A stretch of DNA of 64,000 nt, taken from Deltaproteobacteria bacterium GWB2_55_19 (GTDB lineage Bacteria > Desulfobacterota > GWC2-55-46). Within the stretch, counting starts at the first letter, position 1. Every line of letters begins with the position of its first letter. Positions 1 through 64,000 of this stretch are shown piece after piece. Under the pieces are notes generated by a model, which saw nothing but the letters and a program-made list of their open reading frames with translations, had not been told where the DNA came from and did no database searches. Location of the stretch: assembly GCA_001797465.1 (NCBI GenBank), contig MGPQ01000010.1:124001-188000 (forward strand), in the 5' to 3' direction. Both the position numbers and the translations under genes were made by a program.

Positions 1-14
1 AATCTTTCCATTAC

Positions 15-842
15 ATGCGGCGCAAATTCTATAACCTGCTCGCGCTCTCCGTCTCGGTCATCTCGGCCGGGTTCGGGATATTCTTCCTCTTCTGGATACT
101 CAAGGACGTGATATCATTCGGCCTGCCCGCCTTGAACGGGTCGTTTTTTACTGAGCTCCCGGCCCCCCCCGGGGCCGAGGGCGGCGGGCTCGCCAACGCT
201 ATATTCGGGACGATGCTCATTACGGGCATAGCGACCGCCATAGGCGTGCCCTCCGGGATACTCGCCGGGACATATCTTTCCGAGTACGGCAGGAAGAGCA
301 GGGTCGCCTCGGTCGTCCGGTTCGTATCCGACATACTCGTGAGCGCGCCTTCCATCGTCGTCGGCGTCTTTGTCTACGCCTTGCTGGTAAAGCCCTTCGG
401 CGGGTTCTCGGCGATAGCCGGCGCGGTGGCATTATCCATCATCATGCTCCCTGTCGTCATAAGGACGTCGGAGGAGATGCTGAAACTCGTGCCGGACGCC
501 ACGCGCGAGGCGGCGCTCGCCCTCGGCGCCCCTCACTGGAAGGTGACGGTCCACGTCGTATACAGGGGGGCGCTCCGCGGCATAACGACGGGTGTGATGC
601 TCGCCGTCGCGAGGGTCTCCGGAGAGACGGCCCCGCTCCTTTTCACGTCGTTCAACAATTCCTTCTGGAATTTTGACATGAGCGAGCCTACGGCGACGCT
701 CACAGTCACAATATTCAATTACGCTATGGGGCCCTATGAGGACTGGCACCAGAAGGCGTGGGGCGGGGCGTTCCTCATAACGGCGATAGTGCTTTGCGTA
801 ACGCTTCTTTCAAGACTCATAGTGAGGAGAAAGGCCGCTTGA
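15..842 (+). CDS. pstA: Phosphate ABC transporter permease PstA
   Basis: Inner-membrane permease of the high-affinity PstSCAB phosphate importer. The 275-aa product is full length for PstA. It has an N-terminal membrane segment and a core of further hydrophobic helices. The EAA-type cytoplasmic loop that contacts the ATPase is visible as '[14 protein letters not shown]' around residues 165-178. The ATG lies only 14 nt inside the window, so pstC and pstS would be upstream, outside it. The stop codon overlaps the start of pstB, so the two are translationally coupled. Phosphate-dependent control would come from upstream and cannot be seen. Confidence 0.93.
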
Positions 843-1594
843 CGGACAAGATAAAGATAAAAGACCTGAACTTCCATTACGGCGCGAAGCAGGCGTTGAA
901 AAACATAAACCTCTCCGTGAAGGAGAAGGAGATAACGGCGCTCATCGGCCCCTCGGGGTGCGGGAAGACGACGTTCCTCAGGTGTCTTAACAGGATGCAC
1001 GATCTCTACCCGGGGAACCGATACGAGGGCGAGATAATAATAGACGGGAAGAACATACTGGAAAAGGGGCTCGACCTCATTAAATTAAGGTCCAGGGTCG
1101 GGATGGTCTTCCAGAAGCCTACGCCGTTCCCGATGTCCATGTTCGAGAACGTCGCCTTCGGCGTCAAACTCATGGGCATAAGGAAAAAGAAGGAGATATC
1201 CGAGCGGGTGGAGAAGGCCTTAAGGGACTCCGCCCTCTGGGACGAGATAAAGGACAGGTTGCACGAGCCCGCCCTCTCGCTCTCGGGCGGCCAGCAACAG
1301 AGGCTCTGCATAGCGAGGGCCGTGGCCGTGGAGCCCGAGGTGATTTTGATGGACGAGCCGTGCTCGGCGCTCGACCCCGTGGCCACCGCGAAGATAGAGG
1401 ACCTCATGACGGACCTCAAGAAGTACTACACGGTCGTTATCGTCACGCACAACATGCAACAGGCCGCGAGGGTCTCGGAGTACACGGGGTTTTTCATGCT
1501 CGGCGAGGTCGTCGAGTTTGACTTTACCCGGAAGATATTTACGGCCCCCGCCAACAAGCTTACTGAAGACTACATTACCGGAAGGTTCGGGTAG
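839..1594 (+). CDS. pstB: Phosphate ABC transporter ATPase PstB
   Basis: ATP-hydrolysing subunit of the Pst phosphate importer, 251 aa. Walker A 'GPSGCGKTT', the ABC signature 'LSGGQQQRL' and Walker B 'VILMDEP' are present in order, followed by the switch His in 'VTHNMQQA'. I chose the TTG at 839 because it overlaps the pstA stop (TTGA), has a GAGGAG ribosome site about 9 nt upstream and gives the normal PstB N-terminus. An ATG further upstream would add an unconserved extension out of the pstA frame. A palindromic mobile element follows and separates pstB from phoU. Confidence 0.93.
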
Positions 1595-1606
1595 TTTTTT
1601 ATTTCA

Positions 1607-1835
1607 AGGCTGTCTCTAAAAATTAGGAATTTTTTCTGAGGTCAAGGAAGGGCGGAAATAAAAAGCGCAGCATATATGGTAATATGTGAGCACTTTTATT
1701 TCCGCCCTGACGCAGTCCTTGCCGGACGGGCAAATTCGTATCAAACGGCTGAACATATGATACCCCAGGGGCTCCGTTTGATATTTGGCCCTGCGCCGAG
1801 CAGTCAGGAAAAATAACAATTTTTAGAGGTAGCCT
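1607..1835. repeat. MITE-like palindromic element A, copy 1, with a nested insert
   Basis: The element begins AGGCTGTCTCTAAAAATT and ends AATTTTTAGAGGTAGCCT, which are near-perfect terminal inverted repeats. Inside is a second inverted repeat (GGGCGGAAATAAAA and TTTTATTTCCGCCC). The same sequence recurs at 33323-33456, and one end recurs at 57988-58006. Compared with the second copy, this one carries an extra 85 bp at 1716-1800. It contains no coding capacity. It sits between pstB and phoU and may affect coupling of phoU to the pst transcript. Confidence 0.82.
1716..1800. repeat. Palindromic element B, copy 1, inserted into element A
   Basis: This 85-bp segment is absent from the other copy of element A. 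It starts TCCTTGCCGGACGGGCAA and ends TGCGCCGAG, and is flanked by a possible 3-bp target duplication (CAG). Its arms are inverted: GTATCAAACGG pairs with CCGTTTGATA. Related copies start with the same motif at 6400 and 34531, and the 6400 copy is 86 bp long. Confidence 0.72.
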
Positions 1836-1847
1836 CAAGGAGGAGAG

Positions 1848-2513
1848 ATGACGCGCGAGGCGTATCACAAGGCCCTTAAGGAACTGCAGGACGAGGTTTT
1901 GAAGATGTCCTCCATGGTCGGCACGGCCATAAAGGAATCGATGGAGGCGCTCAAATCCCGCGACCTGGAAATGTCCAGGCGGATAGTCAAGAACGACATG
2001 CTGATAAACAGGATGCGCTTCGACATAGAGGAAAAGTGCATCCGCTTGATCGCCACCCAACAGCCGATGGCCGTGGACCTGAGGGTGCTGGCCTCAATCA
2101 TAAACGTCATAACCGATCTTGAGCGCATAGGCGACCATGCCGAGGGGATCGCCAAGATCAGCGTCTCCATCGGGGACGAGCCCCTTGTGAAACCGCTTAT
2201 CGACATGCCGGTAATGGCCGGGAAGGCGCTCTCCATGCTCCAGAGGTGCATGGCCGCGTTTGTGGCGAGGGACGCCGAGGCCGCGAAGAAGATATGCAAC
2301 GAGGACGACGAGGTGGATTTACTCTATGACACCATCTACAACGAGCTCGTCCTCCTCATGGTGCAGGACCCGAAGATAATAAAGGACGCGACGTACCTCA
2401 TCTGGGCCGCGCACAACATAGAGAGGATGGCCGACAGGGTCACGAACATCGCCGAGAGGGTCGTCTACATGGCGACGGGGAAGATGGAGGAGATGAACGT
2501 CTCGAAGTATTGA
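1848..2513 (+). CDS. phoU: Phosphate transport regulator PhoU
   Basis: Cytoplasmic negative regulator that links Pst transporter status to the PhoR/PhoB system and limits phosphate uptake. The 221-aa all-helical protein shows the two tandem PhoU repeats. Each carries the metal-cluster motif, seen as 'DLERIGDHAEGIAKI' and 'NIERMADRVTNIAERV'. A strong ribosome site (AAGGAGGAGAG) precedes the ATG, immediately after the right end of the mobile element. Gene order pstA-pstB-phoU is the usual one. The intervening element means phoU may depend on read-through or on its own promoter. Confidence 0.95.
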   Translation: MTREAYHKALKELQDEVLKMSSMVGTAIKESMEALKSRDLEMSRRIVKNDMLINRMRFDIEEKCIRLIATQQPMAVDLRVLASIINVITDLERIGDHAEGIAKISVSIGDEPLVKPLIDMPVMAGKALSMLQRCMAAFVARDAEAAKKICNEDDEVDLLYDTIYNELVLLMVQDPKIIKDATYLIWAAHNIERMADRVTNIAERVVYMATGKMEEMNVSKY

Positions 2514-2530
2514 GTTTCTGAGGTTTTAAA

Positions 2531-2566
2531 AGTCTCCCTCCCCCTTTAAAAAGGGGGAGGGAGACT
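2531..2566. terminator. Long hairpin between convergent phoU and quinone reductase genes
   Basis: A 16-bp perfect inverted repeat (AGTCTCCCTCCCCCTT and its complement) with a 4-nt loop. On the minus strand it is followed by a T-rich tract (TTTTAAAA), so it best serves the oxidoreductase gene from the right. It may act in both directions. The CTCCC-type stem also resembles dispersed hairpins elsewhere in the window. Confidence 0.6.
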
Positions 2567-2598
2567 AAAAAAGAGCGCCTTTTGTATAATCTCCCCAT

Positions 2599-2621
2599 AC
2601 CCCTCTTTAGAAAAGAGGGGT
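2599..2621. terminator. Second hairpin downstream of phoU
   Basis: Inverted repeat ACCCCTCTTT and AAAGAGGGGT with a 3-nt loop, in the same convergent intergenic space. It may be a back-up terminator or another member of the polypurine hairpin family. Confidence 0.4.
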
Positions 2622-2649
2622 TCAACTCCTACCGAAAAAAAATAAACCC

Positions 2650-3606
2650 TCACGGCACGAGTATTATCTTCCCGTACGCGCTCTTCTCCATTATCTCGTG
2701 GTGCGCCCTCCCAGCGTCCTTAAGCGGCCACTCCCGTCCGACGACCGGACAAAGCGACCCGTTCTCGAATCCAGCCATAAGCCCCGCGTGTATGGAGGCA
2801 AGGTCCATGTCATCCGCGTTGAAGAGCGACATGCCTCTGATGTCTAAGTCCCGCGACATCGCGTCCCTCGGGTCTATTTCGACGGTCCCTCTCGACCCTA
2901 CTACAACTACCCTGCCGCGCCTCGCCAAAAATTTAAGGTCCTCGCCGAGGTTCGCGTTTGCGAGGAACTCGATAACGAGGTCTATGCCGTTCTTCGCAAA
3001 GGCGGACGCCGCCTTCAGATGCCCTTCATCCCTGTGGTTGACGACAAAGTGAGCGCCTTCCTTCAAGGCGAGCGCCTTGCCGTCTTCAGTCCCTGCTGTG
3101 CCTATTACCGTAAGCCCTGCGGCCCGCGCAAGCTGGACCGCCGCAGTGCCCACGCCCCCGGTCGCCCCGTGGACGAGGACGCTCTCTCCCGCGACGGCCC
3201 TGCCCTTTTGAAAAAGCGCCCTGTAAGCGGTCGCGTACGGCACGCCCACGCACGCGCCCTGGGCAAATGACAGCTTCCCGGGTAGCAGGTGGATCTGGGT
3301 CTCCTTGCAGAGCGCCTTTTCCGCGTAGGCGCCGGTTATCGTCCCCGCCGTATATACCCTGTCGCCGGGCTTGAACCTTGTGACATTGTCGCCAACCGCC
3401 TCGACCACGCCTCCGGCGTCCGCGCCGGGTGTGAACGGGAGTTCCCTCGCGTAAAAGAGCCCCGCACGGATGTAAACGTCGACCGGGTTCACTCCGACGG
3501 CCTTGATATCTATAAGCGCCTCGCCCGGCCCCGGCGCGCGCAGACCTATATCCTCAAGCCTCATCACCTCAGGCGCTCCGAACTCGTGCACCCTTATAGC
3601 CTTCAT
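2650..3606 (-). CDS. Zinc-independent quinone/NADPH oxidoreductase (MDR family)
   Basis: Medium-chain dehydrogenase/reductase of the quinone oxidoreductase (QOR) type, 318 aa, predicted to use NAD(P)H to reduce quinones or enone-like substrates in the cytoplasm. It opens 'MKAIRVHEFGAPEVM', which is characteristic of QOR. It has the GroES-like segment ('NPVDVYIRAG', 'PGADAGGVVEAVG') and the Rossmann motif 'GATGGVGTAAVQLA'. It lacks the structural-zinc cysteines of true alcohol dehydrogenases. A GGAGGTATCC ribosome site precedes the ATG. It is convergent with phoU and not in an obvious operon. The substrate is unknown. Confidence 0.85.
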   Translation of the reverse strand: MKAIRVHEFGAPEVMRLEDIGLRAPGPGEALIDIKAVGVNPVDVYIRAGLFYARELPFTPGADAGGVVEAVGDNVTRFKPGDRVYTAGTITGAYAEKALCKETQIHLLPGKLSFAQGACVGVPYATAYRALFQKGRAVAGESVLVHGATGGVGTAAVQLARAAGLTVIGTAGTEDGKALALKEGAHFVVNHRDEGHLKAASAFAKNGIDLVIEFLANANLGEDLKFLARRGRVVVVGSRGTVEIDPRDAMSRDLDIRGMSLFNADDMDLASIHAGLMAGFENGSLCPVVGREWPLKDAGRAHHEIMEKSAYGKIILVP

Positions 3607-3724
3607 GGATACCTCCGGTCGGTCACGAAAGTGTGTTACTGAGAGTATATCTCATTTTTCCCCTTCATCAGTGCTTCGAAGGAACACACCTCCCCTTAGT
3701 CCACTCCCGTCAAGGGAGGGATCT

Positions 3725-3816
3725 GTCATTCCCTCGCGCTCAAGGGGATCCAGTGTCTTTGCCATACTTGATTAAGACAAACAAACTGGATTCCCGATAA
3801 AAGCCTCGGGAATGAC
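3725..3816. repeat. GTCATTCCC-type inverted repeat
   Basis: The left arm begins GTCATTCCCTCG and runs to GGGATCCAGT. The right arm runs from ACTGGATTCCCG to CGGGAATGAC. The arms are inverted copies separated by about 30 bp. I recall GTCATTCCCG...GGAATCCAGT repeats as scattered in many delta-type genomes. It lies in the gap between the lpxH-like gene and the oxidoreductase. Confidence 0.65.
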
Positions 3817-3860
3817 AAAAGGAAATCAGGGTGGGAGATATTTTCGATGAAGGAAAAGCC

Positions 3861-4565
3861 CTACCCCTTGAATTTCTCTATCCTGAAAGAGCCTTTCTCA
3901 AAGACGAGATAGCTCCTGTCGGCCGCGAAGCTCCCTGGGTTTGCGAAAACGCCGTTTTTTTCCTGGTATATGCCGGGCGCGTGGGAGTGCGCGAATACCA
4001 CGCAGTCAACGGCTCCGAGCCTCGACACAGCGAAAGCGCGGAGCGCTTCGTCGATCCGCTTCCCTTTGTCGTACCCGGTGTTCTTCGTGCGGCTTCTTCT
4101 GGACAACCCCATCGCGCACTTCCAGACGAAGCCGGGGGTTGCGGCCCACGCTATTAGTCTGAACGCCGGGCTCCTTAAAAACGCGCGCCAGAGCATGTAG
4201 CCGAATGTCATCGATACCGTGTCGCCGTGGAGGAGGAGGAACGCCTTTCCGTCAAGCGAGGCCTCTCCCATGTTAGGGATTACCTTTGCCTTGAGCTTTG
4301 CAGTAAAAAAAGGCCCCATTGAAAAGTCGTGGTTGCCCTCGGTGTAGAAGATGTGCGCGCCTCTCCGTTTAAGCCTGAGGAGCTCGTCGAGCACCGTGGA
4401 GTAGTTCTCTTCGACGACTTTGTTTGCGCCGGTCCAGAAGTCGAAGAGGTCCCCGAGTATGACGAGGTTGTCCGCCTTGAGATTTGATAGGAATTTGACG
4501 AGCGCGGCCTGGTTGGGGTCTCCCAGGCCTTTAAGGTGCGCGTCGGCGACAAAGACGGTCTTCAT
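3861..4565 (-). CDS. lpxH: UDP-2,3-diacylglucosamine hydrolase-like metallophosphoesterase
   Basis: Calcineurin-type phosphoesterase of 234 aa, close to LpxH length. LpxH cleaves UDP-2,3-diacylglucosamine to lipid X and UMP in lipid A synthesis. All metal-ligand blocks are visible in order: DAH near residue 8, 'GDLFDFW' near 38, 'GNHD' near 78, 'LHGD' near 113 and 'AHSHAP' near 195. The start overlaps the aroE stop by 4 nt (ATGA), indicating co-translation after ribF and aroE. The family also holds uncharacterised phosphoesterases, so the exact substrate is inferred from the motif pattern and the Gram-negative context. Confidence 0.72.
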   Translation of the reverse strand: MKTVFVADAHLKGLGDPNQAALVKFLSNLKADNLVILGDLFDFWTGANKVVEENYSTVLDELLRLKRRGAHIFYTEGNHDFSMGPFFTAKLKAKVIPNMGEASLDGKAFLLLHGDTVSMTFGYMLWRAFLRSPAFRLIAWAATPGFVWKCAMGLSRRSRTKNTGYDKGKRIDEALRAFAVSRLGAVDCVVFAHSHAPGIYQEKNGVFANPGSFAADRSYLVFEKGSFRIEKFKG

Positions 4566-5431
4566 TTTAGGTTCAGCGCGGCGAGAGCCGCGCGCTGCAT
4601 TACCTCGACCGGCGCTTTCTTTCCGGTCCAGAGCTCGAATGTGAGCGCGCCCTGTCTGACGAGCATTGAGAGCCCGTAGTGGACCCGCAGGCCGCGCGCC
4701 TTTGCCGCGTTCAAAAACGCCGTCTCAAGCGGGACGTATACGATGTCCGAGACTATTGAGCCCCTGGGCAGGGCCTCAAGCGGCACGTCGGGCGCCCCGG
4801 TCCCTTTCATCCCGATGGAAGTGGTGTTGACGACAAGGGAGGCGTTGTTTAAATCTTGAGCGATGGCGCTATCAAGGAGGCCTACGGCCTTCATAACAAC
4901 CGGATAGGAGGCCTCGAACTCCCTTATAAGGTCCTCCGCCCGCTTAAGGGTCCTGTTTGCGACGACTATCGAGGCAGGTCTTTTTTCAAGCGCGGACCTT
5001 AGAATCGCCCGGGCCGCGCCCCCGGCCCCGAGTATGACTATGCGTTTTCCCCGGACCGTAAAGCCAATATCCTCCTTGAGGCTCAAGAGATAGCCGGGGC
5101 CGTCGGTGTTGTAGCCGACGAGCTTTCCGTTCCTGTTGACGATGGTATTTACCGCGCCTGCCGCTTTCGCGTCCGGGTCGACCTCATCCAGGTACTTTAA
5201 TACCTTTTCCTTGTGGGGGATGGTGACGTTGACGCCGCAGAGATTCAGCGCCCGGATGGCGTTGACCGCCGTCTTGAGGTCGGTAGCCGGCGACTTCCTG
5301 ACATGAAATGGGACGTAGGCCATATCGAGCCCCAGGGCCTCGAAGGCGGCGTTATGCATGGCAGGCGAGATCGTGTGGTCCACGGGGTCGCCGAATATGC
5401 CGACGAGCTTTGTCTTTCCGCTTATCTCCAA
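4562..5431 (-). CDS. aroE: Shikimate dehydrogenase AroE
   Basis: NADPH-dependent reduction of 3-dehydroshikimate to shikimate in aromatic amino-acid synthesis. The 289-aa protein shows the substrate site 'SPAMHNAAF', the catalytic Lys in 'NVTIPHKEKV', the cofactor loop 'GAGGAARAI' and 'NTDGPGY'. It starts at TTG, two bases after the ribF stop, with a GGAGG site about 7 nt upstream. That spacing decides the start. It is cotranscribed with ribF and the lpxH-like gene. Confidence 0.93.
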   Translation of the reverse strand: MEISGKTKLVGIFGDPVDHTISPAMHNAAFEALGLDMAYVPFHVRKSPATDLKTAVNAIRALNLCGVNVTIPHKEKVLKYLDEVDPDAKAAGAVNTIVNRNGKLVGYNTDGPGYLLSLKEDIGFTVRGKRIVILGAGGAARAILRSALEKRPASIVVANRTLKRAEDLIREFEASYPVVMKAVGLLDSAIAQDLNNASLVVNTTSIGMKGTGAPDVPLEALPRGSIVSDIVYVPLETAFLNAAKARGLRVHYGLSMLVRQGALTFELWTGKKAPVEVMQRAALAALNLK

Positions 5432-6358
5432 TCAAGACCTCCGTCTGCCGAGTATCTTCCTCGCCCTGCCGACATCCTTTCTTATCGCCTTCACGAGCGC
5501 CTCCCTTGACATGAAGGCGGCCTCGTCACGGAGCCTCTCAGCGAAGCGCACCTCGACCTTTTTACCATAGATGTCGCTTATGAAGTCAAGTATGTGCACT
5601 TCTATCGCGCGGGCCTTTCCCCCGAAGGTCGGGGCGACCCCGATGTTAAGCACCGCCTCGCGCTCCCGGCCGTCGAGGAGCGCGAAGGCCGCGTATACGC
5701 CGTCTTTCGGGACGAGTTCGCTCTCGACGTCGAGGTTCGCGGTGGGGAAGCCTATCTCCTTCCCCATGTCTTTGCCCCTTACGACCCTGCCCTTTATCGA
5801 GTATAACCTTCCGAGGAGTCCGGCGGCCTTTTTAACCTCGCCGTCCTTCACATACGCGCGTATCCGCGAACTGCTTACGACCTCGTTCCGCCGTTTGTAC
5901 GCGGGGACCAGGAAGACCTTGAAGCCGAATTCATTCCCGAGCTCTTTTAAGTACTCGACGGTCCCGGACCTGCCTGTGCCGAACGAAAAATCGTGGCCGA
6001 CCCAGACCTCCCGGACCGAAAGCGCGTCCACAAGCACACTCTCGACGAACTGCCTCGGGTGGGTCGCCGCAAAGGCCTTCGTGAACTCCGCGAGCACGAG
6101 CCAGTCCGCGCCGGTCGCGTTAATGAGCCTTATCTTCTCGTCAATATCTATAAGAAGGGGCGGGGACTTCTCCGGGGCGACGACCTTCAACGGGTGCGGC
6201 TCAAAGGTATAGACTACCGAAGGCGCGCCGAACCTCCTCGCGCGCGCGACGACCTTTTCTATCACCCTCCTGTGCCCGATATGCAACCCGTCAAAGTTGC
6301 CAAGCGTGAGTATGGGGTTTTTAATCTCTTTTAAATCGGAGTCTCTTACGACTTTCAT
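5432..6358 (-). CDS. ribF: Bifunctional riboflavin kinase/FAD synthetase RibF
   Basis: Makes FMN from riboflavin and then FAD from FMN, in the cytoplasm. The N-terminal adenylyltransferase half shows 'LGNFDGLHIGHR' near residue 20. The C-terminal flavokinase half shows 'GKEIGFPTANLD' near 200 and ends in the expected Arg-rich helix ('DVGRARKILGR'). At 308 aa it is normal for the family. First gene of a ribF-aroE-lpxH-like minus-strand run. Element B lies just upstream of its start. Confidence 0.94.
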   Translation of the reverse strand: MKVVRDSDLKEIKNPILTLGNFDGLHIGHRRVIEKVVARARRFGAPSVVYTFEPHPLKVVAPEKSPPLLIDIDEKIRLINATGADWLVLAEFTKAFAATHPRQFVESVLVDALSVREVWVGHDFSFGTGRSGTVEYLKELGNEFGFKVFLVPAYKRRNEVVSSSRIRAYVKDGEVKKAAGLLGRLYSIKGRVVRGKDMGKEIGFPTANLDVESELVPKDGVYAAFALLDGREREAVLNIGVAPTFGGKARAIEVHILDFISDIYGKKVEVRFAERLRDEAAFMSREALVKAIRKDVGRARKILGRRRS

Positions 6359-6399
6359 ATAAATTCGGAGTATTAGAGGATCAGAGAGCCTCTTGGGGG

Positions 6400-6485
6400 T
6401 CCTCGCCGGACGGGCAAACCCGTATCAAATGATTATATTTTAAATCGTCCTACAAGGAACCTTTTGACGCTGGCGGTGCGCCGAG
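6400..6485. repeat. Palindromic element B, copy 2
   Basis: Starts TCCTCGCCGGACGGGCAA, continues with GTATCAAA, and ends TGCGCCGAG. At 86 bp it matches copy 1 (85 bp) in length and ends, while the middle has diverged. It lies in the gap between ribF and ubiB. Its right end runs into a GGTGCGCCGAGCGCACC palindrome. Confidence 0.65.
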
Positions 6486-6523
6486 CGCACCTTTTTATAA
6501 AAAGTCCCCCCCAGGTTCAAGTC

Positions 6524-8209
6524 TCAAAACTTCCCGGACCTTATTATCTGGAAGGCGAGCCAGAGTCCGAGTATCGACGCGATGATGAAGCCGAGGACCC
6601 CGAGCGCCGGGAGCCCGAATATCATAGGGGCGGCCTCCGCGGCTATGACGAGCGACGAGCCTACGATGAGGGCCGCTATGATGATGGCGAAAGTGAGCCT
6701 GTTCGAGGAGCGGTCCATCTCGCCCATGAACTCCTCGAGCCCCCGGTGCTTGAACTCTATGCCAATCTTCCCCTCGTCTATCTTTTTGAGTATCCGCGCG
6801 GCCTCTATCGGGAACCTTTCAGCGAGGTCGCGGTAGTCTGATAAGGCGCGCGCCGCGTCCTTGATGACCGTCCCCGGGCTCATGCTTTCGACATAGAGCC
6901 TGGTGGCGTACGGCTGGCTCTCCTTTATAATGTCTATATCCGGGTGTAGGAGCCTGCCGAGCCCTTCGAGCTCTATGATGCATTTGTCGAAGAGGAGGAG
7001 GTCCCTCGGGAGCCTTATGTCGTGTCTGGCGGCCAGCCTTATGTAGTCGAGGAGGAGCTCGCCCATGCGGACGTGCTTGAAAGGCCGTCCGAAGTAGCGG
7101 AGCATTATATCATAATACTCGCGCTCGAATGAAGCCCTGTCTATGTCCTCTGGGAGTATCCCCATGCGCTGGTAGACCCTCGTGAGGCGCTCGAAGTCCT
7201 CGGAGGCGAAGCTTATGAGGATGTCGGCGAGGTGCTGTTTCATCTCGTTGTCGATACGGCCGACTATGCCGAAGTCGACGAGGGCTATTTTGCCCTCGGA
7301 TATTACGAAGATATTGCCGGAGTGGAGGTCTCCGTGGAATATGCCGAACTCGAATACCTGGCGGAAGAAGACGTCCGCGATGAGGATGGCGACGGAGGCG
7401 GTGTCTATGGATTTTTCCCTGAGTTTCTGGACGTTGTCGATTTTTATGCCGTCGATCTTTTCGAGCGTGAGGACGCGCCTGGCCGTAATATCCCAGAATA
7501 CGGAGGGAATGACGACCCTCGCGTCACCGGAGAAGTTTTCGCGGAAGCGCTCGGTGTAGCTCGCCTCGAGCGTAAAGTCCATCTCGCGCCTGAGCACGCG
7601 CGAGAACTCCTCGACCATGCCCTCGGGGTCGTAGAGCCTGCTCTCGGGTATGTACTTGAGCGCGAGTTTGGCGATATAGGCGAGGATGGACGTATCCAGG
7701 TCTATCAGCGCCTCGATCCCCGGCCTCTGGACCTTTACGATGACTTCAACGCCCTCGGGGGTGCGCGCCCTGTGGACCTGGGCGATGGAAGCCGCGGCGA
7801 CCGCTTCCTCGTCGAACTCGGAGAAGAGCTCGCTCAGGGGCCTTTTGAACTCGGCTTCTATTACGGACTTTACCTGGGAGAACGGAATCGGCGCGACCGA
7901 GTCCTGGAGTTTCAGGAACTCGATTATATATTCGTGCGGGACTATGTCTGGCCTTGTGGAGAGGATCTGGCCGAGTTTTATGAACGTGGGGCCGAGCTCT
8001 TCGAGCGCAAGTCGGGCCCTGGCAGGCGCGGAGAGCGCCGCTTCCTCGCGGGCGAGTTTGCGCCTTAAGACCCGCACTGGCAGGGACACCAGCCCCCCGA
8101 GGCGCAGGCTCTCCATGAGGGGATGGAAACCGTGCCTTACGAATACGGTCACGATCGTCCGGAGCCTCTTTATGTTCCTGTACGCGAGGTGGAACCTCAT
8201 GGGGGTCAT
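6524..8209 (-). CDS. ubiB: UbiB/ABC1-family atypical kinase
   Basis: Member of the UbiB/COQ8 protein-kinase-like family, membrane-anchored ATPases that support quinone-lipid biosynthesis. The 561-aa protein shows the KxGQ motif ('FIKLGQILSTRPD') near residue 77 and the Ala-rich nucleotide loop ('AAASIAQVHRA') near 134. Kinase-like catalytic blocks follow ('FHGDLHSGNIF', 'LVDFGIVG'). Two C-terminal transmembrane helices ('IIIAALIVGSSLVIAAEAA' and beyond) place it at the inner membrane. Its start overlaps the rnr stop by 4 nt, so it is translationally coupled to rnr. Confidence 0.92.
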   Translation of the reverse strand: MTPMRFHLAYRNIKRLRTIVTVFVRHGFHPLMESLRLGGLVSLPVRVLRRKLAREEAALSAPARARLALEELGPTFIKLGQILSTRPDIVPHEYIIEFLKLQDSVAPIPFSQVKSVIEAEFKRPLSELFSEFDEEAVAAASIAQVHRARTPEGVEVIVKVQRPGIEALIDLDTSILAYIAKLALKYIPESRLYDPEGMVEEFSRVLRREMDFTLEASYTERFRENFSGDARVVIPSVFWDITARRVLTLEKIDGIKIDNVQKLREKSIDTASVAILIADVFFRQVFEFGIFHGDLHSGNIFVISEGKIALVDFGIVGRIDNEMKQHLADILISFASEDFERLTRVYQRMGILPEDIDRASFEREYYDIMLRYFGRPFKHVRMGELLLDYIRLAARHDIRLPRDLLLFDKCIIELEGLGRLLHPDIDIIKESQPYATRLYVESMSPGTVIKDAARALSDYRDLAERFPIEAARILKKIDEGKIGIEFKHRGLEEFMGEMDRSSNRLTFAIIIAALIVGSSLVIAAEAAPMIFGLPALGVLGFIIASILGLWLAFQIIRSGKF

Positions 8210-10380
8210 CTCTTTCTCTTGGACCCTCTGCCGCCACTTTCGCGAGGCCTCTGCCCGCCCTGTTTACGGGGCTTATCAGCGAAGGCCTCGTCGAGGACGA
8301 GGTCTATTCTTCTGCGTTCGACGTCAGCGCGCGTGACCTTTACCGAGACCGCGTCGCCGAGGCGGAAGACGCGCTTTTTCCGCTCCCCTATGAGCGAGTG
8401 CCTTTTTTCGTCGAATATGTAGTAGTCGTCGAGGAGCGTGGAGACATGGACGAGCCCCTCGACAAAGTAGTCTTTGAGTTCGACGAATACGCCGAAGCTC
8501 GTCACCCCCGAGATGAGCCCTTCGAAGGCCTCTCCTACCTTGTCCGACATGAACTGCGTCTTCTTAAGGTCCGCTATCTCGCGCTCCGCCTCCATGGCCT
8601 TGCGCTCGCGCGCCGATGTATGTCCGCAGACCGGCGGCAGGGCGGATTCCATCCGCTCCCGCGCCTCAGCCGTATATTTGCCGTGGATGAGGAGCTTTAA
8701 GAGCCTGTGGACGACGAGGTCCGGGTATCTCCGTATGGGGGAGGTGAAGTGGGTGTAGTCCTTGAAGGCGAGGCCGAAGTGGCCGACGTTCTCCTCCGAG
8801 TATACGGCCTGCTTCATCGAGCGGAGCAACACCTGGTTTATGAGCTTCTCCTCGGGCCTTCCCTCTACCGCCTTCAAGACTTGCTGGAAGCCGAGCGGCC
8901 CCAGGCCGTCCTTGAAGTGGAGGCCGAAGGACGACGCGAACTCCGCGAAATCGTGTATTGAGTCGGCGTCAGGCTCCTCGTGGACCCTGTATACGAACGG
9001 GTATGACCTGCTGGAGAACTCCCCGGCAACGGCCTTGTTGGCGGCGAGCATGAACTCTTCGATTAATTTATGCGCCTCGTTCCTCTCGGAGCGGACGATG
9101 TCCTCGACGTTGCCCTTGAGGTCGATGATTATCTGAGGCTCAGGGAGGTCGAAGTCTATGGAGCCCGCCTCCATGCGCCTTTCAGTGAGCTTTTTGGCAA
9201 GCTCGGCCATTATTTTTATGTCCGGGAGTATGCGCGAGTACCTTTTTTCAATTTCCGCGTCCTCGCCGCGGATGAGCTTTTTTACGTTCGTGTAAGTCAT
9301 ACGCTCGGCGCTCTTAATGACGCTCTCGTAGAAACTTTTTCCGACGACCGAGCCTTTTGCGTCGAACTCGAGCTCGGCTGTCATTGTGAGCCTCTCGACC
9401 TGCGGGTTCAGGCTGCATATCCCGTTCGAGAGCGCCTCGGGGAGCATGGGTATGGCCCTGTCCGGGAAGTATACGCTCGTGCCGCGCGCGTATGCCTCGG
9501 AGTCGATGGCGGTCCCTTCCCTTACGTAGTGGCTGACGTCCGCTATCGAGACCCAGAGCCTGTACCCGTGGGTGGTCCTCTCTATTGAGACCGCGTCGTC
9601 GAAGTCCTTTGCCGTCTCGCCGTCTATGGTGACGGTGGTCCGCGTCCTTAAGTCCGTCCTGCCCGCTATCTCAGCCTGAGAGACGGACGAAGGGACCGAG
9701 AGGACTTCGTGGAGGACGTCGGCGGGGAAGCGGTGCGGGAGGCCGTATTTTTTGAGTATCACCTCGGCCTCGACGTCCGGGTCGTCCGGGTTTCCGATGA
9801 CTTCAACGACCCTGCCCATTGGCGCGAGGTTCCTGGCCGGCCACCGGGTTATCTCGGCAATAACGATCTGGCCGTCAGCGGCGTTTCCGAACTCTTCTTT
9901 CGGTATGATGACCTGATAGAGAAGTTTTTCGTCCGACGGCGTCAGTATCCCCACGCCCCGGGCCTTCTCGAACCTGCCGACGACGGTCTTATGCGCGCGT
10001 TTAATGATGCGGAGGACCGACCCTTCGCGTCTGCCGCCGCTCTTTATGCCCTCTATGCGGGCGGCGACGGTGTCCCCGTGCATGGCGCCCGAGAGCCTGC
10101 GCGCGTTTACGTAGACGTCCGCCCCGCCCTCTTCGGGTTTCACGAACCCGAAACCGTCGGGGTGGCAGGAGAGACGCCCGGTCGTGAGGTTCATCTTCGA
10201 GGGGAGGCCGAACCTCCCGCCGCGCGTCTTTATGAGCGCGCCCTCGGCGACCATCACCTTTACGACCTTCTTGAACCTGTCCCTGTCTTCCTTCCCTATC
10301 TCGAAAGAGCGGACGAGGTCCTTAAAGGACTGGGGGCCCTCTGCCAGGTAATCGATTATCTTTTTTTCAATAGGTTCCAT
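8206..10380 (-). CDS. rnr: Ribonuclease R
   Basis: Processive 3'-5' exoribonuclease that degrades structured RNA and takes part in rRNA and tmRNA quality control. The 724-aa protein has an N-terminal winged-helix domain, cold-shock RNA-binding domains, and an RNB catalytic domain with the acidic cluster 'DGETAKDFDDAVS' near residue 250. A C-terminal S1 domain ('EGLISGVTSFGVFVEL') and a basic Lys/Arg tail follow. It lies between the Dabb gene upstream (2-nt gap) and ubiB downstream (4-nt overlap), so the three form one operon. Confidence 0.95.
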   Translation of the reverse strand: MEPIEKKIIDYLAEGPQSFKDLVRSFEIGKEDRDRFKKVVKVMVAEGALIKTRGGRFGLPSKMNLTTGRLSCHPDGFGFVKPEEGGADVYVNARRLSGAMHGDTVAARIEGIKSGGRREGSVLRIIKRAHKTVVGRFEKARGVGILTPSDEKLLYQVIIPKEEFGNAADGQIVIAEITRWPARNLAPMGRVVEVIGNPDDPDVEAEVILKKYGLPHRFPADVLHEVLSVPSSVSQAEIAGRTDLRTRTTVTIDGETAKDFDDAVSIERTTHGYRLWVSIADVSHYVREGTAIDSEAYARGTSVYFPDRAIPMLPEALSNGICSLNPQVERLTMTAELEFDAKGSVVGKSFYESVIKSAERMTYTNVKKLIRGEDAEIEKRYSRILPDIKIMAELAKKLTERRMEAGSIDFDLPEPQIIIDLKGNVEDIVRSERNEAHKLIEEFMLAANKAVAGEFSSRSYPFVYRVHEEPDADSIHDFAEFASSFGLHFKDGLGPLGFQQVLKAVEGRPEEKLINQVLLRSMKQAVYSEENVGHFGLAFKDYTHFTSPIRRYPDLVVHRLLKLLIHGKYTAEARERMESALPPVCGHTSARERKAMEAEREIADLKKTQFMSDKVGEAFEGLISGVTSFGVFVELKDYFVEGLVHVSTLLDDYYIFDEKRHSLIGERKKRVFRLGDAVSVKVTRADVERRRIDLVLDEAFADKPRKQGGQRPRESGGRGSKRKR

Positions 10381-10382
10381 TT

Positions 10383-10664
10383 TTAGGATTCGTAGTCGAC
10401 TGTTATGACCGACTCCCTCACGCCGGCGATGTAGTCGGCTACCAACTTGTGCTCGGGATGGACCTGATATTTTTCGAGGTCTTCGAGGCTGTCGAATTTT
10501 ACCGTAAGGGCGAGGTCATAGGACCTCTGCGCGCGCAGTATGTCCTCTCCGGCCTCCAAAGACCTGATTACCGGGACCGTTTTTTTGAGGGCGCGGAGCA
10601 TATCCGCGACTTTTTTACTATCCGAGGGGTTCTTGAGCTTGAAAAGGACTACGTGCGTTATCAT
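10383..10664 (-). CDS. Dabb (stress-responsive A/B barrel) protein
   Basis: Small dimeric alpha/beta-barrel protein of 93 aa in the Dabb family. Its start 'MITHVVLFKLKN' is characteristic, as are 'SYDLALTVKFDSLEDLEKYQVHPEH' features around the middle of the protein. I start at the internal ATG because GGAGAGG lies just upstream. An ATG 12 nt earlier would add only MERR. The biochemical role of these bacterial Dabb proteins is mostly unknown. It heads the operon with rnr and ubiB. Confidence 0.85.
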   Translation of the reverse strand: MITHVVLFKLKNPSDSKKVADMLRALKKTVPVIRSLEAGEDILRAQRSYDLALTVKFDSLEDLEKYQVHPEHKLVADYIAGVRESVITVDYES

Positions 10665-10700
10665 ACGCCTCTCCATTTTGTATTATATCCAACCTTGCGG

Positions 10701-10735
10701 GAAAAAAGCACGGCGGGCCCGAAAGAGGGGCCCGC
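10701..10735 (-). terminator. Rho-independent terminator of tal
   Basis: GC-rich hairpin with arms GCGGGCCCC and GGGCCCGC, followed on the minus strand by CGTGC and six T residues. It is about 120 nt beyond the transaldolase stop. Confidence 0.8.
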
Positions 10736-10854
10736 AATTCTTTGATTTTAGGGTAAAAAGGGACTGAAAGGGCCATTGAAGGGCCCGATGAGCGTTTACG
10801 GAAGGCTTTGGAGAAGTCTGTGACGGGTATCCTTTTAAAATATCCTAAGCCCCT

Positions 10855-11499
10855 TTACTTGGGGACCTTTTCCCAGTCTTTCAGGAACCTGTCTATGCCG
10901 ATGTCGGTCAGAGGGTGCTTGGAGAGCTGTTCTAGCACCTTGAATGGGATCGTCGCGACGTGCGCCCCCATTATCGCGGACTCAAGGACGTGTACCGGGT
11001 TCCTGACCGAGGCGACGATTACCTCGGTTTTAAAACCGTAGTTGTCAAATATGTCGAGTATCTGGCTTATGCTGTCCATGCCGGGTTGCGCGATGTCGTC
11101 GAGCCTGCCGACAAAGGGGCTTACGTAGGTCGCCCCGGCCTTGGCGGCCATGAGCGCCTGGACCGGCGAGAAGACGAGCGTGACGTTTGTCTTGATACCT
11201 TCGGCCGAGACGGTCTTTACGGCCTTCAAGCCTTCGAGCGTCATGGGGACCTTCACGACGATGTTCTTGTGGATTTTGGAGAGCTCCCGGGCCTCACCTA
11301 TCATGCCCTTGGCGTCGAGACTCACCGCCTCGGCGCTTATGGGGCCGTCTATGATGGTACATATCTCGGCTATAAGGTCTTTAAAGGACCTCTTTTCCCT
11401 TGCGACAAGCGAGGGGTTGGTGGTGACGCCGTCTACGAGCCCCCACTCGTCCGCTGTCCGTATTTCGTCTATGTTCGCGGTATCTATAAAGAACTTCAT
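10855..11499 (-). CDS. tal: Short-type transaldolase (TalB/FSA-like)
   Basis: TIM-barrel transaldolase of the short (about 215 aa) class, transferring a dihydroxyacetone unit in the non-oxidative pentose phosphate pathway. It starts '[13 protein letters not shown]'. The Schiff-base lysine is in 'NIVVKVPMT' near residue 85. '[11 protein letters not shown]' near 28 and 'PFVGRLDDI' near 130 are family blocks. The short class overlaps with fructose-6-phosphate aldolases, so F6P aldolase activity cannot be ruled out from sequence. Monocistronic, with a good terminator downstream. Confidence 0.92.
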
Positions 11500-11695
11500 G
11501 GAAAACTCCCCTTGACTAAATTTTTGTCCTGTGCGAATATTTTCGTTTGCAGGCGTAAGCCGTCGATTTCAGGTTGGTTTTCAGACGTCGTCTATCCGGC
11601 TGGCCTTTAATACAGAATAATAGCCTGAAATAATCATAATTTCAAGGTTTAAAAAACGGCCTTCACGGGGGCAAACCCCCGCGAGGGGTCTCCTT

Positions 11696-11782
11696 GCCGA
11701 AGTGGCGGAATTGGTAGACGCGCTAGATTCAGGTTCTAGTGGGTGAAAGCCTGTGGGGGTTCGAGTCCCCCCTTCGGCACCA
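11696..11782 (+). tRNA. tRNA-Leu (anticodon CAG)
   Basis: 87-nt class II tRNA. The acceptor arms GCCGAAG and CTTCGGC pair, and ACCA is encoded. The D-arm contains GGTAGACGC. The anticodon stem CTAGA/TCTAG encloses TTCAGGT, giving anticodon CAG (reads CUG). A long variable arm precedes the T-arm GTTCGAGTCC. Its final 22 nt are duplicated at 11944-11965. Confidence 0.97.
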
Positions 11783-11943
11783 AAATAAAAAAGGGTATGG
11801 TTACCCTTGACCCTTTTATAGATTGAAGAGGACTCGAACAGCGGTCCGAGCGCCGAGTAAGCGAGGATGAGGCCTTGCGGGAGCAGGGCCGGAAGCGAGG
11901 GCGCCCGGGTCGGGCGAAGATGCGGGCGCATCGAGCAGAGACC
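11783..11943 (+). other. Structured spacer between tRNA-Leu and its duplicated 3' end
   Basis: No gene is seen here. The first part holds a perfect 7-bp hairpin (AAGGGTA-TGGT-TACCCTT). After it, GGACTCGAAC at 11830 is the inverse complement of the tRNA T-arm GTTCGAGTCC. It could therefore pair either with the tRNA or with the downstream copy. The rest is rich in GCGAG/CGCC blocks that could fold into a long RNA hairpin. Confidence 0.55.
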
Positions 11944-11965
11944 TCGAGTCCCCCCTTCGGCACCA
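11944..11965 (+). repeat. 22-bp direct repeat of the tRNA-Leu 3' end
   Basis: Identical over 22 bp (TCGAGT, six C, TTCGGCACCA) to positions 11761-11782 of the tRNA, 183 bp downstream, including the encoded CCA. It resembles an attachment-site duplication or a tRNA-derived repeat. Confidence 0.85.
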
Positions 11966-12044
11966 TTTTTTTGTTGGAAATCCTTTCCATCTGCCTGACG
12001 CTCCCCCTCAATGGGGTCTTTTAAATGGTTTTTAAGTCTCCCGT

Positions 12045-12752
12045 ATGAAAGAACTCAAAGTCAGGCTCCTTGTAATCATCCCGGCGTTCAACGAAGAGGC
12101 CGCCATTGGCGGGGTCGTCGCCTCTGTGAGGAGGCATGCGCCCGAGGCCGATATAGTCGTCGTTAACGACGGCTCAGCGGACGCTACCGCCGACGTCGCG
12201 GGGAGGGCCGGGGCGACCGTGCTTAACCACCTCTACAACATGGGCATCGGCGCCACCATGCAGACCGGATACAAGTACGCGAGCAGGGCGGGCTACGACG
12301 TCGCGGTACAGGTCGACGGCGACGGCCAGCACCCGGCGGAATCCATACGCTTCCTCGTGGGTACCCTTATGAAGAACAGGGCGGATCTCGTCGTCGGGTC
12401 GAGGTTCCTGGGCGAAGGCGACTACAAGCCGTCGCTTGCGCGCTCCACGGGCATGGCGATATTCTCAAAGGTCGTCTCAGCGGTCATAAAGGTGAAGGTC
12501 ACTGATACCACCTCGGGGTTCAGGGCCGCCGGAAAAAGGTGCATCGATTTTTTCAGCTCCAGGTACCCTGACGACTACCCGGAGGTGGAGTCGCTCGTGT
12601 TGCTTCACAAAAAGGGTTTTAGTATAATAGAGGTCCCGGTGACCATGTCGGAGAGGGCCTCGGGGCGGTCTTCGATAACGCCGGTCAAGTCCGTCTATTA
12701 CATGGTGAAGGTCCTCCTCGCCATATTCGTAGATCTCCTGAAAAGGGTGTAA
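12045..12752 (+). CDS. Family 2 glycosyltransferase (polyprenyl-phosphate sugar transferase-like)
   Basis: Soluble GT-A fold glycosyltransferase of 235 aa, similar to dolichol-phosphate mannosyltransferases, which load a sugar on a polyprenyl phosphate. Visible motifs are 'IIPAFNEE', 'VVNDGSADAT', the metal-binding 'QVDGDGQHP' (DxD) near residue 88, 'GSRFLGEGDY', and 'TDTTSGFRA'. It lacks a C-terminal membrane domain. The next gene, a DUF2304 membrane protein, is a common partner and may anchor it. With the two GT-C-like proteins downstream, it suggests a lipid-linked sugar donor system for envelope glycans. Confidence 0.88.
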   Translation: MKELKVRLLVIIPAFNEEAAIGGVVASVRRHAPEADIVVVNDGSADATADVAGRAGATVLNHLYNMGIGATMQTGYKYASRAGYDVAVQVDGDGQHPAESIRFLVGTLMKNRADLVVGSRFLGEGDYKPSLARSTGMAIFSKVVSAVIKVKVTDTTSGFRAAGKRCIDFFSSRYPDDYPEVESLVLLHKKGFSIIEVPVTMSERASGRSSITPVKSVYYMVKVLLAIFVDLLKRV

Positions 12753-12766
12753 GAGGGGATGCCCGG

Positions 12767-13147
12767 ATGTACTACCTTCAGATATTCTCGATAATCGGTT
12801 CGCTTGCCCTCTTCGCGATAGTCATAGACTTTATCAGGAGGGGCCTCCTGAAAGAGAAGTACTCTGTCCTATGGCTCGCCTCGGCCGTCGTCATAATGGC
12901 GCTCTCCGTCAAAAAGGAGCTCCTTGATTCCATCGCGGGTTGGCTCGGCATCGCTTATCCCCCGTCGCTACTCTTCCTCGTCGCGTTCATATTCGTCCTC
13001 CTCATAACGCTCCACTTTTCCGTCGTCATCTCGCTCCTCCATGAGAAGAATAAGGCGATAGCGCAGGAGCTCGCGCTCATGAAGAACGCCCTCAAGGAGG
13101 CGGGGATAGACGTGCCGGGAAAGGCGCGGGGAGAAGTCAAGAAGTGA
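12767..13147 (+). CDS. DUF2304 membrane protein
   Basis: 126-aa protein with three predicted transmembrane helices (about residues 3-22, 33-52 and 65-90) and a charged coiled-coil-like C-terminus ('LLHEKNKAIAQELALMKNAL'). DUF2304 proteins are typically encoded beside family 2 glycosyltransferases, as here (14-nt gap). They are thought to assist membrane association, but their function is not established. The next gene starts at a GTG overlapping this stop (GTGA). Confidence 0.85.
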   Translation: MYYLQIFSIIGSLALFAIVIDFIRRGLLKEKYSVLWLASAVVIMALSVKKELLDSIAGWLGIAYPPSLLFLVAFIFVLLITLHFSVVISLLHEKNKAIAQELALMKNALKEAGIDVPGKARGEVKK

Positions 13148-14439
13148 TCGCGAGGTTCTTTTCGCTCCGTAGGTTCCATCTCATCGCCGCGCTCATCATC
13201 GCGGCCTCCATCCTTGTCGTCTACTCGAACTCGTTCAACGCCGCCTTTCAGTACGACGACAACCCCCAGATAGTCGATAACGACTCCCTTAAAGACCTCA
13301 AAAACATACCGGCGCTTTTGAAGGGCCCGAGGGGCATAACGCTGGCCACCTTCGCGATAAACTACGCCATCGGCGGTACGGACGTCTTCGGCTACCACGT
13401 CGTCAACACCGCCATACATATACTGGCCTCCATCGCCGTATACTTTTTTGTCTTTCAGACGATACTCCTCGTCAAGGGGTGCGAGACGGCGTCCAGAAGG
13501 GTAGGCTTCTTCTCGGCGATGATATTCGCGCTCCACCCGGTGCAGACGCAGGCTGTCACATACATAGTCCAGAGGATGGAGGCTCTCTCCGCCCTTTTCT
13601 ATCTGCTTGCCCTTATCTTTTTCATAAGGGGGGCGAAGGCCACGACATCTGGAGGAAGGTGGGTCAGCTACACGCTTGTCGCCGTCTCGTTCATTCTGGG
13701 CTTCTACTCCAAGGAGTCGGCCTTCACGCTCCCGGCGGTGATCCTGCTCTATGACTTCTGTTTCCTCGCAAAGGGGAGGTTATCGGGGATGTTGGGGAGG
13801 TGGCCGGTCTACGCCGTGCTCGCCGCGCTCTTCATTTTCTTTGCCGTGAACACGATTATGCCGCTCGGAGGTTTCGGGGACTTAAGTTCTGAGTCGGCCG
13901 TCAACGAGGTGAGCGAGAGCGCGGTCAAAGGGGCCGCGCCGATAGTTACCCCGAAGGAGGCATCTGCCGGGTTCAAGGTGACTTACATAACGCCCAGGGA
14001 GTATCTCTTCACCCAGTTCAACGTGCACCTTTACTATATGGCGCTCCTTGCGGTCCCGATGTATCAGAACCTAGACTATGACATACCGAGGGCAGAGGGG
14101 CTCTTTACCGCGCCTCAGGTGAACCCCGGTACAAAACTCCTCATCCCCATGCCCCCGCCGATTGTGTCGCTCGTGATACTCGCGGCCGTAGTCGGCATAG
14201 CCCTGTACCTCATCAGGAGGACGCAGTCGAACCCTTCTTCACTCTGGCGCGCCATCGGTTTTTTCGCACTCTGGAACTTCATAATACTCTCGCCGACGTC
14301 GAGCTTCATACCGATTATAGACGTCATCTACGAGCACAGGCTTTATCTCCCGTCGTTAGGGTTTTTCGTCGCATTCGTGCTCATCGCGGACCGGCTCCTC
14401 GGCAAGAGGGCCGGGGTCCTTCGACGCGCCGTAAAATAG
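13144..14439 (+). CDS. GT-C-like polytopic membrane protein (TMTC-like)
   Basis: 431-aa polytopic membrane protein with about ten hydrophobic helices. Features match the membrane part of TMTC/PMT-type transferases, which move sugars from polyprenyl phosphate onto proteins or glycans on the outer face. These are an acidic pair in the first external loop ('FQYDDNPQIVDN', residues 35-46), 'FALHPVQTQAVTYIVQRME' and 'GFYSKESAFTLP'. It lacks the C-terminal TPR repeats usual in TMTC relatives. GTG start coupled to DUF2304. Substrate unknown; likely uses the donor made by the upstream GT2. Confidence 0.75.
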   Translation: MIARFFSLRRFHLIAALIIAASILVVYSNSFNAAFQYDDNPQIVDNDSLKDLKNIPALLKGPRGITLATFAINYAIGGTDVFGYHVVNTAIHILASIAVYFFVFQTILLVKGCETASRRVGFFSAMIFALHPVQTQAVTYIVQRMEALSALFYLLALIFFIRGAKATTSGGRWVSYTLVAVSFILGFYSKESAFTLPAVILLYDFCFLAKGRLSGMLGRWPVYAVLAALFIFFAVNTIMPLGGFGDLSSESAVNEVSESAVKGAAPIVTPKEASAGFKVTYITPREYLFTQFNVHLYYMALLAVPMYQNLDYDIPRAEGLFTAPQVNPGTKLLIPMPPPIVSLVILAAVVGIALYLIRRTQSNPSSLWRAIGFFALWNFIILSPTSSFIPIIDVIYEHRLYLPSLGFFVAFVLIADRLLGKRAGVLRRAVK

Positions 14440-14561
14440 CGATCGCCTTTTGCCCGCCTTGCCTCCACCCGGCAGTCCCTTTGGCCCTCCTTTAATAAAG
14501 GCTTAATCTACGCGCAAGTAAAATGGCTCAAGTGCAATACATCCTTGTCAGAAGGGGAGCC

Positions 14562-16634
14562 ATGAGAAAGCACGGTATATACCTGGTCTGCACCCTTATA
14601 GCAGGGTTCCTGGCCTACACCGTTTTAAATAATTACGCCTCGATAAACCCGCTCCAGTGGGCGCTCCTCGTAGTGATACTCGTCATCTCGCACGGGCTTT
14701 ACTCGCTCCTCGGGAGAGGGGCCTTCAAGACCGATGCCCGTAAGCACCTCGCCATAGCCCTCGTCTACGGGGCCGCGGCCGCCTCGGTCTTCTATCCGAC
14801 CGCAAACAGCATATTCAGGGGCGACGACTGGCTCATCCTCATGCTCTTCAACTCCATAGACGGGTTTTCGCTAAAGACGCTTAAGGACATCTCGTTCTTC
14901 GAGATGTTCGGCCACATAAGGTTCCAGCCGCTCGCGCATCTCCTTATATTCGTCAGATACCTCGCGTTCGGCAACAACATCCTTCTCTACCATATCCTCA
15001 ACATCGCGCTCCACGTCTCGGCCGCCTTTCTCGTATTCCTGGTCCTGAAGGCGTTCCTCAAGGACACGCAGTTCCCATTCATCTTCGGGCTCCTCTTCAT
15101 AACGCTCCCGAGCCAGTTCGACACCGTTGCCTGGACCTACCACATATACATAATACTCGGCACCATGCTCGCGTTGTCCACCATATTCCTCATATACAGG
15201 TACGTCGAGACCGAGAGGACGCCCTACATGCTCCTTGCGGTCCTCTTCGCCCTCATATCCGTCCTCTTATATGAGCCCGCGTTTCTCGCGCCTGCTTCGG
15301 TCCTCTTTATAGCGGTCGGGCTTTACGCGGGAAGGGGAAAGGCGCTCCCCAGGAGGAACCTTGCGATAATCGCCGTCCTCGTGCTCGCGACATACGCATT
15401 TTACCTGGGGATTACCGCGTGGGGGTTCTCGGTCACGAGTCCGAGGCACAAGATGAGCCTCGGCATAATGGCGACCACGACTATGGCGCTGAATGCCCTG
15501 AAGGTCATGGCAGTGAACGTCTGGGAGTCTTTTTTCGTTAAAAACATCGGGGTCTCCCCATACGTCCAGATAAAGGATATCGTCTACGTCAAGCTCCCGG
15601 AGCTCTTCTACGCCGACGCGGCGGCTATCGTCAAGCTCTCCCTCGCGCTCTTTCTCACGTCTCTCTCGAGGATAGCCAGGACGCACAGGTACGTGTTCTT
15701 TACGCTCCTCGCGGTCGCGATATCCTACATCTTCATAATATCGATCGGCAGGCTCGTGACTAACGAGCTCGCTTACGTCCCAACGCAATCGAGGTACCAG
15801 TACTTCCCGAACGCCATGCTCGTCATAGCCGCGGCCATGCTCCTTTGGCCCAAGTACCAGGCGGGCAGGTGGAGGGCGGTCATAACGACGATCCTCTTCG
15901 CATTCTTCTTCTGGAACTCTCAGAACTCTTTATACGCCAATAACCAGGTCGCGGGCGCCATGGAGCCGCTCGACGGGCATTACCAGAAGGTGAAGGGGTT
16001 CCTCTCGACGAACCTCGGGGCGAGGCTCTTTATCGATTTCACCCCTGACACCAAAGGCAGTTTCGAAATGGGCTCGGACATGGCGCTCGACTACCTCTTC
16101 AAGGGGAGGGTTACGAAGTTCCTCGGCGCCGCGACCCACGTATACGACGGCTCGGTCTTTACGGAGAACGCCGCATACTTCGGGGCCGCGGACAAATACC
16201 TGAACGACTTTACCGTAAAATGGTTCTTAGTGAGGGACAAGAACCGTGATATAAAGTCCGACATAAGTATTATCGGGTCTGAGTCCGTCTATCCACGCAT
16301 ATCGATCGCCCCGGGCAACGCCGTAAAACTTGAGATCAAGGACGCCTCCACCGGCGCGACAGGCGTATTCCTCCTGCATTACCCGGCCCCGCCGGAGAAC
16401 ATCACCAGGACCTGGATAGGCGCGGAGATCTCCGTCCAGAAGAAAGACGACGAGGTGACGCTCTCATTCAACGGCATGCCTTACGACAAAGTCACCCTTC
16501 AATCGACCTACATCGGCTGGTCGATGGACGGGATCGACCTCCTCGGAGGCTATTACCGGGGCGCCGCCGAGTCGATCTACGTGAATAACCTCCATTTTCA
16601 CGCCGATACCGCCGAGAGTGATCTTGACCTCTAA
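14562..16634 (+). CDS. Large GT-C-like membrane protein with C-terminal extracytoplasmic domain
   Basis: 690-aa membrane protein. About a dozen hydrophobic helices fill residues 1-460, then a soluble, probably periplasmic, domain of about 230 aa rich in beta strands. An acidic pair in the first loop ('FRGDDWLILM', near residue 88) is a GT-C hallmark. I start at ATG 14562 because AAGGGGAGCC directly precedes it; an in-frame ATG 39 nt upstream lacks a good site. I do not recognise a named family. Its context, after GT2, DUF2304 and another GT-C protein, supports a role in envelope glycan assembly. Confidence 0.68.
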   Translation: MRKHGIYLVCTLIAGFLAYTVLNNYASINPLQWALLVVILVISHGLYSLLGRGAFKTDARKHLAIALVYGAAAASVFYPTANSIFRGDDWLILMLFNSIDGFSLKTLKDISFFEMFGHIRFQPLAHLLIFVRYLAFGNNILLYHILNIALHVSAAFLVFLVLKAFLKDTQFPFIFGLLFITLPSQFDTVAWTYHIYIILGTMLALSTIFLIYRYVETERTPYMLLAVLFALISVLLYEPAFLAPASVLFIAVGLYAGRGKALPRRNLAIIAVLVLATYAFYLGITAWGFSVTSPRHKMSLGIMATTTMALNALKVMAVNVWESFFVKNIGVSPYVQIKDIVYVKLPELFYADAAAIVKLSLALFLTSLSRIARTHRYVFFTLLAVAISYIFIISIGRLVTNELAYVPTQSRYQYFPNAMLVIAAAMLLWPKYQAGRWRAVITTILFAFFFWNSQNSLYANNQVAGAMEPLDGHYQKVKGFLSTNLGARLFIDFTPDTKGSFEMGSDMALDYLFKGRVTKFLGAATHVYDGSVFTENAAYFGAADKYLNDFTVKWFLVRDKNRDIKSDISIIGSESVYPRISIAPGNAVKLEIKDASTGATGVFLLHYPAPPENITRTWIGAEISVQKKDDEVTLSFNGMPYDKVTLQSTYIGWSMDGIDLLGGYYRGAAESIYVNNLHFHADTAESDLDL

Positions 16635-16780
16635 CGCGGTAAGCCCTGCCCTGCCCCCGGCATCCAGGGGGATAATCACAGCCCGCCCGCTACTGTTACA
16701 ATTGTTATAAAATTGCTATTGACTTACCCTGCCTAACTATATTAGACTGGCACCAAAATAGTCGTGAGGGCTATAAGGCC

Positions 16781-17386
16781 ATGAAGGCACAAGCTACCCC
16801 AGCATCCAAGGAAAACAACAAGGTCCTGATAGCAGAAGACAACCCCAAGACTCGGCTTTTCCTCAAAAATCAGCTGGAGCTCCTGGGTTATGAGGTCATC
16901 TGCGCCGTCTCCAACGGTCAGGCCGCGGTAGATAAGGTCGCAGAGTTGAACCCCAACCTCGTCATCATGGACGTCAAGATGCCGGAGATGGACGGCATTG
17001 ACGCGGCAAGGGCGATAACCGCAAGGGGGCCCGTGCCGATCATCCTCATTACAGGCCTCTCATCCGACGAGATCGCGATAAAGGCCATAGAGGCCGGCGT
17101 CTTCGCGTATCTTGTCAAACCCGTCACCAAGAAACAGCTTGAGCCGGCCATAAAGCTCGCGATGGCTAGGTACAGTGAGTTCAAGTCCCTGAAGGTTGAG
17201 GTCGACGACCTAAAGGACGCCATAGAGACGAGAAAACTCGTCGAGCGCGCAAAAGGCATCCTCATGAAGAGGTGCAATATCTCCGAGGAGGAGGCGTTCA
17301 AGCTCCTGCAGTCCCACTCCCAGAAAGAGAACAAGAAGATGCGCGAGATCGCGGACAATATAATAACCGCCTCCAAGCTCATCTGA
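16781..17386 (+). CDS. Response regulator with ANTAR RNA-binding domain
   Basis: 201-aa AmiR/NasT-type regulator. The receiver domain (about residues 10-125) has the acidic pair in 'LIAEDN', phospho-acceptor Asp in 'VIMDVKMPEMDG', and the conserved Lys in 'YLVKPVTK'. The ANTAR domain ('ETRKLVERAKGILMKRCNIS' onward, about 145-195) binds paired RNA hairpins and prevents transcription termination in known members. No histidine kinase is next to it. Its target is unknown; nearby leaders with paired hairpins (for example before the act operon) are only speculative candidates. Confidence 0.92.
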   Translation: MKAQATPASKENNKVLIAEDNPKTRLFLKNQLELLGYEVICAVSNGQAAVDKVAELNPNLVIMDVKMPEMDGIDAARAITARGPVPIILITGLSSDEIAIKAIEAGVFAYLVKPVTKKQLEPAIKLAMARYSEFKSLKVEVDDLKDAIETRKLVERAKGILMKRCNISEEEAFKLLQSHSQKENKKMREIADNIITASKLI

Positions 17387-17451
17387 CCCCGGCCCCTAAG
17401 GTGGCTCGGCGATATCAACTTTTTACCCGCACACACGCCTTTTCGTTCCCC

Positions 17452-17480
17452 TTGACTAATCAGAGCGGTACTGTTATTTT
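17452..17480 (+). promoter_or_regulatory. Sigma-70-type promoter of the thi operon
   Basis: TTGACT, a 17-bp spacer, and TATTTT, followed about 30 nt later by the TPP aptamer. Confidence 0.65.
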
Positions 17481-17512
17481 AAAATAGTCCGGGGGCGCAT
17501 TAAACCCACGGA

Positions 17513-17603
17513 CCTTATACGCGAGGGGAGTCCGAACGGACTGAGAGTCTTCATAACGAAGAGACCCTAACGACCTGATCTGGGTAATGCCAGCGTAGGG
17601 AAG
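17513..17603 (+). promoter_or_regulatory. TPP riboswitch (THI element)
   Basis: The conserved cores are visible: GAGGGGAGTCC, then GGACTGAGA, then ACCCTAACGACCTGATC, then TGGGTAATGCCAGCGTAGGG. The outer stem pairs CCTTATACGC with GCGTAGGG. It binds thiamine pyrophosphate and represses the downstream thiamine operon. A terminator-like hairpin follows at 17643. GGCGG near 17605 could pair with CCGCC of the terminator as an anti-terminator, so control is probably by transcription attenuation. Confidence 0.95.
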
Positions 17604-17642
17604 CGGCGGAAGTCTTTTTTTAAATGCGAGGCATTCGCGCCA

Positions 17643-17674
17643 GAGCCGCCCCTGTGGGCGGCTCTTTTATTTTT
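17643..17674 (+). terminator. TPP-riboswitch terminator hairpin
   Basis: Perfect 9-bp stem GAGCCGCCC/GGGCGGCTC with loop CTGT, followed by TTTTATTTTT. The U tract runs directly into the ATG at 17675, so the same structure could also block ribosome access. Confidence 0.82.
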
Positions 17675-19042
17675 ATGGATATGAACGATATAATAGTAGA
17701 TACCCGACAGATAGAGGAGCTCCTCGAAGGGGGCGCAAAGGCCTCGCGCGAGGATATCGCCCTGATATTAGAGAGGGCCGCCCTCGGGAAAGGGACATCC
17801 CTTGAGGACGCCGCCGCCCTTTTGTCCATTAAGGACGAGGAGGCGCTCTCGGCGCTCCTTAAGAAGGCCGGAGATGTCAAGGACAAGGTCTTCGGCAAGA
17901 GGGTAGTCCTCTTCGCGCCGCTCTATCTCTCCAACTTCTGCACGAACGGGTGCGTATACTGCGGCTTTCGTAGCGCCAACCGCTCTGTCGAGAGAAAGGC
18001 GCTTACGCCGGAAGAGGCCGTCATCGACGCAAAGGCCCTTGAGGCGATGGGTTTTAAAAGGGTGCTCCTCGTAACAGGCGAGGACCCGAGGTACGGCGTC
18101 GATTACATAGCCTCCTGCGTAGAGGCCATATACGCGAATACCGGCATGAGGATAGTCCATGTGAACGCGCCTCCGATGGATATTGCGTCCTTGAGGCGCC
18201 TTAAGGACGCCGGGGCCGGGGTCTACCAGTCCTTCCAGGAGACATACCACAGACCGACGTACGAAAAGGTACACCCGCACGGGAACAAGAAGGACTACGA
18301 CTTTAGAATAAAGGTCATGGACAGGGCGATAGAGGCCGGGTTCGAGGACGTGGGCATAGGCCCGCTCCTCGGACTCTATGACCACAGGTTCGACTGCCTC
18401 GCAACGATCGCGCATTCCAAGCACCTTTTTGAAAGGTTCGGCGCGCACGCGCACACGGTCTCGATCCCGAGGCTCCGCCCGGCTGAATCTGGCTTAAAGG
18501 ATGTGCCACACCCGGTTTCCGACCTTGAGCTTAAGAAGATCGTCGCGGTCTTCCGGCTCGCCATACCGAGCGCGGGTGTCGTGGTATCCACAAGGGAGGG
18601 GGCGGCCTTAAGGAGCGAACTGCTCCACATCGGCGCGACCCAGTTGTCAGCCGCGTCCAGAACGAACCCCGGAGGCTACGCCCAGGGGAAGTCCCTTGAG
18701 CAGTTTTCGACGAACGACCAGAGGTCCTTGCCTGAGGTGATGTCATCCGTCGTCGCCGAGGGCTTTATCCCGAGCCTATGCACCACCTGCTACCGGGTGG
18801 GGAGGACCGGCGCGGAGTTCACGAGAAAGACCGTCGCCGGAGAGATGGAAAAGTTCTGCCAGGCGAACGCGCTCCTTACCCTCAAGGAATACATAGAGGA
18901 CTACGCGGAGAACGGCCTTCGTGAGGAGCTTGGACACACAATAGAAGACGGCCTCGGGGAGATAAAAGACCCTTCGATAAAAAAGGCGCTGGAAGACAGA
19001 TTGAAAGAAATCGAAGAGGGCAAGAGGGACATCTACTTCTGA
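17675..19042 (+). CDS. hydG: HydG-type radical SAM tyrosine lyase in the ThiH position
   Basis: Radical SAM enzyme of 455 aa. HydG and ThiH both cleave tyrosine to dehydroglycine and p-cresol. HydG then makes CO and cyanide for the [FeFe]-hydrogenase H-cluster, whereas ThiH feeds thiazole synthesis. The SAM-cluster motif is 'CTNGCVYC' (CX3CX2C). The C-terminus has 'CTTCYRVGRTG...C' with exact CX2CX22C spacing, the second-cluster motif of HydG that ThiH lacks. 'DVGIGPLLGLYD', 'RPTYEKVHPHG' and 'NALLTLKEYIEDYA' are also HydG-like. Yet it heads a TPP-riboswitch operon and overlaps thiS by 1 nt, so a ThiH role is likely. No strong ribosome site; ATG 17681 is an alternative start. Confidence 0.85.
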   Translation: MDMNDIIVDTRQIEELLEGGAKASREDIALILERAALGKGTSLEDAAALLSIKDEEALSALLKKAGDVKDKVFGKRVVLFAPLYLSNFCTNGCVYCGFRSANRSVERKALTPEEAVIDAKALEAMGFKRVLLVTGEDPRYGVDYIASCVEAIYANTGMRIVHVNAPPMDIASLRRLKDAGAGVYQSFQETYHRPTYEKVHPHGNKKDYDFRIKVMDRAIEAGFEDVGIGPLLGLYDHRFDCLATIAHSKHLFERFGAHAHTVSIPRLRPAESGLKDVPHPVSDLELKKIVAVFRLAIPSAGVVVSTREGAALRSELLHIGATQLSAASRTNPGGYAQGKSLEQFSTNDQRSLPEVMSSVVAEGFIPSLCTTCYRVGRTGAEFTRKTVAGEMEKFCQANALLTLKEYIEDYAENGLREELGHTIEDGLGEIKDPSIKKALEDRLKEIEEGKRDIYF

Positions 19043-19242
19043 TGAGAGTAAGGGTGAACGGAGAAGAGAGGGAAGCTCAAAATGGCTCGACGCTAAAGGC
19101 CCTGCTGGATGGACTGAACATCAGGCCCGAGTCCATAGCCGTCGAGGTCAACCGCGAGATAGTCCCCAAAAGGACCTGGGAGAACGCGGTCCTGAAAGAT
19201 GGCGATGTAATAGAAATAGTGAGGATGACCGGCGGGGGGTAG
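19042..19242 (+). CDS. thiS: Sulfur carrier protein ThiS
   Basis: 66-aa ubiquitin-like carrier that delivers sulfur as a C-terminal thiocarboxylate to ThiG. It opens 'MRVRVNGEERE' and ends in the Gly-Gly tail ('RMTGGG') needed for adenylation and thiocarboxylation. 'EVNREIVPKRTWEN' is a conserved block. The start overlaps the preceding stop (TGATG). The adenylating enzyme ThiF is not in this window. Confidence 0.95.
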   Translation: MRVRVNGEEREAQNGSTLKALLDGLNIRPESIAVEVNREIVPKRTWENAVLKDGDVIEIVRMTGGG

Positions 19243-19287
19243 GCGCCGTCATAATTATCCAAAGTCAGCGGCTTACAAGGAGCGGTC

Positions 19288-20058
19288 ATGGAAGATGTTT
19301 TGAGAATAGGAAAGAGGACCTTTTGCTCCCGTCTTATGGTAGGGACCGGTAAATATCCGTCGAACGAGATAATGAAGGCGGCGCTCGATGCCTCCGGGGC
19401 CGAGGTCGTGACGGTCGCGGTTCGGAGGGTGAACCTCGACAGGAACAAGGAATCCCTCCTCAACCACATAGACCTCAAAAAATACACGCTCCTCCCGAAC
19501 ACCGCCGGTTGCTACACGGCCGAGGAGGCCATAAGGACCGCGCGCCTTGCGCGTGAGGCGCTTGATACCGATTTTCTGAAGCTTGAGGTATTGGGCGACG
19601 AGAAGACTTTGTTCCCGGATAACGAGGCCTTGCTCGAAGCCGCGAAGGTCCTCGTAAAGGAAGGCTTCACAATCCTCCCGTACACGAACGACGACCCGAT
19701 AATGGCGAGGAAGCTCGAAGACATCGGGTGCGCGGCTGTGATGCCGCTCGCCGCGCCCATTGGTTCGGGGCTTGGCATAAGGAACCCGCACAACTTAAGG
19801 ATAATCCTTGAGACTATAAAGGTCCCGGTCATCGTGGACGCCGGTGTCGGCACGGCCTCTGACGCGGCCATCGCAATGGAGCTTGGTTGCCACGGTCTCC
19901 TCATGAACACGGGCATAGCCGGCGCAAAGGACCCTGTCTCCATGGCAAAGGCGATGCGGCTGGCTACTGACGCAGGAAGGTTGGCGTATCTCTCAGGCAG
20001 GATCCCTAAAAAGCTCTACGCCACCGCCTCAAGCCCGACAACGGGACTCATAGAATAG
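19288..20058 (+). CDS. thiG: Thiazole synthase ThiG
   Basis: Condenses 1-deoxy-xylulose 5-phosphate, ThiS thiocarboxylate and dehydroglycine to thiazole phosphate. The 256-aa TIM barrel shows '[19 protein letters not shown]' features near residue 15. The Schiff-base Lys is in '[10 protein letters not shown]' near 100. Phosphate-binding loops ('[12 protein letters not shown]', '[12 protein letters not shown]', '[11 protein letters not shown]') follow. An AAGGAG site precedes the ATG. It uses dehydroglycine rather than glycine only if a tyrosine lyase partner exists, matching the HydG/ThiH-like gene upstream. Confidence 0.97.
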
Positions 20059-20069
20059 GAGCGAAATAA

Positions 20070-20867
20070 TTGCACCCCATCCTTTTCAGGTTCGGCCCCA
20101 TAGAGATACGCTTCTACGGCCTCATGTACGTCGTCGCGATACTCGTTGCGAACTGGCTTATAAGGAAAGAGGTGAGGAGAAAGTCGATAGCCCTCACAGA
20201 CGACGATGTGATGAACTTCATCATCTGGACGGTAGTAGGGGGGGTCCTCGGCGCGCGCTTCTATTATGTAATATTCAACCTCGACTACTACCTCTCGAAC
20301 CTTGTCGAGATACCGGCGGTCTGGCACGGCGGGCTCGCCATACACGGCGGCATGATCGGCGGCATATTCGCGGCTTGGCTCTATCTTAAGAGAAAAGGCG
20401 TCGCATTCTGGGGCATGGCCGATTGCGTCGCCCCGGCGCTCATTTTAGGGCAGGCCTTCGGCAGGTTCGGTAACTTCATGAACGGGGACGCGCACGGCAG
20501 GCCCACGGACATGCCCTGGGGCATAGTATTCCCGCCGGAATCCATCGCCGGGTCTGAATTTCCGGGCATCCCGCTCCACCCGACGATGCTCTATGAGCTC
20601 GTAATAAATTTCGGCATATTCCTCCTTCTCTGGCTTTACTTGAAGAAAGAGGAGCGTAAGGACGGCTTCATCTTCGCCTCCTACATCGCGCTCTATTCAA
20701 TGGGGAGGTTCGTAGTAGAGCACTTCCGGGCCGACTCCCTCATGGCAGGCCCGATAAAGGCCGCGCAGATAGTCAGCCTCGCTATCGCGGCTGTCGCGCT
20801 CATAATAATATTCACCAAACGGCTTTGGGAAGGTGAGCAACGGAGGGCGAATGCCAGGCGTCGGTGA
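20070..20867 (+). CDS. lgt: Prolipoprotein diacylglyceryl transferase Lgt
   Basis: Inner-membrane enzyme that transfers diacylglycerol from phosphatidylglycerol to the lipobox cysteine, the first step of lipoprotein maturation. The 265-aa protein has about seven membrane helices and the signature blocks 'FYGLMYVVAILVA', 'HGGLAIHGGMIGG', 'GRFGNFMNGDAHG' and 'HPTMLYE'. It starts at TTG with AGGAGCG 6 nt upstream, 11 nt after thiG. Its end overlaps thiE by 17 nt. An essential envelope gene inside a thiamine operon is unusual; it may have an internal promoter. Confidence 0.95.
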   Translation: MHPILFRFGPIEIRFYGLMYVVAILVANWLIRKEVRRKSIALTDDDVMNFIIWTVVGGVLGARFYYVIFNLDYYLSNLVEIPAVWHGGLAIHGGMIGGIFAAWLYLKRKGVAFWGMADCVAPALILGQAFGRFGNFMNGDAHGRPTDMPWGIVFPPESIAGSEFPGIPLHPTMLYELVINFGIFLLLWLYLKKEERKDGFIFASYIALYSMGRFVVEHFRADSLMAGPIKAAQIVSLAIAAVALIIIFTKRLWEGEQRRANARRR

Positions 20868-21516
20868 GAGGCTTTACCTCATCACCGACGGGTCAGCCAA
20901 AAGGGACTTATCCGGCTTTCTTGAGAAGATAGACGCGGCTCTCGCCGGCGGGGCAAGGCTCATCCAGCTAAGGGAAAAAGCACTCTCGGCAAAAGACCTT
21001 CTCAAGCTCGCAAAGATTATTAAGGCAAAGGCCGAGACATTCGGTGCGCGCCTTCTTATAAACGACCGCGCCGACATAGCGTTGGCCGCAGGCGCTGACG
21101 GCGTACATATAACGGGCAACGGATATGCGCCTTTTGAGGCCCGGAAAATACTCGGGGATACGGCCCTGATAGGCGTCTCCACGCACTCTATCGTCGAGGC
21201 CCGAAGGGCCGAAGAAGAAGGCGCGGACTTCGTCACATTCGGCCCCGTGTATTTCACCCGGTTAAAGGCCGCGTACGGAGAGCCGCTCGGCATAGAAAAG
21301 CTCCGCGAGACGGCAACCCTCGTAACAATCCCCGTCTTCGCGCTCGGGGGCATAACGACGAAAAGGGTAGTAGAGGCCGTATCAAACGGGGCCTCAGGTG
21401 TCGCCGTCATCTCGGCGGTCTTCGGAAGCGGCGATATTAAAAAAAGTGTAGAGGGCCTTCTTTCAGAGCTCGACCACCAAACATTCAGACGAGGGGGCAA
21501 AGATGACCCAGCTTGA
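20851..21516 (+). CDS. thiE: Thiamine-phosphate synthase ThiE
   Basis: Joins HMP pyrophosphate with thiazole phosphate to form thiamine phosphate. TIM barrel of 221 aa with 'RLYLITDGS', 'LIQLREKALSAKDLL', 'LLINDRADIALAAGADGVHI' features and 'GVSTHSIVEA'. The phosphate-binding end is 'VFALGGITTKRV'. In the pyrophosphate region it reads 'FGPVYFTRLKAAYGEPLG', slightly divergent from the common GPVFPT form. The ATG at 20851 follows GGAGGG; the GTG at 20833 lacks such a site. It overlaps lgt upstream and thiC downstream. Confidence 0.93.
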   Translation: MPGVGERLYLITDGSAKRDLSGFLEKIDAALAGGARLIQLREKALSAKDLLKLAKIIKAKAETFGARLLINDRADIALAAGADGVHITGNGYAPFEARKILGDTALIGVSTHSIVEARRAEEEGADFVTFGPVYFTRLKAAYGEPLGIEKLRETATLVTIPVFALGGITTKRVVEAVSNGASGVAVISAVFGSGDIKKSVEGLLSELDHQTFRRGGKDDPA

Positions 21517-22774
21517 TCAGGCCCGGAAGGGCGTTATAACAGAGGAGATGAAGAGGGCCGCCCTCTCCGAAGGAGTGGAACCCGAATACATACGGGCTTC
21601 GATAGAAGAGGGGACCGTAATAATCACGAAAAACAGGCTCCACAGGACTATCGAAGGGCTTGCCGTCGGCAAGGGTTTGAGGACCAAGGTCAACGCGAAC
21701 ATCGGCTCGTCCCAGGACCGCGTGGATATAGAAGAAGAGCTCAAGAAACTCCGCGCCGCGGTCGAGGCCGGGGCTGACGCCGTCATGGACCTATCGACCG
21801 GAGGCGACGTAAACGCCATAAGGAAGGCGGTGCTGGAGGAGTCCCCGGTCCCCATCGGGACCGTCCCCATCTATCAGGCCGCGTTGGAGGCCAAAAAAAA
21901 GAAGAAGTCGTTCGTCGAGATCGAAGGCGAGGAGATATTCGACGTCATAGAACAGCAGGCCGAGGAGGGCGTCGACTTCGTCACCGTCCACTGTGGCGTG
22001 ACTATGAATTCCGTCGAGCGGATAAAGAGGGAAGGGCGCATCATGGGGATAGTGAGCAGGGGAGGGGCCTTGACAGCCGAGTGGATGAAGTTCCGCCGGA
22101 GAGAAAACCCGCTTTTCGAGGACTACCCGAGGCTCATAAAAATTGCGAAAAAATACGACATGGTCTTGAGCCTCGGCGACGGGCTACGCCCCGGGTGTCT
22201 GGCCGACGCGACAGACAGGGGGCAGATAGAGGAGCTTGTGACGCTCGGAGAGCTCGCCAAAATGGCCTTTGACGAGGGCGTGCAGGTGATGATAGAGGGG
22301 CCCGGCCACATGCCGATGGACCAGATAGAGGCGAATATCCTTCTCCAGAAAAGGCTATGCAACGGCGCCCCGTTCTATGTCCTCGGGCCGCTTGTCACCG
22401 ACATAGCCCCGGGTTACGACCACATCACCTCAGCCATAGGCGGGGCCATAGCGGCCTCTGCCGGCGCGGATTTTCTCTGCTACGTCACGCCGAGCGAGCA
22501 CTTAAGATTACCGACGATCGAGGACGTCCGCGAGGGCGTCATCGCTTCCCGCATCGCGGCCCACGCAGGCGACATCTCCAAGCGCGCGAAGGGCGCGCTC
22601 GCCCAAGACATAAAGCTCGCCAAGGCGAGAAAGGCCCTTAACTGGGACGAGCAGATAAGGCTCTCGATAGACCCGAAGAAGGCGAGGGCCCTTCGGGAGA
22701 CGTCCCCGCCCGAGGACGCCGACGTTTGCACCATGTGCGGGTCGCTTTGCGCGATCAAGATAACCTGCGAGTAG
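21503..22774 (+). CDS. thiC: Phosphomethylpyrimidine synthase ThiC
   Basis: Radical SAM enzyme converting aminoimidazole ribotide to HMP phosphate. At 423 aa it is the short form typical of many anaerobes. Visible blocks include 'VNANIGSSQDRVD', 'GADAVMDLSTGGD', 'VHCGVTMNSVERI', 'EGPGHMPMDQIEANI' and 'LGPLVTDIAPGYDHI'. The unusual C-terminal cluster motif CX2CX4C appears as 'CTMCGSLC'. It starts inside the thiE end (14-nt overlap) with GAGGGGG upstream. Last gene of the TPP-riboswitch operon; thiD is not here. Confidence 0.96.
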   Translation: MTQLDQARKGVITEEMKRAALSEGVEPEYIRASIEEGTVIITKNRLHRTIEGLAVGKGLRTKVNANIGSSQDRVDIEEELKKLRAAVEAGADAVMDLSTGGDVNAIRKAVLEESPVPIGTVPIYQAALEAKKKKKSFVEIEGEEIFDVIEQQAEEGVDFVTVHCGVTMNSVERIKREGRIMGIVSRGGALTAEWMKFRRRENPLFEDYPRLIKIAKKYDMVLSLGDGLRPGCLADATDRGQIEELVTLGELAKMAFDEGVQVMIEGPGHMPMDQIEANILLQKRLCNGAPFYVLGPLVTDIAPGYDHITSAIGGAIAASAGADFLCYVTPSEHLRLPTIEDVREGVIASRIAAHAGDISKRAKGALAQDIKLAKARKALNWDEQIRLSIDPKKARALRETSPPEDADVCTMCGSLCAIKITCE

Positions 22775-22826
22775 GTCGCTCTGCGCTCGGTCGTTTTATA
22801 TCGGGCATGGAAAGGGCTAAACTAAA

Positions 22827-22854
22827 AAAGGCGAGACATTTTTGTCCCGCCTTT
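22827..22854 (+). terminator. Terminator after thiC
   Basis: Stem AAAGGCGAGAC/GTCCCGCCTTT with one mismatch and a T-rich loop, 53 nt past the thiC stop, with flanking A and T runs. It could work on both strands. Confidence 0.6.
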
Positions 22855-23309
22855 GCCGGCGTGTCCGCACGAGCGTTTCAGGTTTTTTGCTTTTTGCGCC
22901 CTGCCGGGCTTTTTTCGGGATAGGGGTTCTCGCTACGCCCTCCCCCTCCCCGCTCGGCGCGGCGCTAGAGTTTTTCGGAAGCTATTGAGGTAAGGTTAAT
23001 AAATCGCTTCGATGCGGACTTTGCCTGTTCGGCGAGGACCACGCGCTCGCCCCTTGCGCGCTCATTTCCCAAAGGTCGCTCATCCTATCCCTGCTTTGTT
23101 TTTAAAAGACAAAGGCACGTAAGGCTCGCGTGCCGCCCCTCATTCGATATGGAGCGTCAGAACACAGCACGTATAAGCGCGACGAAGTCGAGGAGGGAGG
23201 CGTATCTGTTGTACGCCGCAGAGACGAGGAGTAACTCAGGTATGTTTAGTTTGCGCTCTGTGAGGAACGCTCATCTCGCCCCCACCTGATTTCGTTTTTC
23301 CAAAACGGT
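22855..23309. other. Gene-free region with structured repeats
   Basis: I see no gene in these 455 bp between thiC and the convergent GGDEF gene. It contains small hairpins (CTTTGT...ACAAAG near 23094; GGCACG...CGTGCC near 23113) and, at 23177-23239, sequence resembling the element after recO. Confidence 0.5.
23177..23239. repeat. Element D, degenerate copy
   Basis: Shares GTCGAGGAG, GAGGCGTA and TGTACGCCGCAG...ACGAG, in the same order, with the reverse complement of the element at 56108-56231. The outer arms are not recognisable here. Confidence 0.45.
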
Positions 23310-24755
23310 TTACGTCTCCGCCACCCTCACGCAGTTCTTCCCGCTCCACTTCGCCTTGTAGAGCGCGTCGTCGGCGTAGTTGACGAGGTCCCCGGAGTTC
23401 ATCGCGCCCTTCTGCGGGTATGCGGCGACGCCGATGGAGACGGTTATCTTGTTGGATACCAGCCCGGCATAGGCGTGGGACTCGACAATTTCCCGGAGCC
23501 TCTCGGCCTCGTCGACAGCGCCTTTAAGGAGCGTGTGCGGGAGTATCACCGCGAACTCCTCGCCTCCGTAACGCGCGACGATGTCGGTCTTCCTGACGCC
23601 GCGCTTCACCATCGCGGCTATCTCCCGGAGCACTACGTCTCCGACCCTGTGGCCGTATGTATCGTTTACCTGCTTGAAGTTGTCGATGTCGAGCATGATG
23701 AGGGATAGCGGCGTTTCGTACCGGACGGCCCTCTCGAACTCCTCTTCGAGCCTCGAGTAGAAGAAGTTGTGGTTGTAGAGCGAGGTGAGCTGGTCCTTTA
23801 AGGCGATCTCTCTCAGGTACTCCTTCTCCTTCGTCACCTTCTCGAAGAGCCTAGCGTTCCGGAGCGCGTGGAAGGACGAGTTCGCGACTATCCGGCAGAA
23901 GTCTATCTCCTTCCGGGAAAAACCGTTCTCCTTCTTGCGGGTCCGGAGGAACAGGGTGCCGAGGACCTCGTCGTTGAATACGATCGGGACGATGAGTATG
24001 GACATGTCCTTAAGGTCGGCTATCCTGTTCTTGACCCCGGCCATGAGCGGGTGGTTTATGACGTCGTCGAGCGCGAGCGGGGCCTTGGTGCTTATCACCT
24101 CTTTTATCTCGGGGTACTTGGAGAGGTCGAGCTTTAATTCCCGCACGGCCGGGTCCTCGTGCGTGGCGAGCACGTACCCCTCGTCGTCCTTGACTATGAG
24201 GACTATCGAGCACCGGACCGCTTCTGTTACCCCCGCGACCTTGCTGACTATGATGTTAAGCACCTCGGAGGGGTCGAGGGTAGCCGACATCGCGCCCGTG
24301 ATGGCGAGGATGGTCTCGAGGTTCCTCTTGTCCTCCGCTATTTCCCTGTAAAACTCGTTTATCCGGAGCTGGGCCCGTATCCTCGCGACGAGCTCGGGTT
24401 CGCTTATAGGCTTAACGATGAAGTCGTCGGCGCCGCTTGAGAGCGAGCTGACGATGGATTTTTCGTCGCTCTTCATCGAGACGACTATGACCGACGGCCT
24501 CGACGGGAGGTCCATGGACCGGAGCTCCTTCAACACCCCGATGCCGTCGAGGCCCGGCATGACGAGGTCGAGGAGGATGACCGAAGGCTGCCAAACGGCG
24601 ATTGTTTTGAGCCCCTCAGTACCGTCTGAGGCGTACCTCGTCTCGTACCCGTTCGAGTGGAGGATGTCTTCGAGTATGGCCTTGTTGGTAAGGTCGTCGT
24701 CTATGATGAGGACCTTGTTCGCCTGGTCCGTCCTCTGTCTTAAGTCGGTTCCCAT
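23310..24755 (-). CDS. REC-GAF-GGDEF diguanylate cyclase
   Basis: 481-aa signalling protein predicted to make cyclic di-GMP under phosphorelay and ligand control. The receiver domain (about residues 12-125) has 'VLIIDDDLTN', the phospho-Asp in 'ILLDLVMPGLDG' and Lys in 'IVKPISEP'. A GAF domain fills about 150-310. The GGDEF domain (about 320-475) has an intact active site 'ARYGGEEFAVILP' with an inhibitory RxxD site five residues before it ('RKTDIVARY'), so it should be active and product-inhibited. I use the ATG at 24755. An upstream ATG would add 15 residues running into the tRNA-Thr promoter. Confidence 0.9.
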   Translation of the reverse strand: MGTDLRQRTDQANKVLIIDDDLTNKAILEDILHSNGYETRYASDGTEGLKTIAVWQPSVILLDLVMPGLDGIGVLKELRSMDLPSRPSVIVVSMKSDEKSIVSSLSSGADDFIVKPISEPELVARIRAQLRINEFYREIAEDKRNLETILAITGAMSATLDPSEVLNIIVSKVAGVTEAVRCSIVLIVKDDEGYVLATHEDPAVRELKLDLSKYPEIKEVISTKAPLALDDVINHPLMAGVKNRIADLKDMSILIVPIVFNDEVLGTLFLRTRKKENGFSRKEIDFCRIVANSSFHALRNARLFEKVTKEKEYLREIALKDQLTSLYNHNFFYSRLEEEFERAVRYETPLSLIMLDIDNFKQVNDTYGHRVGDVVLREIAAMVKRGVRKTDIVARYGGEEFAVILPHTLLKGAVDEAERLREIVESHAYAGLVSNKITVSIGVAAYPQKGAMNSGDLVNYADDALYKAKWSGKNCVRVAET

Positions 24756-24793
24756 TTTCGTTCCCGCCGGCGCATGTGTCGAGCTCAAAAACC

Positions 24794-24822
24794 TTGACAA
24801 ATCCCCGGCCTTGTCTTATTTT
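24794..24822 (+). promoter_or_regulatory. Promoter of tRNA-Thr
   Basis: TTGACA, 17-bp spacer, TATTTT, with the tRNA beginning 20 nt after the -10 box. It is divergent from the GGDEF gene. Confidence 0.75.
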
Positions 24823-24842
24823 AGACTATTAACCCGCTTCAG

Positions 24843-24917
<75 letters not shown>

Positions 24918-25143
24918 TCGATTCAAGGGGGCAAGTGGGGCGCGGGGAGACTTTCAGATAGGCCCGTCCTGAACAGCCCCTTTTCCTCTGCCCATCCCAA
25001 TTTTGTAAACCATCAACCCCCTCTTTTCAGGGGGCATACCCGATCCAGATATCACTACATCGCCAAAATAGTCAAGAACCTTAAGTACAAGAACGTGAAA
25101 AAATGAACCGGAGACGGATTTCTACAAGAGGGTCTAAATCCCC

Positions 25144-25167
25144 GGTTTAAATCCCTCCCCGGGACCA
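25144..25167 (+). other. Degenerate tRNA-3'-end-like segment
   Basis: The sequence GGTTTAAATCC, CTCCCCGGG and ACCA has the layout of a T-arm, acceptor strand and CCA end. No tRNA body precedes it and it does not match the tRNA-Thr just upstream. It may be a decayed attachment site or tRNA relic. The preceding 60 bp read in one frame as a basic peptide tail ending at a stop near 25106, which I cannot assign. Confidence 0.35.
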
Positions 25168-25168
25168 T

Positions 25169-25948
25169 TTAATTCTGCGGGTTATCTATGAGCCCGATGA
25201 GCGCGTCCGCAGGCGCGTAACCCGGCAGTAACCTGCCGTCCGGCATAATGAGCGCCGGGGTGCCCCTTATGCCGAGCTCGTCGGCGAGTTTTATGTTGTT
25301 GTCGATCTCTTTGGTCTCGCACTCGGCCTTGGGGAGTTTTTTCCCGGTAAAGGCGTCGTCGAGGAGCCTGGCGGACTTCGAGCAGACTATCGACTTGCTC
25401 TTCTCATAGGCGCCGGGGTGTATGGCGAGCGGGAACATCTTTATGAAAAAGGCGATGTCCTTCCTCGTAGCCGTTATCTTCTTTATCTCCTCGTGGAGTC
25501 TGGCGCAGTATGGGCAGTCCGGGTCGTCGAAGACTATGACCTTTTTCTCGGCCTTGGGGTTGCCGACGACGACCGCGCCTTCAAGCGGTATTTTTTTAAG
25601 GTCGACCTTTGAGAGCGGCTTCGATTCCCCGAGCTGTTCCAGCGGCGTGAACTTCATCCCCTCTATGAGGTGCTTCTTCGCAAAATCCATGTAGACGATG
25701 AAGGTCTTGTCCCCCTGCGCTATCTCGACCTCCCATATCCCCTTTACGGGGCTCGTCCTTATGTCTTTTACCTGGGCCTTGAACTTGTCGGTTTTAAGGA
25801 GCTTGCCCGCCTCTTCCTTTGTTATCGTGTGGCAGTCCGTGCATTTGCCGCCGCAACCCGGCCCCTGGAAGGCCGGGACGACCGTCGCCGAAGCGATCAG
25901 CATCATTGAGGCAAGTGCTAAAGGCGCCGCCAGTCTCTTGATAGTCAT
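25169..25948 (-). CDS. DsbC-like thiol-disulfide interchange protein
   Basis: Periplasmic thioredoxin-fold protein of 259 aa, DsbC/DsbG-like. A signal peptide covers about residues 1-27 ('LALASMMLIASATVVPAF'). A DsbC-type N-terminal domain is followed by the redox motif 'DDPDCPYCARLHEE' (CPYC) near residue 145 and the cis-Pro loop 'GTPALIMPDG' near 235. Just after the signal peptide is 'GCGGKCTDCHTI', a cysteine cluster including a CXXCH (CTDCH) that could bind c-type heme or metal. It ends the long gmhA-dapB run, 67 nt after dapB. A role in cytochrome maturation is plausible but inferred. Confidence 0.82.
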   Translation of the reverse strand: MTIKRLAAPLALASMMLIASATVVPAFQGPGCGGKCTDCHTITKEEAGKLLKTDKFKAQVKDIRTSPVKGIWEVEIAQGDKTFIVYMDFAKKHLIEGMKFTPLEQLGESKPLSKVDLKKIPLEGAVVVGNPKAEKKVIVFDDPDCPYCARLHEEIKKITATRKDIAFFIKMFPLAIHPGAYEKSKSIVCSKSARLLDDAFTGKKLPKAECETKEIDNNIKLADELGIRGTPALIMPDGRLLPGYAPADALIGLIDNPQN

Positions 25949-26015
25949 TTAGTCTCCTGTCTTGTGTCCATCTGCCCTCAACGGGGTCTTGAAACAGGCC
26001 TTGGGGCCCTGAAAA

Positions 26016-26819
26016 TCACTTAAGCCCGAGCACATCCTGCATGTCATAGAGGCCGTTCTCTCTGGACGAGACCCATATCGCGGCCTTTACCGCGCCCTCG
26101 GCGAAGGTCGCCCTTGAAGACGCCTTGTGCGTGATCTCGAGCCTCTCTCCGGTGCATCCGAAAATGACCGTGTGGTCGCCGACGATGTCCCCGGCCCGTA
26201 TTGTCTGTATGCCAATCTCCTCGGGTCGCCGCTCGCCGATGATGCCCTTTCTCTCGTAGACCGCGACCTTCTCGAGGTCCCTTTCAAGCGTCGAGGCGAT
26301 GACCTCGGCTATCCTCAAGGCTGTCCCTGAGGGTGCGTCTTTTTTAAGCCTGTGGTGCGCCTCTATTATCTCTATATCGTACTCATGCCCGATGACGCGC
26401 GCGGCGTCGGCGACGAGCTTAAGGAGCAGGTTCACGCCGATGGACATGTTCGGCGCCATGACTATCCGCCCGTTTTTCGCGAGCTCCTTTATCTCTTCCC
26501 GCTGGTGGAGGGAAAAGCCGGTCGTGCCTATGACGAGGGCCTTCTTTGACGCGATTGCGTCCTCGACGGTCTGCATGGTGGCTTCAGGAGTGGAAAAATC
26601 GATTATCGCGTCGGCCTTTTTAAAGGCCCGGGCCTTGTCGCTCGTGACCTTTACCCCGGTCTTCTCGATCCACGCGAGTTCCCCCGCGTCTTTGCCGAGG
26701 GCCGGCGAGTCTTCGCGTTCGAGCGCGCCGGCGAGCTCTGTTGCGGGGTTCCGGATAATCGCGGCTATTATCGCGGCCCCCATCCTCCCGGCCGCGCCTG
26801 TGACGGCGATCCTTATCAT
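26016..26819 (-). CDS. dapB: 4-hydroxy-tetrahydrodipicolinate reductase DapB
   Basis: Reduces the DapA product in lysine and diaminopimelate synthesis with NAD(P)H. The 267-aa protein has the Rossmann motif 'VTGAAGRMGAAI' at the N-terminus, 'VIGTTGFS', 'APNMSIGVNLL' and the catalytic block 'IEAHHRLKKDAPSGTAL' near residue 155. Its start overlaps the dapA stop by 4 nt. Cotranscribed with dapA, dapF and lysA. Confidence 0.96.
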   Translation of the reverse strand: MIRIAVTGAAGRMGAAIIAAIIRNPATELAGALEREDSPALGKDAGELAWIEKTGVKVTSDKARAFKKADAIIDFSTPEATMQTVEDAIASKKALVIGTTGFSLHQREEIKELAKNGRIVMAPNMSIGVNLLLKLVADAARVIGHEYDIEIIEAHHRLKKDAPSGTALRIAEVIASTLERDLEKVAVYERKGIIGERRPEEIGIQTIRAGDIVGDHTVIFGCTGERLEITHKASSRATFAEGAVKAAIWVSSRENGLYDMQDVLGLK

Positions 26820-27706
26820 ATAGAGCTCCTCTGGTTCCCGATGCCGTAGGCCTTGAGGGTGCTGACGAGCTTCTCCCTTGCCCCTTCGGACATCCTGGTG
26901 AGCGGGAGCCTGAACTCTTCCTGCAGAAGGCCCATTATCGCGAGCGCGGTCTTTACGGGTATCGGGTTCGTCTCCAGGAACATCGCCCTGTGCAGGGCCT
27001 GGAGTCTGTAGTGGAGCGCCTTCGCCTCATCCACGTCGCCGGTAAGGAACGAGTTCGCCATGCGGGACATCTCCTTCGGAGCGACGTTCGAGGTGACGGA
27101 TATTACACCGTGTCCGCCGATGGCAAGGAGCGGCAAGGTAGTGAAGTCGTCGCCGGAAAGGACTATGAAGCCCTTTCTTGAGAACTCTATCACGTCGCTC
27201 ACCTGCTGGAGGTTCCCGGTAGCCTCTTTAATGCCTACGATGTTGCCGATTTCGGAAAGCCTCGCGACGGTCTCGGGGAGCATGTTCACCGAGGTCCTCC
27301 CGGGCACGTTGTAGAGGATCACGGGGATGTCGACCTCTTCGGCTATCTTCCGGTAGTGCTCATATAACCCCTGCTGGGTCGGCTTGTTGTAGTATGGGGT
27401 TATGAGGAGCGCCGCGTCGGCCCCGGCCTTTTTCGCGTGCTTCGTAAGGAGTATCGTCTCCGCGGTCGAGTTAGACCCTGTCCCCGCTATTACCGGGACC
27501 CTTCCTGCCGCGGCCTCTATGGTGAGCTCTATTACCCTGTCGTGCTCGTCATACGAGAGGGTAGCGGACTCGCCGGTCGTGCCGCACGGCACGAGCCCGT
27601 TCGTCCCGTTCGTGATCTGGAACTCGATCGTCCTTCTATGCGCGCCTTCGTCTACCTCTCCGTCCCTGAATGGGGTAACGAGCGCGGTTATGGAACCCTT
27701 GAACAT
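26816..27706 (-). CDS. dapA: 4-hydroxy-tetrahydrodipicolinate synthase DapA
   Basis: Condenses pyruvate with aspartate semialdehyde, the first committed step to diaminopimelate and lysine. The 296-aa TIM barrel has 'CGTTGESATLSYDEH' near residue 42, 'YYNKPTQQGLYEHY', the catalytic Tyr in 'ILYNVPGRTS' and the Schiff-base Lys in 'VGIKEATGNL' near 160. It sits between dapF (48-nt gap) and dapB (4-nt overlap). Confidence 0.97.
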   Translation of the reverse strand: MFKGSITALVTPFRDGEVDEGAHRRTIEFQITNGTNGLVPCGTTGESATLSYDEHDRVIELTIEAAAGRVPVIAGTGSNSTAETILLTKHAKKAGADAALLITPYYNKPTQQGLYEHYRKIAEEVDIPVILYNVPGRTSVNMLPETVARLSEIGNIVGIKEATGNLQQVSDVIEFSRKGFIVLSGDDFTTLPLLAIGGHGVISVTSNVAPKEMSRMANSFLTGDVDEAKALHYRLQALHRAMFLETNPIPVKTALAIMGLLQEEFRLPLTRMSEGAREKLVSTLKAYGIGNQRSSI

Positions 27707-27754
27707 CTTTTTCTCCTAAGCAACCTGGACAAGTCCCTGGTTTATTAAAATCCG

Positions 27755-28573
27755 TTAGACCTCGGCCGTACCCTTGAAGACCTCGGTAGCGGGGCCGGTC
27801 ATGTAGACGCGGTTGTCCCTCGCCCACTCTATCTTTAGTATGCCGCCTTTAAGCTCGATTGCGACCTTTCTCCCGGCGAGCCCTTTAAGCGACGCCGCCA
27901 CAGCCGAGGCCGAGGCCCCTGTGCCGCAGGCGAGCGTTTCTCCGGCGCCCCTCTCCCAGACGCGCATCTTGAGCCTCCGGGGGGTCACAACCTCTATGAA
28001 CTCGACGTTCGTCTTCTTCGGGAAAAGGGAGTGGGTCTCGATATGGGGCCCGTACTTCCCGACCGGAAAATCGTCGACGTCGTCTACGAATATTACGCAG
28101 TGGGGGTTGCCCATCGATACGCATGTAATGTCAAAGGGCCTGCCTTCGACCTCAAGGGGGTAGTCTATCACCCTGCCTTCGAGCGTCGTGGGAATCTGCC
28201 TGCCGTCGAGTATCGGCTCGCCCATGTCCACCCTTACGAGCGCGCCTTCCTTTGCGGGCCGTATAATGCCTGCGAGCGTCTCTATCTCGAGGACCGGCTT
28301 TTTGGAGAGCCCCCTTGACCAGATGTAGGACGCGAGGCACCTTATGCCGTTGCCGCACATCTCGACCCTGCCGCCGTCGCTGTTGTAAATGTCCATGCGG
28401 AAGTCGGCCTTCTTCGACTTTTTAAGTATCAGCGCCTGGTCGAAGCCTATGCCGAAGCGCCTGTCAGAGAGTTTTCTTACGAGCCTGGAAGCCGCCGGCA
28501 TCTCCTTTGCGCGCCAATCGAGGACGATGAAGTCGTTGCCGAGCCCGTGCATCTTGGTAAAGTCTATCCGCAT
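27755..28573 (-). CDS. dapF: Diaminopimelate epimerase DapF
   Basis: Interconverts LL- and meso-diaminopimelate. The 272-aa protein has the two catalytic cysteines in 'EMCGNGIRCLA' near residue 72 and 'LACGTGASASAV' near 215, and the opening 'FTKMHGLGNDFIVLD'. The presence of DapF indicates an epimerase route to meso-DAP, with lysA taking it on to lysine. Confidence 0.97.
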   Translation of the reverse strand: MRIDFTKMHGLGNDFIVLDWRAKEMPAASRLVRKLSDRRFGIGFDQALILKKSKKADFRMDIYNSDGGRVEMCGNGIRCLASYIWSRGLSKKPVLEIETLAGIIRPAKEGALVRVDMGEPILDGRQIPTTLEGRVIDYPLEVEGRPFDITCVSMGNPHCVIFVDDVDDFPVGKYGPHIETHSLFPKKTNVEFIEVVTPRRLKMRVWERGAGETLACGTGASASAVAASLKGLAGRKVAIELKGGILKIEWARDNRVYMTGPATEVFKGTAEV

Positions 28574-28650
28574 CTACTCCACCTGGGAAATTTAATTATC
28601 CGGGAGCCCAGCTATCAGCTTGCGCCTGGAGGCCCGCCCCGGTATGTGAC

Positions 28651-29913
28651 TTAAATCCGCTTCTTGCCTTTCATGAGCCTCTCGCCTCTTACGAGCCCTT
28701 CGAGCGTCTCCCTATCCCTTATAAGAAAGAAGTCTTTTCCGTCGACCATCACCTCAGCCGCCCTCGGCCTCGTGTTGTAGTTAGACGACATGGAAAACCC
28801 GTAGGCCCCGGCGCTCATGATTGCGAGAAAGTCGCCGGACTCCACCGCCGGGATTATCCTGTCCTTTGCGAGAAAATCGCCGGACTCGCATATCGGGCCC
28901 ACGACGTCGGCGGTTATCTCCCTGGAGGTCGCCTTCACGGCCTTTATGGCGTGGTACGAGCCGTAGAGGCTGGGTCTGGCCAGGTCGTTCATCGCGGCGT
29001 CCACAATGACGAAGTTCTTCTCGGACCCTTTCTTCGTGTATATGACCTTTGTGGCGAGCACCCCGGCGTTGCCGACAATCGACCGGCCAGGCTCGAATAT
29101 GAGCGTTACGCCGAGGCCCTTTGTAGCCTCAAGCACCGCCTCGCCGTATTTGGATGGTAGAGGAGGGGCCTCTGAGTCATAGGTGATGCCTAAGCCGCCG
29201 CCCATGTCGATGTACTTTATATCGAGACCCTCGCCCCTTAAGGTCTTAAGGAGGTCTTTGGTCTTTGCGAGCGCGTCCATGAAGGGCTCAATCTGCGTTA
29301 TCTGGGAGCCTATGTGGCAGTCGATGCCCATCGGGATTACGTTTTTGAGATTATTCTTCGCGTTTATGTATTCCTTTAACGCCCCTGCCGTCTCTATCCC
29401 GAACTTGTTCTTTTTGAGTCCCGTCGAGATATACGGGTGTGTCTTGGGGTCGACGTTGGGGTTGACCCTTATCGCGAAAGAGGCCTTTTTCTTAAGCCGC
29501 CCGGCTATCGCGTTTATGGCAAGGAGCTCCTCAGGGGACTCCACGTTGAACATGAGGATATTCTTCTTTAAAGCGAATTCTATCTCGTCGGCGCGCTTTC
29601 CCACGCCTGAGAAGACTATCTTTTTCGGGTTTGCCCCGGCCTTCAGCGCCCTGAAGAGCTCGCCGCCGGAGACGATGTCGAAGCCGCTCCCCTCGTCGGC
29701 AAAGGCCTTCAAGACCGAGATGTTGGAGTTGGCCTTGATGGAATAGCAGATGAGGTGAGGGGCCTTGGCGAAGGCCTTGTCATACGCCTTGTAGTGCCTC
29801 TTAAGGGTCTTCAGGCTGTATACATAGACCGGGGTCCCGACCTTCGCGATTATCTTTTCGAACGGCACGCCCTCGGCGTGGAAGTTCTTGCCCTTATAAC
29901 CGAAAAAATGCAT
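28651..29913 (-). CDS. lysA: Diaminopimelate decarboxylase LysA
   Basis: PLP enzyme converting meso-diaminopimelate to lysine, 420 aa. The PLP lysine is in 'CYSIKANSN' near residue 58. 'GSGFDIVSGGELFRAL', 'GLKKNKFGI', 'GIDCHIGSQI' and 'EPGRSIVGNAG' are present, and the substrate Cys block is 'GPICESGDFLA'. It lies between the lptM-like gene and dapF. Confidence 0.97.
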   Translation of the reverse strand: MHFFGYKGKNFHAEGVPFEKIIAKVGTPVYVYSLKTLKRHYKAYDKAFAKAPHLICYSIKANSNISVLKAFADEGSGFDIVSGGELFRALKAGANPKKIVFSGVGKRADEIEFALKKNILMFNVESPEELLAINAIAGRLKKKASFAIRVNPNVDPKTHPYISTGLKKNKFGIETAGALKEYINAKNNLKNVIPMGIDCHIGSQITQIEPFMDALAKTKDLLKTLRGEGLDIKYIDMGGGLGITYDSEAPPLPSKYGEAVLEATKGLGVTLIFEPGRSIVGNAGVLATKVIYTKKGSEKNFVIVDAAMNDLARPSLYGSYHAIKAVKATSREITADVVGPICESGDFLAKDRIIPAVESGDFLAIMSAGAYGFSMSSNYNTRPRAAEVMVDGKDFFLIRDRETLEGLVRGERLMKGKKRI

Positions 29914-30041
29914 AGATGCGAAACCCTCCGGTTGAGAATATTACCGCAAAATTCATGGCCCCGCCGTTTCCCAGGCAGGATTAAATATTTTAACACCAAA
30001 GGCGATTGTATAAAACGAAAAAAAGGAAGGCCCTGCCCCTC

Positions 30042-30161
30042 TTACTTACCGGACTCGGCCGGGGCCTCTTTCGCGGCCTCCGGGGGCTTCGGCGGCGCCT
30101 TTTTACCGCAGGCCGGAAGGATGATAGAGAGGCATATCAAAAGAAGGAGCGCTTTTCTCAT
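30042..30161 (-). CDS. lptM: LptM-like 39-aa lipoprotein
   Basis: A 39-residue secreted lipoprotein: a basic start (MRK), a hydrophobic stretch, the lipobox 'LPAC' with Cys at position 18, then 'GKKAPPKPPEAA' and an Ala/Glu/Pro-rich tail. This matches the LptM (YifL) family of tiny lipoproteins, which assist assembly of the LptD-LptE LPS translocon in E. coli and lie beside dapF there. Its ATG overlaps the argH stop by 1 nt (TAATG), which supports a real coupled gene. The symbol is by resemblance in size, lipobox and neighbourhood. Confidence 0.75.
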   Translation of the reverse strand: MRKALLLLICLSIILPACGKKAPPKPPEAAKEAPAESGK

Positions 30162-31549
30162 TAACAGCACCCCTTTTCGACCTCGGCCTTTACAGCCTTG
30201 AGCCTCTTTTTAACGGTCTCTATTGCCGTGCCGCCGTAGACCTTCCGGGTGTTAAGGGAGCGCTCTATCGAGACGGCGTCTTTTATGTCAGCGTCGAAGA
30301 GCTTTGAGATGCCATGCCATTCGCTAAGGTCGAGGTCATCGAACGTGAGCCCCCTCGATATGCAGTACGCGACAGCCTGTCCGGCGGCGTGGTGCGCCTC
30401 CCTGAAAGGCAGACCCTTTTTGGCGAGGTAGTCGGCGACGTCCGTCGCGTTCAGGAACCCGGCTGAGGTGGCCTTGAACATGGTTTCTTTTTTTATGTTC
30501 ATCGTACGGAGCATCGGGGGCCAGACTTGAAGGATGATCTTCAGCGTGTCGACGGTATCGAAGAGGGGCTCTTTGTCCTCCTGCATGTCTTTGTTATAGG
30601 CGAGCGGGAGCGCCTTCATAGTCGTAAGTATGGAGACGAGGTTGCCGTATACCCTGCCCGTCTTACCGCGTGAGAGCTCGGCGACGTCCGGGTTCTTCTT
30701 CTGCGGCATGATGGAAGAGCCTGTGGAGAAGGCGTCCGAGAGCTCAACGAAGCCGAACTCCTGCGACGACCATATTATGAGCTCTTCGGAGAGCCTGGAT
30801 ATATGCATCATGAGAATAGAGGCGGCAGAGAGGAACTCGACGATGAAGTCCCTGTCTGAGACCGCGTCCATGCTGTTCTCTGTCACGCGCGAAAACCCGA
30901 GCAAGCGCGCGGCGAGGCCTCTGTCCAGTCCGTAGGGGCTTCCGGCGAGCGCGCCTGAGCCGAGCGGCAGTTCATCGGCCCGCTCTATGCAGTCGAAGAG
31001 CCTCCCGGTGTCCCTCTTGAACATCTCGTAGTACGCAAGGAGGTGGTGCGCGAGCAACACGGGTTGCGCCCTCTGCAGGTGCGTGTAGCCCGGCATTATG
31101 CAGTCAGCGGACTTTTCCGCAATCTCGACGAGAGCGCTTTTAAGCTCGTGGAGGAGCGATACTATCGCGTAGGTCTCGTCCTTTAGGTACAACCTGATAT
31201 CCAGCGCGACCTGGTCGTTCCTTGACCTACCGGTGTGGAGCTTTCCGCCGAGCGGGCCGATCTTGTCGGTCAGCCGCTTCTCCACCGCCATGTGGATGTC
31301 CTCAAGCTCAGCGCCGAAGGAGAATTGGCCTGTGTCTATTTCAGCCTCTACCTCTTTAAGGCCCTTTATGACCCTCCGGGCCTCCTTGTCGGTGAGTATC
31401 CCCGCTTTTTTCAATACCTCGGCATGTGCGATCGACCCGCGGATGTCGTGCCTGTAAAGACGCTTATCGAACGAGATAGAGGCGTTGAACTCGTCAACGA
31501 GCTTGTCAGTAACAGAGGAGAACCTTCCGGACCAAGGTTTTGCTTTCAT
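30161..31549 (-). CDS. argH: Argininosuccinate lyase ArgH
   Basis: Splits argininosuccinate into arginine and fumarate, the last step of arginine synthesis. 462 aa with the family signature 'GSSIMPQKKNPD' near residue 280, 'HTGRSRNDQVALD' near 108 and 'PGYTHLQRAQPV' near 155. I start at 'MKAKPWSGRF', the normal N-terminus. A longer in-frame start would overlap the end of the upstream gene and adds unconserved residues. Co-transcribed with the unknown gene upstream and the lptM-like gene downstream. Confidence 0.96.
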   Translation of the reverse strand: MKAKPWSGRFSSVTDKLVDEFNASISFDKRLYRHDIRGSIAHAEVLKKAGILTDKEARRVIKGLKEVEAEIDTGQFSFGAELEDIHMAVEKRLTDKIGPLGGKLHTGRSRNDQVALDIRLYLKDETYAIVSLLHELKSALVEIAEKSADCIMPGYTHLQRAQPVLLAHHLLAYYEMFKRDTGRLFDCIERADELPLGSGALAGSPYGLDRGLAARLLGFSRVTENSMDAVSDRDFIVEFLSAASILMMHISRLSEELIIWSSQEFGFVELSDAFSTGSSIMPQKKNPDVAELSRGKTGRVYGNLVSILTTMKALPLAYNKDMQEDKEPLFDTVDTLKIILQVWPPMLRTMNIKKETMFKATSAGFLNATDVADYLAKKGLPFREAHHAAGQAVAYCISRGLTFDDLDLSEWHGISKLFDADIKDAVSIERSLNTRKVYGGTAIETVKKRLKAVKAEVEKGCC

Positions 31550-31589
31550 GTATGATTTTCCCGAAAACGGATTTTTTAATGCGGACGCC

Positions 31590-32537
31590 CTAATCCAGCC
31601 CTTCAATTATAGCCGCGTACAATAACGGGACCATTATCTCGTGGTGGCCTGTGAGCCTGTAACCGGCGCCTCCGCCCATCGTCGGCCTCCTCACAACGTT
31701 CGTGAGCGGCCTGTAGTGCTGTATGAAGTCCATGTTCACGGTCGTGAACTTTTCGACCTTGTAGCCGAGGTTCCGGGTTAGCGTTATCGCCTTTAAAAAG
31801 ACCTCCGGGAGTATCACGGCCGAGCCGATGTTCAGATAAACGCCTTCGGCGAGCGATGCGACGACGGATGAGAATATCTTAAAATCCACCATCGAGGCGA
31901 GGCCTGTGGCCGAGCCGTCCATGTCAGGGTGTATATGCAATATGTCGGTGCCGAGCGCGACATGGACGGTCACCGGCACATTGAGACGGGCGCCTGCTGC
32001 GAGTATGGATTTGTCCTTATGCGGGAAGCGCGAGCGCCAGATCATCTCGCCTACGGCGGCCCCGAGCCCCTTTTTCGCGCCCTTCCTGATGGCCCTGTTA
32101 AGGAGCCTACCAGTCTCTTCTGCCATGCCGAAGGAGCCGGTGCCAAGCTCAGCGTCGACGTCTTCTGAAGTGACGCCGGCAAAGGCGGTTTCGAAGTCGT
32201 GGACTACGCACGCGCCGTTCATGGCTACGGCGTCTACAACGCCCCGCTCCATAAGGTCTATGATAAGCGGCCCGAGTCCTACCTTTATTACATGCGCGCC
32301 CATGCCGAGCGCGACGGTCTTCTCGTCCCGCTTCGCCTTTACAATCGCCGAGGCGACCGCCTTTAAGTCCTTGGCCGCGAGTATATTCGGGAGGACGTCG
32401 AGGAACTCGCTTAAGGAAGCCCCCCTTTCGGGGACGCGGGCGAAGTCGCCGACCGAGACCTTGGACTTCCTTTCCCTTATCGAATAGGTCTTGAGGCCCT
32501 TTGACGAGATAGGCTTGAATTTTTTCCTGGATGGCAT
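31590..32537 (-). CDS. Conserved hypothetical protein, possibly deoxyhypusine-synthase-like
   Basis: 315-aa cytoplasmic protein. The core 'GMGAHVIKVGLGPLIIDLME' followed by 'DAVAMNGACVVHDFE' resembles the nucleotide-binding layout of deoxyhypusine-synthase-like proteins. It carries further glycine- and histidine-rich blocks ('HVALGTDILHIHPDMDG', 'GGGAGYRLTGHHEI'). eIF5A, the substrate of true deoxyhypusine synthase, is absent from bacteria in general, so another reaction is expected. It lies 8 nt after gmhA and before argH. I do not know its function and the family link is weak. Confidence 0.55.
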   Translation of the reverse strand: MPSRKKFKPISSKGLKTYSIRERKSKVSVGDFARVPERGASLSEFLDVLPNILAAKDLKAVASAIVKAKRDEKTVALGMGAHVIKVGLGPLIIDLMERGVVDAVAMNGACVVHDFETAFAGVTSEDVDAELGTGSFGMAEETGRLLNRAIRKGAKKGLGAAVGEMIWRSRFPHKDKSILAAGARLNVPVTVHVALGTDILHIHPDMDGSATGLASMVDFKIFSSVVASLAEGVYLNIGSAVILPEVFLKAITLTRNLGYKVEKFTTVNMDFIQHYRPLTNVVRRPTMGGGAGYRLTGHHEIMVPLLYAAIIEGLD

Positions 32538-32545
32538 CTCTTGAG

Positions 32546-33130
32546 CTAAACCTTCTGGAAGAGCATGTGGTCTACAAGCTCGCAGATTATGTGGCAGATC
32601 GTGATGTGAGTCTCCTGTATCCTCGCGGTAGTCTTGGTGTCCACATTAAGGAGTATGTCGACCTTGTCCGCCATCGCCCCGCCGTTCTTGCCGGTCAAGC
32701 CGATAGTCTTTATCTTCATGGCCTTCGCGGCTTCCATTCCCTTCAATACATTCGCCGAGTTCCCGCTCGTTGATATCGCAAGGAGTACGTCGTTCTCTTT
32801 GCCGAGCGCCCGTATCTGCTTTGAGAAGACCTGGTCGAATGAATAGTCGTTCCCTATGGAGGTGAGGTCAGAGGTGTCGGTCGTGAGCGCGAGCGCGGGC
32901 AAAGGCGGCCTCTCTATCTCGAACCTGTTGACGAACTCCGCGGCTATGTGCTGGGAGTCCGCGGCAGAGCCGCCGTTGCCGATGAGCATGAGCTTTCCGC
33001 CCGACTTGAAAGACGAGACTATCGCCTCTGAGGCCTCGACGACGAGCGCCATGTTCTTTTTCGTGAAGAAACGCTCCTTAGCCTTCACGGAGTCCTTGAA
33101 GGATTTCTCTACAATCTTTTCCATCTCCAT
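32546..33130 (-). CDS. gmhA: Phosphoheptose isomerase GmhA
   Basis: Converts sedoheptulose 7-phosphate to D-glycero-D-manno-heptose 7-phosphate for LPS inner core. The 194-aa SIS-domain protein has 'LIGNGGSAADSQHIAAEFVN' near residue 50, 'LTTDTSDLTSIGNDY', 'AISTSGNSANVL' and the C-terminal 'ETHITICHIICELVDHMLF'. Clear evidence for a heptose-containing LPS and a Gram-negative cell. First gene after a consensus promoter. A start two codons downstream is possible. Confidence 0.94.
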   Translation of the reverse strand: MEMEKIVEKSFKDSVKAKERFFTKKNMALVVEASEAIVSSFKSGGKLMLIGNGGSAADSQHIAAEFVNRFEIERPPLPALALTTDTSDLTSIGNDYSFDQVFSKQIRALGKENDVLLAISTSGNSANVLKGMEAAKAMKIKTIGLTGKNGGAMADKVDILLNVDTKTTARIQETHITICHIICELVDHMLFQKV

Positions 33131-33208
33131 CCTCGTTACCCCTTCGGGATTTTTCTTTTATTTTGAGGCGTTGAGCGTTTCCCAAGAGGCCTTTAAAACC
33201 CGCAATCG

Positions 33209-33237
33209 ATAATATCTTCTGCTGAAAAGTGTGTCAA
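33209..33237 (-). promoter_or_regulatory. Consensus sigma-70 promoter of the gmhA-dapB operon
   Basis: On the minus strand: TTGACA (33237-33232), 17-bp spacer, TATTAT (33214-33209), about 80 nt before gmhA. It probably drives the whole gmhA to dapB/dsbC run. Confidence 0.78.
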
Positions 33238-33269
33238 GGGTTTTTGGAGCAAAGGAGGGGGGCTTAGAC

Positions 33270-33303
33270 AAAAACGCCCGAGGGGAGAAGAGCCCCTCGG
33301 GCG
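33270..33303 (-). terminator. Terminator after the M29 aminopeptidase gene
   Basis: Perfect stem CGCCCGAGGGG/CCCCTCGGGCG with a GAGAAGAG-type loop. On the minus strand it is followed by TTTTTG. It separates the aminopeptidase from the gmhA promoter. Confidence 0.85.
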
Positions 33304-33322
33304 AGCGGCTTAGAGTATCTAC

Positions 33323-33456
33323 GGCTACTAAAAATTAGGGATTTTTTCTGAGGTCAAGGAAGGGCGGAAATAAAAAGCGGAGCATATATGAATAATATGT
33401 GAGCAGTTTTATTTACGCCCTGACGCAGAGATCAGGAAAAATAACAATTTTTAGAG
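33323..33456. repeat. MITE-like palindromic element A, copy 2 (uninterrupted)
   Basis: About 130 bp with the same terminal arms (CTAAAAATT...AATTTTTAG) and internal arms (GGGCGGAAATAAAA...TTTTATTTACGCCC) as copy 1, without the 85-bp insert. Its right end reaches into the aminopeptidase gene, and the TAA stop of that gene lies inside the terminal repeat. Confidence 0.85.
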
Positions 33457-34518
33457 GAACTTCCCGTCCTTCTGTATCGCCTTTCCGTCCAGGTAGAGCG
33501 CGCCGCCCTGCCGCAAGTCCTTTATCATGTCCCAGTGGATCGCCGAGGAGTTCTTGCCGCCGGCCTCTTCGTAAGACCTCCCGACCGCGAGGTGGACGGT
33601 GCCGCCGATCTTCTCGTCAAACAATATGTCCTTCGTGAACTTCTGTATCCCGTAGTTTACGCCGACGCCCAACTCCCCCAAAAACCGCGCCCCCTTGTCG
33701 GTATTAAGCATGGCTATGAGGAAGTCCTGGTTCTTATCAGCCCGGGCCTCGACTACCTTGCCCTTGCTGAACTTGAGCCGGATCCCCGTCACCTCCCGGC
33801 CCTGGTAAATGGCGGGCATCTCGTAGTAGACGTACCCTTCGGCGGAGTCCTCGACAGGGGATAAGAAGACCTCGCCGTCCGGCATGTTCCTCTCGCCGTA
33901 ACAGGGTATCGCCTTCCTGCCCTTTATGGAAATCTTCAGGTCCGTGTCCTTGCCGACTATCCTCACCTCGCGCGCCTTGTCGAGCGCGGCCTTCAACTTC
34001 ATCTCCTTCTGCCTTACCTTGTTCCAGTCGATGTTCGTGGCCCCGTACAGGAAGTCCTCGTACTCGGCAAGAGACATGTCCGCCTCCTGTGCGAGCCCGT
34101 TCGTGGGGAAATTAGTGAGTATCCACCTCTTATTGTTGACTATCTCCTCGCCTATCGGCCTTATCACCTTCGACCTTTCGGCGATCTTCGAGGAATCCGC
34201 GTTCGAGAGAGCCTTTTTGTTCGCGGACGCGCGGATGGTGACGAAACAGTCGACGTTCTTTGCCTCGAACATCCTTATCTTCGGGAAGTTCCGTATCTGG
34301 TCTTTCGATGCGTAATCGAAGAAGAGGTTGGTCGTCTCCTCGAACGCAATCGACGTAAAGGGGTTGCCCCCGGCCTCCAATACCTCTCTGTAGACCTCGA
34401 GTACAAGGGGCTTGGCCAGCTCGGAAGACGAGCTTATCATTACCGCGTCCCCCTTCTTGACGGAAATGGAATGGTTCACAAGGATCGAAGCAAGCTTTGT
34501 TACACGCGGGTCTGCCAT
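33451..34518 (-). CDS. M29-family metallo-aminopeptidase
   Basis: Thermophilic-type (M29) aminopeptidase of 355 aa; the family are cytosolic cobalt/zinc exopeptidases. It opens 'MADPRVTKLASILVNHSISV' with 'KKGDAVMI' following, the usual N-terminal block. The metal-ligand region appears as 'EVFLSPVEDSAEGYVYYEM', and the C-terminal part as 'GELGVGVNYGIQKFTKDILFDEK' features plus 'IHWDMIKDLR'. GGAGG 6 nt before the ATG fixes the start. The TAA stop is supplied by the arm of mobile element A, and element B lies just upstream. Confidence 0.88.
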   Translation of the reverse strand: MADPRVTKLASILVNHSISVKKGDAVMISSSSELAKPLVLEVYREVLEAGGNPFTSIAFEETTNLFFDYASKDQIRNFPKIRMFEAKNVDCFVTIRASANKKALSNADSSKIAERSKVIRPIGEEIVNNKRWILTNFPTNGLAQEADMSLAEYEDFLYGATNIDWNKVRQKEMKLKAALDKAREVRIVGKDTDLKISIKGRKAIPCYGERNMPDGEVFLSPVEDSAEGYVYYEMPAIYQGREVTGIRLKFSKGKVVEARADKNQDFLIAMLNTDKGARFLGELGVGVNYGIQKFTKDILFDEKIGGTVHLAVGRSYEEAGGKNSSAIHWDMIKDLRQGGALYLDGKAIQKDGKFL

Positions 34519-34530
34519 GATACCTCCTGG

Positions 34531-34595
34531 TCCTCGCCGGACGGGCAATTTTGTATCGATTGCTTAAAGGTTTGATAAGCCTCAAAGGCGCCGAT
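34531..34595. repeat. Palindromic element B, copy 3 (short)
   Basis: Starts TCCTCGCCGGACGGGCAA, continues GTATCGA, and ends near GCGCCGA, about 65 bp. It directly abuts the ribosome site of the aminopeptidase gene, so it lies in that gene's leader. Confidence 0.55.
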
Positions 34596-34681
34596 TGAAA
34601 CTGACCGCGCGCCCCGGGTTTTTAAATGCGGCCGTTGCCGCTGAAAAATATCGTAAGGCAACTTCCGCGCGTTTGTTGATT

Positions 34682-35584
34682 TTACACCCGTTCGGGGTTT
34701 ACCTCAATCCGGAGTTTGAGGAGCTTATTTATATGCTCGGCGACGATGAACTTATTCGCGCCCCACTTCGGGGCGACGAGGTATTTAAGGGGCGCGTCGC
34801 CGGAGAGCCGGTGTATGACAATCGAGGGCGGGAGTATCCTCAAAAATTCTACCACGCAGTCGGCGTATTCATCAAGCGAGAGGGTCTTGACCTTGCCGTC
34901 CTCATACAGTTTGAGGAGGGGCGTGTCTTTGAGCACCTGGAGCTGATGGAATTTTACGCCCCATACGCGGGAGTCCCTGAGGAACCTGGCGGTTGCAAGC
35001 ACGTCTTCCCGCGTTTCATCGGGCAACCCTATGATGACGTGGGCGCAGACGTCGATACCGCTCCGGCGCGCCCTCTCGACCGCGTCCCTGAACTCAAAGG
35101 CGGTGTGCCCCCTGTTGATAGAGGCAAGGGTAGAGTCGTTCGCGGTCTGCAGGCCGAGTTCGAGCCAGAGGGGGCGTTCTTTTTTTATTTCGGATAAGAG
35201 GTCGAGGACTTCGTCATTGACGCAGTCGGGCCTTGTGGAGACGGCGAGAGCGACGACGTCGGGGTGGAGCGCCTCGCGATAGATATTTTTGAGGCGATCG
35301 ACGGATGCGTAGGTGTTGGAGTTTATCTGGAAGTAGGCGATGAACTTGTTCGCGTTGTAGCGTTTGCGGACCTTTGCCATGCCCGAGAGGAGCTGGCCTT
35401 TTATCTCCTCCCCGGAGTAGCTTAAGGGCACGATGGACTCTGAGTTGCAGTAGATGCATCCGCCCGCGCCCTTGGCCCCGTCCCTGTTGGGACAGGTGAA
35501 GCCGGCGTCGAGAGAGACCTTGAAGACCTTCTCCCCGAACCTGTCTTTGAGGAAGTCCGAGAGTGTAATAAAGGGTTTATCCAT
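34682..35584 (-). CDS. TIGR01212/YhcC-family radical SAM protein
   Basis: 300-aa radical SAM protein. The cluster ligands lie in 'CPNRDGAKGAGGCIYC', the spaced motif specific to the YhcC/TIGR01212 family. Downstream blocks are 'FIAYFQINSNTYA', 'LWLELGLQTAND' and 'HVIIGLPDET'. I start at 'MDKPFITLSDFL'; a longer reading frame overlaps the upstream gene. The family relates to oxygen-independent coproporphyrinogen oxidase-like proteins, but its substrate is unknown to me. Confidence 0.88.
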   Translation of the reverse strand: MDKPFITLSDFLKDRFGEKVFKVSLDAGFTCPNRDGAKGAGGCIYCNSESIVPLSYSGEEIKGQLLSGMAKVRKRYNANKFIAYFQINSNTYASVDRLKNIYREALHPDVVALAVSTRPDCVNDEVLDLLSEIKKERPLWLELGLQTANDSTLASINRGHTAFEFRDAVERARRSGIDVCAHVIIGLPDETREDVLATARFLRDSRVWGVKFHQLQVLKDTPLLKLYEDGKVKTLSLDEYADCVVEFLRILPPSIVIHRLSGDAPLKYLVAPKWGANKFIVAEHINKLLKLRIEVNPERV

Positions 35585-35600
35585 TATATATGCGCCAGCC

Positions 35601-36578
35601 TCAGCACCCGCCCCTGGGCCTCGACTCCTGGTAGAGCCTGCCTGGTTCTCTGTCCCTGTATTCGTAGATCCCGTTCGCAGGCCCATCCTGGTCCCGTCCT
35701 GTTAAGAAGACGAACTCCTGGCCTGAGAGCCTGAAGAACGTGGTTATCTCGCGCGCGCCTCGGCCGGGCCCGATGGAGAGGGGCAGGAACTCATCGAATG
35801 AAAGACTCTCGTCCTTTACGACAAAGACGCCGGAGACACAGCAGGCGGCCTCTCTGCCTTCGTCCGGCCATTGAGCGTTTATAAATAGAGGGCCCGTGCC
35901 TGTCCTCGGCCCATATAAGGCGATCCGGGGCCCCTTGTACGCGTCCGCATTATCGAGTTTTCGCCCGGGTCCGGGCGATTCGGCCCTGAGCCTTTCGAAC
36001 CGCTCTTTGAGGAACGTATCCGCCTTTTCCCTCAAGGCCGGGGCGATCCCCTTCTCTTCGTAGACCAGGGTCTCGAAGCCGTTCAACTTCGGGTAGGGTT
36101 TCCTGATGATGACGAAGTCTTCCGGAAGGGTTGAGGCTTCATCGGAGACGAGTTTTACCGTGACACGGTCGTCCCCGCACTTTTTATCGACGTTGTAATA
36201 GAACCCTTCGGTCTTGAAATCAACGAGCCTGAAGCCGCCTGCCGCGGTGTAGCCTCTGTCAGGCGCGTTCTCGATCGAGTCCTTGATATAATCGTAGTCT
36301 ATCCGGAAGATACCCGCGCCTTCAGGGGCCTTGCCGGCATTTTTTCTGTACTGCGCGCTCGAGCGGTCTCCGTGGAGGCTGTCTTTTTCAAGCCCTTCCT
36401 TAACGGCGCTCTCGATGAATATGCCGTCGTCGGTCCGCGACGCGACGAACTCGAAGACGAGCCTTTCGCCCTGCGTGACCGCGGGCTCGTTAACCGGGGG
36501 GTGTATCATCGATTTTATGTAGATGACCGCGCCTGCGAGGACGAATGTCGCCGCCATTATAAGGAGGTTTCTTTTCAT
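35601..36578 (-). CDS. Hypothetical membrane-anchored protein
   Basis: 325 aa with one N-terminal hydrophobic segment (about residues 4-22), probably an uncleaved signal anchor, and a long periplasmic domain rich in charged residues. I do not recognise a family. A paired cysteine occurs in 'EAACCVSG'. The start overlaps the stop of the 110-aa membrane protein gene by 4 nt, so the two are coupled. The C-terminal end ('RGGC') is Arg/Gly rich. Confidence 0.6.
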   Translation of the reverse strand: MKRNLLIMAATFVLAGAVIYIKSMIHPPVNEPAVTQGERLVFEFVASRTDDGIFIESAVKEGLEKDSLHGDRSSAQYRKNAGKAPEGAGIFRIDYDYIKDSIENAPDRGYTAAGGFRLVDFKTEGFYYNVDKKCGDDRVTVKLVSDEASTLPEDFVIIRKPYPKLNGFETLVYEEKGIAPALREKADTFLKERFERLRAESPGPGRKLDNADAYKGPRIALYGPRTGTGPLFINAQWPDEGREAACCVSGVFVVKDESLSFDEFLPLSIGPGRGAREITTFFRLSGQEFVFLTGRDQDGPANGIYEYRDREPGRLYQESRPRGGC

Positions 36579-36907
36579 AGCCCTTTTTTGAAGAGGAGCG
36601 GCTTTCTCCTCCCACGGTACAGCCAGGCGAGGAATACCCCGCTTGAGAGAAAGCCGATCAAGGAGAACGGGAAGAGGATGAGAAAGACGATGCCAAAGTC
36701 GCCCGAGAGGACCCCCAGCGTACCGAACTTGCCGTCGATGATAAGCGCGCAGGCTATTATGAGCCAGAGGACGAGCCCCCCGAAGAGGCCGCGGAGAAAT
36801 AGGTGGTCAATGGAGCCTCTCCTGACCTTTGTATCGAAGTAGAGGAAGAGGGGCGGCAGACCTGCGGCCGCGCCGAGGATGATTATGATCAGTATCCCGA
36901 TGAGCAT
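36575..36907 (-). CDS. Hypothetical small membrane protein
   Basis: 110 aa with three hydrophobic segments (about residues 3-23, 42-61 and 73-95) and a basic C-terminus ('YRGRRKPLLFKKG'). No family recognised. Coupled by overlap to the next gene. The two may form a membrane pair. Confidence 0.6.
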   Translation of the reverse strand: MLIGILIIIILGAAAGLPPLFLYFDTKVRRGSIDHLFLRGLFGGLVLWLIIACALIIDGKFGTLGVLSGDFGIVFLILFPFSLIGFLSSGVFLAWLYRGRRKPLLFKKGL

Positions 36908-36932
36908 TCTATTTTTTGTGCAGTGCTATGAA

Positions 36933-36953
36933 TTTTTGAAGGCTGTTCAAAAA
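36933..36953. terminator. Small perfect hairpin between rqcH and the membrane-protein pair
   Basis: TTTTTGAA-GGCTG-TTCAAAAA, an 8-bp perfect stem that is AT-rich. It could be a weak terminator after rqcH on the minus strand or the relic of a repeat end. Confidence 0.35.
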
Positions 36954-36973
36954 GCTTCAGACGCGCCGGCCTG

Positions 36974-38401
36974 CTAAACCTCCGCCTTCGGCCTTACCAT
37001 TATCGACTTATACTCCCTGACCGTAACCATTCCAGGTTTCGCGCCTCTTGGTTTTTTGACGTTTCGCGCTTCGGTGTATATCACCTCGACCTTGCCCGCT
37101 TCCCGCGCCTTTGAGTGATAGGCGCAGATGGCGGCGGCCTCCTCGATAGTCTTTTTGGTAAGCTCCTTAGACCGCCCCGCTGTCTTTATAAGTACATGCG
37201 AGCCGGGGATCTTCGCCGCGTGGAACCAGATGTCCTCGTCTTTCGCGTACTCCTTTACTATGAGGTCGTTGCCCGCGCCGGATTTGCCGCAGAGTATCTC
37301 GAAGCCATCGGTCGAGGCGTATTTTCTAATAGGGGTCGCCCGCTCTTCTTCCCTGGGAGCGGCGGCTACCTGCTCCTTTATATACCCTTCCTTCATAAGC
37401 TCGTCTCTAAGCTCAACGGCATCCTCTCTCGTTTCAATAGACTCCCATTCATACATGAGTGAGGCGAGGTACTCAAGCTCTTTTTCGACCCCGGGTATCC
37501 TATCCCTTAAGAGGGAAATGGCGGTCTTCGCCCTCTTCGCCCGCTTGAAGAGTTTTTCGAGGTTCTCCTTTGGCCCGAGTTTCTCGTCGAGCGATATTGT
37601 GATTTTTTCCGGCGGGTAGACCGTATAGTCGTCCGCCTCTATCTCCCTCATCCCGCGCTTGAGCTTGCCGTAGTTGGATGAGAGTATCTCGCCGAGTCTC
37701 TCGTATTGAAGCCCAACGCCCGCGCGGGACTCATCCCCTTTAAGGTTTTTGAGTTTGCGCCCCGCCTTTTTTTCAGCCTCGACTATTACGCGCCTCAATC
37801 GGTTTTTTTCGAGCGCGAGCGTTTCCTCGTTGATAAGCGCCGAGTAGTGCCTGTCCGCGGCTTCGTTCCATGTCTCTCCCTCTTTTTTTGCGGCATATTC
37901 TTCTTTCATGGGCGGAGCGGTGGGGAGGGGCGAGAGGGTCCTGCCGGGGCATACCTCGCGCGAAGAGCCCGGTCCGAAGTGCCTGAGCGCGTCCAGCACG
38001 ACATTCTCGGCGTCGCATAAGATGATGTTGCTCGATTTGCCGGTAAGCTCGGCTACGAGAACGAAGGCCGACCACTGCCCGTCTATTTTTTTAATGAGCT
38101 TAATGCGGACGATCCTCTCGCCCTTTGCCTGCTCAAAGGCCTCTATCCGGGCGTTCGTTATCCTGCTCCTTAAATACGCCGCGAACCTCGGGGGCGCCGC
38201 CGGGTTTGTGAACTCGCGGGCAGAGATGTGCATCCTTGAAAAAAGAGGGTGCGCGGAGATGACGAGGACCTCGGTCCTTCCCCTCGTATAGACCTTGAAT
38301 ACGATAGTCCTCTCGTCCGGCTCGTGTATCCTGGATACAACGCCGTCCTTCAATCCAACATTCAACTCTGTCGTTATTTTTTCAAGCAGTTTCGGCCCCA
38401 T
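36974..38401 (-). CDS. rqcH: NFACT/RqcH-family ribosome quality-control protein
   Basis: 475-aa homologue of Rqc2/NEMF/RqcH (also annotated FbpA). These bind stalled 50S subunits and recruit tRNA-Ala to add C-terminal alanine tails that mark truncated peptides for proteolysis. Order: NFACT-N (about 1-130), helix-hairpin-helix, long coiled coil (about 230-340), and NFACT-R with 'DIWFHAAKIPGSHVLIK' near residue 415. The N-terminus is 'MGPKLLEKITTELN'. A longer in-frame start exists, but this Met gives the expected length. With arfB at 62 kb, the window encodes two ribosome-rescue factors. Confidence 0.85.
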   Translation of the reverse strand: MGPKLLEKITTELNVGLKDGVVSRIHEPDERTIVFKVYTRGRTEVLVISAHPLFSRMHISAREFTNPAAPPRFAAYLRSRITNARIEAFEQAKGERIVRIKLIKKIDGQWSAFVLVAELTGKSSNIILCDAENVVLDALRHFGPGSSREVCPGRTLSPLPTAPPMKEEYAAKKEGETWNEAADRHYSALINEETLALEKNRLRRVIVEAEKKAGRKLKNLKGDESRAGVGLQYERLGEILSSNYGKLKRGMREIEADDYTVYPPEKITISLDEKLGPKENLEKLFKRAKRAKTAISLLRDRIPGVEKELEYLASLMYEWESIETREDAVELRDELMKEGYIKEQVAAAPREEERATPIRKYASTDGFEILCGKSGAGNDLIVKEYAKDEDIWFHAAKIPGSHVLIKTAGRSKELTKKTIEEAAAICAYHSKAREAGKVEVIYTEARNVKKPRGAKPGMVTVREYKSIMVRPKAEV

Positions 38402-38544
38402 CGGTAAGGGATTATAGCATACAAGGGGAGGCCTCCGCGTGGAAAAAAAGAGAGCGCGCGGCCTCACCGGAGAGCGGTTTCAGCGAAAAAAACAGGGGAC
38501 CGATCCGGCTGATTTCAGGGCTTGTAGATTGGCGCAAAAAAAAC

Positions 38545-38571
38545 TTGACACAGGAATATTCCTGGTATAAT
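38545..38571 (+). promoter_or_regulatory. act operon promoter with a perfect palindrome in the spacer
   Basis: TTGACA (38545-38550), 15-bp spacer, TATAAT (38566-38571). The spacer is almost entirely the 14-bp perfect palindrome CAGGAATATTCCTG (38551-38564), a likely operator for a dimeric regulator. The short spacer would fit a regulator that reshapes the promoter. Confidence 0.7.
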
Positions 38572-38878
38572 ATCCCTCCACCGAGTTCCAATTTTTATAT
38601 TATTCATATTCCAGTCCCTGGCATTCTACGCTGTCCTTTTGAGAGAGTAACGGTGAAAACAAGGTGTGTTTTCACCTGTGGCATGGTCCGGTGCCTGCAA
38701 CCGCCAGTTGAATGTAAGACGGGTGCGCGGGACGTGCGAAAGAGTCTTTCCTTAAGAAACGGGCGGGCGCGAAGGCGGCTTTTACGGGCCGTGTAGCGCT
38801 TTGGAAGGGTCGGGCCGCCTGCAACAAAAAATCGCACCTGAGAAATAACAAAAACAAGGGCAGGGCGTTATCTCCTAA
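38572..38878 (+). other. Structured act-operon leader of about 300 nt
   Basis: No coding gene seen. A perfect 9-bp hairpin (GGTGAAAAC, 7-nt loop, GTTTTCACC) lies at 38652-38676. Further down, GGCGGC near 38775 can pair with GCCGCC near 38815, and CCTGCAAC occurs twice. It does not match a riboswitch class I know. It could be an attenuator, an ANTAR target or a regulatory RNA. Confidence 0.45.
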
Positions 38879-39385
38879 ATGAAAAAGCTCATTTTATACG
38901 CCGTAGTCGGTGGCATCGCCTTTGTAATCGGCTATTTCGTCAACGACCAGTTCTTCTCCGACAGGGCCCCTGTCCAGCCTATCAACTTCAGCCACAAGAT
39001 ACACGCCGGCGACAACCAGATACCGTGCCAGTACTGCCACATCTACGCCGAGAGGTCGAGGGTCTCGGGCGTGCCGAACGTGAAGAGGTGCATGGGCTGT
39101 CATCAGATCATAAAGACCGATTCCCCTGAGATACAGAAGGTCGCCTCCTACTGGGACAAGAAGGAGCCGATACCGTGGGTGAAGGTATATAACCTCCCGG
39201 ACCACGTCTATTTCCCGCACAAGAGGCACGTGAGGGCGGGGGTAGACTGCAAGAACTGCCACGGCGACGTCGCCTCCATGGCGAGGATTGAGAAGGTGTC
39301 GTCCCTGCAGATGGGCTGGTGTCTTAGCTGTCATACGAAGAGAGAAGTCAAAAACGGGCACGACTGCTGGACCTGCCATAAGTAG
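38879..39385 (+). CDS. actA: Alternative complex III pentaheme cytochrome ActA
   Basis: 168-aa membrane-anchored multiheme cytochrome c. One N-terminal transmembrane helix (about residues 3-21) is followed by five CXXCH motifs at 50, 71, 124, 148 and 163 (CQYCH, CMGCH, CKNCH, CLSCH, CWTCH). ActA is the periplasmic electron-output side of alternative complex III, a quinol:electron-carrier oxidoreductase that replaces the bc1 complex. It is first in an operon with actB1, actB2, actC, actD, actE and actF. Confidence 0.88.
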   Translation: MKKLILYAVVGGIAFVIGYFVNDQFFSDRAPVQPINFSHKIHAGDNQIPCQYCHIYAERSRVSGVPNVKRCMGCHQIIKTDSPEIQKVASYWDKKEPIPWVKVYNLPDHVYFPHKRHVRAGVDCKNCHGDVASMARIEKVSSLQMGWCLSCHTKREVKNGHDCWTCHK

Positions 39386-39405
39386 CGATAGGAAGATATC
39401 GGGCT

Positions 39406-41649
39406 ATGAAACGTAGAGACTTTCTAAAATTTATCGGGATAGGCGGCGTTGGGGCCGGGGCCGGGTTCGTCCTCGGGAAGGTATCCAAGCCCCCGGGCGC
39501 GAAGCTCATCCCGTACCTGATCCCGCCCGAGGACATCATTCCGGGTGTCGCGACCTGGTATGCATCCGTCTGCACGCTCTGCGGCGCGGGGTGCGGCACG
39601 CTCGTCAGGGTCATGGAGGGGCGCGCGAAGAAGGTCGAGGGCAACCCCGGCCACCCGATCAACAGGGGCGGGCTCTGCGCCCTGGGGCAGTCGAGCGTAC
39701 AGGCCTTATATAACCCTGACAGGATTACGAAGCCTCTTAAGAGGAAGGGGCCGAGGGGTAGCGGCGAATACGCCGAGATAACCTGGGACGAGGCGTTAAA
39801 GACGCTCGCCGCGAACCTTATCGAGCTTAAATCAAAGAATGAGAGTGAAAAGTTCCACCTCCTCACCTCGCCCCTGGGCGGCACGATAGACAGGCTCGCC
39901 GGAGAGTTCGTCTCCGCCTTCGGCTCTTCTAACTACTCGCACTACGGGCTCTTCCAGAGGAAGAACCTCGCGTTCGCCAACCTCTCCACGATGGGCACGG
40001 CTTCCATCCCGCATTACGACATAGAGAACACAAAGTACCTCCTCTCCTTCGGGGCGGATTTTTCTTCCACCTGGGTATCCCCGGTAAACTACTCGAACGG
40101 CTACGGCAAGATGCGCCAGGGCACGGGCGAGAGGGGAAAGCTCGTGCAGGTGGAGCCGAGGCTCTCACTCACTGGGGCGAATGCGGATGAGTGGGTGCCG
40201 GCAAAGCCGGGGACTGAAGCGCTCCTCGCGCTCGCAATCGCGAATACGATTGTGGAAAAGGGCCTTGCAAGGGACGCTTCGGCGTGGAGGGGGGTTCTTT
40301 CCAGGTACAAGGCAAAGGACATGGCGTCCATCTGCGACGTACCCGTTGAAAGGATAGAGGCGATGGCCGTTGAGTTCGCCCGCACGAGGCCGTCCTTGGC
40401 GATAGCCGGCGACTCCGTCTCCTCTTACGAAAACGGCATATCCGGCGCCATAGCCGTGAACATATTGAACCAGGTCGCCGGGAACATCGGCGTCATCGGC
40501 GGCGTAATGCCTAACGGCGACGACCTCGGCAACGGAAAGAAAATCGACTTCGGCAGGAAGATATCCACGCTTATCTCAGCCGCGAACGCTGACAAAATAA
40601 AGACGCTCATCGTATACGGAGCGAACCCGGTATTCACGACCCCGAAGGCGGCCAGGCTCGAAGAGGCGCTCTCGAAGGTCCCGTTCATCGCGTCTTTTTC
40701 AAGCTTCATGGACGAGACGACCGCCCACGCGGACATCATACTCCCCGCGCACACTTCACTTGAGGACTGGGGAGACGACTTCCCGGACCCGGGCGTCGCG
40801 GCGCCTGTGGCCTCCATCATACAGCCCGTTGTCAGCCCGGTATTCGAAACGAAGTCATTAGGCGACATATTCATAGAGCTCGCCAGAGCCGTCGGCGGCA
40901 ATGTCGCCGGAAAGATAACTGCGCCGAACTTTGCCGAGTACCTGAAGGCCTCGTGGAAAGGGCTCTATTCCCGGAACCGCGAGATGGCCGCAGGGACCCT
41001 CGGCTTTGAGGATTTCTGGAACAAGGCGCTTCAGAGAGGCGGCTGGTGGGGCCCTTCAAGGAAGATGACAGCAACAGTTTCCGCCCGCGCAGGCGAACAC
41101 CTGACCGGCGCGCCGGCCAGATTTGAGGGCGAAGAGGCCCAGTACCCCTTTTATCTTATCCCCTACGCGCAGACCGCGTACATGGACGGCAGGGGCGCGA
41201 ACCTGCCCTGGCTCCAGGAGCTCCCGGACCCGATGACCTCGGTCGTATGGGGCACGTGGGTGGAGATAAACCCGAAGACCGCCGCCTCGCTCGGCCTCAA
41301 AGAAGGCGACATGGTGAACATCGAATCCCCCTTTGGCAAGATCAGCGCGCCGGTCTACCTGTATCCCGGCATAAGGCCCGATACCGTTGCCGTGCCGATC
41401 GGGCAGGGGCACAGCCACTACGGCAGGTACGCCAAGGGCAGGGGGGCGAACCCCATAGAAATACTCCCTTATAAGGAAGACCCTCTTTCCGGGGAGGCCG
41501 CGCTCAATTCCACGCGCGTCCGCATAACCCGCGGGGCAACGGGCGAGCGGCTGGTAAAGATGGAGGGCTCGACAAAGGAGTTTGGCAGAGGCATCGTCCA
41601 GACCGTTTCTCCCTCTGAGTTCAAGAGGATGAAGAAGGAGGTAGTCTAG
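39406..41649 (+). CDS. actB: Alternative complex III subunit ActB1 (molybdopterin-oxidoreductase-like)
   Basis: 747-aa member of the complex-iron-sulfur-molybdoenzyme superfamily. A twin-arginine-like signal 'MKRRDFLKFIGIGG' sends it to the periplasm. Cysteines 56, 59, 63 and 91 (CX2CX3CX27C) form a complete N-terminal [4Fe-4S] site. In characterised ACIII the equivalent domain carries no molybdenum and is fused to the Fe-S domain. Here the Fe-S part is a separate gene 1 nt downstream. 'DEWVPAKPGTEALLALAIAN' and 'VPIGQGHSHYGRYA' are typical of the family. The context identifies it as an Act subunit rather than a true molybdoenzyme. Confidence 0.85.
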   Translation: MKRRDFLKFIGIGGVGAGAGFVLGKVSKPPGAKLIPYLIPPEDIIPGVATWYASVCTLCGAGCGTLVRVMEGRAKKVEGNPGHPINRGGLCALGQSSVQALYNPDRITKPLKRKGPRGSGEYAEITWDEALKTLAANLIELKSKNESEKFHLLTSPLGGTIDRLAGEFVSAFGSSNYSHYGLFQRKNLAFANLSTMGTASIPHYDIENTKYLLSFGADFSSTWVSPVNYSNGYGKMRQGTGERGKLVQVEPRLSLTGANADEWVPAKPGTEALLALAIANTIVEKGLARDASAWRGVLSRYKAKDMASICDVPVERIEAMAVEFARTRPSLAIAGDSVSSYENGISGAIAVNILNQVAGNIGVIGGVMPNGDDLGNGKKIDFGRKISTLISAANADKIKTLIVYGANPVFTTPKAARLEEALSKVPFIASFSSFMDETTAHADIILPAHTSLEDWGDDFPDPGVAAPVASIIQPVVSPVFETKSLGDIFIELARAVGGNVAGKITAPNFAEYLKASWKGLYSRNREMAAGTLGFEDFWNKALQRGGWWGPSRKMTATVSARAGEHLTGAPARFEGEEAQYPFYLIPYAQTAYMDGRGANLPWLQELPDPMTSVVWGTWVEINPKTAASLGLKEGDMVNIESPFGKISAPVYLYPGIRPDTVAVPIGQGHSHYGRYAKGRGANPIEILPYKEDPLSGEAALNSTRVRITRGATGERLVKMEGSTKEFGRGIVQTVSPSEFKRMKKEVV

Positions 41650-41650
41650 G

Positions 41651-42430
41651 GTGAGCGGATTATTGGAAAGGATAGCCGGGAAGCTCAGGTCCTACAGGGA
41701 GCCCGGATACTATACGAAACTCGACCACAAGTGGACGATGGTCATCGATCTGGATAAGTGCAACGGGTGCGAGGCGTGCGTCGTCGCCTGTTACGCGGAA
41801 AATAACCTCCCGGTAGTCGGCAGGGAGGAGTGTGAAAAGTCCAGGGCTTTCAGCTGGCTCCGCATAGAAAGATACGTCGAAGGCGAGTACCCGGACGTGA
41901 AGGTGAAGTTCATCCCGGTCATGTGCCAGCACTGCATGAAGGCGCCCTGTGAGACAGGTTGCCCCGTATACGCGACGTACCACAACCAGGACGGGTTGAA
42001 CGTCCAGGTATATAACAGGTGCGTGGGCACCTTCACATGCGCGACATACTGCACCTACGACGTGCGCCGTTTCAACTGGTTCACCTACAAGTGGCCAAAG
42101 CCGCTGGAGGCGCAGTTGAACCCCGACGTGTCGGTAAGAGAGATGGGCGTCATGGAGAAGTGCACCTTCTGCATACAGAGGATAAGGTCCGCGAAGGACA
42201 CGGCAAAGGACGAGTCGAGGCCCGTAAAGGACGGCGACATAAAACCCGCCTGCTCCCAGTCCTGCCCCACGGGCGCGATATACTTCGGGGACATTCAGGA
42301 CCCGGAGAGCGTAGTAGCTAAACTGGCTAAGAGCCCGAGGAGGTACAGGCTCCTTGAGGAGCTCAATGCCGATCCTTCGGTAATATACCTAAAAAGGGTA
42401 ATGGGCGATGGCACCTCATCACATGAGTGA
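41651..42430 (+). CDS. actB: Alternative complex III Fe-S subunit ActB2
   Basis: 259-aa ferredoxin-like subunit that chains electrons between the membrane quinol site and ActA. Four cysteine clusters are visible: 'CNGCEACVVAC' near residue 37, 'CQHCMKAPCETGCPV' near 95, 'CVGTFTCATYC' near 125, and 'CTFCIQR' with 'CSQSCPTGAIYFGD' toward the C-terminus. No signal peptide, so it would be exported with ActB1. GTG start with AAGGAGG upstream. This is the domain usually fused to ActB1. Confidence 0.88.
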   Translation: MSGLLERIAGKLRSYREPGYYTKLDHKWTMVIDLDKCNGCEACVVACYAENNLPVVGREECEKSRAFSWLRIERYVEGEYPDVKVKFIPVMCQHCMKAPCETGCPVYATYHNQDGLNVQVYNRCVGTFTCATYCTYDVRRFNWFTYKWPKPLEAQLNPDVSVREMGVMEKCTFCIQRIRSAKDTAKDESRPVKDGDIKPACSQSCPTGAIYFGDIQDPESVVAKLAKSPRRYRLLEELNADPSVIYLKRVMGDGTSSHE

Positions 42431-43772
42431 TAACCAGACCGGCGACGTGATCTCCTACAAAGAGGTCAACGACGACGTCGTAAGGACCATGACGGAGACC
42501 GGGAAGTGGTACTACATCGCGCTTGCCGGGGCGTTCTCGGGTTTCCTCGCCTTCTGGATACTCCCCTGGGCGTACCAGATATATAAAGGGCAGGGCGTCT
42601 CCGGGCTCAATACCCCGGACTTCTGGGGGATATACCTGACGAACTTCGTCTTCTGGATAGGCATAAGCCACTCAGGGACGCTCCTTTCAGCTATATTGTT
42701 CATCACCAAGACCCCGTGGCGGCGCTCCATCTATCGTAGCGCCGAGGCGATGACATTCTTTTCGGTTGCGACAGCCGCGGTCTTCATATTCGTCCACATG
42801 GGCAGGCCCTGGAACTTCTACTGGACCATGCCGTACCCGAACCAGAGGCAGTTGTGGCTTAACTTCCAGTCGCCGCTCATGTTCGACGTCTTCGCGATAA
42901 GCACCTATGCGACCTCATCCATGATATTCCTCTACTTCGGGTCGATACCCGACCTCGCCGCGGTCCGCGACAGGGTCACGGGCTGGAGGAAGCAGGTCTA
43001 CTCGGCGCTCGCGCTCGGCTGGAGGGGCACCGACTCCGAGTGGCACTGGCTCTTTAAGGCGTACACGTTCTTCGCGGTCTTCATAATACCGCTCGCCGTC
43101 TCCGTCCACTCGATCGTCTCATGGGACTTCGCGCTCTCGAAGGTGCCGGGGCTCGCCAAGACCATCTTCGCGCCTTACTTCGTCGTCGGCGCCATATACT
43201 CGGGCTCCGCCGGCATCGTCACCCTCATGATAATATTCAGGAAGGCGATGAAGATAGAGAAGTACATAACGCTCAACCACTTCGACAAGCTCGGGATGCT
43301 CCTCCTCGTCATGTCGCTCCTCTGGTCCTACATAAACGTCATAGAGGTCTTCACCGGCTGGTACGCCAACACCTCGGCGGAGAACGAGACGCTCGTCTAC
43401 CGCATGTTCACGACCCCGTACGCGTACATGTTCTGGCTGATGATAGTCACCAACACGCTACTCCCGCTCCTCTTCATATTCAAGAAGTGCAGGACCTCGA
43501 TTCTCGCCTGCCTCGTCGTTTCATTGGGCATAAACGTCGGCATGTGGCTTGAGAGGTACCTGATCCTCACGACGTCGCTCCCGAGGAAGTTCCTGCCGTA
43601 CATGTGGCACGATTACATCCCGAGCTGGGTCGAGATATCGATGACGCTCGGTTCGTTCTGCTTCTTCGCGATGCTCTTCCTCCTCTTCGTAAAGCTTTGG
43701 CCGAGTGTTTCGATATACGAGGTCAAGGAGGACATCGGCATCCCCATGAGGAAAGGGGGGGGGCACCATTAA
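42408..43772 (+). CDS. actC: Alternative complex III membrane subunit ActC (NrfD/PsrC-like)
   Basis: 454-aa integral membrane protein of the NrfD/PsrC family with about ten transmembrane helices. It carries the quinol-binding site next to the Fe-S subunit. Family blocks include 'FWIGISHSGTLLSAILF' and 'LAVSVHSIVSWDFA'. The start lies inside the end of actB2 (23-nt overlap), so it is tightly coupled. A paralogous membrane subunit, actF, closes the operon. Confidence 0.9.
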   Translation: MAPHHMSDNQTGDVISYKEVNDDVVRTMTETGKWYYIALAGAFSGFLAFWILPWAYQIYKGQGVSGLNTPDFWGIYLTNFVFWIGISHSGTLLSAILFITKTPWRRSIYRSAEAMTFFSVATAAVFIFVHMGRPWNFYWTMPYPNQRQLWLNFQSPLMFDVFAISTYATSSMIFLYFGSIPDLAAVRDRVTGWRKQVYSALALGWRGTDSEWHWLFKAYTFFAVFIIPLAVSVHSIVSWDFALSKVPGLAKTIFAPYFVVGAIYSGSAGIVTLMIIFRKAMKIEKYITLNHFDKLGMLLLVMSLLWSYINVIEVFTGWYANTSAENETLVYRMFTTPYAYMFWLMIVTNTLLPLLFIFKKCRTSILACLVVSLGINVGMWLERYLILTTSLPRKFLPYMWHDYIPSWVEISMTLGSFCFFAMLFLLFVKLWPSVSIYEVKEDIGIPMRKGGGHH

Positions 43773-43773
43773 T

Positions 43774-44295
43774 ATGGATAAGGCGGTATTGGGGCTTTTT
43801 ACATACGCGGACGAGTTGCTGGACGCGGCCAAGAAGCTTGAGGGCTCGGGATATGATATCACCATCTTCTCGCCCATTCCATTAGGCCACGAGATAGAGC
43901 ACAAGCTCGGCCCGAGGAAGAACCACATCAAGTACTTCACCTTCATAGGGTCGGTGGCCGGGCTCTTCTTCGGGTTGCTCCTGACGCTCGGGACCGCGGC
44001 GATGTACGTGATCCCCAGGGGCGGACGCCCGATATGGTCCATAACGCCGACGCTCCTTATGAGCTACGAGACGACGATCCTCATAGGGGTAATGTTCACG
44101 CTCATGAGCTTCCTCTTTTTCTCCAAGCTCCCGTCGTTTTCAAAGAAGATATACGATCCGCGGATAAACGTCGACTACTTCGGGCTCCTCATAGACGGAA
44201 ACCTGAGGGGCAGGTACGACGAGGTCGAAAGGATTTTAAGGGACCATGGCGCCAATGAGATCAAACGTGTCGAAGAGACCGAATATAACAGCTAA
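43774..44295 (+). CDS. actD: Alternative complex III subunit ActD (DUF3341)
   Basis: 173-aa subunit with the DUF3341 layout. A cytoplasmic N-terminal ferredoxin-like part ('VLGLFTYADELLDAAKKLEG' features) is followed by two transmembrane helices (about residues 53-75 and 95-115) and a C-terminal soluble tail. It is a structural subunit of alternative complex III. It lies 1 nt after actC and overlaps actE by 50 nt. Confidence 0.9.
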   Translation: MDKAVLGLFTYADELLDAAKKLEGSGYDITIFSPIPLGHEIEHKLGPRKNHIKYFTFIGSVAGLFFGLLLTLGTAAMYVIPRGGRPIWSITPTLLMSYETTILIGVMFTLMSFLFFSKLPSFSKKIYDPRINVDYFGLLIDGNLRGRYDEVERILRDHGANEIKRVEETEYNS

Positions 44296-44806
44296 GCTCG
44301 CGCTCGGAGCGTTCCTGGCCGCGCTCGCGCTACCGGGCGCGGCAAACGCGATGCCCTGGTCGTGGGACATGTTCACCCAGCCCTCGTATAAGGCGCAGGA
44401 GGACCTGCCCCCGGCGAGGCCCGAAGGGGTTGTCCCGGCCTCTGGGCACACCTATGTGAAGGACAGGGCTGATTCAGCCCGGCTGAAGAGCCCAGTTGAG
44501 CCGACCTCCGCGTCGCTTGAGAGGGGCGAGGCGATGTACAAGCGCTACTGCGCCCCCTGCCACGGAGACACCGGCAAGGGCGAGGGGCTCGTCGGGCAGA
44601 AGTACGTCGCGCCGACGGACCTTACGACCGAGTACGTCCAGAAGAAGCCTGACGGCGACATCTATTATACGATCACGAGCGGCGGGCTCGCCATCATGCC
44701 GAGCTACGGCGACTCGGTCGCCGAGGCCGACAGGTGGCACATCGTCAACTACATAAAGAACAACCTCGTGCCCAGGGCCGCCACACCCGTCTCCGCCTCA
44801 AAGTAG
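44246..44806 (+). CDS. actE: Alternative complex III monoheme cytochrome ActE
   Basis: 186-aa exported cytochrome c. A signal peptide covers about residues 1-35 ('LALGAFLAALALPGAANA'). One heme site 'CAPCHGDTGKGEG' lies near residue 109. The axial Met is probably in 'GGLAIMPSYGD'. It would pass electrons onward from ActA. It starts within actD; AAGGG before the ATG at 44246 supports this start, though an ATG 9 nt later is possible. Confidence 0.87.
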   Translation: MAPMRSNVSKRPNITAKLALGAFLAALALPGAANAMPWSWDMFTQPSYKAQEDLPPARPEGVVPASGHTYVKDRADSARLKSPVEPTSASLERGEAMYKRYCAPCHGDTGKGEGLVGQKYVAPTDLTTEYVQKKPDGDIYYTITSGGLAIMPSYGDSVAEADRWHIVNYIKNNLVPRAATPVSASK

Positions 44807-44915
44807 GCGGGGGGGCGGGGGACGGTACCCGCGGACGTTCTCTTGAAACGATATTGATAAAGGCCGGACGGCTCGCTGAAAAGACGCCCCATTAACGCGC
44901 ATAAGAAGGTCTGAC

Positions 44916-46085
44916 ATGGTCTGGATACTCCTCGCACTCCTGGCAAACGGAATAATATCCTTCGCCTACACGGTCTCGACGACGCCCGAGACGACGAACC
45001 TCTGGGCGATGCTGGCGACTACCTTCGTCTTCTACCTCGGCATAACGCAGACTGGGATAATATTTTCCGCCTTCATGAGGATAGCCAAGTCCGAATGGGG
45101 CAAGTTATTCTCGAGGATAGGCGAGATACTCACCCTCTCCTTCATACCCGTAGCCTTCGCGACCTTCATCATCATTTACCTCGGCGGCACAGAGCACCTC
45201 TTCTACTGGGCGAAGCCGGCCCTTGATGCGGCCCACGGGGGGCATGAGGCAACGGGCGCGGCCCACCACATAAGCCCGTGGCTCACGAAGGACCTCTTCC
45301 TCTGGAGGACCATAATATCCATGGCCCTCTTCTATTTCTTCAGTTACCTGTACTTCTCCAACGCGAGGGTCGAAGAGAAGGGGCACCCCGGGATAAACCT
45401 CGAATCCAGGCTGAACGTCCTCGCCGGCATCGTCATGTTCTTCTATGTGATGACCAACACGAACACCGCCTGGGACTTCGGCATGATGATAATACAGCAC
45501 TGGGAGTCGACGATATTCCCACCCTACTATTGGGTCGGCAACGTCTTCGCCGGCGTCTCTTTCCTCTTTATATTCGGCGCCTGGGCGCTTAAAAAGTACG
45601 TGAGGATCAATCTCCGGAACGAAAAAGAGACGCTCGACTACATGGGCCTGATGCTCATGGGGTTCACGCTCCTCTGGGTATACATGCTCTGGTCCCAGCA
45701 CATCGTCCTCTGGTACGGAGACATCCCGGCCCTTACCGTTCCGGTGGTAAAGACAATGACCGGGAACTACTCCTGGGCGTTCTTTATCATGCTCTTCGCC
45801 CTCTTCATAATCCCGTTTATCGCACTCCTTTACAGGAAGGTCAAGCTCTCGCTTACCGCCCTTACGGCCGTCGCCTACATCATATGCGTCGGCGTCTGGA
45901 TAAACCGCTACCTCATGGTCATGCCGGTATTTTCCGACGGCTCTGCCTACACGTTCTTCAGCTGGACTGGCATAGCGCTCATTCTCGGCGGGCTCTCAGC
46001 GATGCTCGTCTCATTTTTTGCGTTCCTCAAACTCTTCCCCAACGTGACCATCACCACCTACGCGGAGAAGCACGGGGACCACTAA
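44916..46085 (+). CDS. actF: Alternative complex III membrane subunit ActF
   Basis: 389-aa polytopic protein with about ten helices, paralogous to ActC. Helices contain 'FYLGITQTGIIFSAFMRIA' and 'WDFGMMIIQHWESTIFPPYY' features common in ActF. A His-rich loop ('HGGHEATGAAHHI') is notable. It is the last act gene, after a 109-nt gap that holds a G-rich tract (GCGGGGGGGCGGGGG). A strong terminator follows. No cytochrome oxidase gene is adjacent. Confidence 0.88.
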   Translation: MVWILLALLANGIISFAYTVSTTPETTNLWAMLATTFVFYLGITQTGIIFSAFMRIAKSEWGKLFSRIGEILTLSFIPVAFATFIIIYLGGTEHLFYWAKPALDAAHGGHEATGAAHHISPWLTKDLFLWRTIISMALFYFFSYLYFSNARVEEKGHPGINLESRLNVLAGIVMFFYVMTNTNTAWDFGMMIIQHWESTIFPPYYWVGNVFAGVSFLFIFGAWALKKYVRINLRNEKETLDYMGLMLMGFTLLWVYMLWSQHIVLWYGDIPALTVPVVKTMTGNYSWAFFIMLFALFIIPFIALLYRKVKLSLTALTAVAYIICVGVWINRYLMVMPVFSDGSAYTFFSWTGIALILGGLSAMLVSFFAFLKLFPNVTITTYAEKHGDH

Positions 46086-46122
46086 AGGTGTGAAGACACC
46101 ACCATTGTGAACTGAACAAGCG

Positions 46123-46150
46123 CCCGGGGCCGGTTGGCCCCGGGTTTTTT
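46123..46150 (+). terminator. Terminator of the act operon
   Basis: Perfect stem CCCGGGGCC/GGCCCCGGG with loop GGTT, followed by six T residues, about 40 nt after actF. Confidence 0.92.
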
Positions 46151-46570
46151 ATTTTTCAAAGCGCGCGGCAGGTTACGGTTTATACCCCGCCCCCCTTTGA
46201 GGGAAGACCTTCGTATGCCCCGGCTGACCGCATGACCATGATATGGTAAGAGGCGCAGTTATGAAAAGATATCCTTGATTGGCGGGGCGGTGTGAAGACG
46301 CTTACACCTTCAATCCCCTCCCATCTACTATATGGGGAGGGGAAGTTAAATGCGATATCCTCATGGTGGTGTTTCATTCTGAAGATTCCATGAGGAAGCG
46401 TTGGTTTCCTTTCCCCTTGTGGGAGAGGGCGGAGGATGAAGGGGATTCAGTTTGGAAAGGTCCGGTGTTGACCGCGCCAAGCCCATCCAATATTATCGAT
46501 TGTGATGAGCTATCTTCGGCATGACGGGGATGAGCGAGGGTGTTAACCGATGACCGCCGCCCAAAACGCA
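46151..46570. repeat. Gene-free region with CTCCCC-type hairpin repeats
   Basis: No gene seen in 420 bp. It holds inverted repeats such as CCCCTCCC...GGGGAGGGG near 46316 and TTTCCCCTTGTGGGAGAGGG near 46409. These match widespread bacterial palindromic repeats whose spurious translation is 'FPLWERA'-like. Confidence 0.5.
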
Positions 46571-46604
46571 AAAAGGCCGTCCGCTTTTTAAGGCGGACGG
46601 CCTT
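46571..46604 (-). terminator. Terminator of atpE
   Basis: 12-bp perfect stem AAGGCCGTCCGC/GCGGACGGCCTT with a T-rich loop. On the minus strand it ends in a CTTTTT tract, 28 nt after the atpE stop. Confidence 0.88.
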
Positions 46605-46631
46605 GCTGATAATGCCTATTCGCGCTCTATA

Positions 46632-46994
46632 TTAGAGGAGCGAGATGAACGGGTTCGCGAAGAGCAGTATGAGCGCTATGACGAGCGCGTATATCGCGAG
46701 GGACTCGATCATCGCGAGACCGATGAGCATGGTCGTGAGGATCTTGCCGGAGGCCCCGGGGTTCCTGGCTATGCCGTCTACGGCGCCCCTTATCGCGTTA
46801 CTCTGAGCGAGGCCGGTGCCGGCCGCGGCTATCGCCATTCCAAAAGCGGAGGCTATGGCGACGCTTATGAAAAACCATACCTTCGCGTTCCCGGTCGTAC
46901 CGGCGGATGCGGCCGCCTCGGCAGTCTCGGCGAAGGCCGGGGAAGCCATCAGGGTCGCGGCCGCCCCAAGAAGAAACACTAAACTCTTTCTCAT
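46632..46994 (-). CDS. atpE: F-type ATP synthase c subunit AtpE
   Basis: Proteolipid that forms the rotor ring of F1Fo-ATP synthase. The 120-aa product is longer than the usual 75-90 because of an N-terminal cleavable-looking signal peptide ('[18 protein letters not shown]'). Two helices follow, with the ion-binding Glu in '[12 protein letters not shown]'. In the first helix a Gln ('GLAQSNA') aligns with the Na+-ligand Gln of sodium-type rings, and Ser follows the Glu; the third sodium residue (Thr) is Leu here. The coupling ion is therefore unclear. It stands alone, with its own promoter and terminator; atpB and other atp genes are not adjacent. Confidence 0.93.
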
Positions 46995-47065
46995 GACTTG
47001 AATTACCTCCCTTGCTTAGCCACAATCGCGGGTTTAAGCAATTTTCAAATTTTTTATAGACGCCT

Positions 47066-47094
47066 AATATATCAATCGCATATACCCGTGTCAA
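47066..47094 (-). promoter_or_regulatory. Consensus sigma-70 promoter of atpE
   Basis: Minus strand: TTGACA (47094-47089), 17-bp spacer, TATATT (47071-47066), about 70 nt upstream of the ATG, which has a GGGAGG site. Confidence 0.82.
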
Positions 47095-47230
47095 GGATAT
47101 TTTGCTTGGGTTTCGGCGCTCGCGAAGAAGCCGGGCCTCGGCGAAAAAGACGATTTTACTGGCGAGGCCCGGCGATCCCGCAGGGGGCACAAGCGCGGGC
47201 GACGGGCCTTCAAAAAAAATGACGCCCCCC

Positions 47231-47259
47231 TTGACACCGCGCGCGCGCGTACCTATATT
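47231..47259 (+). promoter_or_regulatory. dnaK upstream promoter P1
   Basis: TTGACA, 17-bp spacer, TATATT. The spacer is dominated by an alternating CG run (CCGCGCGCGCGCG), which could form Z-DNA. It is divergent from atpE. Confidence 0.65.
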
Positions 47260-47322
47260 AACAAAAGACCCTTTTCCGCAAAAAAAGGCGTAAACATTGG
47301 ACAAAGGGCGCTTGGGCCGAAA

Positions 47323-47350
47323 TTGACAGGCAAAATAAAAAAGATATAGT
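47323..47350 (+). promoter_or_regulatory. dnaK proximal promoter P2
   Basis: TTGACA, 16-bp spacer, TATAGT, ending 21 nt before the dnaK ATG. The transcript would have a very short leader starting near the AAGGAGG site. Confidence 0.5.
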
Positions 47351-47371
47351 ACATCTCAAGGAGGAAGCAAG

Positions 47372-49270
47372 ATGGGAAAGATTATCGGCATAGACCTCGG
47401 CACCACGAACTCGGTCGTCGCGGTGATGGAGGCCGGGGAGCCGAAGGTGATAGTGAACGAGGAGGGGTCCAGGATAACGCCTTCGGTCGTCGCATTCACC
47501 AAGGACAAGGAGATACTCGTCGGCCAGGTCGCAAAGAGGCAGGCGGTCACAAACCACGAGAACACCATATTCTCGATAAAGAGGTTCATGGGCAGGGGGC
47601 TCGAAGAGGTTAACGAGGAGATGAAGATGGTCCCCTACAAGGTGGAGAGGGACTCTTCAGGCAGGGCCGTCGTGAAATCCTCGAACATGGGCAAGGACTT
47701 CCTCCCGCCGGAGATATCGGCGATGATACTCCAGAAGCTCAAAAGGTCGGCCGAGGCGTACCTCGGCGAGACCGTGACGGAAGCGGTCATAACCGTGCCC
47801 GCGTATTTTAACGATGCGCAGAGGCAGGCGACGAAGGACGCCGGCAGGATCGCCGGCCTCGACGTCAAGAGGATAATAAACGAGCCGACGGCGTCCTCTC
47901 TCGCCTACGGTCTTGACAAGAAGAAGGACGAGATAATCGCCGTCTACGACTTCGGCGGCGGCACCTTCGATGTTTCCATTCTCGAGGTCGGGGATGGCGT
48001 CTTCGAGGTCAAGTCCACCAACGGAGACACGCACTTGGGCGGCGACAACTTCGACCAGCGCGTGATAGACTGGCTCATAAGCGAGTTCAAGAAGGACCAG
48101 GGCATAGACCTGTCAAAGGACAGGATGGCCCTCCAGAGGCTCAGAGAGGCGGCCGAGAAGGCCAAGATAGAGCTCTCCTCCACGATGGAGACAGAGATCA
48201 ACCTGCCGTTCGTAACCGCCGACGCTACCGGCCCCAAGCACCTCGTCATGAGGATATCGAGGGCCAAGCTCGAACAGCTCGTCGCCGACCTCGTCGAGAG
48301 GAGCCACAGGCCCTGCGAGCAGGCCCTGCGGGACGCCGGGCTTAAGGCCTCTGAGATAAACGAGGTCGTCCTCGTCGGCGGCATGACGAGGATGCCCGCG
48401 ATACAGCAGTTCGTAAAGACCTTTTTCGGAAGGGAGCCCCACAAGGGCGTTAACCCCGACGAGGTAGTGGCCATAGGCGCGGCGATACAGGGCGCGGTGC
48501 TCTCCGGAGAGGTCAAGGACGTCGTCCTCCTCGACGTGACCCCGCTTTCCCTCGGGGTGGAGACCCTCGGCGGCATAATGACCGCGCTCATACAGAGGAA
48601 CACGACGATACCGACGAAGAAAAAGGAGATATTCACGACCGCCGCCGACAACCAGACCCAGGTCGAGATACACGTCCTCCAGGGCGAGAGACAGATGGCC
48701 CGCGACAACAGGACGCTCGGCAGGTTCAACTTGGTAGGCATCCCGTCGGCCCCGCGCGGCGTGCCGCAGGTTGAGGTCGCCTTCGACATCGACGCGAACG
48801 GCATATTGAACGTCTCGGCAAAGGACCTCGCCACGAACAAGGAGCAGAAGATAACCATCACCGCCTCCTCGGGCCTCAACAAGGACGAGGTCGATAATAT
48901 GGTAAAGGAAGGCGAAAGGCACGCCGATGAGGATAAGAAGAGGAAAGAGGTCGTCGAGACGAGGAACCAGCTCGATTCCCTCGTATACTCGACCGAGAAG
49001 CTCCTGAGCGAGAACCGCGCGAAGGTCTCGGACGAGGACGCCAAGGCCGTGGAGGAAGCGGTCGCGGACGCGAAGAAGGCCCTCGAGCAGAACGAGATAG
49101 AGCCGTTAAAAGATGCGGTAGCCAAGGTGACCAAGGCCTCCCACAAGGTAGCTGAGGCGATGTATAAGACCGCCGCCGCCCCGGAGACGCCTGGCGCTGG
49201 AGGAGGCCAGGAAGGCGCGCCGAAGCAGGGCGACGTCGTCGACGCGGAGGTCGTCGACGAGCATAAGTAA
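47372..49270 (+). CDS. dnaK: Chaperone DnaK (Hsp70)
   Basis: 632-aa Hsp70. The nucleotide-binding domain shows '[16 protein letters not shown]' at the N-terminus, '[13 protein letters not shown]', '[14 protein letters not shown]' and '[17 protein letters not shown]'. The interdomain linker '[13 protein letters not shown]' is near residue 387. The substrate domain and helical lid end in the acidic tail '[12 protein letters not shown]'. AAGGAGG precedes the ATG. No grpE or hrcA is adjacent; the next gene is a zinc-finger-less DnaJ. Confidence 0.97.
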
Positions 49271-49581
49271 TTCGGGCTTGGGGACAGGGGGGACAGGGCG
49301 TTCTCTCTTCTCATCCCGCGTCTATCAGGTATGGGGGGGCCGGACAATCACCCTTTCGGTACCCGTGGATAGAGCTCAAGCCTTGCGCTGTAAAAAAACG
49401 CCGGGCCCTTCAGTAAGCAGGGCCTTTCAGTAAAATAAAGGGATTGGGAGTGGCGGCAAAGGCCGTCACTCCCAATATCGATATCCTCAGGCCAATTGAG
49501 TGCCTTTTCAGCGACTCGTCATAAGCCCGCGTTTTTCATCTTTCCGCACCTTAACTGTATTTTAAAGAACACTTCGATAAA
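49271..49581 (+). other. dnaK-dnaJ intergenic region with hairpin and tandem repeat
   Basis: No gene seen in 311 bp. At 49403-49433 a 14-bp unit (GGGCCYTTCAGTAA) is repeated twice with a 3-nt gap. At 49443-49476 a strong hairpin pairs ATTGGGAGTG...CGGC with GCCG...CACTCCCAAT. There is no U tract, so it may be an RNA-processing or stability element rather than a terminator. Confidence 0.5.
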
Positions 49582-50469
49582 ATGGCCAAGGACTATTACG
49601 AGACCCTCGGGGTAGCGAGGAACGCGACCGAGGATGACTTAAAAAAGGCGTACAGGAACCTTGCCAGGAAGTTCCATCCCGACCTCCATCCGGAGAAAAA
49701 GGCGGAGATGGAGGCCAAGTTCAAGGAGATAAACGAGGCGTACGGCGTCCTCTCCGACCCCAAAAAGAGGTCCGATTACGACCTCACGGGGTCCGCGAGC
49801 TACGAGCCGGGCATGGGCAAGGGTTATCCGCCGCCGGGCGGGTCCGTCCACTTCGAGGACTTCGGCTTCGGCAATATAGGAGGCTTCGAGGACGTATTCA
49901 GCGAGATATTCGGAAGGGGCGGAAGGCGCGGCCCGCGGAAGGGCTCAGACCTCGAGTACTCGATAACGCTCGACTTCATGCAGGCGGTAAAGGGGGCCGA
50001 GGTGAGGATATCGGTCCCGAAGCGCGGCGGCGTTGAGACCATTACCGTAAAAATACCCCCGGGCGTCAAGGGCGGCGGGAGGGTAAGGGTCCCGGGCAAG
50101 GGAGAGCCGGGCGAAGGCGGTTTGGGCGACCTCTACATAATAACAGAGGTCCAGCCCCACAGGTATTTAAGGAGGGTCGATAACGATATTTACGTCGATG
50201 TGCCGATAACCATTAAGGAAGCGGTGTTGGGCGCCGATATAAAAGTACCGGCCATTGACGGCATGACCACCATAAAGGTCCCGCCGGGGATAAGGAGCGG
50301 ACAGAGGCTCCGGATAAAGGGCAAGGGCGTCTACGTTGCCGGGGGCAGGGGGGACGAGTACGTCATCATCCAGATAGCCGCGCAAAAGGCCTCTGACAAC
50401 AGGAGCAAAGAGCTTATTGAGGAATTTTCACGAATAAATCCTTATGACCCCCGGAAGGGTTTATGGTAG
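49582..50469 (+). CDS. CbpA-type DnaJ co-chaperone (no zinc finger)
   Basis: 295-aa J-protein that stimulates DnaK ATPase. The J domain (about residues 3-68) has the HPD motif in 'RKFHPDLHPEKK'. A Gly/Phe-rich linker follows, then two C-terminal substrate-binding beta domains ('GSDLEYSITLDFMQAVKGAE', 'DLYIITEVQPHRYLRRVDND' features). The four CXXCXGXG zinc repeats of classical DnaJ are absent, so it is the CbpA/DnaJ-C type. It lies downstream of dnaK, and clpA follows 164 nt later. Confidence 0.92.
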   Translation: MAKDYYETLGVARNATEDDLKKAYRNLARKFHPDLHPEKKAEMEAKFKEINEAYGVLSDPKKRSDYDLTGSASYEPGMGKGYPPPGGSVHFEDFGFGNIGGFEDVFSEIFGRGGRRGPRKGSDLEYSITLDFMQAVKGAEVRISVPKRGGVETITVKIPPGVKGGGRVRVPGKGEPGEGGLGDLYIITEVQPHRYLRRVDNDIYVDVPITIKEAVLGADIKVPAIDGMTTIKVPPGIRSGQRLRIKGKGVYVAGGRGDEYVIIQIAAQKASDNRSKELIEEFSRINPYDPRKGLW

Positions 50470-50531
50470 AATATACGAATAAGAGGTTTGCCTGCGTGTT
50501 CAGAACGCGGAGGCAAAGCGCTTCCGGTTGG

Positions 50532-50579
50532 AAACCGCGCCCGCGCGGTTTAAGATCAACTCATTAACCCCCGGGGGTT
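50532..50579. repeat. Cluster of perfect palindromes before clpA
   Basis: AAACCGCG-CCCG-CGCGGTTT (50532-50551) and AACCCCCGGGGGTT (50566-50579) are perfect palindromes. An imperfect hairpin (GCCTGCGT...ACGCGGAGGC) lies just upstream at 50490-50514. Confidence 0.6.
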
Positions 50580-50633
50580 TAACCACCCCGGAAAGACAGG
50601 CCGTAGAGCAGGCCCGGCCTTCAAGAGGTTACC

Positions 50634-52913
50634 ATGACTGAACTGGAAGATATAAAAGAAAAGCTTACGCCAGCCGCCAGGAAGGTGCTCGAGGCGGCTA
50701 TCGAGGAGAGTAAGACCCGGCAGCATTACTACCTCGGCGTCGAACACCTCTTCCTGGCCTTCGCCAAGGTCGAGGAGAACTTCTTCAGGGAAGTGATGGA
50801 GGACTTGAACCTCGACGTCTTCCATGTCGTAAACTTTCTGAACGAGCACCTGAACGTCTCCCGCCAGTACATCGGATTAGGCCTTAAGATCCCCCCAGCG
50901 ACCCGCAACGTGTTCAGGCTCGCCCGCGAAGAAGCCCAGAGGTGGGGTAGAGAGGAGCTCGACTCCACCGACCTCTTCATCGCCATATTCCAGGAGAACC
51001 ACAGCCTGCCAGCAAAGGTATTCAGGTCGTTCGGGCTCGACCCGGACTATGTGATGAGGAGGATAACCGTAAAGGTAAGGAGCAAGGAGGAGACGGAAGA
51101 GGAGCTCAAGAAGAAGTACGAACTCCCCCCCAACCTCAAGCACTTCGCCGTCAATCTCAACAAGCTCGCGAGGTTTGACAAACTGCCGATGATAATCGGC
51201 AGGGACGCCGAGATCGAGCAGGTGATGGAGATACTCTGCCACGTCGACCGCTCCAATTCCGTCATGGTGATAGGCGAGCCGGGCGTCGGCAAGACCGCCG
51301 TCGTAGAAGGGCTCGCAAGAAGGATAGAGCTTGAGCCCAAGAGGGTCCCCAAGAGGCTCCGCGACAAGCAGATAGTGAACCTCCAGATGAACTCGGTCGT
51401 AGCCGGGACGATCTTCAGGGGGATGTTCGAGGACAGGATAGAAAAGATAATAAAGGAGATAAAGGAGAAGAAGAACATCATCTTCTTCATAGACGAGGCG
51501 CACACGCTCATAGGCGCGGGGTCGGCGATGGGCGTGCCGTCGGACGCGGCCAACATCTTTAAATCAACCCTTGCCAGGGGCGAGGTGCAGATAATCGGCG
51601 CCACGACCCTCTCCGAGTACAAGGAATTTATAGCCGAGGACGAGGCGCTGGCCAGGCGCTTCCGCCTCGTGAACATCGCCGAACCTACGGTCGACGAGAC
51701 GAGGAAGATACTCTACGGCATACGCGGCAGGCTCGAGAAGAGCTACTCGGTTACGATCACCGACGAGGCCATAGAGACTTCCCTCGACATGAGCCAGAGG
51801 TACATGAGGTCCCTGAAGATGCCCGACAAGGTCATCGGCTGGCTCGACACCTCGTGCGTAAAGGTCGAGATAAACAGGCCCGCTGAGCCGGTCAAATCCA
51901 GCGACGTCATAGAGGTCATCTCCCAGGAGACAAAGATACCGAGGGATATGATCTTCAGGGACACGGTCGGCAGGTTCAAGGACATGGAAAAGACACTCTC
52001 CAGGCGGATCATAGGCCAGAAGGAGGCTGTGACCGCCCTGTCCAAGAGGCTCCGCCTCAACAAAGGGCCTCTGAAAGAGAACTTCTCGAAGCCCGACGGC
52101 GTCCTCCTTTTCCTCGGCCCCACCGGCGTCGGCAAGACAGAGCTTGCAAAGGCGCTCGCCGAGTACCTCTTCGGCGACGAGAAGAAGATGATACGGGTGG
52201 ACATGAGCGAGTACAAGGACTCGGCGGTCGCGGTCGACAAGCTCATCGGCATGCCCAGAGGCATAGTCGGCTCCGAGCGCGGGGGCCTGCTCTCGAACCC
52301 TGTCCGCGAGAACCCGTACTCGGTCGTCCTCCTGGACGAGATCGAGAAGGCGCACCCGTACGTATTGAACCTCTTCCTCCAGGTCTTTGACGAAGGGTGG
52401 CTCACCGACGGGCGCGGGAAAAGGGTCTACTTCAGCGATACCGTCATCATAATGACAAGCAACCTCGGCGTTGACATGTTCAAGAAATACGTGAAGCCGC
52501 TCGGCTTCCTCCCGGAGGGGCAGAACACCAACGCCTTCAAGAAGGACATACTGAAGGACGTCGAGGGTACGCTCTCCCCGGAGTTCCTGAACCGCATTGA
52601 CGACATCATAGTCTTTACGCCGCTTACGAGGGACGAGGTCAAGGCGCTCACGAACCTCTACATCGAGAAGATCAGGGACCATATGGAGACCTACGGCAAA
52701 CATTTATCCGTTACGGAGAAGGCGATTGACGCGCTCGTCGATAAGGGATATAACCAGAAGTACGGGGCGAGGTTCCTGAAGCGCCACGTGGATGAGAAGG
52801 TGAAGGTGCCGGTGACGCTCAAGTGGAAGGACGGGGAATTTTTCAGGATCGACGCGGTCGATGACGAGGTGGTCGTCGACACGTCTTCGGCGGGAGAACC
52901 GGCTCTCATATGA
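50634..52913 (+). CDS. clpA: ClpA-type AAA+ unfoldase
   Basis: 759-aa double-ATPase of the Clp/Hsp100 family that unfolds substrates for ClpP. Order: Clp_N repeats (about residues 8-140), first AAA+ module with Walker A 'GEPGVGKTAV' near 216 and 'FFIDEAHTL', second with 'GPTGVGKTEL' near 495 and 'VVLLDEIEKAH', then the C-terminal D2-small domain. There is no ClpB middle coiled coil. The ClpP-docking tripeptide LGF sits in 'KPLGFLPEGQ' at the expected place. Short coding overlap with the usp gene (ATGA). clpP and clpS are not in the window. Confidence 0.9.
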   Translation: MTELEDIKEKLTPAARKVLEAAIEESKTRQHYYLGVEHLFLAFAKVEENFFREVMEDLNLDVFHVVNFLNEHLNVSRQYIGLGLKIPPATRNVFRLAREEAQRWGREELDSTDLFIAIFQENHSLPAKVFRSFGLDPDYVMRRITVKVRSKEETEEELKKKYELPPNLKHFAVNLNKLARFDKLPMIIGRDAEIEQVMEILCHVDRSNSVMVIGEPGVGKTAVVEGLARRIELEPKRVPKRLRDKQIVNLQMNSVVAGTIFRGMFEDRIEKIIKEIKEKKNIIFFIDEAHTLIGAGSAMGVPSDAANIFKSTLARGEVQIIGATTLSEYKEFIAEDEALARRFRLVNIAEPTVDETRKILYGIRGRLEKSYSVTITDEAIETSLDMSQRYMRSLKMPDKVIGWLDTSCVKVEINRPAEPVKSSDVIEVISQETKIPRDMIFRDTVGRFKDMEKTLSRRIIGQKEAVTALSKRLRLNKGPLKENFSKPDGVLLFLGPTGVGKTELAKALAEYLFGDEKKMIRVDMSEYKDSAVAVDKLIGMPRGIVGSERGGLLSNPVRENPYSVVLLDEIEKAHPYVLNLFLQVFDEGWLTDGRGKRVYFSDTVIIMTSNLGVDMFKKYVKPLGFLPEGQNTNAFKKDILKDVEGTLSPEFLNRIDDIIVFTPLTRDEVKALTNLYIEKIRDHMETYGKHLSVTEKAIDALVDKGYNQKYGARFLKRHVDEKVKVPVTLKWKDGEFFRIDAVDDEVVVDTSSAGEPALI

Positions 52914-53746
52914 TAAAGAACATACTCATACCGCAGGACGGTTCCGAGAACGCCGGGGCCGCCCTCGAATACGGCTTGTGGCTCGCCAGGAAGTTCAAGG
53001 CCGGCCTCATAGGCCTCCATGTAGTCGATGTCGTCGCCCTTGAAGGCCCGTTTCTGCACGACCTTTCTGGCTCGCTCGGGTTTGAGCCGTTCCTGAACTT
53101 CTCTACGAAGATGCGCGAGGCGCTGGAGGCCAGAGGCAAGACCATCATCAGCGCCTTCGAAGCGGCCTGCGCGAAAGAGGGGCTCGCCTGCGAGTCCTCC
53201 GTAGGCTACGGCGTCGTAGCGAGCGAGATATGCGACAAGGCGCGGCTTGCCGACCTCGTCATCCTGGGCAGAAGGGGGCTTAACGCAAGGTTCGAGTACG
53301 GTCTGCTCGGCTCGACGACCGAGGCCGTATTGAGGAGGTCCCCGAAGCCGGTGATGGTCGTGCCTGAGCGGTTCGCGGGGCCAAAGAGGCCGCTACTCGC
53401 CTATGACGGGTCCCCCACGGCGTCGCGCGCCATGCACTCGGCCGCCGAATGGGCGAGCGCCTTCGATCTCCCGCTTACCGTCGTCTCCGTTGCCGCTGAG
53501 AACGAAGGGGATGTCGCGTTCCTAAAGGACGCTGAGAACTATCTTAAGCCCTACGGGGTCCGGGCGAGCTTCGTGCCGCTCAAGGGCGACGCGCCAATCG
53601 CCATCGAGCGTTATTGCAAGGATAACGGCCACGACATCGTCTTCATGGGGGCCTCACACCACTCAAGGATAGTCGCGATGGTGCTCGGTTCCACGAGCGA
53701 GCATGTCATGAGGAACGTCGAAGTCCCGTTCTTCCTCGAAAGATAA
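52910..53746 (+). CDS. Tandem universal stress protein
   Basis: 278 aa with two Usp domains. The first (about residues 1-145) keeps the ATP-binding pattern G2xG9-10xG(S/T) in 'LGRRGLNARFEYGLLGST'. The second (about 150-278) has 'MGASHHSRIVAMVLGST', in which the early glycines are replaced, so nucleotide binding there is doubtful. Translation is coupled to clpA (4-nt overlap), suggesting a stress-related unit of clpA and usp. Confidence 0.9.
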   Translation: MIKNILIPQDGSENAGAALEYGLWLARKFKAGLIGLHVVDVVALEGPFLHDLSGSLGFEPFLNFSTKMREALEARGKTIISAFEAACAKEGLACESSVGYGVVASEICDKARLADLVILGRRGLNARFEYGLLGSTTEAVLRRSPKPVMVVPERFAGPKRPLLAYDGSPTASRAMHSAAEWASAFDLPLTVVSVAAENEGDVAFLKDAENYLKPYGVRASFVPLKGDAPIAIERYCKDNGHDIVFMGASHHSRIVAMVLGSTSEHVMRNVEVPFFLER

Positions 53747-53838
53747 CAGAAGGGACCGCCCTTTTTCCAAGCCGGCCCCGGGATGTTTTCTTTCCCTCAT
53801 ATTCTTCCTTAGACCTTCGAAAAACAGCCACATATCTG

Positions 53839-53867
53839 TTGACTTATCAAATGCTCAGTGCTAATTT
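53839..53867 (+). promoter_or_regulatory. Promoter of mgtE
   Basis: TTGACT, 17-bp spacer, TAATTT, giving a leader of about 100 nt that contains the hairpin CCGCCG...CGGCGG (53876-53897). The leader is too short and unlike an M-box magnesium riboswitch. Confidence 0.65.
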
Positions 53868-53977
53868 TTAAAAGACCGCCGTTTTTCTTTTCGGCGGCCC
53901 AGGTTGCCCGAGCGTACCGGCAAAACCCCTTCCTTCGCAGGAAAATTCAGATTAATCGATCCACCCGGTAAGGACCC

Positions 53978-55336
53978 ATGACCATCGAGGCGAGGACAGA
54001 CCATACCGAGGAGGTCAAGCCCCTCCTTGAGGCCGGCAACGAACCGGCCCTTAAGGAATTGCTCTCAGGGCTCCACGCCTCGGACATCGGGCGCGTCTTC
54101 AGCACCCTCGGAGAGGAAGATGCGGTCCGGGTATTCAAGCTCCTTGAGGCGGAGTCCGCCTCCGAGGTCCTTTTAGAGGTCGACGAGCGCCTTAGGAAGA
54201 CCCTCATCTCGTCGATATCGTCCGAAGAGCTTATCGACGTCGTCCACGAGATGGAGACCGACGACGCGGCCGACGTCATCTCAGAGCTCCCGCTCGAAGA
54301 CGCCAACCAGGTCCTTGAAGGGATTGACAAGCAGGAGTCGATCGAGGTACGGAAGCTCCTCGCCTACCCCGAGGACACGGCCGGCGGAAAGATGCAGGCC
54401 GAGCTCGTCTCGGTCCCCGGGGACGCGACCGTAGAGGAGACGATAGAGGAGGTCAGGAGAAAGAGCAGGGACATCGAGCACATCTCGAACGTCTTTGTCG
54501 TGGACAGGGACAGAAGGCTCCTCGGGACCGTCTCTCTGGACAGGCTCATACTCGCCTCCCCCAGGACACGGATAATAGAGATAGCGGACAGGGAGCCGAG
54601 GATGGTCGGGACAGACCTCGACCAGGAAGAGGTGGCGAAGGTCTTCCAGCGCTACGACCTGATATCGCTGCCGGTCGTTGACCACGAAGGCAGGCTCGTC
54701 GGCAGGATCACCGTCGACGACGTCGTCGACGTCCTCGAGGAGGAGATTTTCGAGGACTTCTACAAGATGGCGGGCCTGAACATCGAGGAGCGCGTCATGG
54801 ACCAGCCGAGGCGCTCGATATGGATGAGGGCGCCGTGGCTATTCGTCAACCTCGGCACAGCGTTTCTCGCGGCCTCCGTAGTAAAGGTCTTTCAGGGGAC
54901 TATCGAACATTTCGTGATATTGGCGGTCCTCATGCCCATAGTCGCCGGCATGGGGGGCAACGCCGCGACCCAGGCCATAACGGTCGTCGTCCGCGGGCTC
55001 GCGCTCGGGGAATTGTCGCTCAAGAACGCGAGATGGATATTAGTCAAAGAAGCCACAGTGGGGCTCGCCAACGGCCTCATGACGGGGATGACGGCGGGCG
55101 CCGTAGCTTACGCCTTCGGCGTCCAGCCGATCGTCGGGCTCATCCTCTTTCTCGCCATGACCTTTAACCTCGTCATCGCCGGCCTCTCCGGCTCGCTCAT
55201 ACCGTTGGTACTCAAGCGGTTCAATGTCGACCCGGCGATATCGTCCTCGATATTCGTCACCACCTGCACCGACATAGGCGGATTCTTCACGTTCCTGGGG
55301 CTCGCGACCGTCTTCATGAAGGCGGGGCTCCTGTGA
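53978..55336 (+). CDS. mgtE: Magnesium transporter MgtE
   Basis: 452-aa MgtE, a Mg2+ channel gated by its cytoplasmic domain. Order: N domain of helical repeats (about residues 5-130), paired CBS domains (about 135-260, 'NVFVVDRDRRLLGTVSLDRL' features), connecting helix, and five transmembrane helices with 'MPIVAGMGGNAATQAITVVV' features and 'TDIGGFFTFLGLA'. AAGGACC precedes the ATG. It overlaps recO by 4 nt (GTGA), an unusual pairing that makes recO expression follow mgtE. Confidence 0.95.
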   Translation: MTIEARTDHTEEVKPLLEAGNEPALKELLSGLHASDIGRVFSTLGEEDAVRVFKLLEAESASEVLLEVDERLRKTLISSISSEELIDVVHEMETDDAADVISELPLEDANQVLEGIDKQESIEVRKLLAYPEDTAGGKMQAELVSVPGDATVEETIEEVRRKSRDIEHISNVFVVDRDRRLLGTVSLDRLILASPRTRIIEIADREPRMVGTDLDQEEVAKVFQRYDLISLPVVDHEGRLVGRITVDDVVDVLEEEIFEDFYKMAGLNIEERVMDQPRRSIWMRAPWLFVNLGTAFLAASVVKVFQGTIEHFVILAVLMPIVAGMGGNAATQAITVVVRGLALGELSLKNARWILVKEATVGLANGLMTGMTAGAVAYAFGVQPIVGLILFLAMTFNLVIAGLSGSLIPLVLKRFNVDPAISSSIFVTTCTDIGGFFTFLGLATVFMKAGLL

Positions 55337-56106
55337 AGAGAGGGCTCTTCAAGACCGGCGCGATAGTCTTGAACTCCTTCGACTATGGGGAGTCCGACCG
55401 GATACTCACATTCTACACTCACGACTTCGGCAAGCTCCGCGGCATAGCCAAAGGCGCGCGTCGTTCGAAGAAAAGGTTCGTCGGCAACCTCGACCCCATG
55501 AGCCGCCTCGACATCGTATTCTTCCATAGCGATAAATCCGAGCTGGTGCGCGTCGAGGAGGCTAAGCTCGCGGACGCCTACCCGGGGCTGAAGGCCGGGA
55601 TAGACGCGCTCTCGGTCGGGTGTTATCTCCTGGAGCTCACGTCCGAAATGACGCGCGAAGGCCAGCGTCTGCCGCAGGTCTACAACCTCCTTGCCGGGTT
55701 CCTGAAGGCGATAGAGGAGGGGGCGGACCCCGGGGCCTACACGAGGTTCTTTGAGATAAGGCTGCTCTCCATGCTCGGTTATCTGCCGCACCTCGACGCG
55801 TGCGTCGTCTGCAGGAAGACGGACGTCGAGCCTCAGAAACGCTTCAGCTCCGAGAGGGGCGGCGTAGTATGCAGGGCGTGCTCGACAGGGGCCGCGGGGC
55901 TTATCCCGGTCTCTTCGGCTACCGCCGGGATGCTCGCTATATCGGCGAAGCTCGAGTTCGATAAGCTTGAGAGGCTCAAACCCAACGCCGCTTTCATGGA
56001 TGAGGGCGAGAGGCTCCTCTACGACTTCATAAAGTTCCAGATAGGGAAGGAATTGAAGACCAAGAGGTTCTTGGAGAAGATGAGGAAGGCGGAGGCAAGA
56101 GTTTAG
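55333..56106 (+). CDS. recO: DNA repair protein RecO
   Basis: 257-aa recombination mediator that, with RecR, loads RecA onto SSB-coated DNA. The N-terminal OB fold is visible ('AIVLNSFDYGESDRILTFYT' features, 'GIAKGARRSKKRF'). A zinc site 'CVVCRK...CRAC' (CXXC...CXXC) lies near residues 157-183. Starts at GTG overlapping the mgtE stop. A 124-bp palindromic element follows the stop at once. Confidence 0.93.
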   Translation: MKRGLFKTGAIVLNSFDYGESDRILTFYTHDFGKLRGIAKGARRSKKRFVGNLDPMSRLDIVFFHSDKSELVRVEEAKLADAYPGLKAGIDALSVGCYLLELTSEMTREGQRLPQVYNLLAGFLKAIEEGADPGAYTRFFEIRLLSMLGYLPHLDACVVCRKTDVEPQKRFSSERGGVVCRACSTGAAGLIPVSSATAGMLAISAKLEFDKLERLKPNAAFMDEGERLLYDFIKFQIGKELKTKRFLEKMRKAEARV

Positions 56107-56107
56107 C

Positions 56108-56231
56108 AGGCCGCACAAAAAATCCATCTGCTTCGTTGTCTTTGTCGCTCGTAGCTGCGGCGTACATACTAAAGTACGCCTCGCTCCTCACTCCTCGACG
56201 CCTCGCATCTGGAGCTTTTTGTGCAACCTGG
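56108..56231. repeat. Palindromic element D (124 bp)
   Basis: Outer arms CAGGCCGCACAAAAA and TTTTTGTGCAACCTG are inverted. Next come TCCATCTGC and GCATCTGGA. The centre is GGCGTACAT...AGTACGCC, so the whole element can fold into one long hairpin. A degenerate relative is at 23177-23239. It starts 1 nt after the recO stop. Confidence 0.78.
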
Positions 56232-56243
56232 ATTTGTATTTTT

Positions 56244-56272
56244 TTGACCCGGCGCGGGTTTTAATGTAAAAT
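56244..56272 (+). promoter_or_regulatory. Promoter of glyQ
   Basis: TTGACC, 17-bp spacer, TAAAAT, 46 nt upstream of the glyQ ATG and just after element D. Confidence 0.65.
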
Positions 56273-56318
56273 AAGGCCGGTTTTATTGTGATAAAGAAGC
56301 GGCGATAAAGGAGGCCGT

Positions 56319-57203
56319 ATGTATTTTCAGGACGTGATCATAACCCTGCAAAAGTTCTGGGCCGAGCGCGGTTGTATCCTGCACCAGCCTTATGACATGG
56401 AAAAGGGCGCGGGTACGTTCAACCCGGCGACTTTTTTGAGGGTCCTCGGCCCCGAGCCGTGGAAGGCGGCCTACGTCGAGCCTTCGAGGAGGCCGACCGA
56501 CGGCAGGTACGGGGAGAACCCGAACAGGCTCCAGCACTACTACCAGTTCCAGGTGATACTGAAGCCCTCGCCCGACGACATACAGGACCTGTACCTCGAG
56601 AGCCTGAAGACCCTCGGCATAGACCCGCTCGCGCACGACATCCGCTTTGTCGAGGACGACTGGGAGTCCCCGACACTCGGCGCGTGGGGCCTCGGGTGGG
56701 AGGTCTGGCTCGACGGCATGGAGATAACGCAGTTCACCTATTTCCAGCAGGCCGGTGGCATTGACCTTAAACCCGTATCAGGCGAGATAACCTACGGCCT
56801 TGAGCGGATCACCATGTACCTTCAGGGCGTGGACAATGTATACGACATTATGTGGACAAAGGACATGAAGTACGGGGCTGTGCATCACAGGGGAGAGGTC
56901 GAGTACTCGCGCTACAACTTCGAGGAGGCGGACATAAAGATGCTTTTTGACCTCTTCAACATGTACGAGAAGGAATCCGTGAGATTGCAGGAGAAGGGGT
57001 TGTATCTCCCTGCCTATGATTATTGCCTCAAGTGCTCGCACTCGTTCAACCTCCTCGATGCGAGAGGCGCGATAAGTGTCGCCGAGAGGACGCGCTTTAT
57101 CGGCCGAGTCAGGGCGCTGGCGCGCGGCTGCGCCGAGGGGTATCTGAAGACAAGGGAAGAGATGGGGTTCCCGTTGCTCAAGGGAGAGGCGGTTCCGGGG
57201 TAG
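56319..57203 (+). CDS. glyQ: Glycyl-tRNA synthetase alpha subunit
   Basis: 294-aa catalytic alpha chain of the bacterial tetrameric (alpha2-beta2) glycyl-tRNA synthetase. It opens with '[19 protein letters not shown]' features and shows '[19 protein letters not shown]', '[20 protein letters not shown]' features, '[18 protein letters not shown]' and '[15 protein letters not shown]'. AAGGAGG lies before the ATG. The beta subunit glyS normally follows directly. Here glyQ ends in a terminator and glyS is not in the window. Confidence 0.97.
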
Positions 57204-57223
57204 GCTTCTATGTGCGTTTTTCA

Positions 57224-57257
57224 AAGGGGCTGGGCTTATGGCCAGCCCCTTTTTTTA
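57224..57257 (+). terminator. Terminator of glyQ
   Basis: Stem AAGGGGCTGG...CCAGCCCCTT around a GCTTATGG-type loop, followed by seven T residues, 20 nt after the stop. It confirms that glyQ is transcribed without glyS. Confidence 0.9.
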
Positions 57258-57314
57258 TTTCACAGAGGGGCTGGCAGGAGGATATTCCAGAACGGTATTA
57301 ACAGGTTTTGAGAA

Positions 57315-57809
57315 CTATGATCCAGTATCGCTTGCCTTCTGCCCCTTTATCACTATCGTCCCGGCGATCCTGTCGCCGAACCTCTCCCCGAGGTCGTCGG
57401 TGTAGATGAGCACCATCTCCATGCCGAGGACCGCGACCCAGGAGAGAAATACGATGACCTTGCCGAGGTACGGTATCCAGCCGAGGATGTAATATATTAC
57501 GATGAGGAGCGCGAAGACCGAGTTCCTTATTATTGATTGCTTGAAGTCGCACTGCGTCGTCGGGTCGTCAAGAGAGACGGCCTTAAGGCCGATTATCCTT
57601 TTGCCGATAGACCCGCCCTGGAGGCCGTCTGAGATGAGTATGTACGTTGTCCCGGCGAGCGGCCCTACGGCAGTAGGGAAGGCGAAGAACGCGCCCATGA
57701 TGAGGATGTCTATGAACTTGGAGATGAAGCGTTCCAGGACATAGGTCTTTATGAGAGGCCCTTCGGTCTCTTTTCCCTCGTGAGCTTTAAACGGGGTCTC
57801 TTCCGCCAT
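57315..57809 (-). CDS. RDD-family membrane protein
   Basis: 164-aa membrane protein with an RDD domain. A short polar N-terminus is followed by about three hydrophobic helices and the loop 'GLQGGSIGKRIIGLKAVSLD', typical of RDD proteins. I start at 'MAEETPFKAH', whose ATG follows GGGGAC. A longer frame overlaps the upstream small gene. RDD proteins may be transporters or membrane scaffolds; the role here is unknown. Coupled to the DUF4177 gene (7-nt gap). Confidence 0.8.
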   Translation of the reverse strand: MAEETPFKAHEGKETEGPLIKTYVLERFISKFIDILIMGAFFAFPTAVGPLAGTTYILISDGLQGGSIGKRIIGLKAVSLDDPTTQCDFKQSIIRNSVFALLIVIYYILGWIPYLGKVIVFLSWVAVLGMEMVLIYTDDLGERFGDRIAGTIVIKGQKASDTGS

Positions 57810-57816
57810 TGTCCCC

Positions 57817-57990
57817 TCAGTCCGAATTCCGCGTGAAGAGTATGAACGCCATAGCAGGGCGTTTGGACGAGTCACGCATGGCGAAGTGGATGCCGTCGAG
57901 GTTCCATCCCTCTTTGACCCGTTCGTTTATCGCCTTTTCCATCTCTTCGTCCGTTACGGTAGACAGCTCTATGACTTTGTAATTAAGCAT
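57817..57990 (-). CDS. DUF4177 small protein
   Basis: 57-aa soluble protein: 'MLNYKVIELSTVTDEEMEKA', then an Asn/Glu-rich helix and 'GWNLDGIHFAMRDSSKRPAM', ending 'FILFTRNSD'. The beta-alpha-beta pattern with 'YKVIEL', 'EGWNL' and a terminal beta strand matches DUF4177, whose function is unknown. The ATG directly follows the arm of mobile element A, and no clear ribosome site is visible. It precedes the RDD gene in a two-gene unit. Confidence 0.75.
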   Translation of the reverse strand: MLNYKVIELSTVTDEEMEKAINERVKEGWNLDGIHFAMRDSSKRPAMAFILFTRNSD

Positions 57991-58006
57991 TTTTAGAGGT
58001 AGCCTT
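57988..58006. repeat. Element A, solitary end fragment
   Basis: ATTTTTAGAGGTAGCCT is identical to the right end of copy 1 (1819-1835). The rest of the element is missing. Its inner end contributes to the ATG of the DUF4177 gene. Confidence 0.7.
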
Positions 58007-58149
58007 AATCAGTCGATCCCAGCCGAAGGGGTGGGGGATTTTTTATCCTCCCTTTGGTCATCCCATCAAGGGAGGGGGGATTCCAGCCCTTAAAAAAACA
58101 AAGGCGGGGGGCTTTCGCCACCCCGCCAGATTATACCAGAAAAAAGACG

Positions 58150-59334
58150 CTATCTATGCACCTTCTTTTCCCCGCCTTCGGCGGCCTCCGCGGCCTTTTT
58201 ATCGTCCCGGGCCTTCTTCGCGGCCTCAGTTGGCTGGTAGGTGCAAAACGGCTCTTCGTCCATGTAGTTGGCGGTAAAGGCGAAGGCCCTTGCCCTGCAC
58301 CCTCCGCAGACCTTCCTGAACTCGCAGTACCCGCACCTGCCGTTGTAGTCGTCCCAGTTCCGCATCTCCTGGAAGACCTTTGAGGTGTCCCATATCGTAT
58401 GGAACGGCTCTTTCCTTATGTCCCCGCACTCTACATCCAGGAAGCCGCAGATCTGCACCTTGCCGGTATTCGAGACGAATGCGAAGGACTGGCCTCCCAT
58501 GCAACCCTTGCTCATGGCGTCCAGCCCGTGGGTCTCAGGCGTGACGGTTATGCCCTTCGCCTTCTCTTTTTGCCTGAAAATTCTATAATAGTGGGGGGCG
58601 CAGGTCGGCTTGAACTGGATCGGGACCTTGTCCCTCATCTCATGGAACCAGGAAAGTGACTTCTCGTACTCCTCAGGGGAAATCTCCTGGTCCTTCAACT
58701 GCGCGCCCCTGCCCGTGGGGACGAGTAGGAACGGGTGGTGCGCTACGGCGCCGAGGCTTATGACGAGTTCGAGTATCTTAGGCAACTCCGCGAGGTTGTG
58801 CTTGGTGATGGTGGTATTGACCTGGAACGGGAGCCCGACCTTTTTCACACTCTCTATCGCCTGCATGACAGAGGCGAACGCGCCGTTGACGCGCCTGAAG
58901 TTGTCGTGGCTCTCGGCCGTCGCGCCGTCTATGGAGAAGGAGACGCGCTGGATGCCGGAATCTATCATCTTTTGCGCGGTTTCAACCGTCACAAGGAACC
59001 CGCAGGGGGCCATGACCATGCGGAGACCCAGTTTGGTCCCGTACTTGGCTATGTCCCAGATGTCGTCGCGGAGCATCGGCTCCCCGCCGGTCATGATTAT
59101 TATCGGGCTTGAGAAAGATGCGACGTCGTCTAAGAAGTCGTAGCATTCCTTTGTGGCAAGCTCGTTAGGGTACGGGCCGAACCTCGCCGCCGCCCTGCAG
59201 TGTATGCAGTCAAGGTTGCAAGACCTCGTCAACTCCCACGCTATCAGTTTCGGCAGCCATTTTCTGCCGCCGCTCTTGTCCGGTCCTTTCGCCATCCCAG
59301 GCACCTCGTGCGGATGGCCTTTCGGCATATGCAT
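58150..59334 (-). CDS. ahbD: AhbD-type heme synthase (radical SAM, SPASM)
   Basis: 394-aa radical SAM protein. The SAM-cluster motif is 'CNLDCIHC' with 'CRAAARFG' following. A C-terminal SPASM-like Cys-rich region ('CGFLDVECGDI', 'CGYCEFRKVCGGCRA', 'PFCTY') holds extra clusters. This pattern, beside hemB and cobA-hemD, fits AhbD, which oxidatively decarboxylates Fe-coproporphyrin III to heme in the siroheme-dependent pathway. NirJ (heme d1) is related, but no other nir genes are seen. Start set by AAAGGAG 8 nt before the ATG. It is 39 nt downstream of hemB. Confidence 0.83.
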   Translation of the reverse strand: MHMPKGHPHEVPGMAKGPDKSGGRKWLPKLIAWELTRSCNLDCIHCRAAARFGPYPNELATKECYDFLDDVASFSSPIIIMTGGEPMLRDDIWDIAKYGTKLGLRMVMAPCGFLVTVETAQKMIDSGIQRVSFSIDGATAESHDNFRRVNGAFASVMQAIESVKKVGLPFQVNTTITKHNLAELPKILELVISLGAVAHHPFLLVPTGRGAQLKDQEISPEEYEKSLSWFHEMRDKVPIQFKPTCAPHYYRIFRQKEKAKGITVTPETHGLDAMSKGCMGGQSFAFVSNTGKVQICGFLDVECGDIRKEPFHTIWDTSKVFQEMRNWDDYNGRCGYCEFRKVCGGCRARAFAFTANYMDEEPFCTYQPTEAAKKARDDKKAAEAAEGGEKKVHR

Positions 59335-59373
59335 GACGGATACTCCTTTAATGTATTGAGGTTCTAACCACAG

Positions 59374-60348
59374 CTACTTCTGGAGGACCTTTGCCGCGTC
59401 CTTGGCGAAATATGTGAGTATCATGTCTGCCCCGGCGCGCTTGATGGACGTGAGCGACTCCATCATAGCCCTCTCGCCGTCGAGCCAGCCCTTCTCGGCC
59501 GCGGCCTTTATCATCGAGTACTCGCCGCTCACGTTGTACGCGGCGGTCGGGTATCCGAACTCTTCCTTTATCCTTCTAATGACGTCGAGGTACGGGAGCG
59601 CGGGCTTTACCATGACGATGTCAGCGCCTTCTTCGATATCCAGCGCCACTTCTCTCATCGCTTCATCCGTGTTGCCCGGGTCCATCTGGTACGAGCGCCT
59701 GTCCCCGAACTGCGGGGTGGACTCAGCCGCCTCCCTGAAAGGCCCGTAAAAGGCGGATGCGTACTTTGCCGCGTAGCTCATGACCGGGATGTGGGAGAAG
59801 TTGTTCTCGTCAAGCATATCCCTTATCGCCGCGACCCTCCCGTCCATCATGTCCGAAGGGGCGACTATGTCGGCGCCAGCCTCGGCGTGGGAAAGGGCCT
59901 CGTTGCTCAATAGCTCAAGGGTGGCGTCGTTGTCCACGTCCTTACCCTTTATGATACCACAGTGGCCGTGCGAAGTATATTCGCACATGCAGACGTCCGT
60001 AATGACGGCAAGGGACGGGACCTTGTTTTTTATGGCCTTTATCGCCTCCTGGACCGGCCCCTTGGGGTCGAAGGCCGAGGAGCCTTCCGCGTCCTTGTGC
60101 TCCGGGATGCCGAAGAGGATGATTGCCGGGATGCCGAGGCCCTTTACCTCTTTTGCTTCTTTTACGATGTTATCGACGGAGAGCTGGAACTGGCCGGGCA
60201 TGGAGCTTATTGGTTTCCTCACATTCTTCCCGAAGGTGACGAAGAGGGGGAGGATGAGGTCGTTGGGGGTAAGGTTAGTCTCCCGGACCATATTTCTGAT
60301 GGTTTCGGTCTTGCGGAGCCTGCGGGGGCGATAAAAAGGAAAGTTCAT
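59374..60348 (-). CDS. hemB: Porphobilinogen synthase HemB
   Basis: Condenses two 5-aminolevulinate molecules to porphobilinogen. The 324-aa TIM barrel shows the zinc cysteines in '[15 protein letters not shown]' near residue 120, the Schiff-base lysines in '[15 protein letters not shown]' near 200 and '[10 protein letters not shown]' near 250. The cysteine triad marks the zinc-dependent class. Its ribosome site (AGGAG) lies within the last codons of cobA-hemD, so the two are coupled. Confidence 0.97.
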
Positions 60349-60349
60349 G

Positions 60350-61882
60350 CTATTCTCCTATTTTCTTTCTGAAGTATTCTGCCATCGCTTCCGTCAACGC
60401 CGGTATGGTGTAGTCCTTCGGCATAATATCGACCTGAATGCCATATTCTTTAGCGGTATCGGCGGTTATGGGGCCTATGCAGGCGATACATACGCCTTTA
60501 AGAAAACCCGCCAACTCCGTCTTTTTAAACATGGAGGCGAAGTTGGTGACGGTCGAAGACGAGGTAAAGGTAATGACATCTACCCCGCCTTCGGTTAAAA
60601 GCCTTTTTAGCTCCCCGGCCTCCTTAGTTGGTCGTATCGTCTTATATGACGGGACGACGTCTATCTTTCCGCCGAGCCTTTTAATCTCCTGGGGGATTAT
60701 CTCCCTCGCCTGCATGGCCCTGGCGAGGAGGAACTTTTTGCCCTTGATGCGCCTTTTGCCGAGCGCGTCGAGTATTGCCTCTGCCCTGTACTCTTTCGGC
60801 GTCAAGTCTACCTTTATGCCGAGCTTCTTTATCGCCTTTTCGGTCATGGGGCCTATGGCGCAGATCTTTACGCCCTTAAGCTCCCTTAAATCTTTATCGA
60901 GCTTGTAGAGCCTTTCGAAGAAGTACTTTACGCCGTTAACGGAGGTGAATATCGCCCAGTCATAGGACGAGAGCCTTTTGATGGCCTTATCAAGCGGCTT
61001 CCAGTCAGGCGGGGCGACGGTCTTGATGGTGGGGAATGTTATCGGCTCCGCGCCGTTCCTCTCAAGGAGCTTTGAGAAATCCCCTGCCTGCTCAAGGGCC
61101 CTTGTTACGAGGATGCGTTTACCGAAGAGCGGCTTTGTCTCGAACCAGTTGAGCTTCTCCCTTAAAGATACCACGTCCCCTACGACTATAATGACCGGCG
61201 GCCTCATTTCCTGCTCGCCGGCGAGCGCGACTATCGTGCCGAGGGTGCCGGACAGGCACTTCTGCTTGGTCATCGTCCCCCAGCGCACAAGCGCCACAGG
61301 GGTTGATGAAGCCCAGCCGTTCCCAAGTAGCTTGGAGGTTATGAGCGAGAGGTTCTTCCACCCCATGAGGAAGACGAGCGTGCCTCTGCCGACCGAGAGC
61401 CTGTCCCAGGCGATGTTCGACCTCTCCTTTAAGGGGTTCTCCTGCCCTGTTATGAATGTGACTGAGGAGGCGAGGTCGCGATGCGTCAGCGGTATGCCAG
61501 CGTAGGCCGGAGCGGCTGTGGCTGAGGTGACGCCCGGGACTATCTCGAATGGGATGCCTGCGGCGACGAGCTCTTCGGCCTCTTCGCCGCCCCTGCCGAA
61601 GATGAACGGGTCCCCGCCCTTGAGCCTTACGACCGTCTTGCCTTTTTGGGCGAGAGAGATAATGAGCCTGTTTATCTCTCCCTGCTCCATCGTCTTCTCA
61701 GCGCCCTTTTTCCCGACGTAGATGGTCTTGGCGCCGGGTCTGGCGTTTTCAAGAAGGCGTGCGTTGGCGAGGAAGTCGTAGATGACGGCGTCGGCCTCTT
61801 TCAATACCTCAAGGCCTTTGACGGTCATGAGGCCCGGATCCCCGGGCCCCGCCCCGACCAGAAAAACTTTGCCAGTAGTCAT
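60350..61882 (-). CDS. CobA-HemD fusion (uroporphyrinogen III methyltransferase/synthase)
   Basis: 510-aa bifunctional enzyme. The N-terminal SAM methyltransferase (about residues 1-245) has '[18 protein letters not shown]' features, '[16 protein letters not shown]' and 'VVPGVTSA', and makes precorrin-2. The C-terminal uroporphyrinogen III synthase (about 255-505) cyclises hydroxymethylbilane ('[19 protein letters not shown]' features). The fusion commits uroporphyrinogen to the siroheme branch, which AhbD-type heme synthesis needs. First of the cobA-hemD, hemB, ahbD run. hemA, hemL and hemC are not in the window. Confidence 0.94.
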
Positions 61883-62052
61883 ATATGAAAAGGTTTCTCC
61901 ATTCCTTTATATCAAGGGAAGATTAACGGAATTGAAATGTAAGGATTAAAAGCGTTTAAGGAAACCAAAGGCCCATAAGCCCCGGTAAAGCCTTGCCATT
62001 ATAACAGATGAAGGGATGGTTATCAAATGAAAGGGGCGGTATTTGTGGAAAA

Positions 62053-62136
62053 ATCGACCTCCCCTTGCCCCTCCTTGTTAAGGAGGGGAGCTATAAATCT
62101 CCTCCCCTTTTTATAAGGGGAGGCTGGGAGGGGTCG
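62053..62136. repeat. Stacked CTCCCC hairpin repeat
   Basis: Two adjacent hairpins (CTCCTT-GTTA-AGGAG and CTCCCC...GGGGAG) enclosed by a third inverted pair (CGACCTCCCC and GGGAGGGGTCG). They lie in the 327-bp gap between cobA-hemD and arfB, where I see no gene. Similar CTCCC hairpins occur near 2531, 25016, 46316 and 58045. Confidence 0.6.
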
Positions 62137-62209
62137 GTTTTGTCATTGCTACGACGAAGCAATCAGGTTCTTCTTGAATAATAGCCCGATAAAATCGTAA
62201 ACTCCCCGC

Positions 62210-62629
62210 ATGATACGCGTAACCGATAAAATTCATATAGACGAGAGCGAGATACAGGAGGAGTTTGTCCGCTCAAGGGGCCCCGGCGGCCAGCATGTGA
62301 ACAAGGTTTCGACAGCCGTCCAACTCCGCTTTGATATCAGGTCCTCGAAATTGCCCGAGGAGGTCAAGGAGAGGCTCATACGCCTCGGGGGACACCGGGT
62401 CACCGAAGAAGGCGTCATCATAATCTCGGCTCAGGAGACAAGGAGCAGGGAGATGAACAGGGCCGAGGCGCTGGAAAAGCTCCTCGACCTCATAAGGAAG
62501 GCGACGGAGAGGCCCAAAAGAAGGATAAAGACAAGGCCGTCCCTATCGGCCAAAAACAAGAGGGTCGTTGAGAAGAAAACAAGGGGCGGCGCCAAAAAGA
62601 TGAGGAGAAAGGTAAAGGGGGAGGAGTAG
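62210..62629 (+). CDS. arfB: Alternative ribosome-rescue factor ArfB
   Basis: 139-aa peptidyl-tRNA hydrolase of the ArfB (YaeJ) type that releases peptides from ribosomes stalled without a stop codon. The catalytic GGQ lies in 'RSRGPGGQHVNKVSTAV' near residue 26. The C-terminus is a basic tail ('KNKRVVEKKTRGGAKKMRRK') that enters the empty mRNA channel. It lacks the codon-recognition domain of release factors. Monocistronic. Confidence 0.95.
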   Translation: MIRVTDKIHIDESEIQEEFVRSRGPGGQHVNKVSTAVQLRFDIRSSKLPEEVKERLIRLGGHRVTEEGVIIISAQETRSREMNRAEALEKLLDLIRKATERPKRRIKTRPSLSAKNKRVVEKKTRGGAKKMRRKVKGEE

Positions 62630-62654
62630 AGGGGGCTGTGGGTTCAGCCTTGCG

Positions 62655-62792
62655 TAGGGTGCGCTGAGCGCACCATTTGAGTACTGTCCCTATATGGCTC
62701 GGACTTGATAATGCCTCCAGCCTTATCCCAATGGTAAAGGGGGTGGCGAGTCCTTAAATATTATTTGTAAAAGGTGCGCATAGCGCACCCTA
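62655..62792. repeat. Inverted pair of GGTGCGC palindromes (family C)
   Basis: TAGGGTGCGCTGAGCGCACC at 62655 and GGTGCGCATAGCGCACCCTA at 62773 are each palindromic and lie in opposite orientation, 98 bp apart. Confidence 0.7.
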
Positions 62793-63063
62793 CCGTTGGC
62801 TTTATAGCCCAACAAAAATAAAGGGAAGAAATGTTGGGCTTCGCTGCGCTCAGCACGACATTTTTTTTGTTTTTCAAACACACAGGGGCGCATGGCGGAT
62901 AGCGCCTAAGGGAGGCCGGGGGAGCGAGCCGGGGCGCGAGGAGCGTAGCGACTTTAGGGGCGAGCGAACGAGGAAGAGGAGGAAGAAAGCGCTCGGAGCC
63001 ATCGCCAAAAGCGCGCAGAGCGCGCAAAATGGCATTTGGCAAAGATTCTAAAAATAATTAAAA

Positions 63064-63084
63064 GGTGGGCGGAGCCCACCCTAC
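63064..63084. repeat. Family C palindrome downstream of the hypothetical gene
   Basis: GGTGGGCGGAGCCCACC followed by CTAC. It is inverted relative to the copy at 63841, so the two bracket the hypothetical gene. Confidence 0.7.
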
Positions 63085-63119
63085 GCGGCTGAATTTATTG
63101 GCCATCCAATACTTCAATT

Positions 63120-63827
63120 TTACCTCTTCCCCTTCTTCCCCGGGCACTGTACCGGTGTCTCGGTGTCGTTCGCGAGGTCGTGGCTGAAGCATTTGGCCGG
63201 GACGTCCTGCATCCGGCACTCATCGAGGAACATCCTTACCGTCGCCGTCTTCCCATCAAAGGACAATAGCTCGTACCCTATGGGGCTCTCGGGTTTTTTG
63301 ATTGGGATTTGTGCGCCCCTTTCCCCGTCGAAGATGTAGACGCCGTGGGAGCAGTGCGCCTTTTTATCCCCCACGGCTTTGAAATCGTCCATCCAGGTGT
63401 ATTCCTCTATCTCGAACGGCGTCTCTTTCCATTTAAGCGTCTTATTCAACGCGATGGCCCTCGGGGCCGCGTTTATTGCCTCTGGAGGAATGACGACGAA
63501 GTCGTCCTTTGGGCTGAAATGGAGCCTTCTGTAGATGTCCGCCTCGGTCAATGTCTTTTTGCCGCCGGGGTCCCTGAAGTTGACGGTCTTGATGAGTCCT
63601 TCTTCGTCGAAGAAGCTTATCCTCCAGAGCGCGCGGATGTCCGGGGCGACCTTAGCTTTTTTTGTCTGGGCCGCCTCTTTTACAAGCGTGAATGTGAGCT
63701 CGAACCTGCCCGAAGGGGAGTGGATGGTCTTTTTGGCGATAGGGTTCCCGAAGCCCATTAAGATGAGGGCGAATGCGATGGAGACTATGGGCAGTATCAG
63801 GCGCGCGGGTCTTAGTCTTTCAATCAT
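63120..63827 (-). CDS. Hypothetical exported protein
   Basis: 235 aa with an N-terminal membrane or signal segment ('LILPIVSIAFALILMGFG', about residues 9-26) and a predicted beta-rich periplasmic domain. Three to four cysteines lie in the C-terminal third ('HCSHG', 'DECRMQ', 'AKCFSH', 'VQCPG'), which may form disulfides. The mature part begins 'KKTIHSPSGRFELTF'. I start at 'MIERLRPARL'; the longer frame would translate a palindromic repeat. No family recognised. Bracketed by inverted copies of repeat C. Confidence 0.6.
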   Translation of the reverse strand: MIERLRPARLILPIVSIAFALILMGFGNPIAKKTIHSPSGRFELTFTLVKEAAQTKKAKVAPDIRALWRISFFDEEGLIKTVNFRDPGGKKTLTEADIYRRLHFSPKDDFVVIPPEAINAAPRAIALNKTLKWKETPFEIEEYTWMDDFKAVGDKKAHCSHGVYIFDGERGAQIPIKKPESPIGYELLSFDGKTATVRMFLDECRMQDVPAKCFSHDLANDTETPVQCPGKKGKR

Positions 63828-63840
63828 AATAGTTTCGATT

Positions 63841-63905
63841 GTAGGGTGGGCTACGCCCACCAGATCATCACTCCGAAAGAAAATGGTGGACGGAGCCCAC
63901 CCTAC
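63841..63905. repeat. Inverted pair of GGTGGGC palindromes (family C)
   Basis: GTAGGGTGGGCTACGCCCACC at 63841-63861 and GGTGGACGGAGCCCACC plus CTAC at 63885-63905, in opposite orientation, just upstream of the hypothetical gene. Confidence 0.75.
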
Positions 63906-63961
63906 AACTGATTATATTTAAAAGTTTTCAGGAAGGGAGCCGGAATTGTTAAAAATATCTT

Positions 63962-63991
63962 GGGGGGAACTCTCTTCAGAAAGTTTCCCCC
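63962..63991. terminator. Terminator-like hairpin at the window edge
   Basis: Arms GGGGGGAACT and AGTTTCCCCC with one mismatch, followed by GTTCTTTTC. It probably belongs to a gene beyond the window. Confidence 0.4.
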
Positions 63992-64000
63992 GTTCTTTTC

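Follow-up and report, generated by a model that had tools for sequence, protein, structure and literature searches.

We found two unlike short non-coding mobile elements stacked in one bacterium, a clean and dated case in which the inner element, B (~88 bp), is younger than the outer element, A. The stretch of DNA that was analysed (the window) spans 64 kb of contig C10 (positions 124,001–188,000) in the draft genome of a groundwater bacterium (G000, 2.63 Mb), and the genomes used for comparison were likewise drafts and metagenome bins. The order of events is readable because the empty site, the scar, the occupied site, and the composites are all visible in close relatives. Taken together, our results make it moderately probable that A, a MITE, was moved by a DDE-type enzyme, that B is a separate non-autonomous element with single-strand HUH (Y1-like) movement, and that B entered A and the machinery of A then spread the composite, a form of repeat hitch-hiking.

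The stacked copy lies between pstB and phoU. An earlier note on this DNA had described positions 1607–1835 as a copy of the repeat at 33323–33456, interrupted by an 85-bp insert between two CAG trinucleotides that were read as a 3-bp target duplication. BLAST supported the interruption (94% identity over 101 bp and 88% over 43 bp, E = 1e-39), while the limits had to be corrected to 1608–1834, with TCAA on either side at 1604–1607 and 1835–1838 (TCAA-GGCTGTC...GGTAGCC-TCAA). On the forward strand, the left part of A (1608–1715, 94% identical to 33328–33428) begins with the terminal inverted repeat GGCTGTCTCTAAAAATT (1608–1624), which is conserved at unrelated sites, and ends in GACGCAG. Family alignment and junctions placed B at 1716–1803 (forward strand), making the insert 88 bp long with the right-hand CAG included. 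The right part of A follows at 1804–1834 (forward strand) and carries the right inverted repeat AATTTTTAGAGGTAGCC at 1818–1834. The nesting of B in A is real and not a product of chance, since G000 contains 44 matches to A, ~32 of them long copies, together with 50 matches to B and 86 B left-end motifs genome-wide. What the earlier note had observed was right as to the nesting and wrong as to the insert length and the CAG duplication; in its interpretation, nesting, relative age, and mobility stood, and the 3-bp duplication did not.

Element A is ~130 bp long, intergenic, and an imperfect palindrome over its whole length with inverted ends GGCTACCTCTAAAAATT. In the 31 copies with both ends recognisable, the terminal inverted repeats read GGCT[AG][CT]CTCTAAAAATT at both ends. 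Identical 4-mers immediately outside the ends were found in 12 of these copies, compared with a mean of 1.5 and a maximum of 6 in 5000 shuffles, and the duplicated bases favoured the pattern TNNA (TCAA, TTAA, TAAA, TTGA, TACA). At the pstB-phoU site, where TCAA is duplicated around the A+B copy, the relative G004 and the main haplotype of G002 have a single TCAA and no element. A third relative, G001 (flank 97% identical), has TCAA-GGCTACC-TCAA, which resembles an excision scar, as would be expected from a deletion between two CCTC repeats. The matching flanking 4-mers, the empty site with one TCAA, and the scar with two show that A is a MITE with a true 4-bp target duplication. It shares with the bacterial MITEs Correia, RUP, and Nezha (from general knowledge; MITE review, PMC10969869) a size of ~130 bp, inverted ends, a palindromic build, duplications, intergenic placement, and tens of copies, and differs from them in its own ends GGCTACCTCTAAAAATT and its 4-bp TNNA duplications. 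A is family-wide, being present in 30 of 59 relatives. Two partial A matches in G000 were inspected for an autonomous parent, and both were end fragments with no transposase.

Other traces of A were also observed. A solitary right terminus at 57981–58005 (forward strand, 88% identical to the right end of A), followed by TTAA, is the remnant of a copy since lost. In the plain A at 33323–33456, the right end provides the stop codon of an aminopeptidase-like gene (33451–34548, reverse strand), whose equivalent in G004 likewise ends in A. In one G002 locus (L212, contig C58, 1220–1810), the empty site and part of phoU precede the right-hand half of an A carrying B, after which phoU recurs; the contig seems to combine two haplotypes, through duplication or through chimeric assembly of strains.

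The claim that A preceded B was borne out. Among 60 genomes searched, B was confined to genus g1 (present in G000, G001, G002, and G004, not in G003), and none of the 26 A-bearing genomes outside the genus had B. The plain A at 33323–33456 (forward strand) also lacks B at the same site in G004, with the junction GACGCAGAGATCAGG intact, and G001 keeps only a deleted relic there. The family-wide A without B outside the genus and the B-free 33-kb copy in G004 indicate that A is older than the entry of B, and they contradict the converse possibility, raised in the earlier note, that the insert always belonged to A and the 33-kb copy is a simple deletion. On a tree of A built after removing B, the presence of B changed 7 times, compared with 17 in shuffles (minimum 12), and most composites fell into one group; the sequences are short, and one of the rows, L065, consists of two neighbouring A copies and is no true composite. 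Where composites occupy unrelated sites, they carry duplications of their own of the A type (TCAA in the window, TAAA in L070, TTTA in L142, and ATTA in L071). This grouping and these duplications together indicate that A+B moved as a unit. B occupies a fixed position in A, always following GACGCAG or a point variant thereof. AGATC directly follows B in L034, L072, L074, and L145; the AGA is missing in the others, which are most of the A+B copies, when compared with empty A. From the tree and the duplications, B entered A at least once and the composite then multiplied by means of the machinery of A, further entries being possible. The mobility of both families, also proposed in the earlier note, is supported by copy number, by empty and scarred sites in relatives, and by the confinement of B to one genus against the family-wide spread of A.

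To characterize B, we gathered 232 left ends and 187 complete units in the g1 genomes carrying it; the statistics drew on 185 distinct units and on a subset of 79 at <85% identity. Units are mostly 86–92 bp long and consist of TCCTYGCCGGACGGGCAAA, a variable middle, and TTTGGCC..GCGCCGAGC.., with the left-end consensus TCCTYGCC-GGACG-GGCAAA. The left mini-hairpin GCC-GGACG-GGC (1721–1731, forward strand) was identical in 60 of 75 diverse units, and its GGC arm occurred in all listed variants. The case for this hairpin, with its 3-bp stem, is purely one of conservation, whereas that for the right terminal hairpin, CTGC-GCCGA-GCAG (1791–1803, forward strand), is one of covariation. At the right end, the last four bases of B pair with four upstream bases across the loop GCCGA, in the general form XYGC-GCCGA-GCY'X'. 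In the same 75 units, which are related sequences, 282 of 300 cells were paired, compared with 33–159 of 300 when the partner was slid by 1–4 bases. The outermost pair (-13/-1) was formed in 72 of 75 units against 38 expected, and the next position outwards was unpaired. Closely related units differ by swaps of whole pairs, the variants being CTGC/GCAG, CCGC/GCGG, GTAC/GTAC, GTGC/GCAC, and GCGC/GCGC. Given such swaps among close relatives and the failure of the slid pairings, the covariation is unlikely to stem from chance or shared descent. The right-hand CAG therefore belongs to B, as it pairs and covaries with B-internal bases. The inverted arms that the earlier note had ascribed to the insert are present in this copy; a long internal palindrome as a family feature was rejected, because a unit's own arms paired no better than swapped arms. 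RNAalifold on whole B units gave almost no consensus structure.

The window contains three further B units. Those at 6400–6488 and 34531–34619 (both forward strand; E = 2e-6 and 9e-5) confirmed relatives already pointed out in the earlier note, and the third, at 22950–23038 (reverse strand) in a GCGAGCG...GGGGAGG repeat context, had been missed. The unit at 6400–6488 sits within a different, palindromic repeat (GGGGG...ACTTTTTATAAAAAGTCCCCCCC); it is absent at this site in G002 and G004 and present in G001. The unit at 34531–34619 has a degenerate right end, and its site is empty in G001 (CCTCCTGG joined to GTTTTTAA) and occupied in G004. At the 6400 locus, the B middles of the window and of G001 (L237) were 68% identical, compared with 56% for random 44-mers, while the flanks were 95–97% identical, which suggests replacement of the unit and not point mutation.

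Among the B units, 108 were members of arrays, 24 lay in A, and 30 lay in three further repeat contexts, and B was placed after stop codons. The arrays run head to tail with exact junctions. Middle identity between neighbouring array units was bimodal, with 28 of 60 pairs at ≥0.9 and 26 of 60 at 0.5–0.7, like random units. In one G000 array (L083, C19:175600–176700), a run of N interrupts the units, from which we conclude that B arrays probably break contigs and that the copy numbers are underestimates. At 61 unique insertion sites, the base before B was G in 55 cases, and the base at -2 was G in 33. A fixed tetra- or pentanucleotide target to the left of B was sought at these sites, and only the G was found. 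B thus inserts mostly after G and leaves no target duplication. The last two bases on the left and right agreed at 22 of the 61 sites against 15 expected (p = 0.0085), a slight agreement that hints weakly at a 2-bp core in the target. General targeting of palindromes by B was rejected, as the flanks of unique sites did not exceed random DNA in self-complementarity; that B enters other repeats is thus established for individual cases and not as a general rule. Another such context was seen in G002 (L097, 1150–1330), where a B unit lies within GTCATTGCGAGGAGCG...CAATGAC, a further dispersed palindromic repeat.

Several other explanations for B were considered. If B were an ordinary inverted-repeat MITE with a 3-bp CAG duplication, then CAG on both sides of most A-borne copies, CGG/CGG in a second repeat context, and the ability of the left and right 20-mers of B to pair would all be accounted for. 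This explanation is largely refuted and very unlikely, since the right trinucleotide is the 3' arm of a covarying hairpin inside B, and left and right trinucleotides agreed at only 4 of 61 unique sites, at the chance level (2.3 expected). We consider it just as improbable that B is an immobile sequence of the cell, dispersed by recombination and as a passenger of A or other repeats. Most copies do lie in arrays or other repeats, and near-identical neighbours point to tandem duplication; against this, solo copies are occupied in some relatives and empty in others (6400, 34531), and unit boundaries are exact at many unrelated sites. Rolling-circle replication of the Y2 kind (IS91- or Helitron-like), with arrays arising by read-through at the right end, would fit the terminal 3' hairpin, the absence of a duplication, and the head-to-tail arrays with exact junctions. 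The frequent lack of relationship between adjacent array units speaks against it, and we regard this route as improbable. A search for Y2_Tnp in 8 genomes gave 0 matches, and its control was equally silent. Two array-forming systems, CRISPR and integron attC arrays, were set aside by reasoning: B has dispersed solo copies, no constant-repeat/unique-spacer pattern, and no attC core GTT.

It is possible but rather doubtful that B is of the REPIN/REP type and owes its mobility to a RAYT (REP-associated tyrosine transposase) that has been lost from the genus or still exists in it. B shares with REPINs and with GTAG and CGTC REPs (PMC3116915; PMC3733652) a size of <100 bp, conserved ends with a variable spacer, compensatory end hairpins, clusters beside existing copies, insertion inside palindromes, and close placement against stop codons. 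Published cases include REP dimers located within palindromes (PMC3733652) and REPIN clusters attributed to insertion beside copies already there (Bertels and Rainey 2011, PMC3116915). Y1 genes are encoded by three of the four B-bearing genomes; none was detected in the fourth, G001, whose genome is 85% complete. However, relatives without B also have Y1 genes, and B lacks a GTAG or CGTC tag, ends in two unlike hairpins (the left one GCC-GGACG-GGC) in place of inverted copies of one REP, forms head-to-tail arrays, and flanks no RAYT. The only Y1 gene detected in G000 (C10:256.5 kb), a RAYT, is flanked by GTAG-GGTGCGC REPs, and it was rejected as the enzyme of B. At the RAYT loci L097–L107, B does not bound the genes, which have other REPs or none.

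We also compared B with other single-strand systems. IS200/IS605 elements integrate 3' of a short target, make no target duplication, and depend on subterminal hairpins (PMC7290912), and REP nucleases cut next to hairpins, with complementarity determining the cleavage site (PMC8266576). Like non-autonomous IS200/IS605 elements, B has hairpins at both ends, lacks a target duplication, and inserts 3' of its target. In contrast, its target is only a G and not a tetra- or pentanucleotide, no cognate TnpA was found, its hairpins are very short, and its terminal tetranucleotide pairs with the 5' arm over a 5-nt loop in place of a separate guide. B thus works like a REPIN or an IS200/IS605 relic, a likeness of behaviour more than a claim of membership. 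It falls outside the REPIN definition, and a standard IS200/IS605 element would have a stronger target; we therefore classify it as a new variant whose way of working is similar to theirs. Its ends covary strongly and its arrays are exact, yet no enzyme is known for it, a situation like that of the CGTC REPs, for which the transposase is an open question (PMC3733652).

The reading we prefer thus involves two enzyme types, because the inverted ends and 4-bp duplications of A and the terminal hairpin of B without duplication point in different directions. For A, the inverted ends and the duplications suggest that a DDE-type transposase, working on those ends, was probably responsible for movement. 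B, with end hairpins, no duplication, and joining behind a G as HUH hallmarks, would probably travel in single-stranded form with the help of an HUH (Y1-like) enzyme supplied in trans, which would recognise the end hairpins and join B 3' of G. Within the genus, B would have entered A between GACGCAG and AGATCAGG, with a single entry in the main lineage and possibly one to three others, and the machinery of A would then have spread the A+B composite. The arrays would arise through new units joining the right end of one already present, as well as through tandem duplication; the former is expected if a unit's right end serves well as a target for another.

Supply of a transposase in trans, as the earlier note had presumed for both families, is plausible; no transposase gene and no autonomous partner were found for A or B. 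An autonomous B element was rejected after pairing of left- and right-end motifs in G000 (by eye, one mismatch allowed), as no left end stood out as having a distant right end. Counting against the preferred reading are the lack of an autonomous partner for either element, the single G as target of B, its left hairpin of only 3 bp, the other REPs around the only Y1 gene detected in G000, the B-bearing G001 with no detected Y1 gene, and the slight two-base agreement at unique sites. More speculatively, and in our view unlikely, B could represent a new class of single-strand element that combines its terminal cleavage tetranucleotide with the complementary guide in one mini-hairpin (XYGC-GCCGA-GCY'X'). 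The two would have changed jointly on many occasions, which would let units insert at each other's ends and give heterogeneous head-to-tail arrays.

An 18-mer scan identified the groundwater Deltaproteobacteria MAGs JACPGB, JACREU, and JACREV in GenBank among the close relatives sharing B; non-Deltaproteobacterial matches were about as many as expected by chance (~15 by our own estimate) and were ignored. Rfam annotation of the window returned only tRNAs and a TPP riboswitch. The window also contains GTAG-tagged REPs (GTAGGGTGCGC...GCGCACC and GTAGGGTGGGC...GCCCACC) at 62654–62793, 63064–63084, and 63841–63861, of the type that flanks the Y1 (RAYT) gene of G000.

Follow-up and report, generated by a model that had tools for sequence, protein, structure and literature searches.

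Hairpin-rich repeats behind tRNA and tmRNA genes in at least three bacterial groups carry arms that match the local tRNA

A duplicated 3' end behind tRNA-Leu(CAG)

Why should the 3' end of a tRNA gene be found twice, the second time on the far side of a short structured stretch? In the window, by which we mean the whole 64,000-nucleotide stretch of Deltaproteobacteria bacterium GWB2_55_19 analysed here, the last 22 bp of a tRNA-Leu(CAG) gene, CCA included, recur exactly 183 bp downstream (TCGAGTCCCCCCTTCGGCACCA), with 161 bp between the two copies (11783–11943; Table 1). An exact 22-mer would recur within about 200 bases with a probability of about 200/4^22 (our own arithmetic), which places the duplication far beyond chance. 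The intervening stretch includes the reverse complement of the T-arm (GGACTCGAAC), and the RNA fold of 11783–11975 was better than that of 199 of 200 dinucleotide shuffles (z −2.5). The duplication, the inverted T-arm and the structured spacer had all been pointed out in an initial annotation made from the sequence alone, and we confirm each of them.

Table 1. Features of the tRNA-Leu(CAG) locus and the unit behind it (window coordinates).
Feature	Position	Strand	Basis
tRNA-Leu(CAG) gene, CCA encoded	11696..11782	+	ARAGORN; Rfam RF00005, 58.1 bits
Proximal copy of the duplicated 22 bp, from T-loop T55 to CCA	11761..11782	+	Sequence
AT-rich spacer, 47 nt, with a weak hairpin and locus-specific sequence	11783..11829	+	Sequence; family distances; orthologous spacers
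Inverted T-arm GGACTCGAAC, opening with the 5' strand of stem P1	11830..11839	+	Sequence; model alignment
Conserved core with P2, P3, P4 and purine-rich internal loops	11840..11943	+	Model R2 match; covariation
Core hairpin P3, loop GGGA	11871..11890	+	Model alignment; family pair counts
Core hairpin P4 tip, loop GGGC here (GGA in 108/119 copies)	11919..11932	+	Sequence; loop counts
Distal exact copy of the tRNA 3' end: P1 3' strand first, then acceptor 3' strand and CCA	11944..11965	+	Sequence
Run of 7 T right after the distal copy, where the downstream flank starts	11966..11972	+	Sequence; flank start by analogy with two relatives, one of which has an empty site

The locus holds a single unit and no tandem array, and its distal copy starts at T55, one base before C56 of the T-loop. 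Only one match to the family covariance model R2 was obtained in the window at E ≤ 1 (11830–11951, 68.7 bits, E 1.6e-14), the window copy being itself among the 119 copies from which this model was built. We rejected a protein gene as an explanation, as those ORFs of at least 60 aa that cover the unit run opposite to the tRNA, on the minus strand. A 116-aa ORF (...GAEGGTRTPTG...) at 11581–11931 on the minus strand, antisense to both the tRNA and the unit, is probably spurious, and the inverted T-arm motif may account for similar hypothetical proteins in annotations. Elsewhere in the window, a TPP riboswitch (17514–17618, 70.7 bits) is found just upstream of an ORF (17624–19042) which we take to resemble a ThiH/HydG-type radical SAM protein.

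A widespread family of units at tRNA and tmRNA genes

The window element is clearly a member of a family of DNA repeats, rich in hairpins and about 120 bases long, found at tRNA and tmRNA 3' ends, and the existence of this family rules out a chance duplication. The order of parts is the tRNA 3' end, a locus-specific spacer, the inverted T-arm, a hairpin core of about 105 nt and a direct copy of the 3' end of the unit's own tRNA. A DNA search of the genome from which the window comes (2.6 Mb in 21 contigs, with 41 RF00005 matches) gave related stretches, and a survey of the downstream flanks of 41 distinct ARAGORN tRNAs (some cut by contig ends) together with additional model matches placed units behind eight tRNA genes (Leu-CAG in the window, Leu-GAG, Ser-CGA, Ser-GCT, Ser-GGA, Tyr-GTA, Arg-ACG and SeC, the last with two tandem units), and also behind the tmRNA and a tRNA-Pro-like 3' end on contig 21. 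All 11 covariance-model matches in this genome lie behind a tRNA, a tmRNA or a tRNA 3' end.

Two covariance models were used, R1 built from seven copies of this genome and R2 from 119 copies. R1 identified units in 36 of 59 related genomes, so that the pattern first noticed behind tRNA-Leu is conserved in relatives as well as at other tRNA loci of its own genome. With R2, units were found in 16 of 297 genomes of the same phylum (own relatives counted in). Two further samples centred on the spirochaete Brucepastera, where 55 of 100 genomes had units, and on an Omnitrophota genome, where 20 of 117 did. A sequence pattern scan of named genomes gave at least 119 stretches, and R1 was run on 80 of 119; among the matches listed for these 80 loci there were clear units in Deltaproteobacteria MAGs and Spirochaetes (Treponema, Brucepastera and other MAGs) plus one Omnitrophota locus at 61.8 bits and two more at 27–28 bits, and most of the remaining matches were near chance. 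Brucepastera parasyntrophica, a carrier that can be cultured, has units at its Ser-GGA and Ser-TGA tRNAs. When R2 was applied to 25 genomes reached through the scan, the three with units were all Omnitrophota, and none was found in the 22 from other groups. The family is therefore widespread, with members in at least three bacterial groups. Carriage by viruses was discarded as an explanation after 26 viral stretches with the pattern gave weak model matches (five at E ≤ 1, the best 23.4 bits over 48 nt).

The family appears to be undescribed in Rfam and in the literature searched. At the gathering score no Rfam family matched the window element or ten loci from other groups, a permissive search of five loci of the same genome (E up to 10) returned only low-scoring matches to unrelated families, and the listing-level records of the open literature held nothing on such a repeat family.

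Both arms match the local tRNA

In the first set of units, ARAGORN placed a tRNA or tmRNA on the same strand no more than 700 nt upstream of 104 of the 119 copies (Ser 37, Pro 23, Leu 20, SeC 7, Tyr 5, Arg 3, Val 3, Trp 2, Met 2 and tmRNA 2 among them), with most of the other 15 at contig ends or behind a tRNA-like 3' end. The distances between tRNA and unit cluster at 18–26 and 47–67 nt, and the larger distances include later units of arrays and interrupted units. In a second set of 80 distinct matches there was a tRNA or tmRNA upstream in 67 (including Ser 23, Met 10, Glu 6, Arg 5, tmRNA 4, Gln 3, Pro 3, Lys 3, two each of Trp, His, Ala and Thr, and one each of Asn and Gly) and none in 13, some of which have visible tRNA-like ends.

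Both arms of the unit match the local tRNA, whichever one it is. We compared the arms with tRNA tails using 39 of 40 R1 matches (a 5'-truncated one was omitted), 34 of which had a tRNA, and the longest match of the direct arm to its own tRNA tail averaged 18.0 nt compared to 6.9 nt for the tails of other amino acids, with 9.7 and 7.1 nt, respectively, for the inverted arm; for each arm the own tRNA was above the mean of the others in 33 of 34 copies. For the 67 of 80 distinct matches used from the second set, the corresponding values were 16.2 and 5.6 nt (direct) and 12.7 and 6.3 nt (inverted), with the own tRNA higher in 66 of 67 for each arm. Even an unusual T-loop is mirrored in the arms, as seen for a tRNA-Ser(CGA) with TTCAAAT and its unit with AGGGATTTGAACC.

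The upstream limit of the copied segment is almost constant. Of 148 units no more than 130 nt from their tRNA, 29 had too weak a match to be placed and 119 were placed, 103 of them copying C56 and 16 not, and in 97 of the 103 the identity starts exactly at this T-loop position. The 3' limit is ragged, lying 0–60 nt past the tRNA end (60 nt was our counting limit). None of 38 copies behind tRNA genes lacking an encoded CCA carries CCA, which means that these copies stem from gene DNA or an unprocessed transcript and not from mature tRNA, and reverse-transcribed copying of mature tRNA is ruled out by this result. Among positions that differ between the tRNA and its distal copy, the inverted arm agrees with the copy in 15 cases, with the tRNA in seven and with neither in three, several of these being alignment artefacts; where the two are the same, the arm matches neither at 239 positions compared to 971 at which all three agree.

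Gain, loss and copying between tRNAs

We read 26 loci for the orthologous tRNA-Leu(CAG) position, and of the 19 with the tRNA, 13 have a unit, two have relics consisting of the left part of a unit (L124 and L129), and four are without. In three of the 13 units (L111, L113 and L130) the distal copy is broken. In one relative with an empty site (G027) the flank aligns with the sequence past the distal copy of another (G010; score 62.5) and not with the sequence past the G010 tRNA (−9.0), and this orthologous empty site points to one clean gain or loss.

When sister species were compared, core identity was 0.81 for units at the same tRNA (62 pairs) and 0.67 for units at different tRNAs (556 pairs), and within a genome it was 0.68 from one tRNA to another (221 pairs), from which it follows that units are mostly inherited by locus and movement is not frequent. 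Copying between tRNAs is suggested by genome G058, in which four units, at Leu-TAG, Pro-TGG, Pro-CGG and Ser-CGA, have a core identity of about 90% (0.90–0.93 for the pairs listed) and arms which fit their different tRNAs, with P4 tip stems that differ at one to three of four pairs while pairing fully. Among copies at different tRNAs, the ten most similar pairs (identity of at least 95% at unpaired positions) show that quick stem change is general for P2 (identity 0.76) and P4 (0.78 for its tip), with values of 0.97 for P3 and 0.98 for P1, the last meaning that these ten pairs provide no example of arm rewriting.

Stem covariation and the pattern of substitution

The stems of the units covary strongly with almost no G-U pairs, and their mode of change is unlike that of an RNA such as the SRP RNA of the same genomes. 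In alignment A4 (119 copies) 94.3% of 3899 cells were in standard pairs, with a covariation score of 0.481 compared to 0.155 after shuffling and less than 0.05 when the pairing was slid, and in alignment A6 (83 matches, 79 distinct rows) the values were 91.2%, 0.605, 0.157 and less than 0.09. It should be noted that both were aligned by a structure-aware model, which biases them towards pairing, and that the statistics ignore relatedness; A4 derives from a non-random choice of 100 loci, the best R1 hits in relatives plus Leu-CAG orthologues (L097, L103 and L191–L195 are among those omitted), and A6 from 59 chosen loci. In P1, the helix that joins the inverted arm to the distal copy, paired cells make up 96.1%. 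The conserved portion of the unit consists of loops and internal loops, and unpaired core positions are kept across phyla.

Changes in the inner stems of A4 comprised 49 G-T and 39 A-C mispairs, 44 one-sided and 646 two-sided changes (267 with a transversion), and those of A6 comprised 46 G-T, 21 A-C, 39 one-sided and 616 two-sided changes (434 with a transversion). SRP RNA from 25 genomes of the family gave 93 G-T, 11 A-C, 36 one-sided and 34 two-sided changes (two with a transversion), a control of only 25 sequences which are less diverged and were aligned without a model. The difference between the G-T to A-C ratios of A4 and SRP RNA (49:39 vs 93:11) was significant (Fisher p 1.5e-7), and among the standard pairs of the inner stems G-U accounted for 1.6% (A4) and 2.4% (A6), compared to 11.3% in SRP RNA and 5.9% in the tRNA stems of the same loci. 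Homogenisation of repeat arms by template switching has been described (PMC8604942). The near strand symmetry of A4 and the double changes without intermediates are as expected from such switching; conversely, the excess of G-T over A-C in A6 counts against a purely DNA-level reading, and some RNA-level selection is possible (46:21).

A proposed DNA-level explanation

We consider the best reading of these units, with about an even chance of being right, to be that they are palindromic DNA repeats targeted to the T-loop with arms homogenised by template switching. A unit would enter, or be copied, with one junction fixed in the T-loop, and the tRNA 3' end would be duplicated on entry so that the tRNA remains intact. 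The inverted arm and the core stems would stay paired at the DNA level through template switching between inverted repeats during replication, which would also make the arms come to fit each host tRNA, while tandem units might be gained and removed by slippage between the 3'-end copies. A benefit to the host would not be needed. What counts against this DNA-level reading, besides the A6 mispairs, the inheritance of cores by locus and the ten closest pairs with their unchanged P1, is the conserved unpaired core, which a mere hitchhiker would need only if it served propagation. We found no mobilising enzyme, and the Y1 transposase, the one enzyme surveyed, was uncorrelated with the units.

A bolder proposal, which we regard as possible but on balance doubtful, is that the units belong to a class of self-propagating, non-coding folded DNA of about 120 nt which enters tRNA and tmRNA genes before C56, takes the arms of its closing stem from the target, and settles behind almost any tRNA without breaking it. 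Movement may then use single-stranded hairpins and replication with no dedicated transposase, and the E. coli RtT RNA would be a domesticated or decayed relative. tRNA genes are well-known landing sites for mobile DNA, and a gene-free unit with a fixed T-loop position and a target-matched closing stem, present in three or more bacterial groups, would mean a new use of these sites, with its stems a natural record of template switching.

Comparison with E. coli RtT and a possible small-RNA explanation

RtT (rttR, RF00391) is an E. coli RNA found behind tyrT and tyrV and reported to be released as a stable RNA upon tRNA processing; its function has remained unclear. The tyrT/tyrV array is reported to have been described earlier as a 178-bp sequence repeated 3.14 times from which the RNA is released. 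Our family resembles RtT in layout, with a unit behind a tRNA, a hairpin core (which in RtT has GAGCGCCAGCGAGAGAG), a duplicate tRNA 3' end that runs from the T-loop onwards (AATCCTTCCCCCACCACCA in RtT, two bases past C56) and an inverted segment complementary to that copy (GGGGAAGGAT). Tandem units which include the tRNA 3' end are also shared, although the window locus is single. RtT follows tRNA-Tyr in the K-12 stretch we read, whereas units of the family follow many tRNAs, tmRNA and SeC, and to our knowledge arms tailored to such a range have not been described for RtT.

RF00391 gave no match in the window, at five loci of the same genome (E up to 10) or at ten loci of other groups, while the four K-12 units used as a positive control scored 133–138 bits. 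In the reverse direction, R1 found nothing at E 0.01 in the K-12 locus, and with filters off four of the five best R2 hits overlapped RtT units, the best at only 11.6 bits (E 0.043); the cores of RtT and of our units may be related. RtT is itself variable, as it was matched in 4680 of 5426 E. coli genomes (at the megablast level), and in E. coli SK1144 there are two tandem tRNA-Tyr genes with an annotated coding gene 17 bases behind the second. Our units could give a possible family context to RtT.

The main rival to the DNA-level reading is that the units encode a structured small RNA cut like RtT from the tail of a tRNA precursor, in which cleavage at the two CCA ends would free the unit and the purine-rich loops would bind a protein or modulate tRNA maturation. 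This is consistent with the fixed orientation and short distances behind tRNA and tmRNA genes (the clusters at 18–26 and 47–67 nt), the very strong covariation with conserved loops, a layout equal to that of the K-12 tyrT/rttR array, and the A6 excess of G-T over A-C. We nonetheless think it rather unlikely given the scarcity of G-U in the inner stems relative to SRP RNA and tRNA stems, the near strand symmetry of A4, the existence of relics and empty sites, and a perfect hairpin of at least 6 bp beside T-rich sequence found ahead of the unit in 11 of 35 spacers of 36–130 nt. The units are either unusual hitchhiking DNA or an overlooked small RNA, and of the two, hitchhiking at the DNA level is better supported, short of proof.

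Integrative elements, CsrA, a cis-acting switch and REP sequences

A fixed start in the T-loop (97 of 103 at C56) is also what might be left by tiny non-autonomous integrative elements bounded by the attL and attR sites of a tyrosine recombinase, as one class of tRNA-targeting integrases crosses over in the T-loop; the clean empty site at Leu-CAG and the tandem units agree with this, and like known elements of this type the units leave the tRNA intact with its 3' end duplicated around the inserted DNA. We judge this explanation improbable, since it leaves the target-matched inverted arm unexplained and is set against targets spanning many tRNA species and tmRNA, a ragged 3' limit (0–60 nt), and a gene-free insert of about 160 bp without an integrase. 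The initial suggestion of a very small inserted element stands insofar as the flank of the empty relative aligns after the distal copy and many other tRNAs have such units, but what we see is a repeat family and not a lone attL/attR scar.

The GGA in the loops (P3 112/119, P4 108/119; GGA also stands within GAGGA in 113/119) resembles CsrA-binding sites, and like the hairpins of CsrB, CsrC and RsmZ (the CsrB repeat motif is CAGGAUG) it might titrate CsrA/RsmA, more so in tandem arrays. The surplus of GGA is modest (6.7 per copy vs 5.3 in shuffles), the P4 loop in the window is GGGC, substitutions are DNA-like and a match to an Rfam family at the gathering score is absent. The genome of the window has csrA, but 10 of the 36 carriers lack it, some of them being incomplete genomes, and 11 of the 23 non-carriers possess it; we have rejected such a sponge, for all its conserved loops, as very improbable on the grounds that csrA does not track the units.

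Least probable of these is a cis-acting switch in which the inverted arm, which is complementary to the T-arm of its own tRNA, pairs with the nascent transcript and slows folding or processing. The inverted arm also pairs with the distal copy in a conserved stem (96.1% of P1 cells), the differing positions, several of them artefacts, at most lean towards that copy (15 vs 7), and a terminator-like hairpin precedes the arm in 11 of 35 longer spacers; the earlier idea that a T-arm copy competes with the tRNA finds no support here. REP/BIME and MITE-like repeats are likewise short, non-coding, imperfect palindromes in intergenic regions with tandem forms, but our units differ from REP/BIME in sitting at tRNA 3' ends with a terminal stem that fits the host tRNA, and a REP/RAYT system was dismissed as PF01797 (Y1_Tnp) was absent at E 0.001 in 16 of 36 carriers and present in 12 of 23 non-carriers.

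Irregular units and other small repeats

Several arrays terminate in a partial unit ending near GAGCGCCGA, which may come from slippage between the GCCGA repeats of the two stem sides. The array behind tRNA-Leu(GAG) (L025, G000:C19:174300-175800) has 116 N within its tandem units (674–789) with the same core sequence on either side. At L026 (G000:C21:1200-2700) a unit (~520–590) lies behind a tRNA-Pro-like 3' part where ARAGORN finds no complete tRNA, and this contig may carry an integrated element that brought the tRNA fragment.

The unit behind tRNA-Arg(ACG) (L029, G000:C10:85100-85900) is split at ~398–499 by about 91 bp with GCGCCGAGCAG as a direct repeat on both sides. In the same genome, stretches that resemble this one and end in GCGCCGAGCAG are found behind tRNA-Gly(CCC) and, reversed, behind tRNA-Pro(TGG), and for this reason a second small repeat may target the tRNA-linked units. 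Another palindromic repeat, GTTACTTTCTTTTT...GAAAAAGAAAGTAACCAAAGAAAAA, is present downstream of tRNA-Leu(CAG) in several relatives (L115, L117, L125 and L128).
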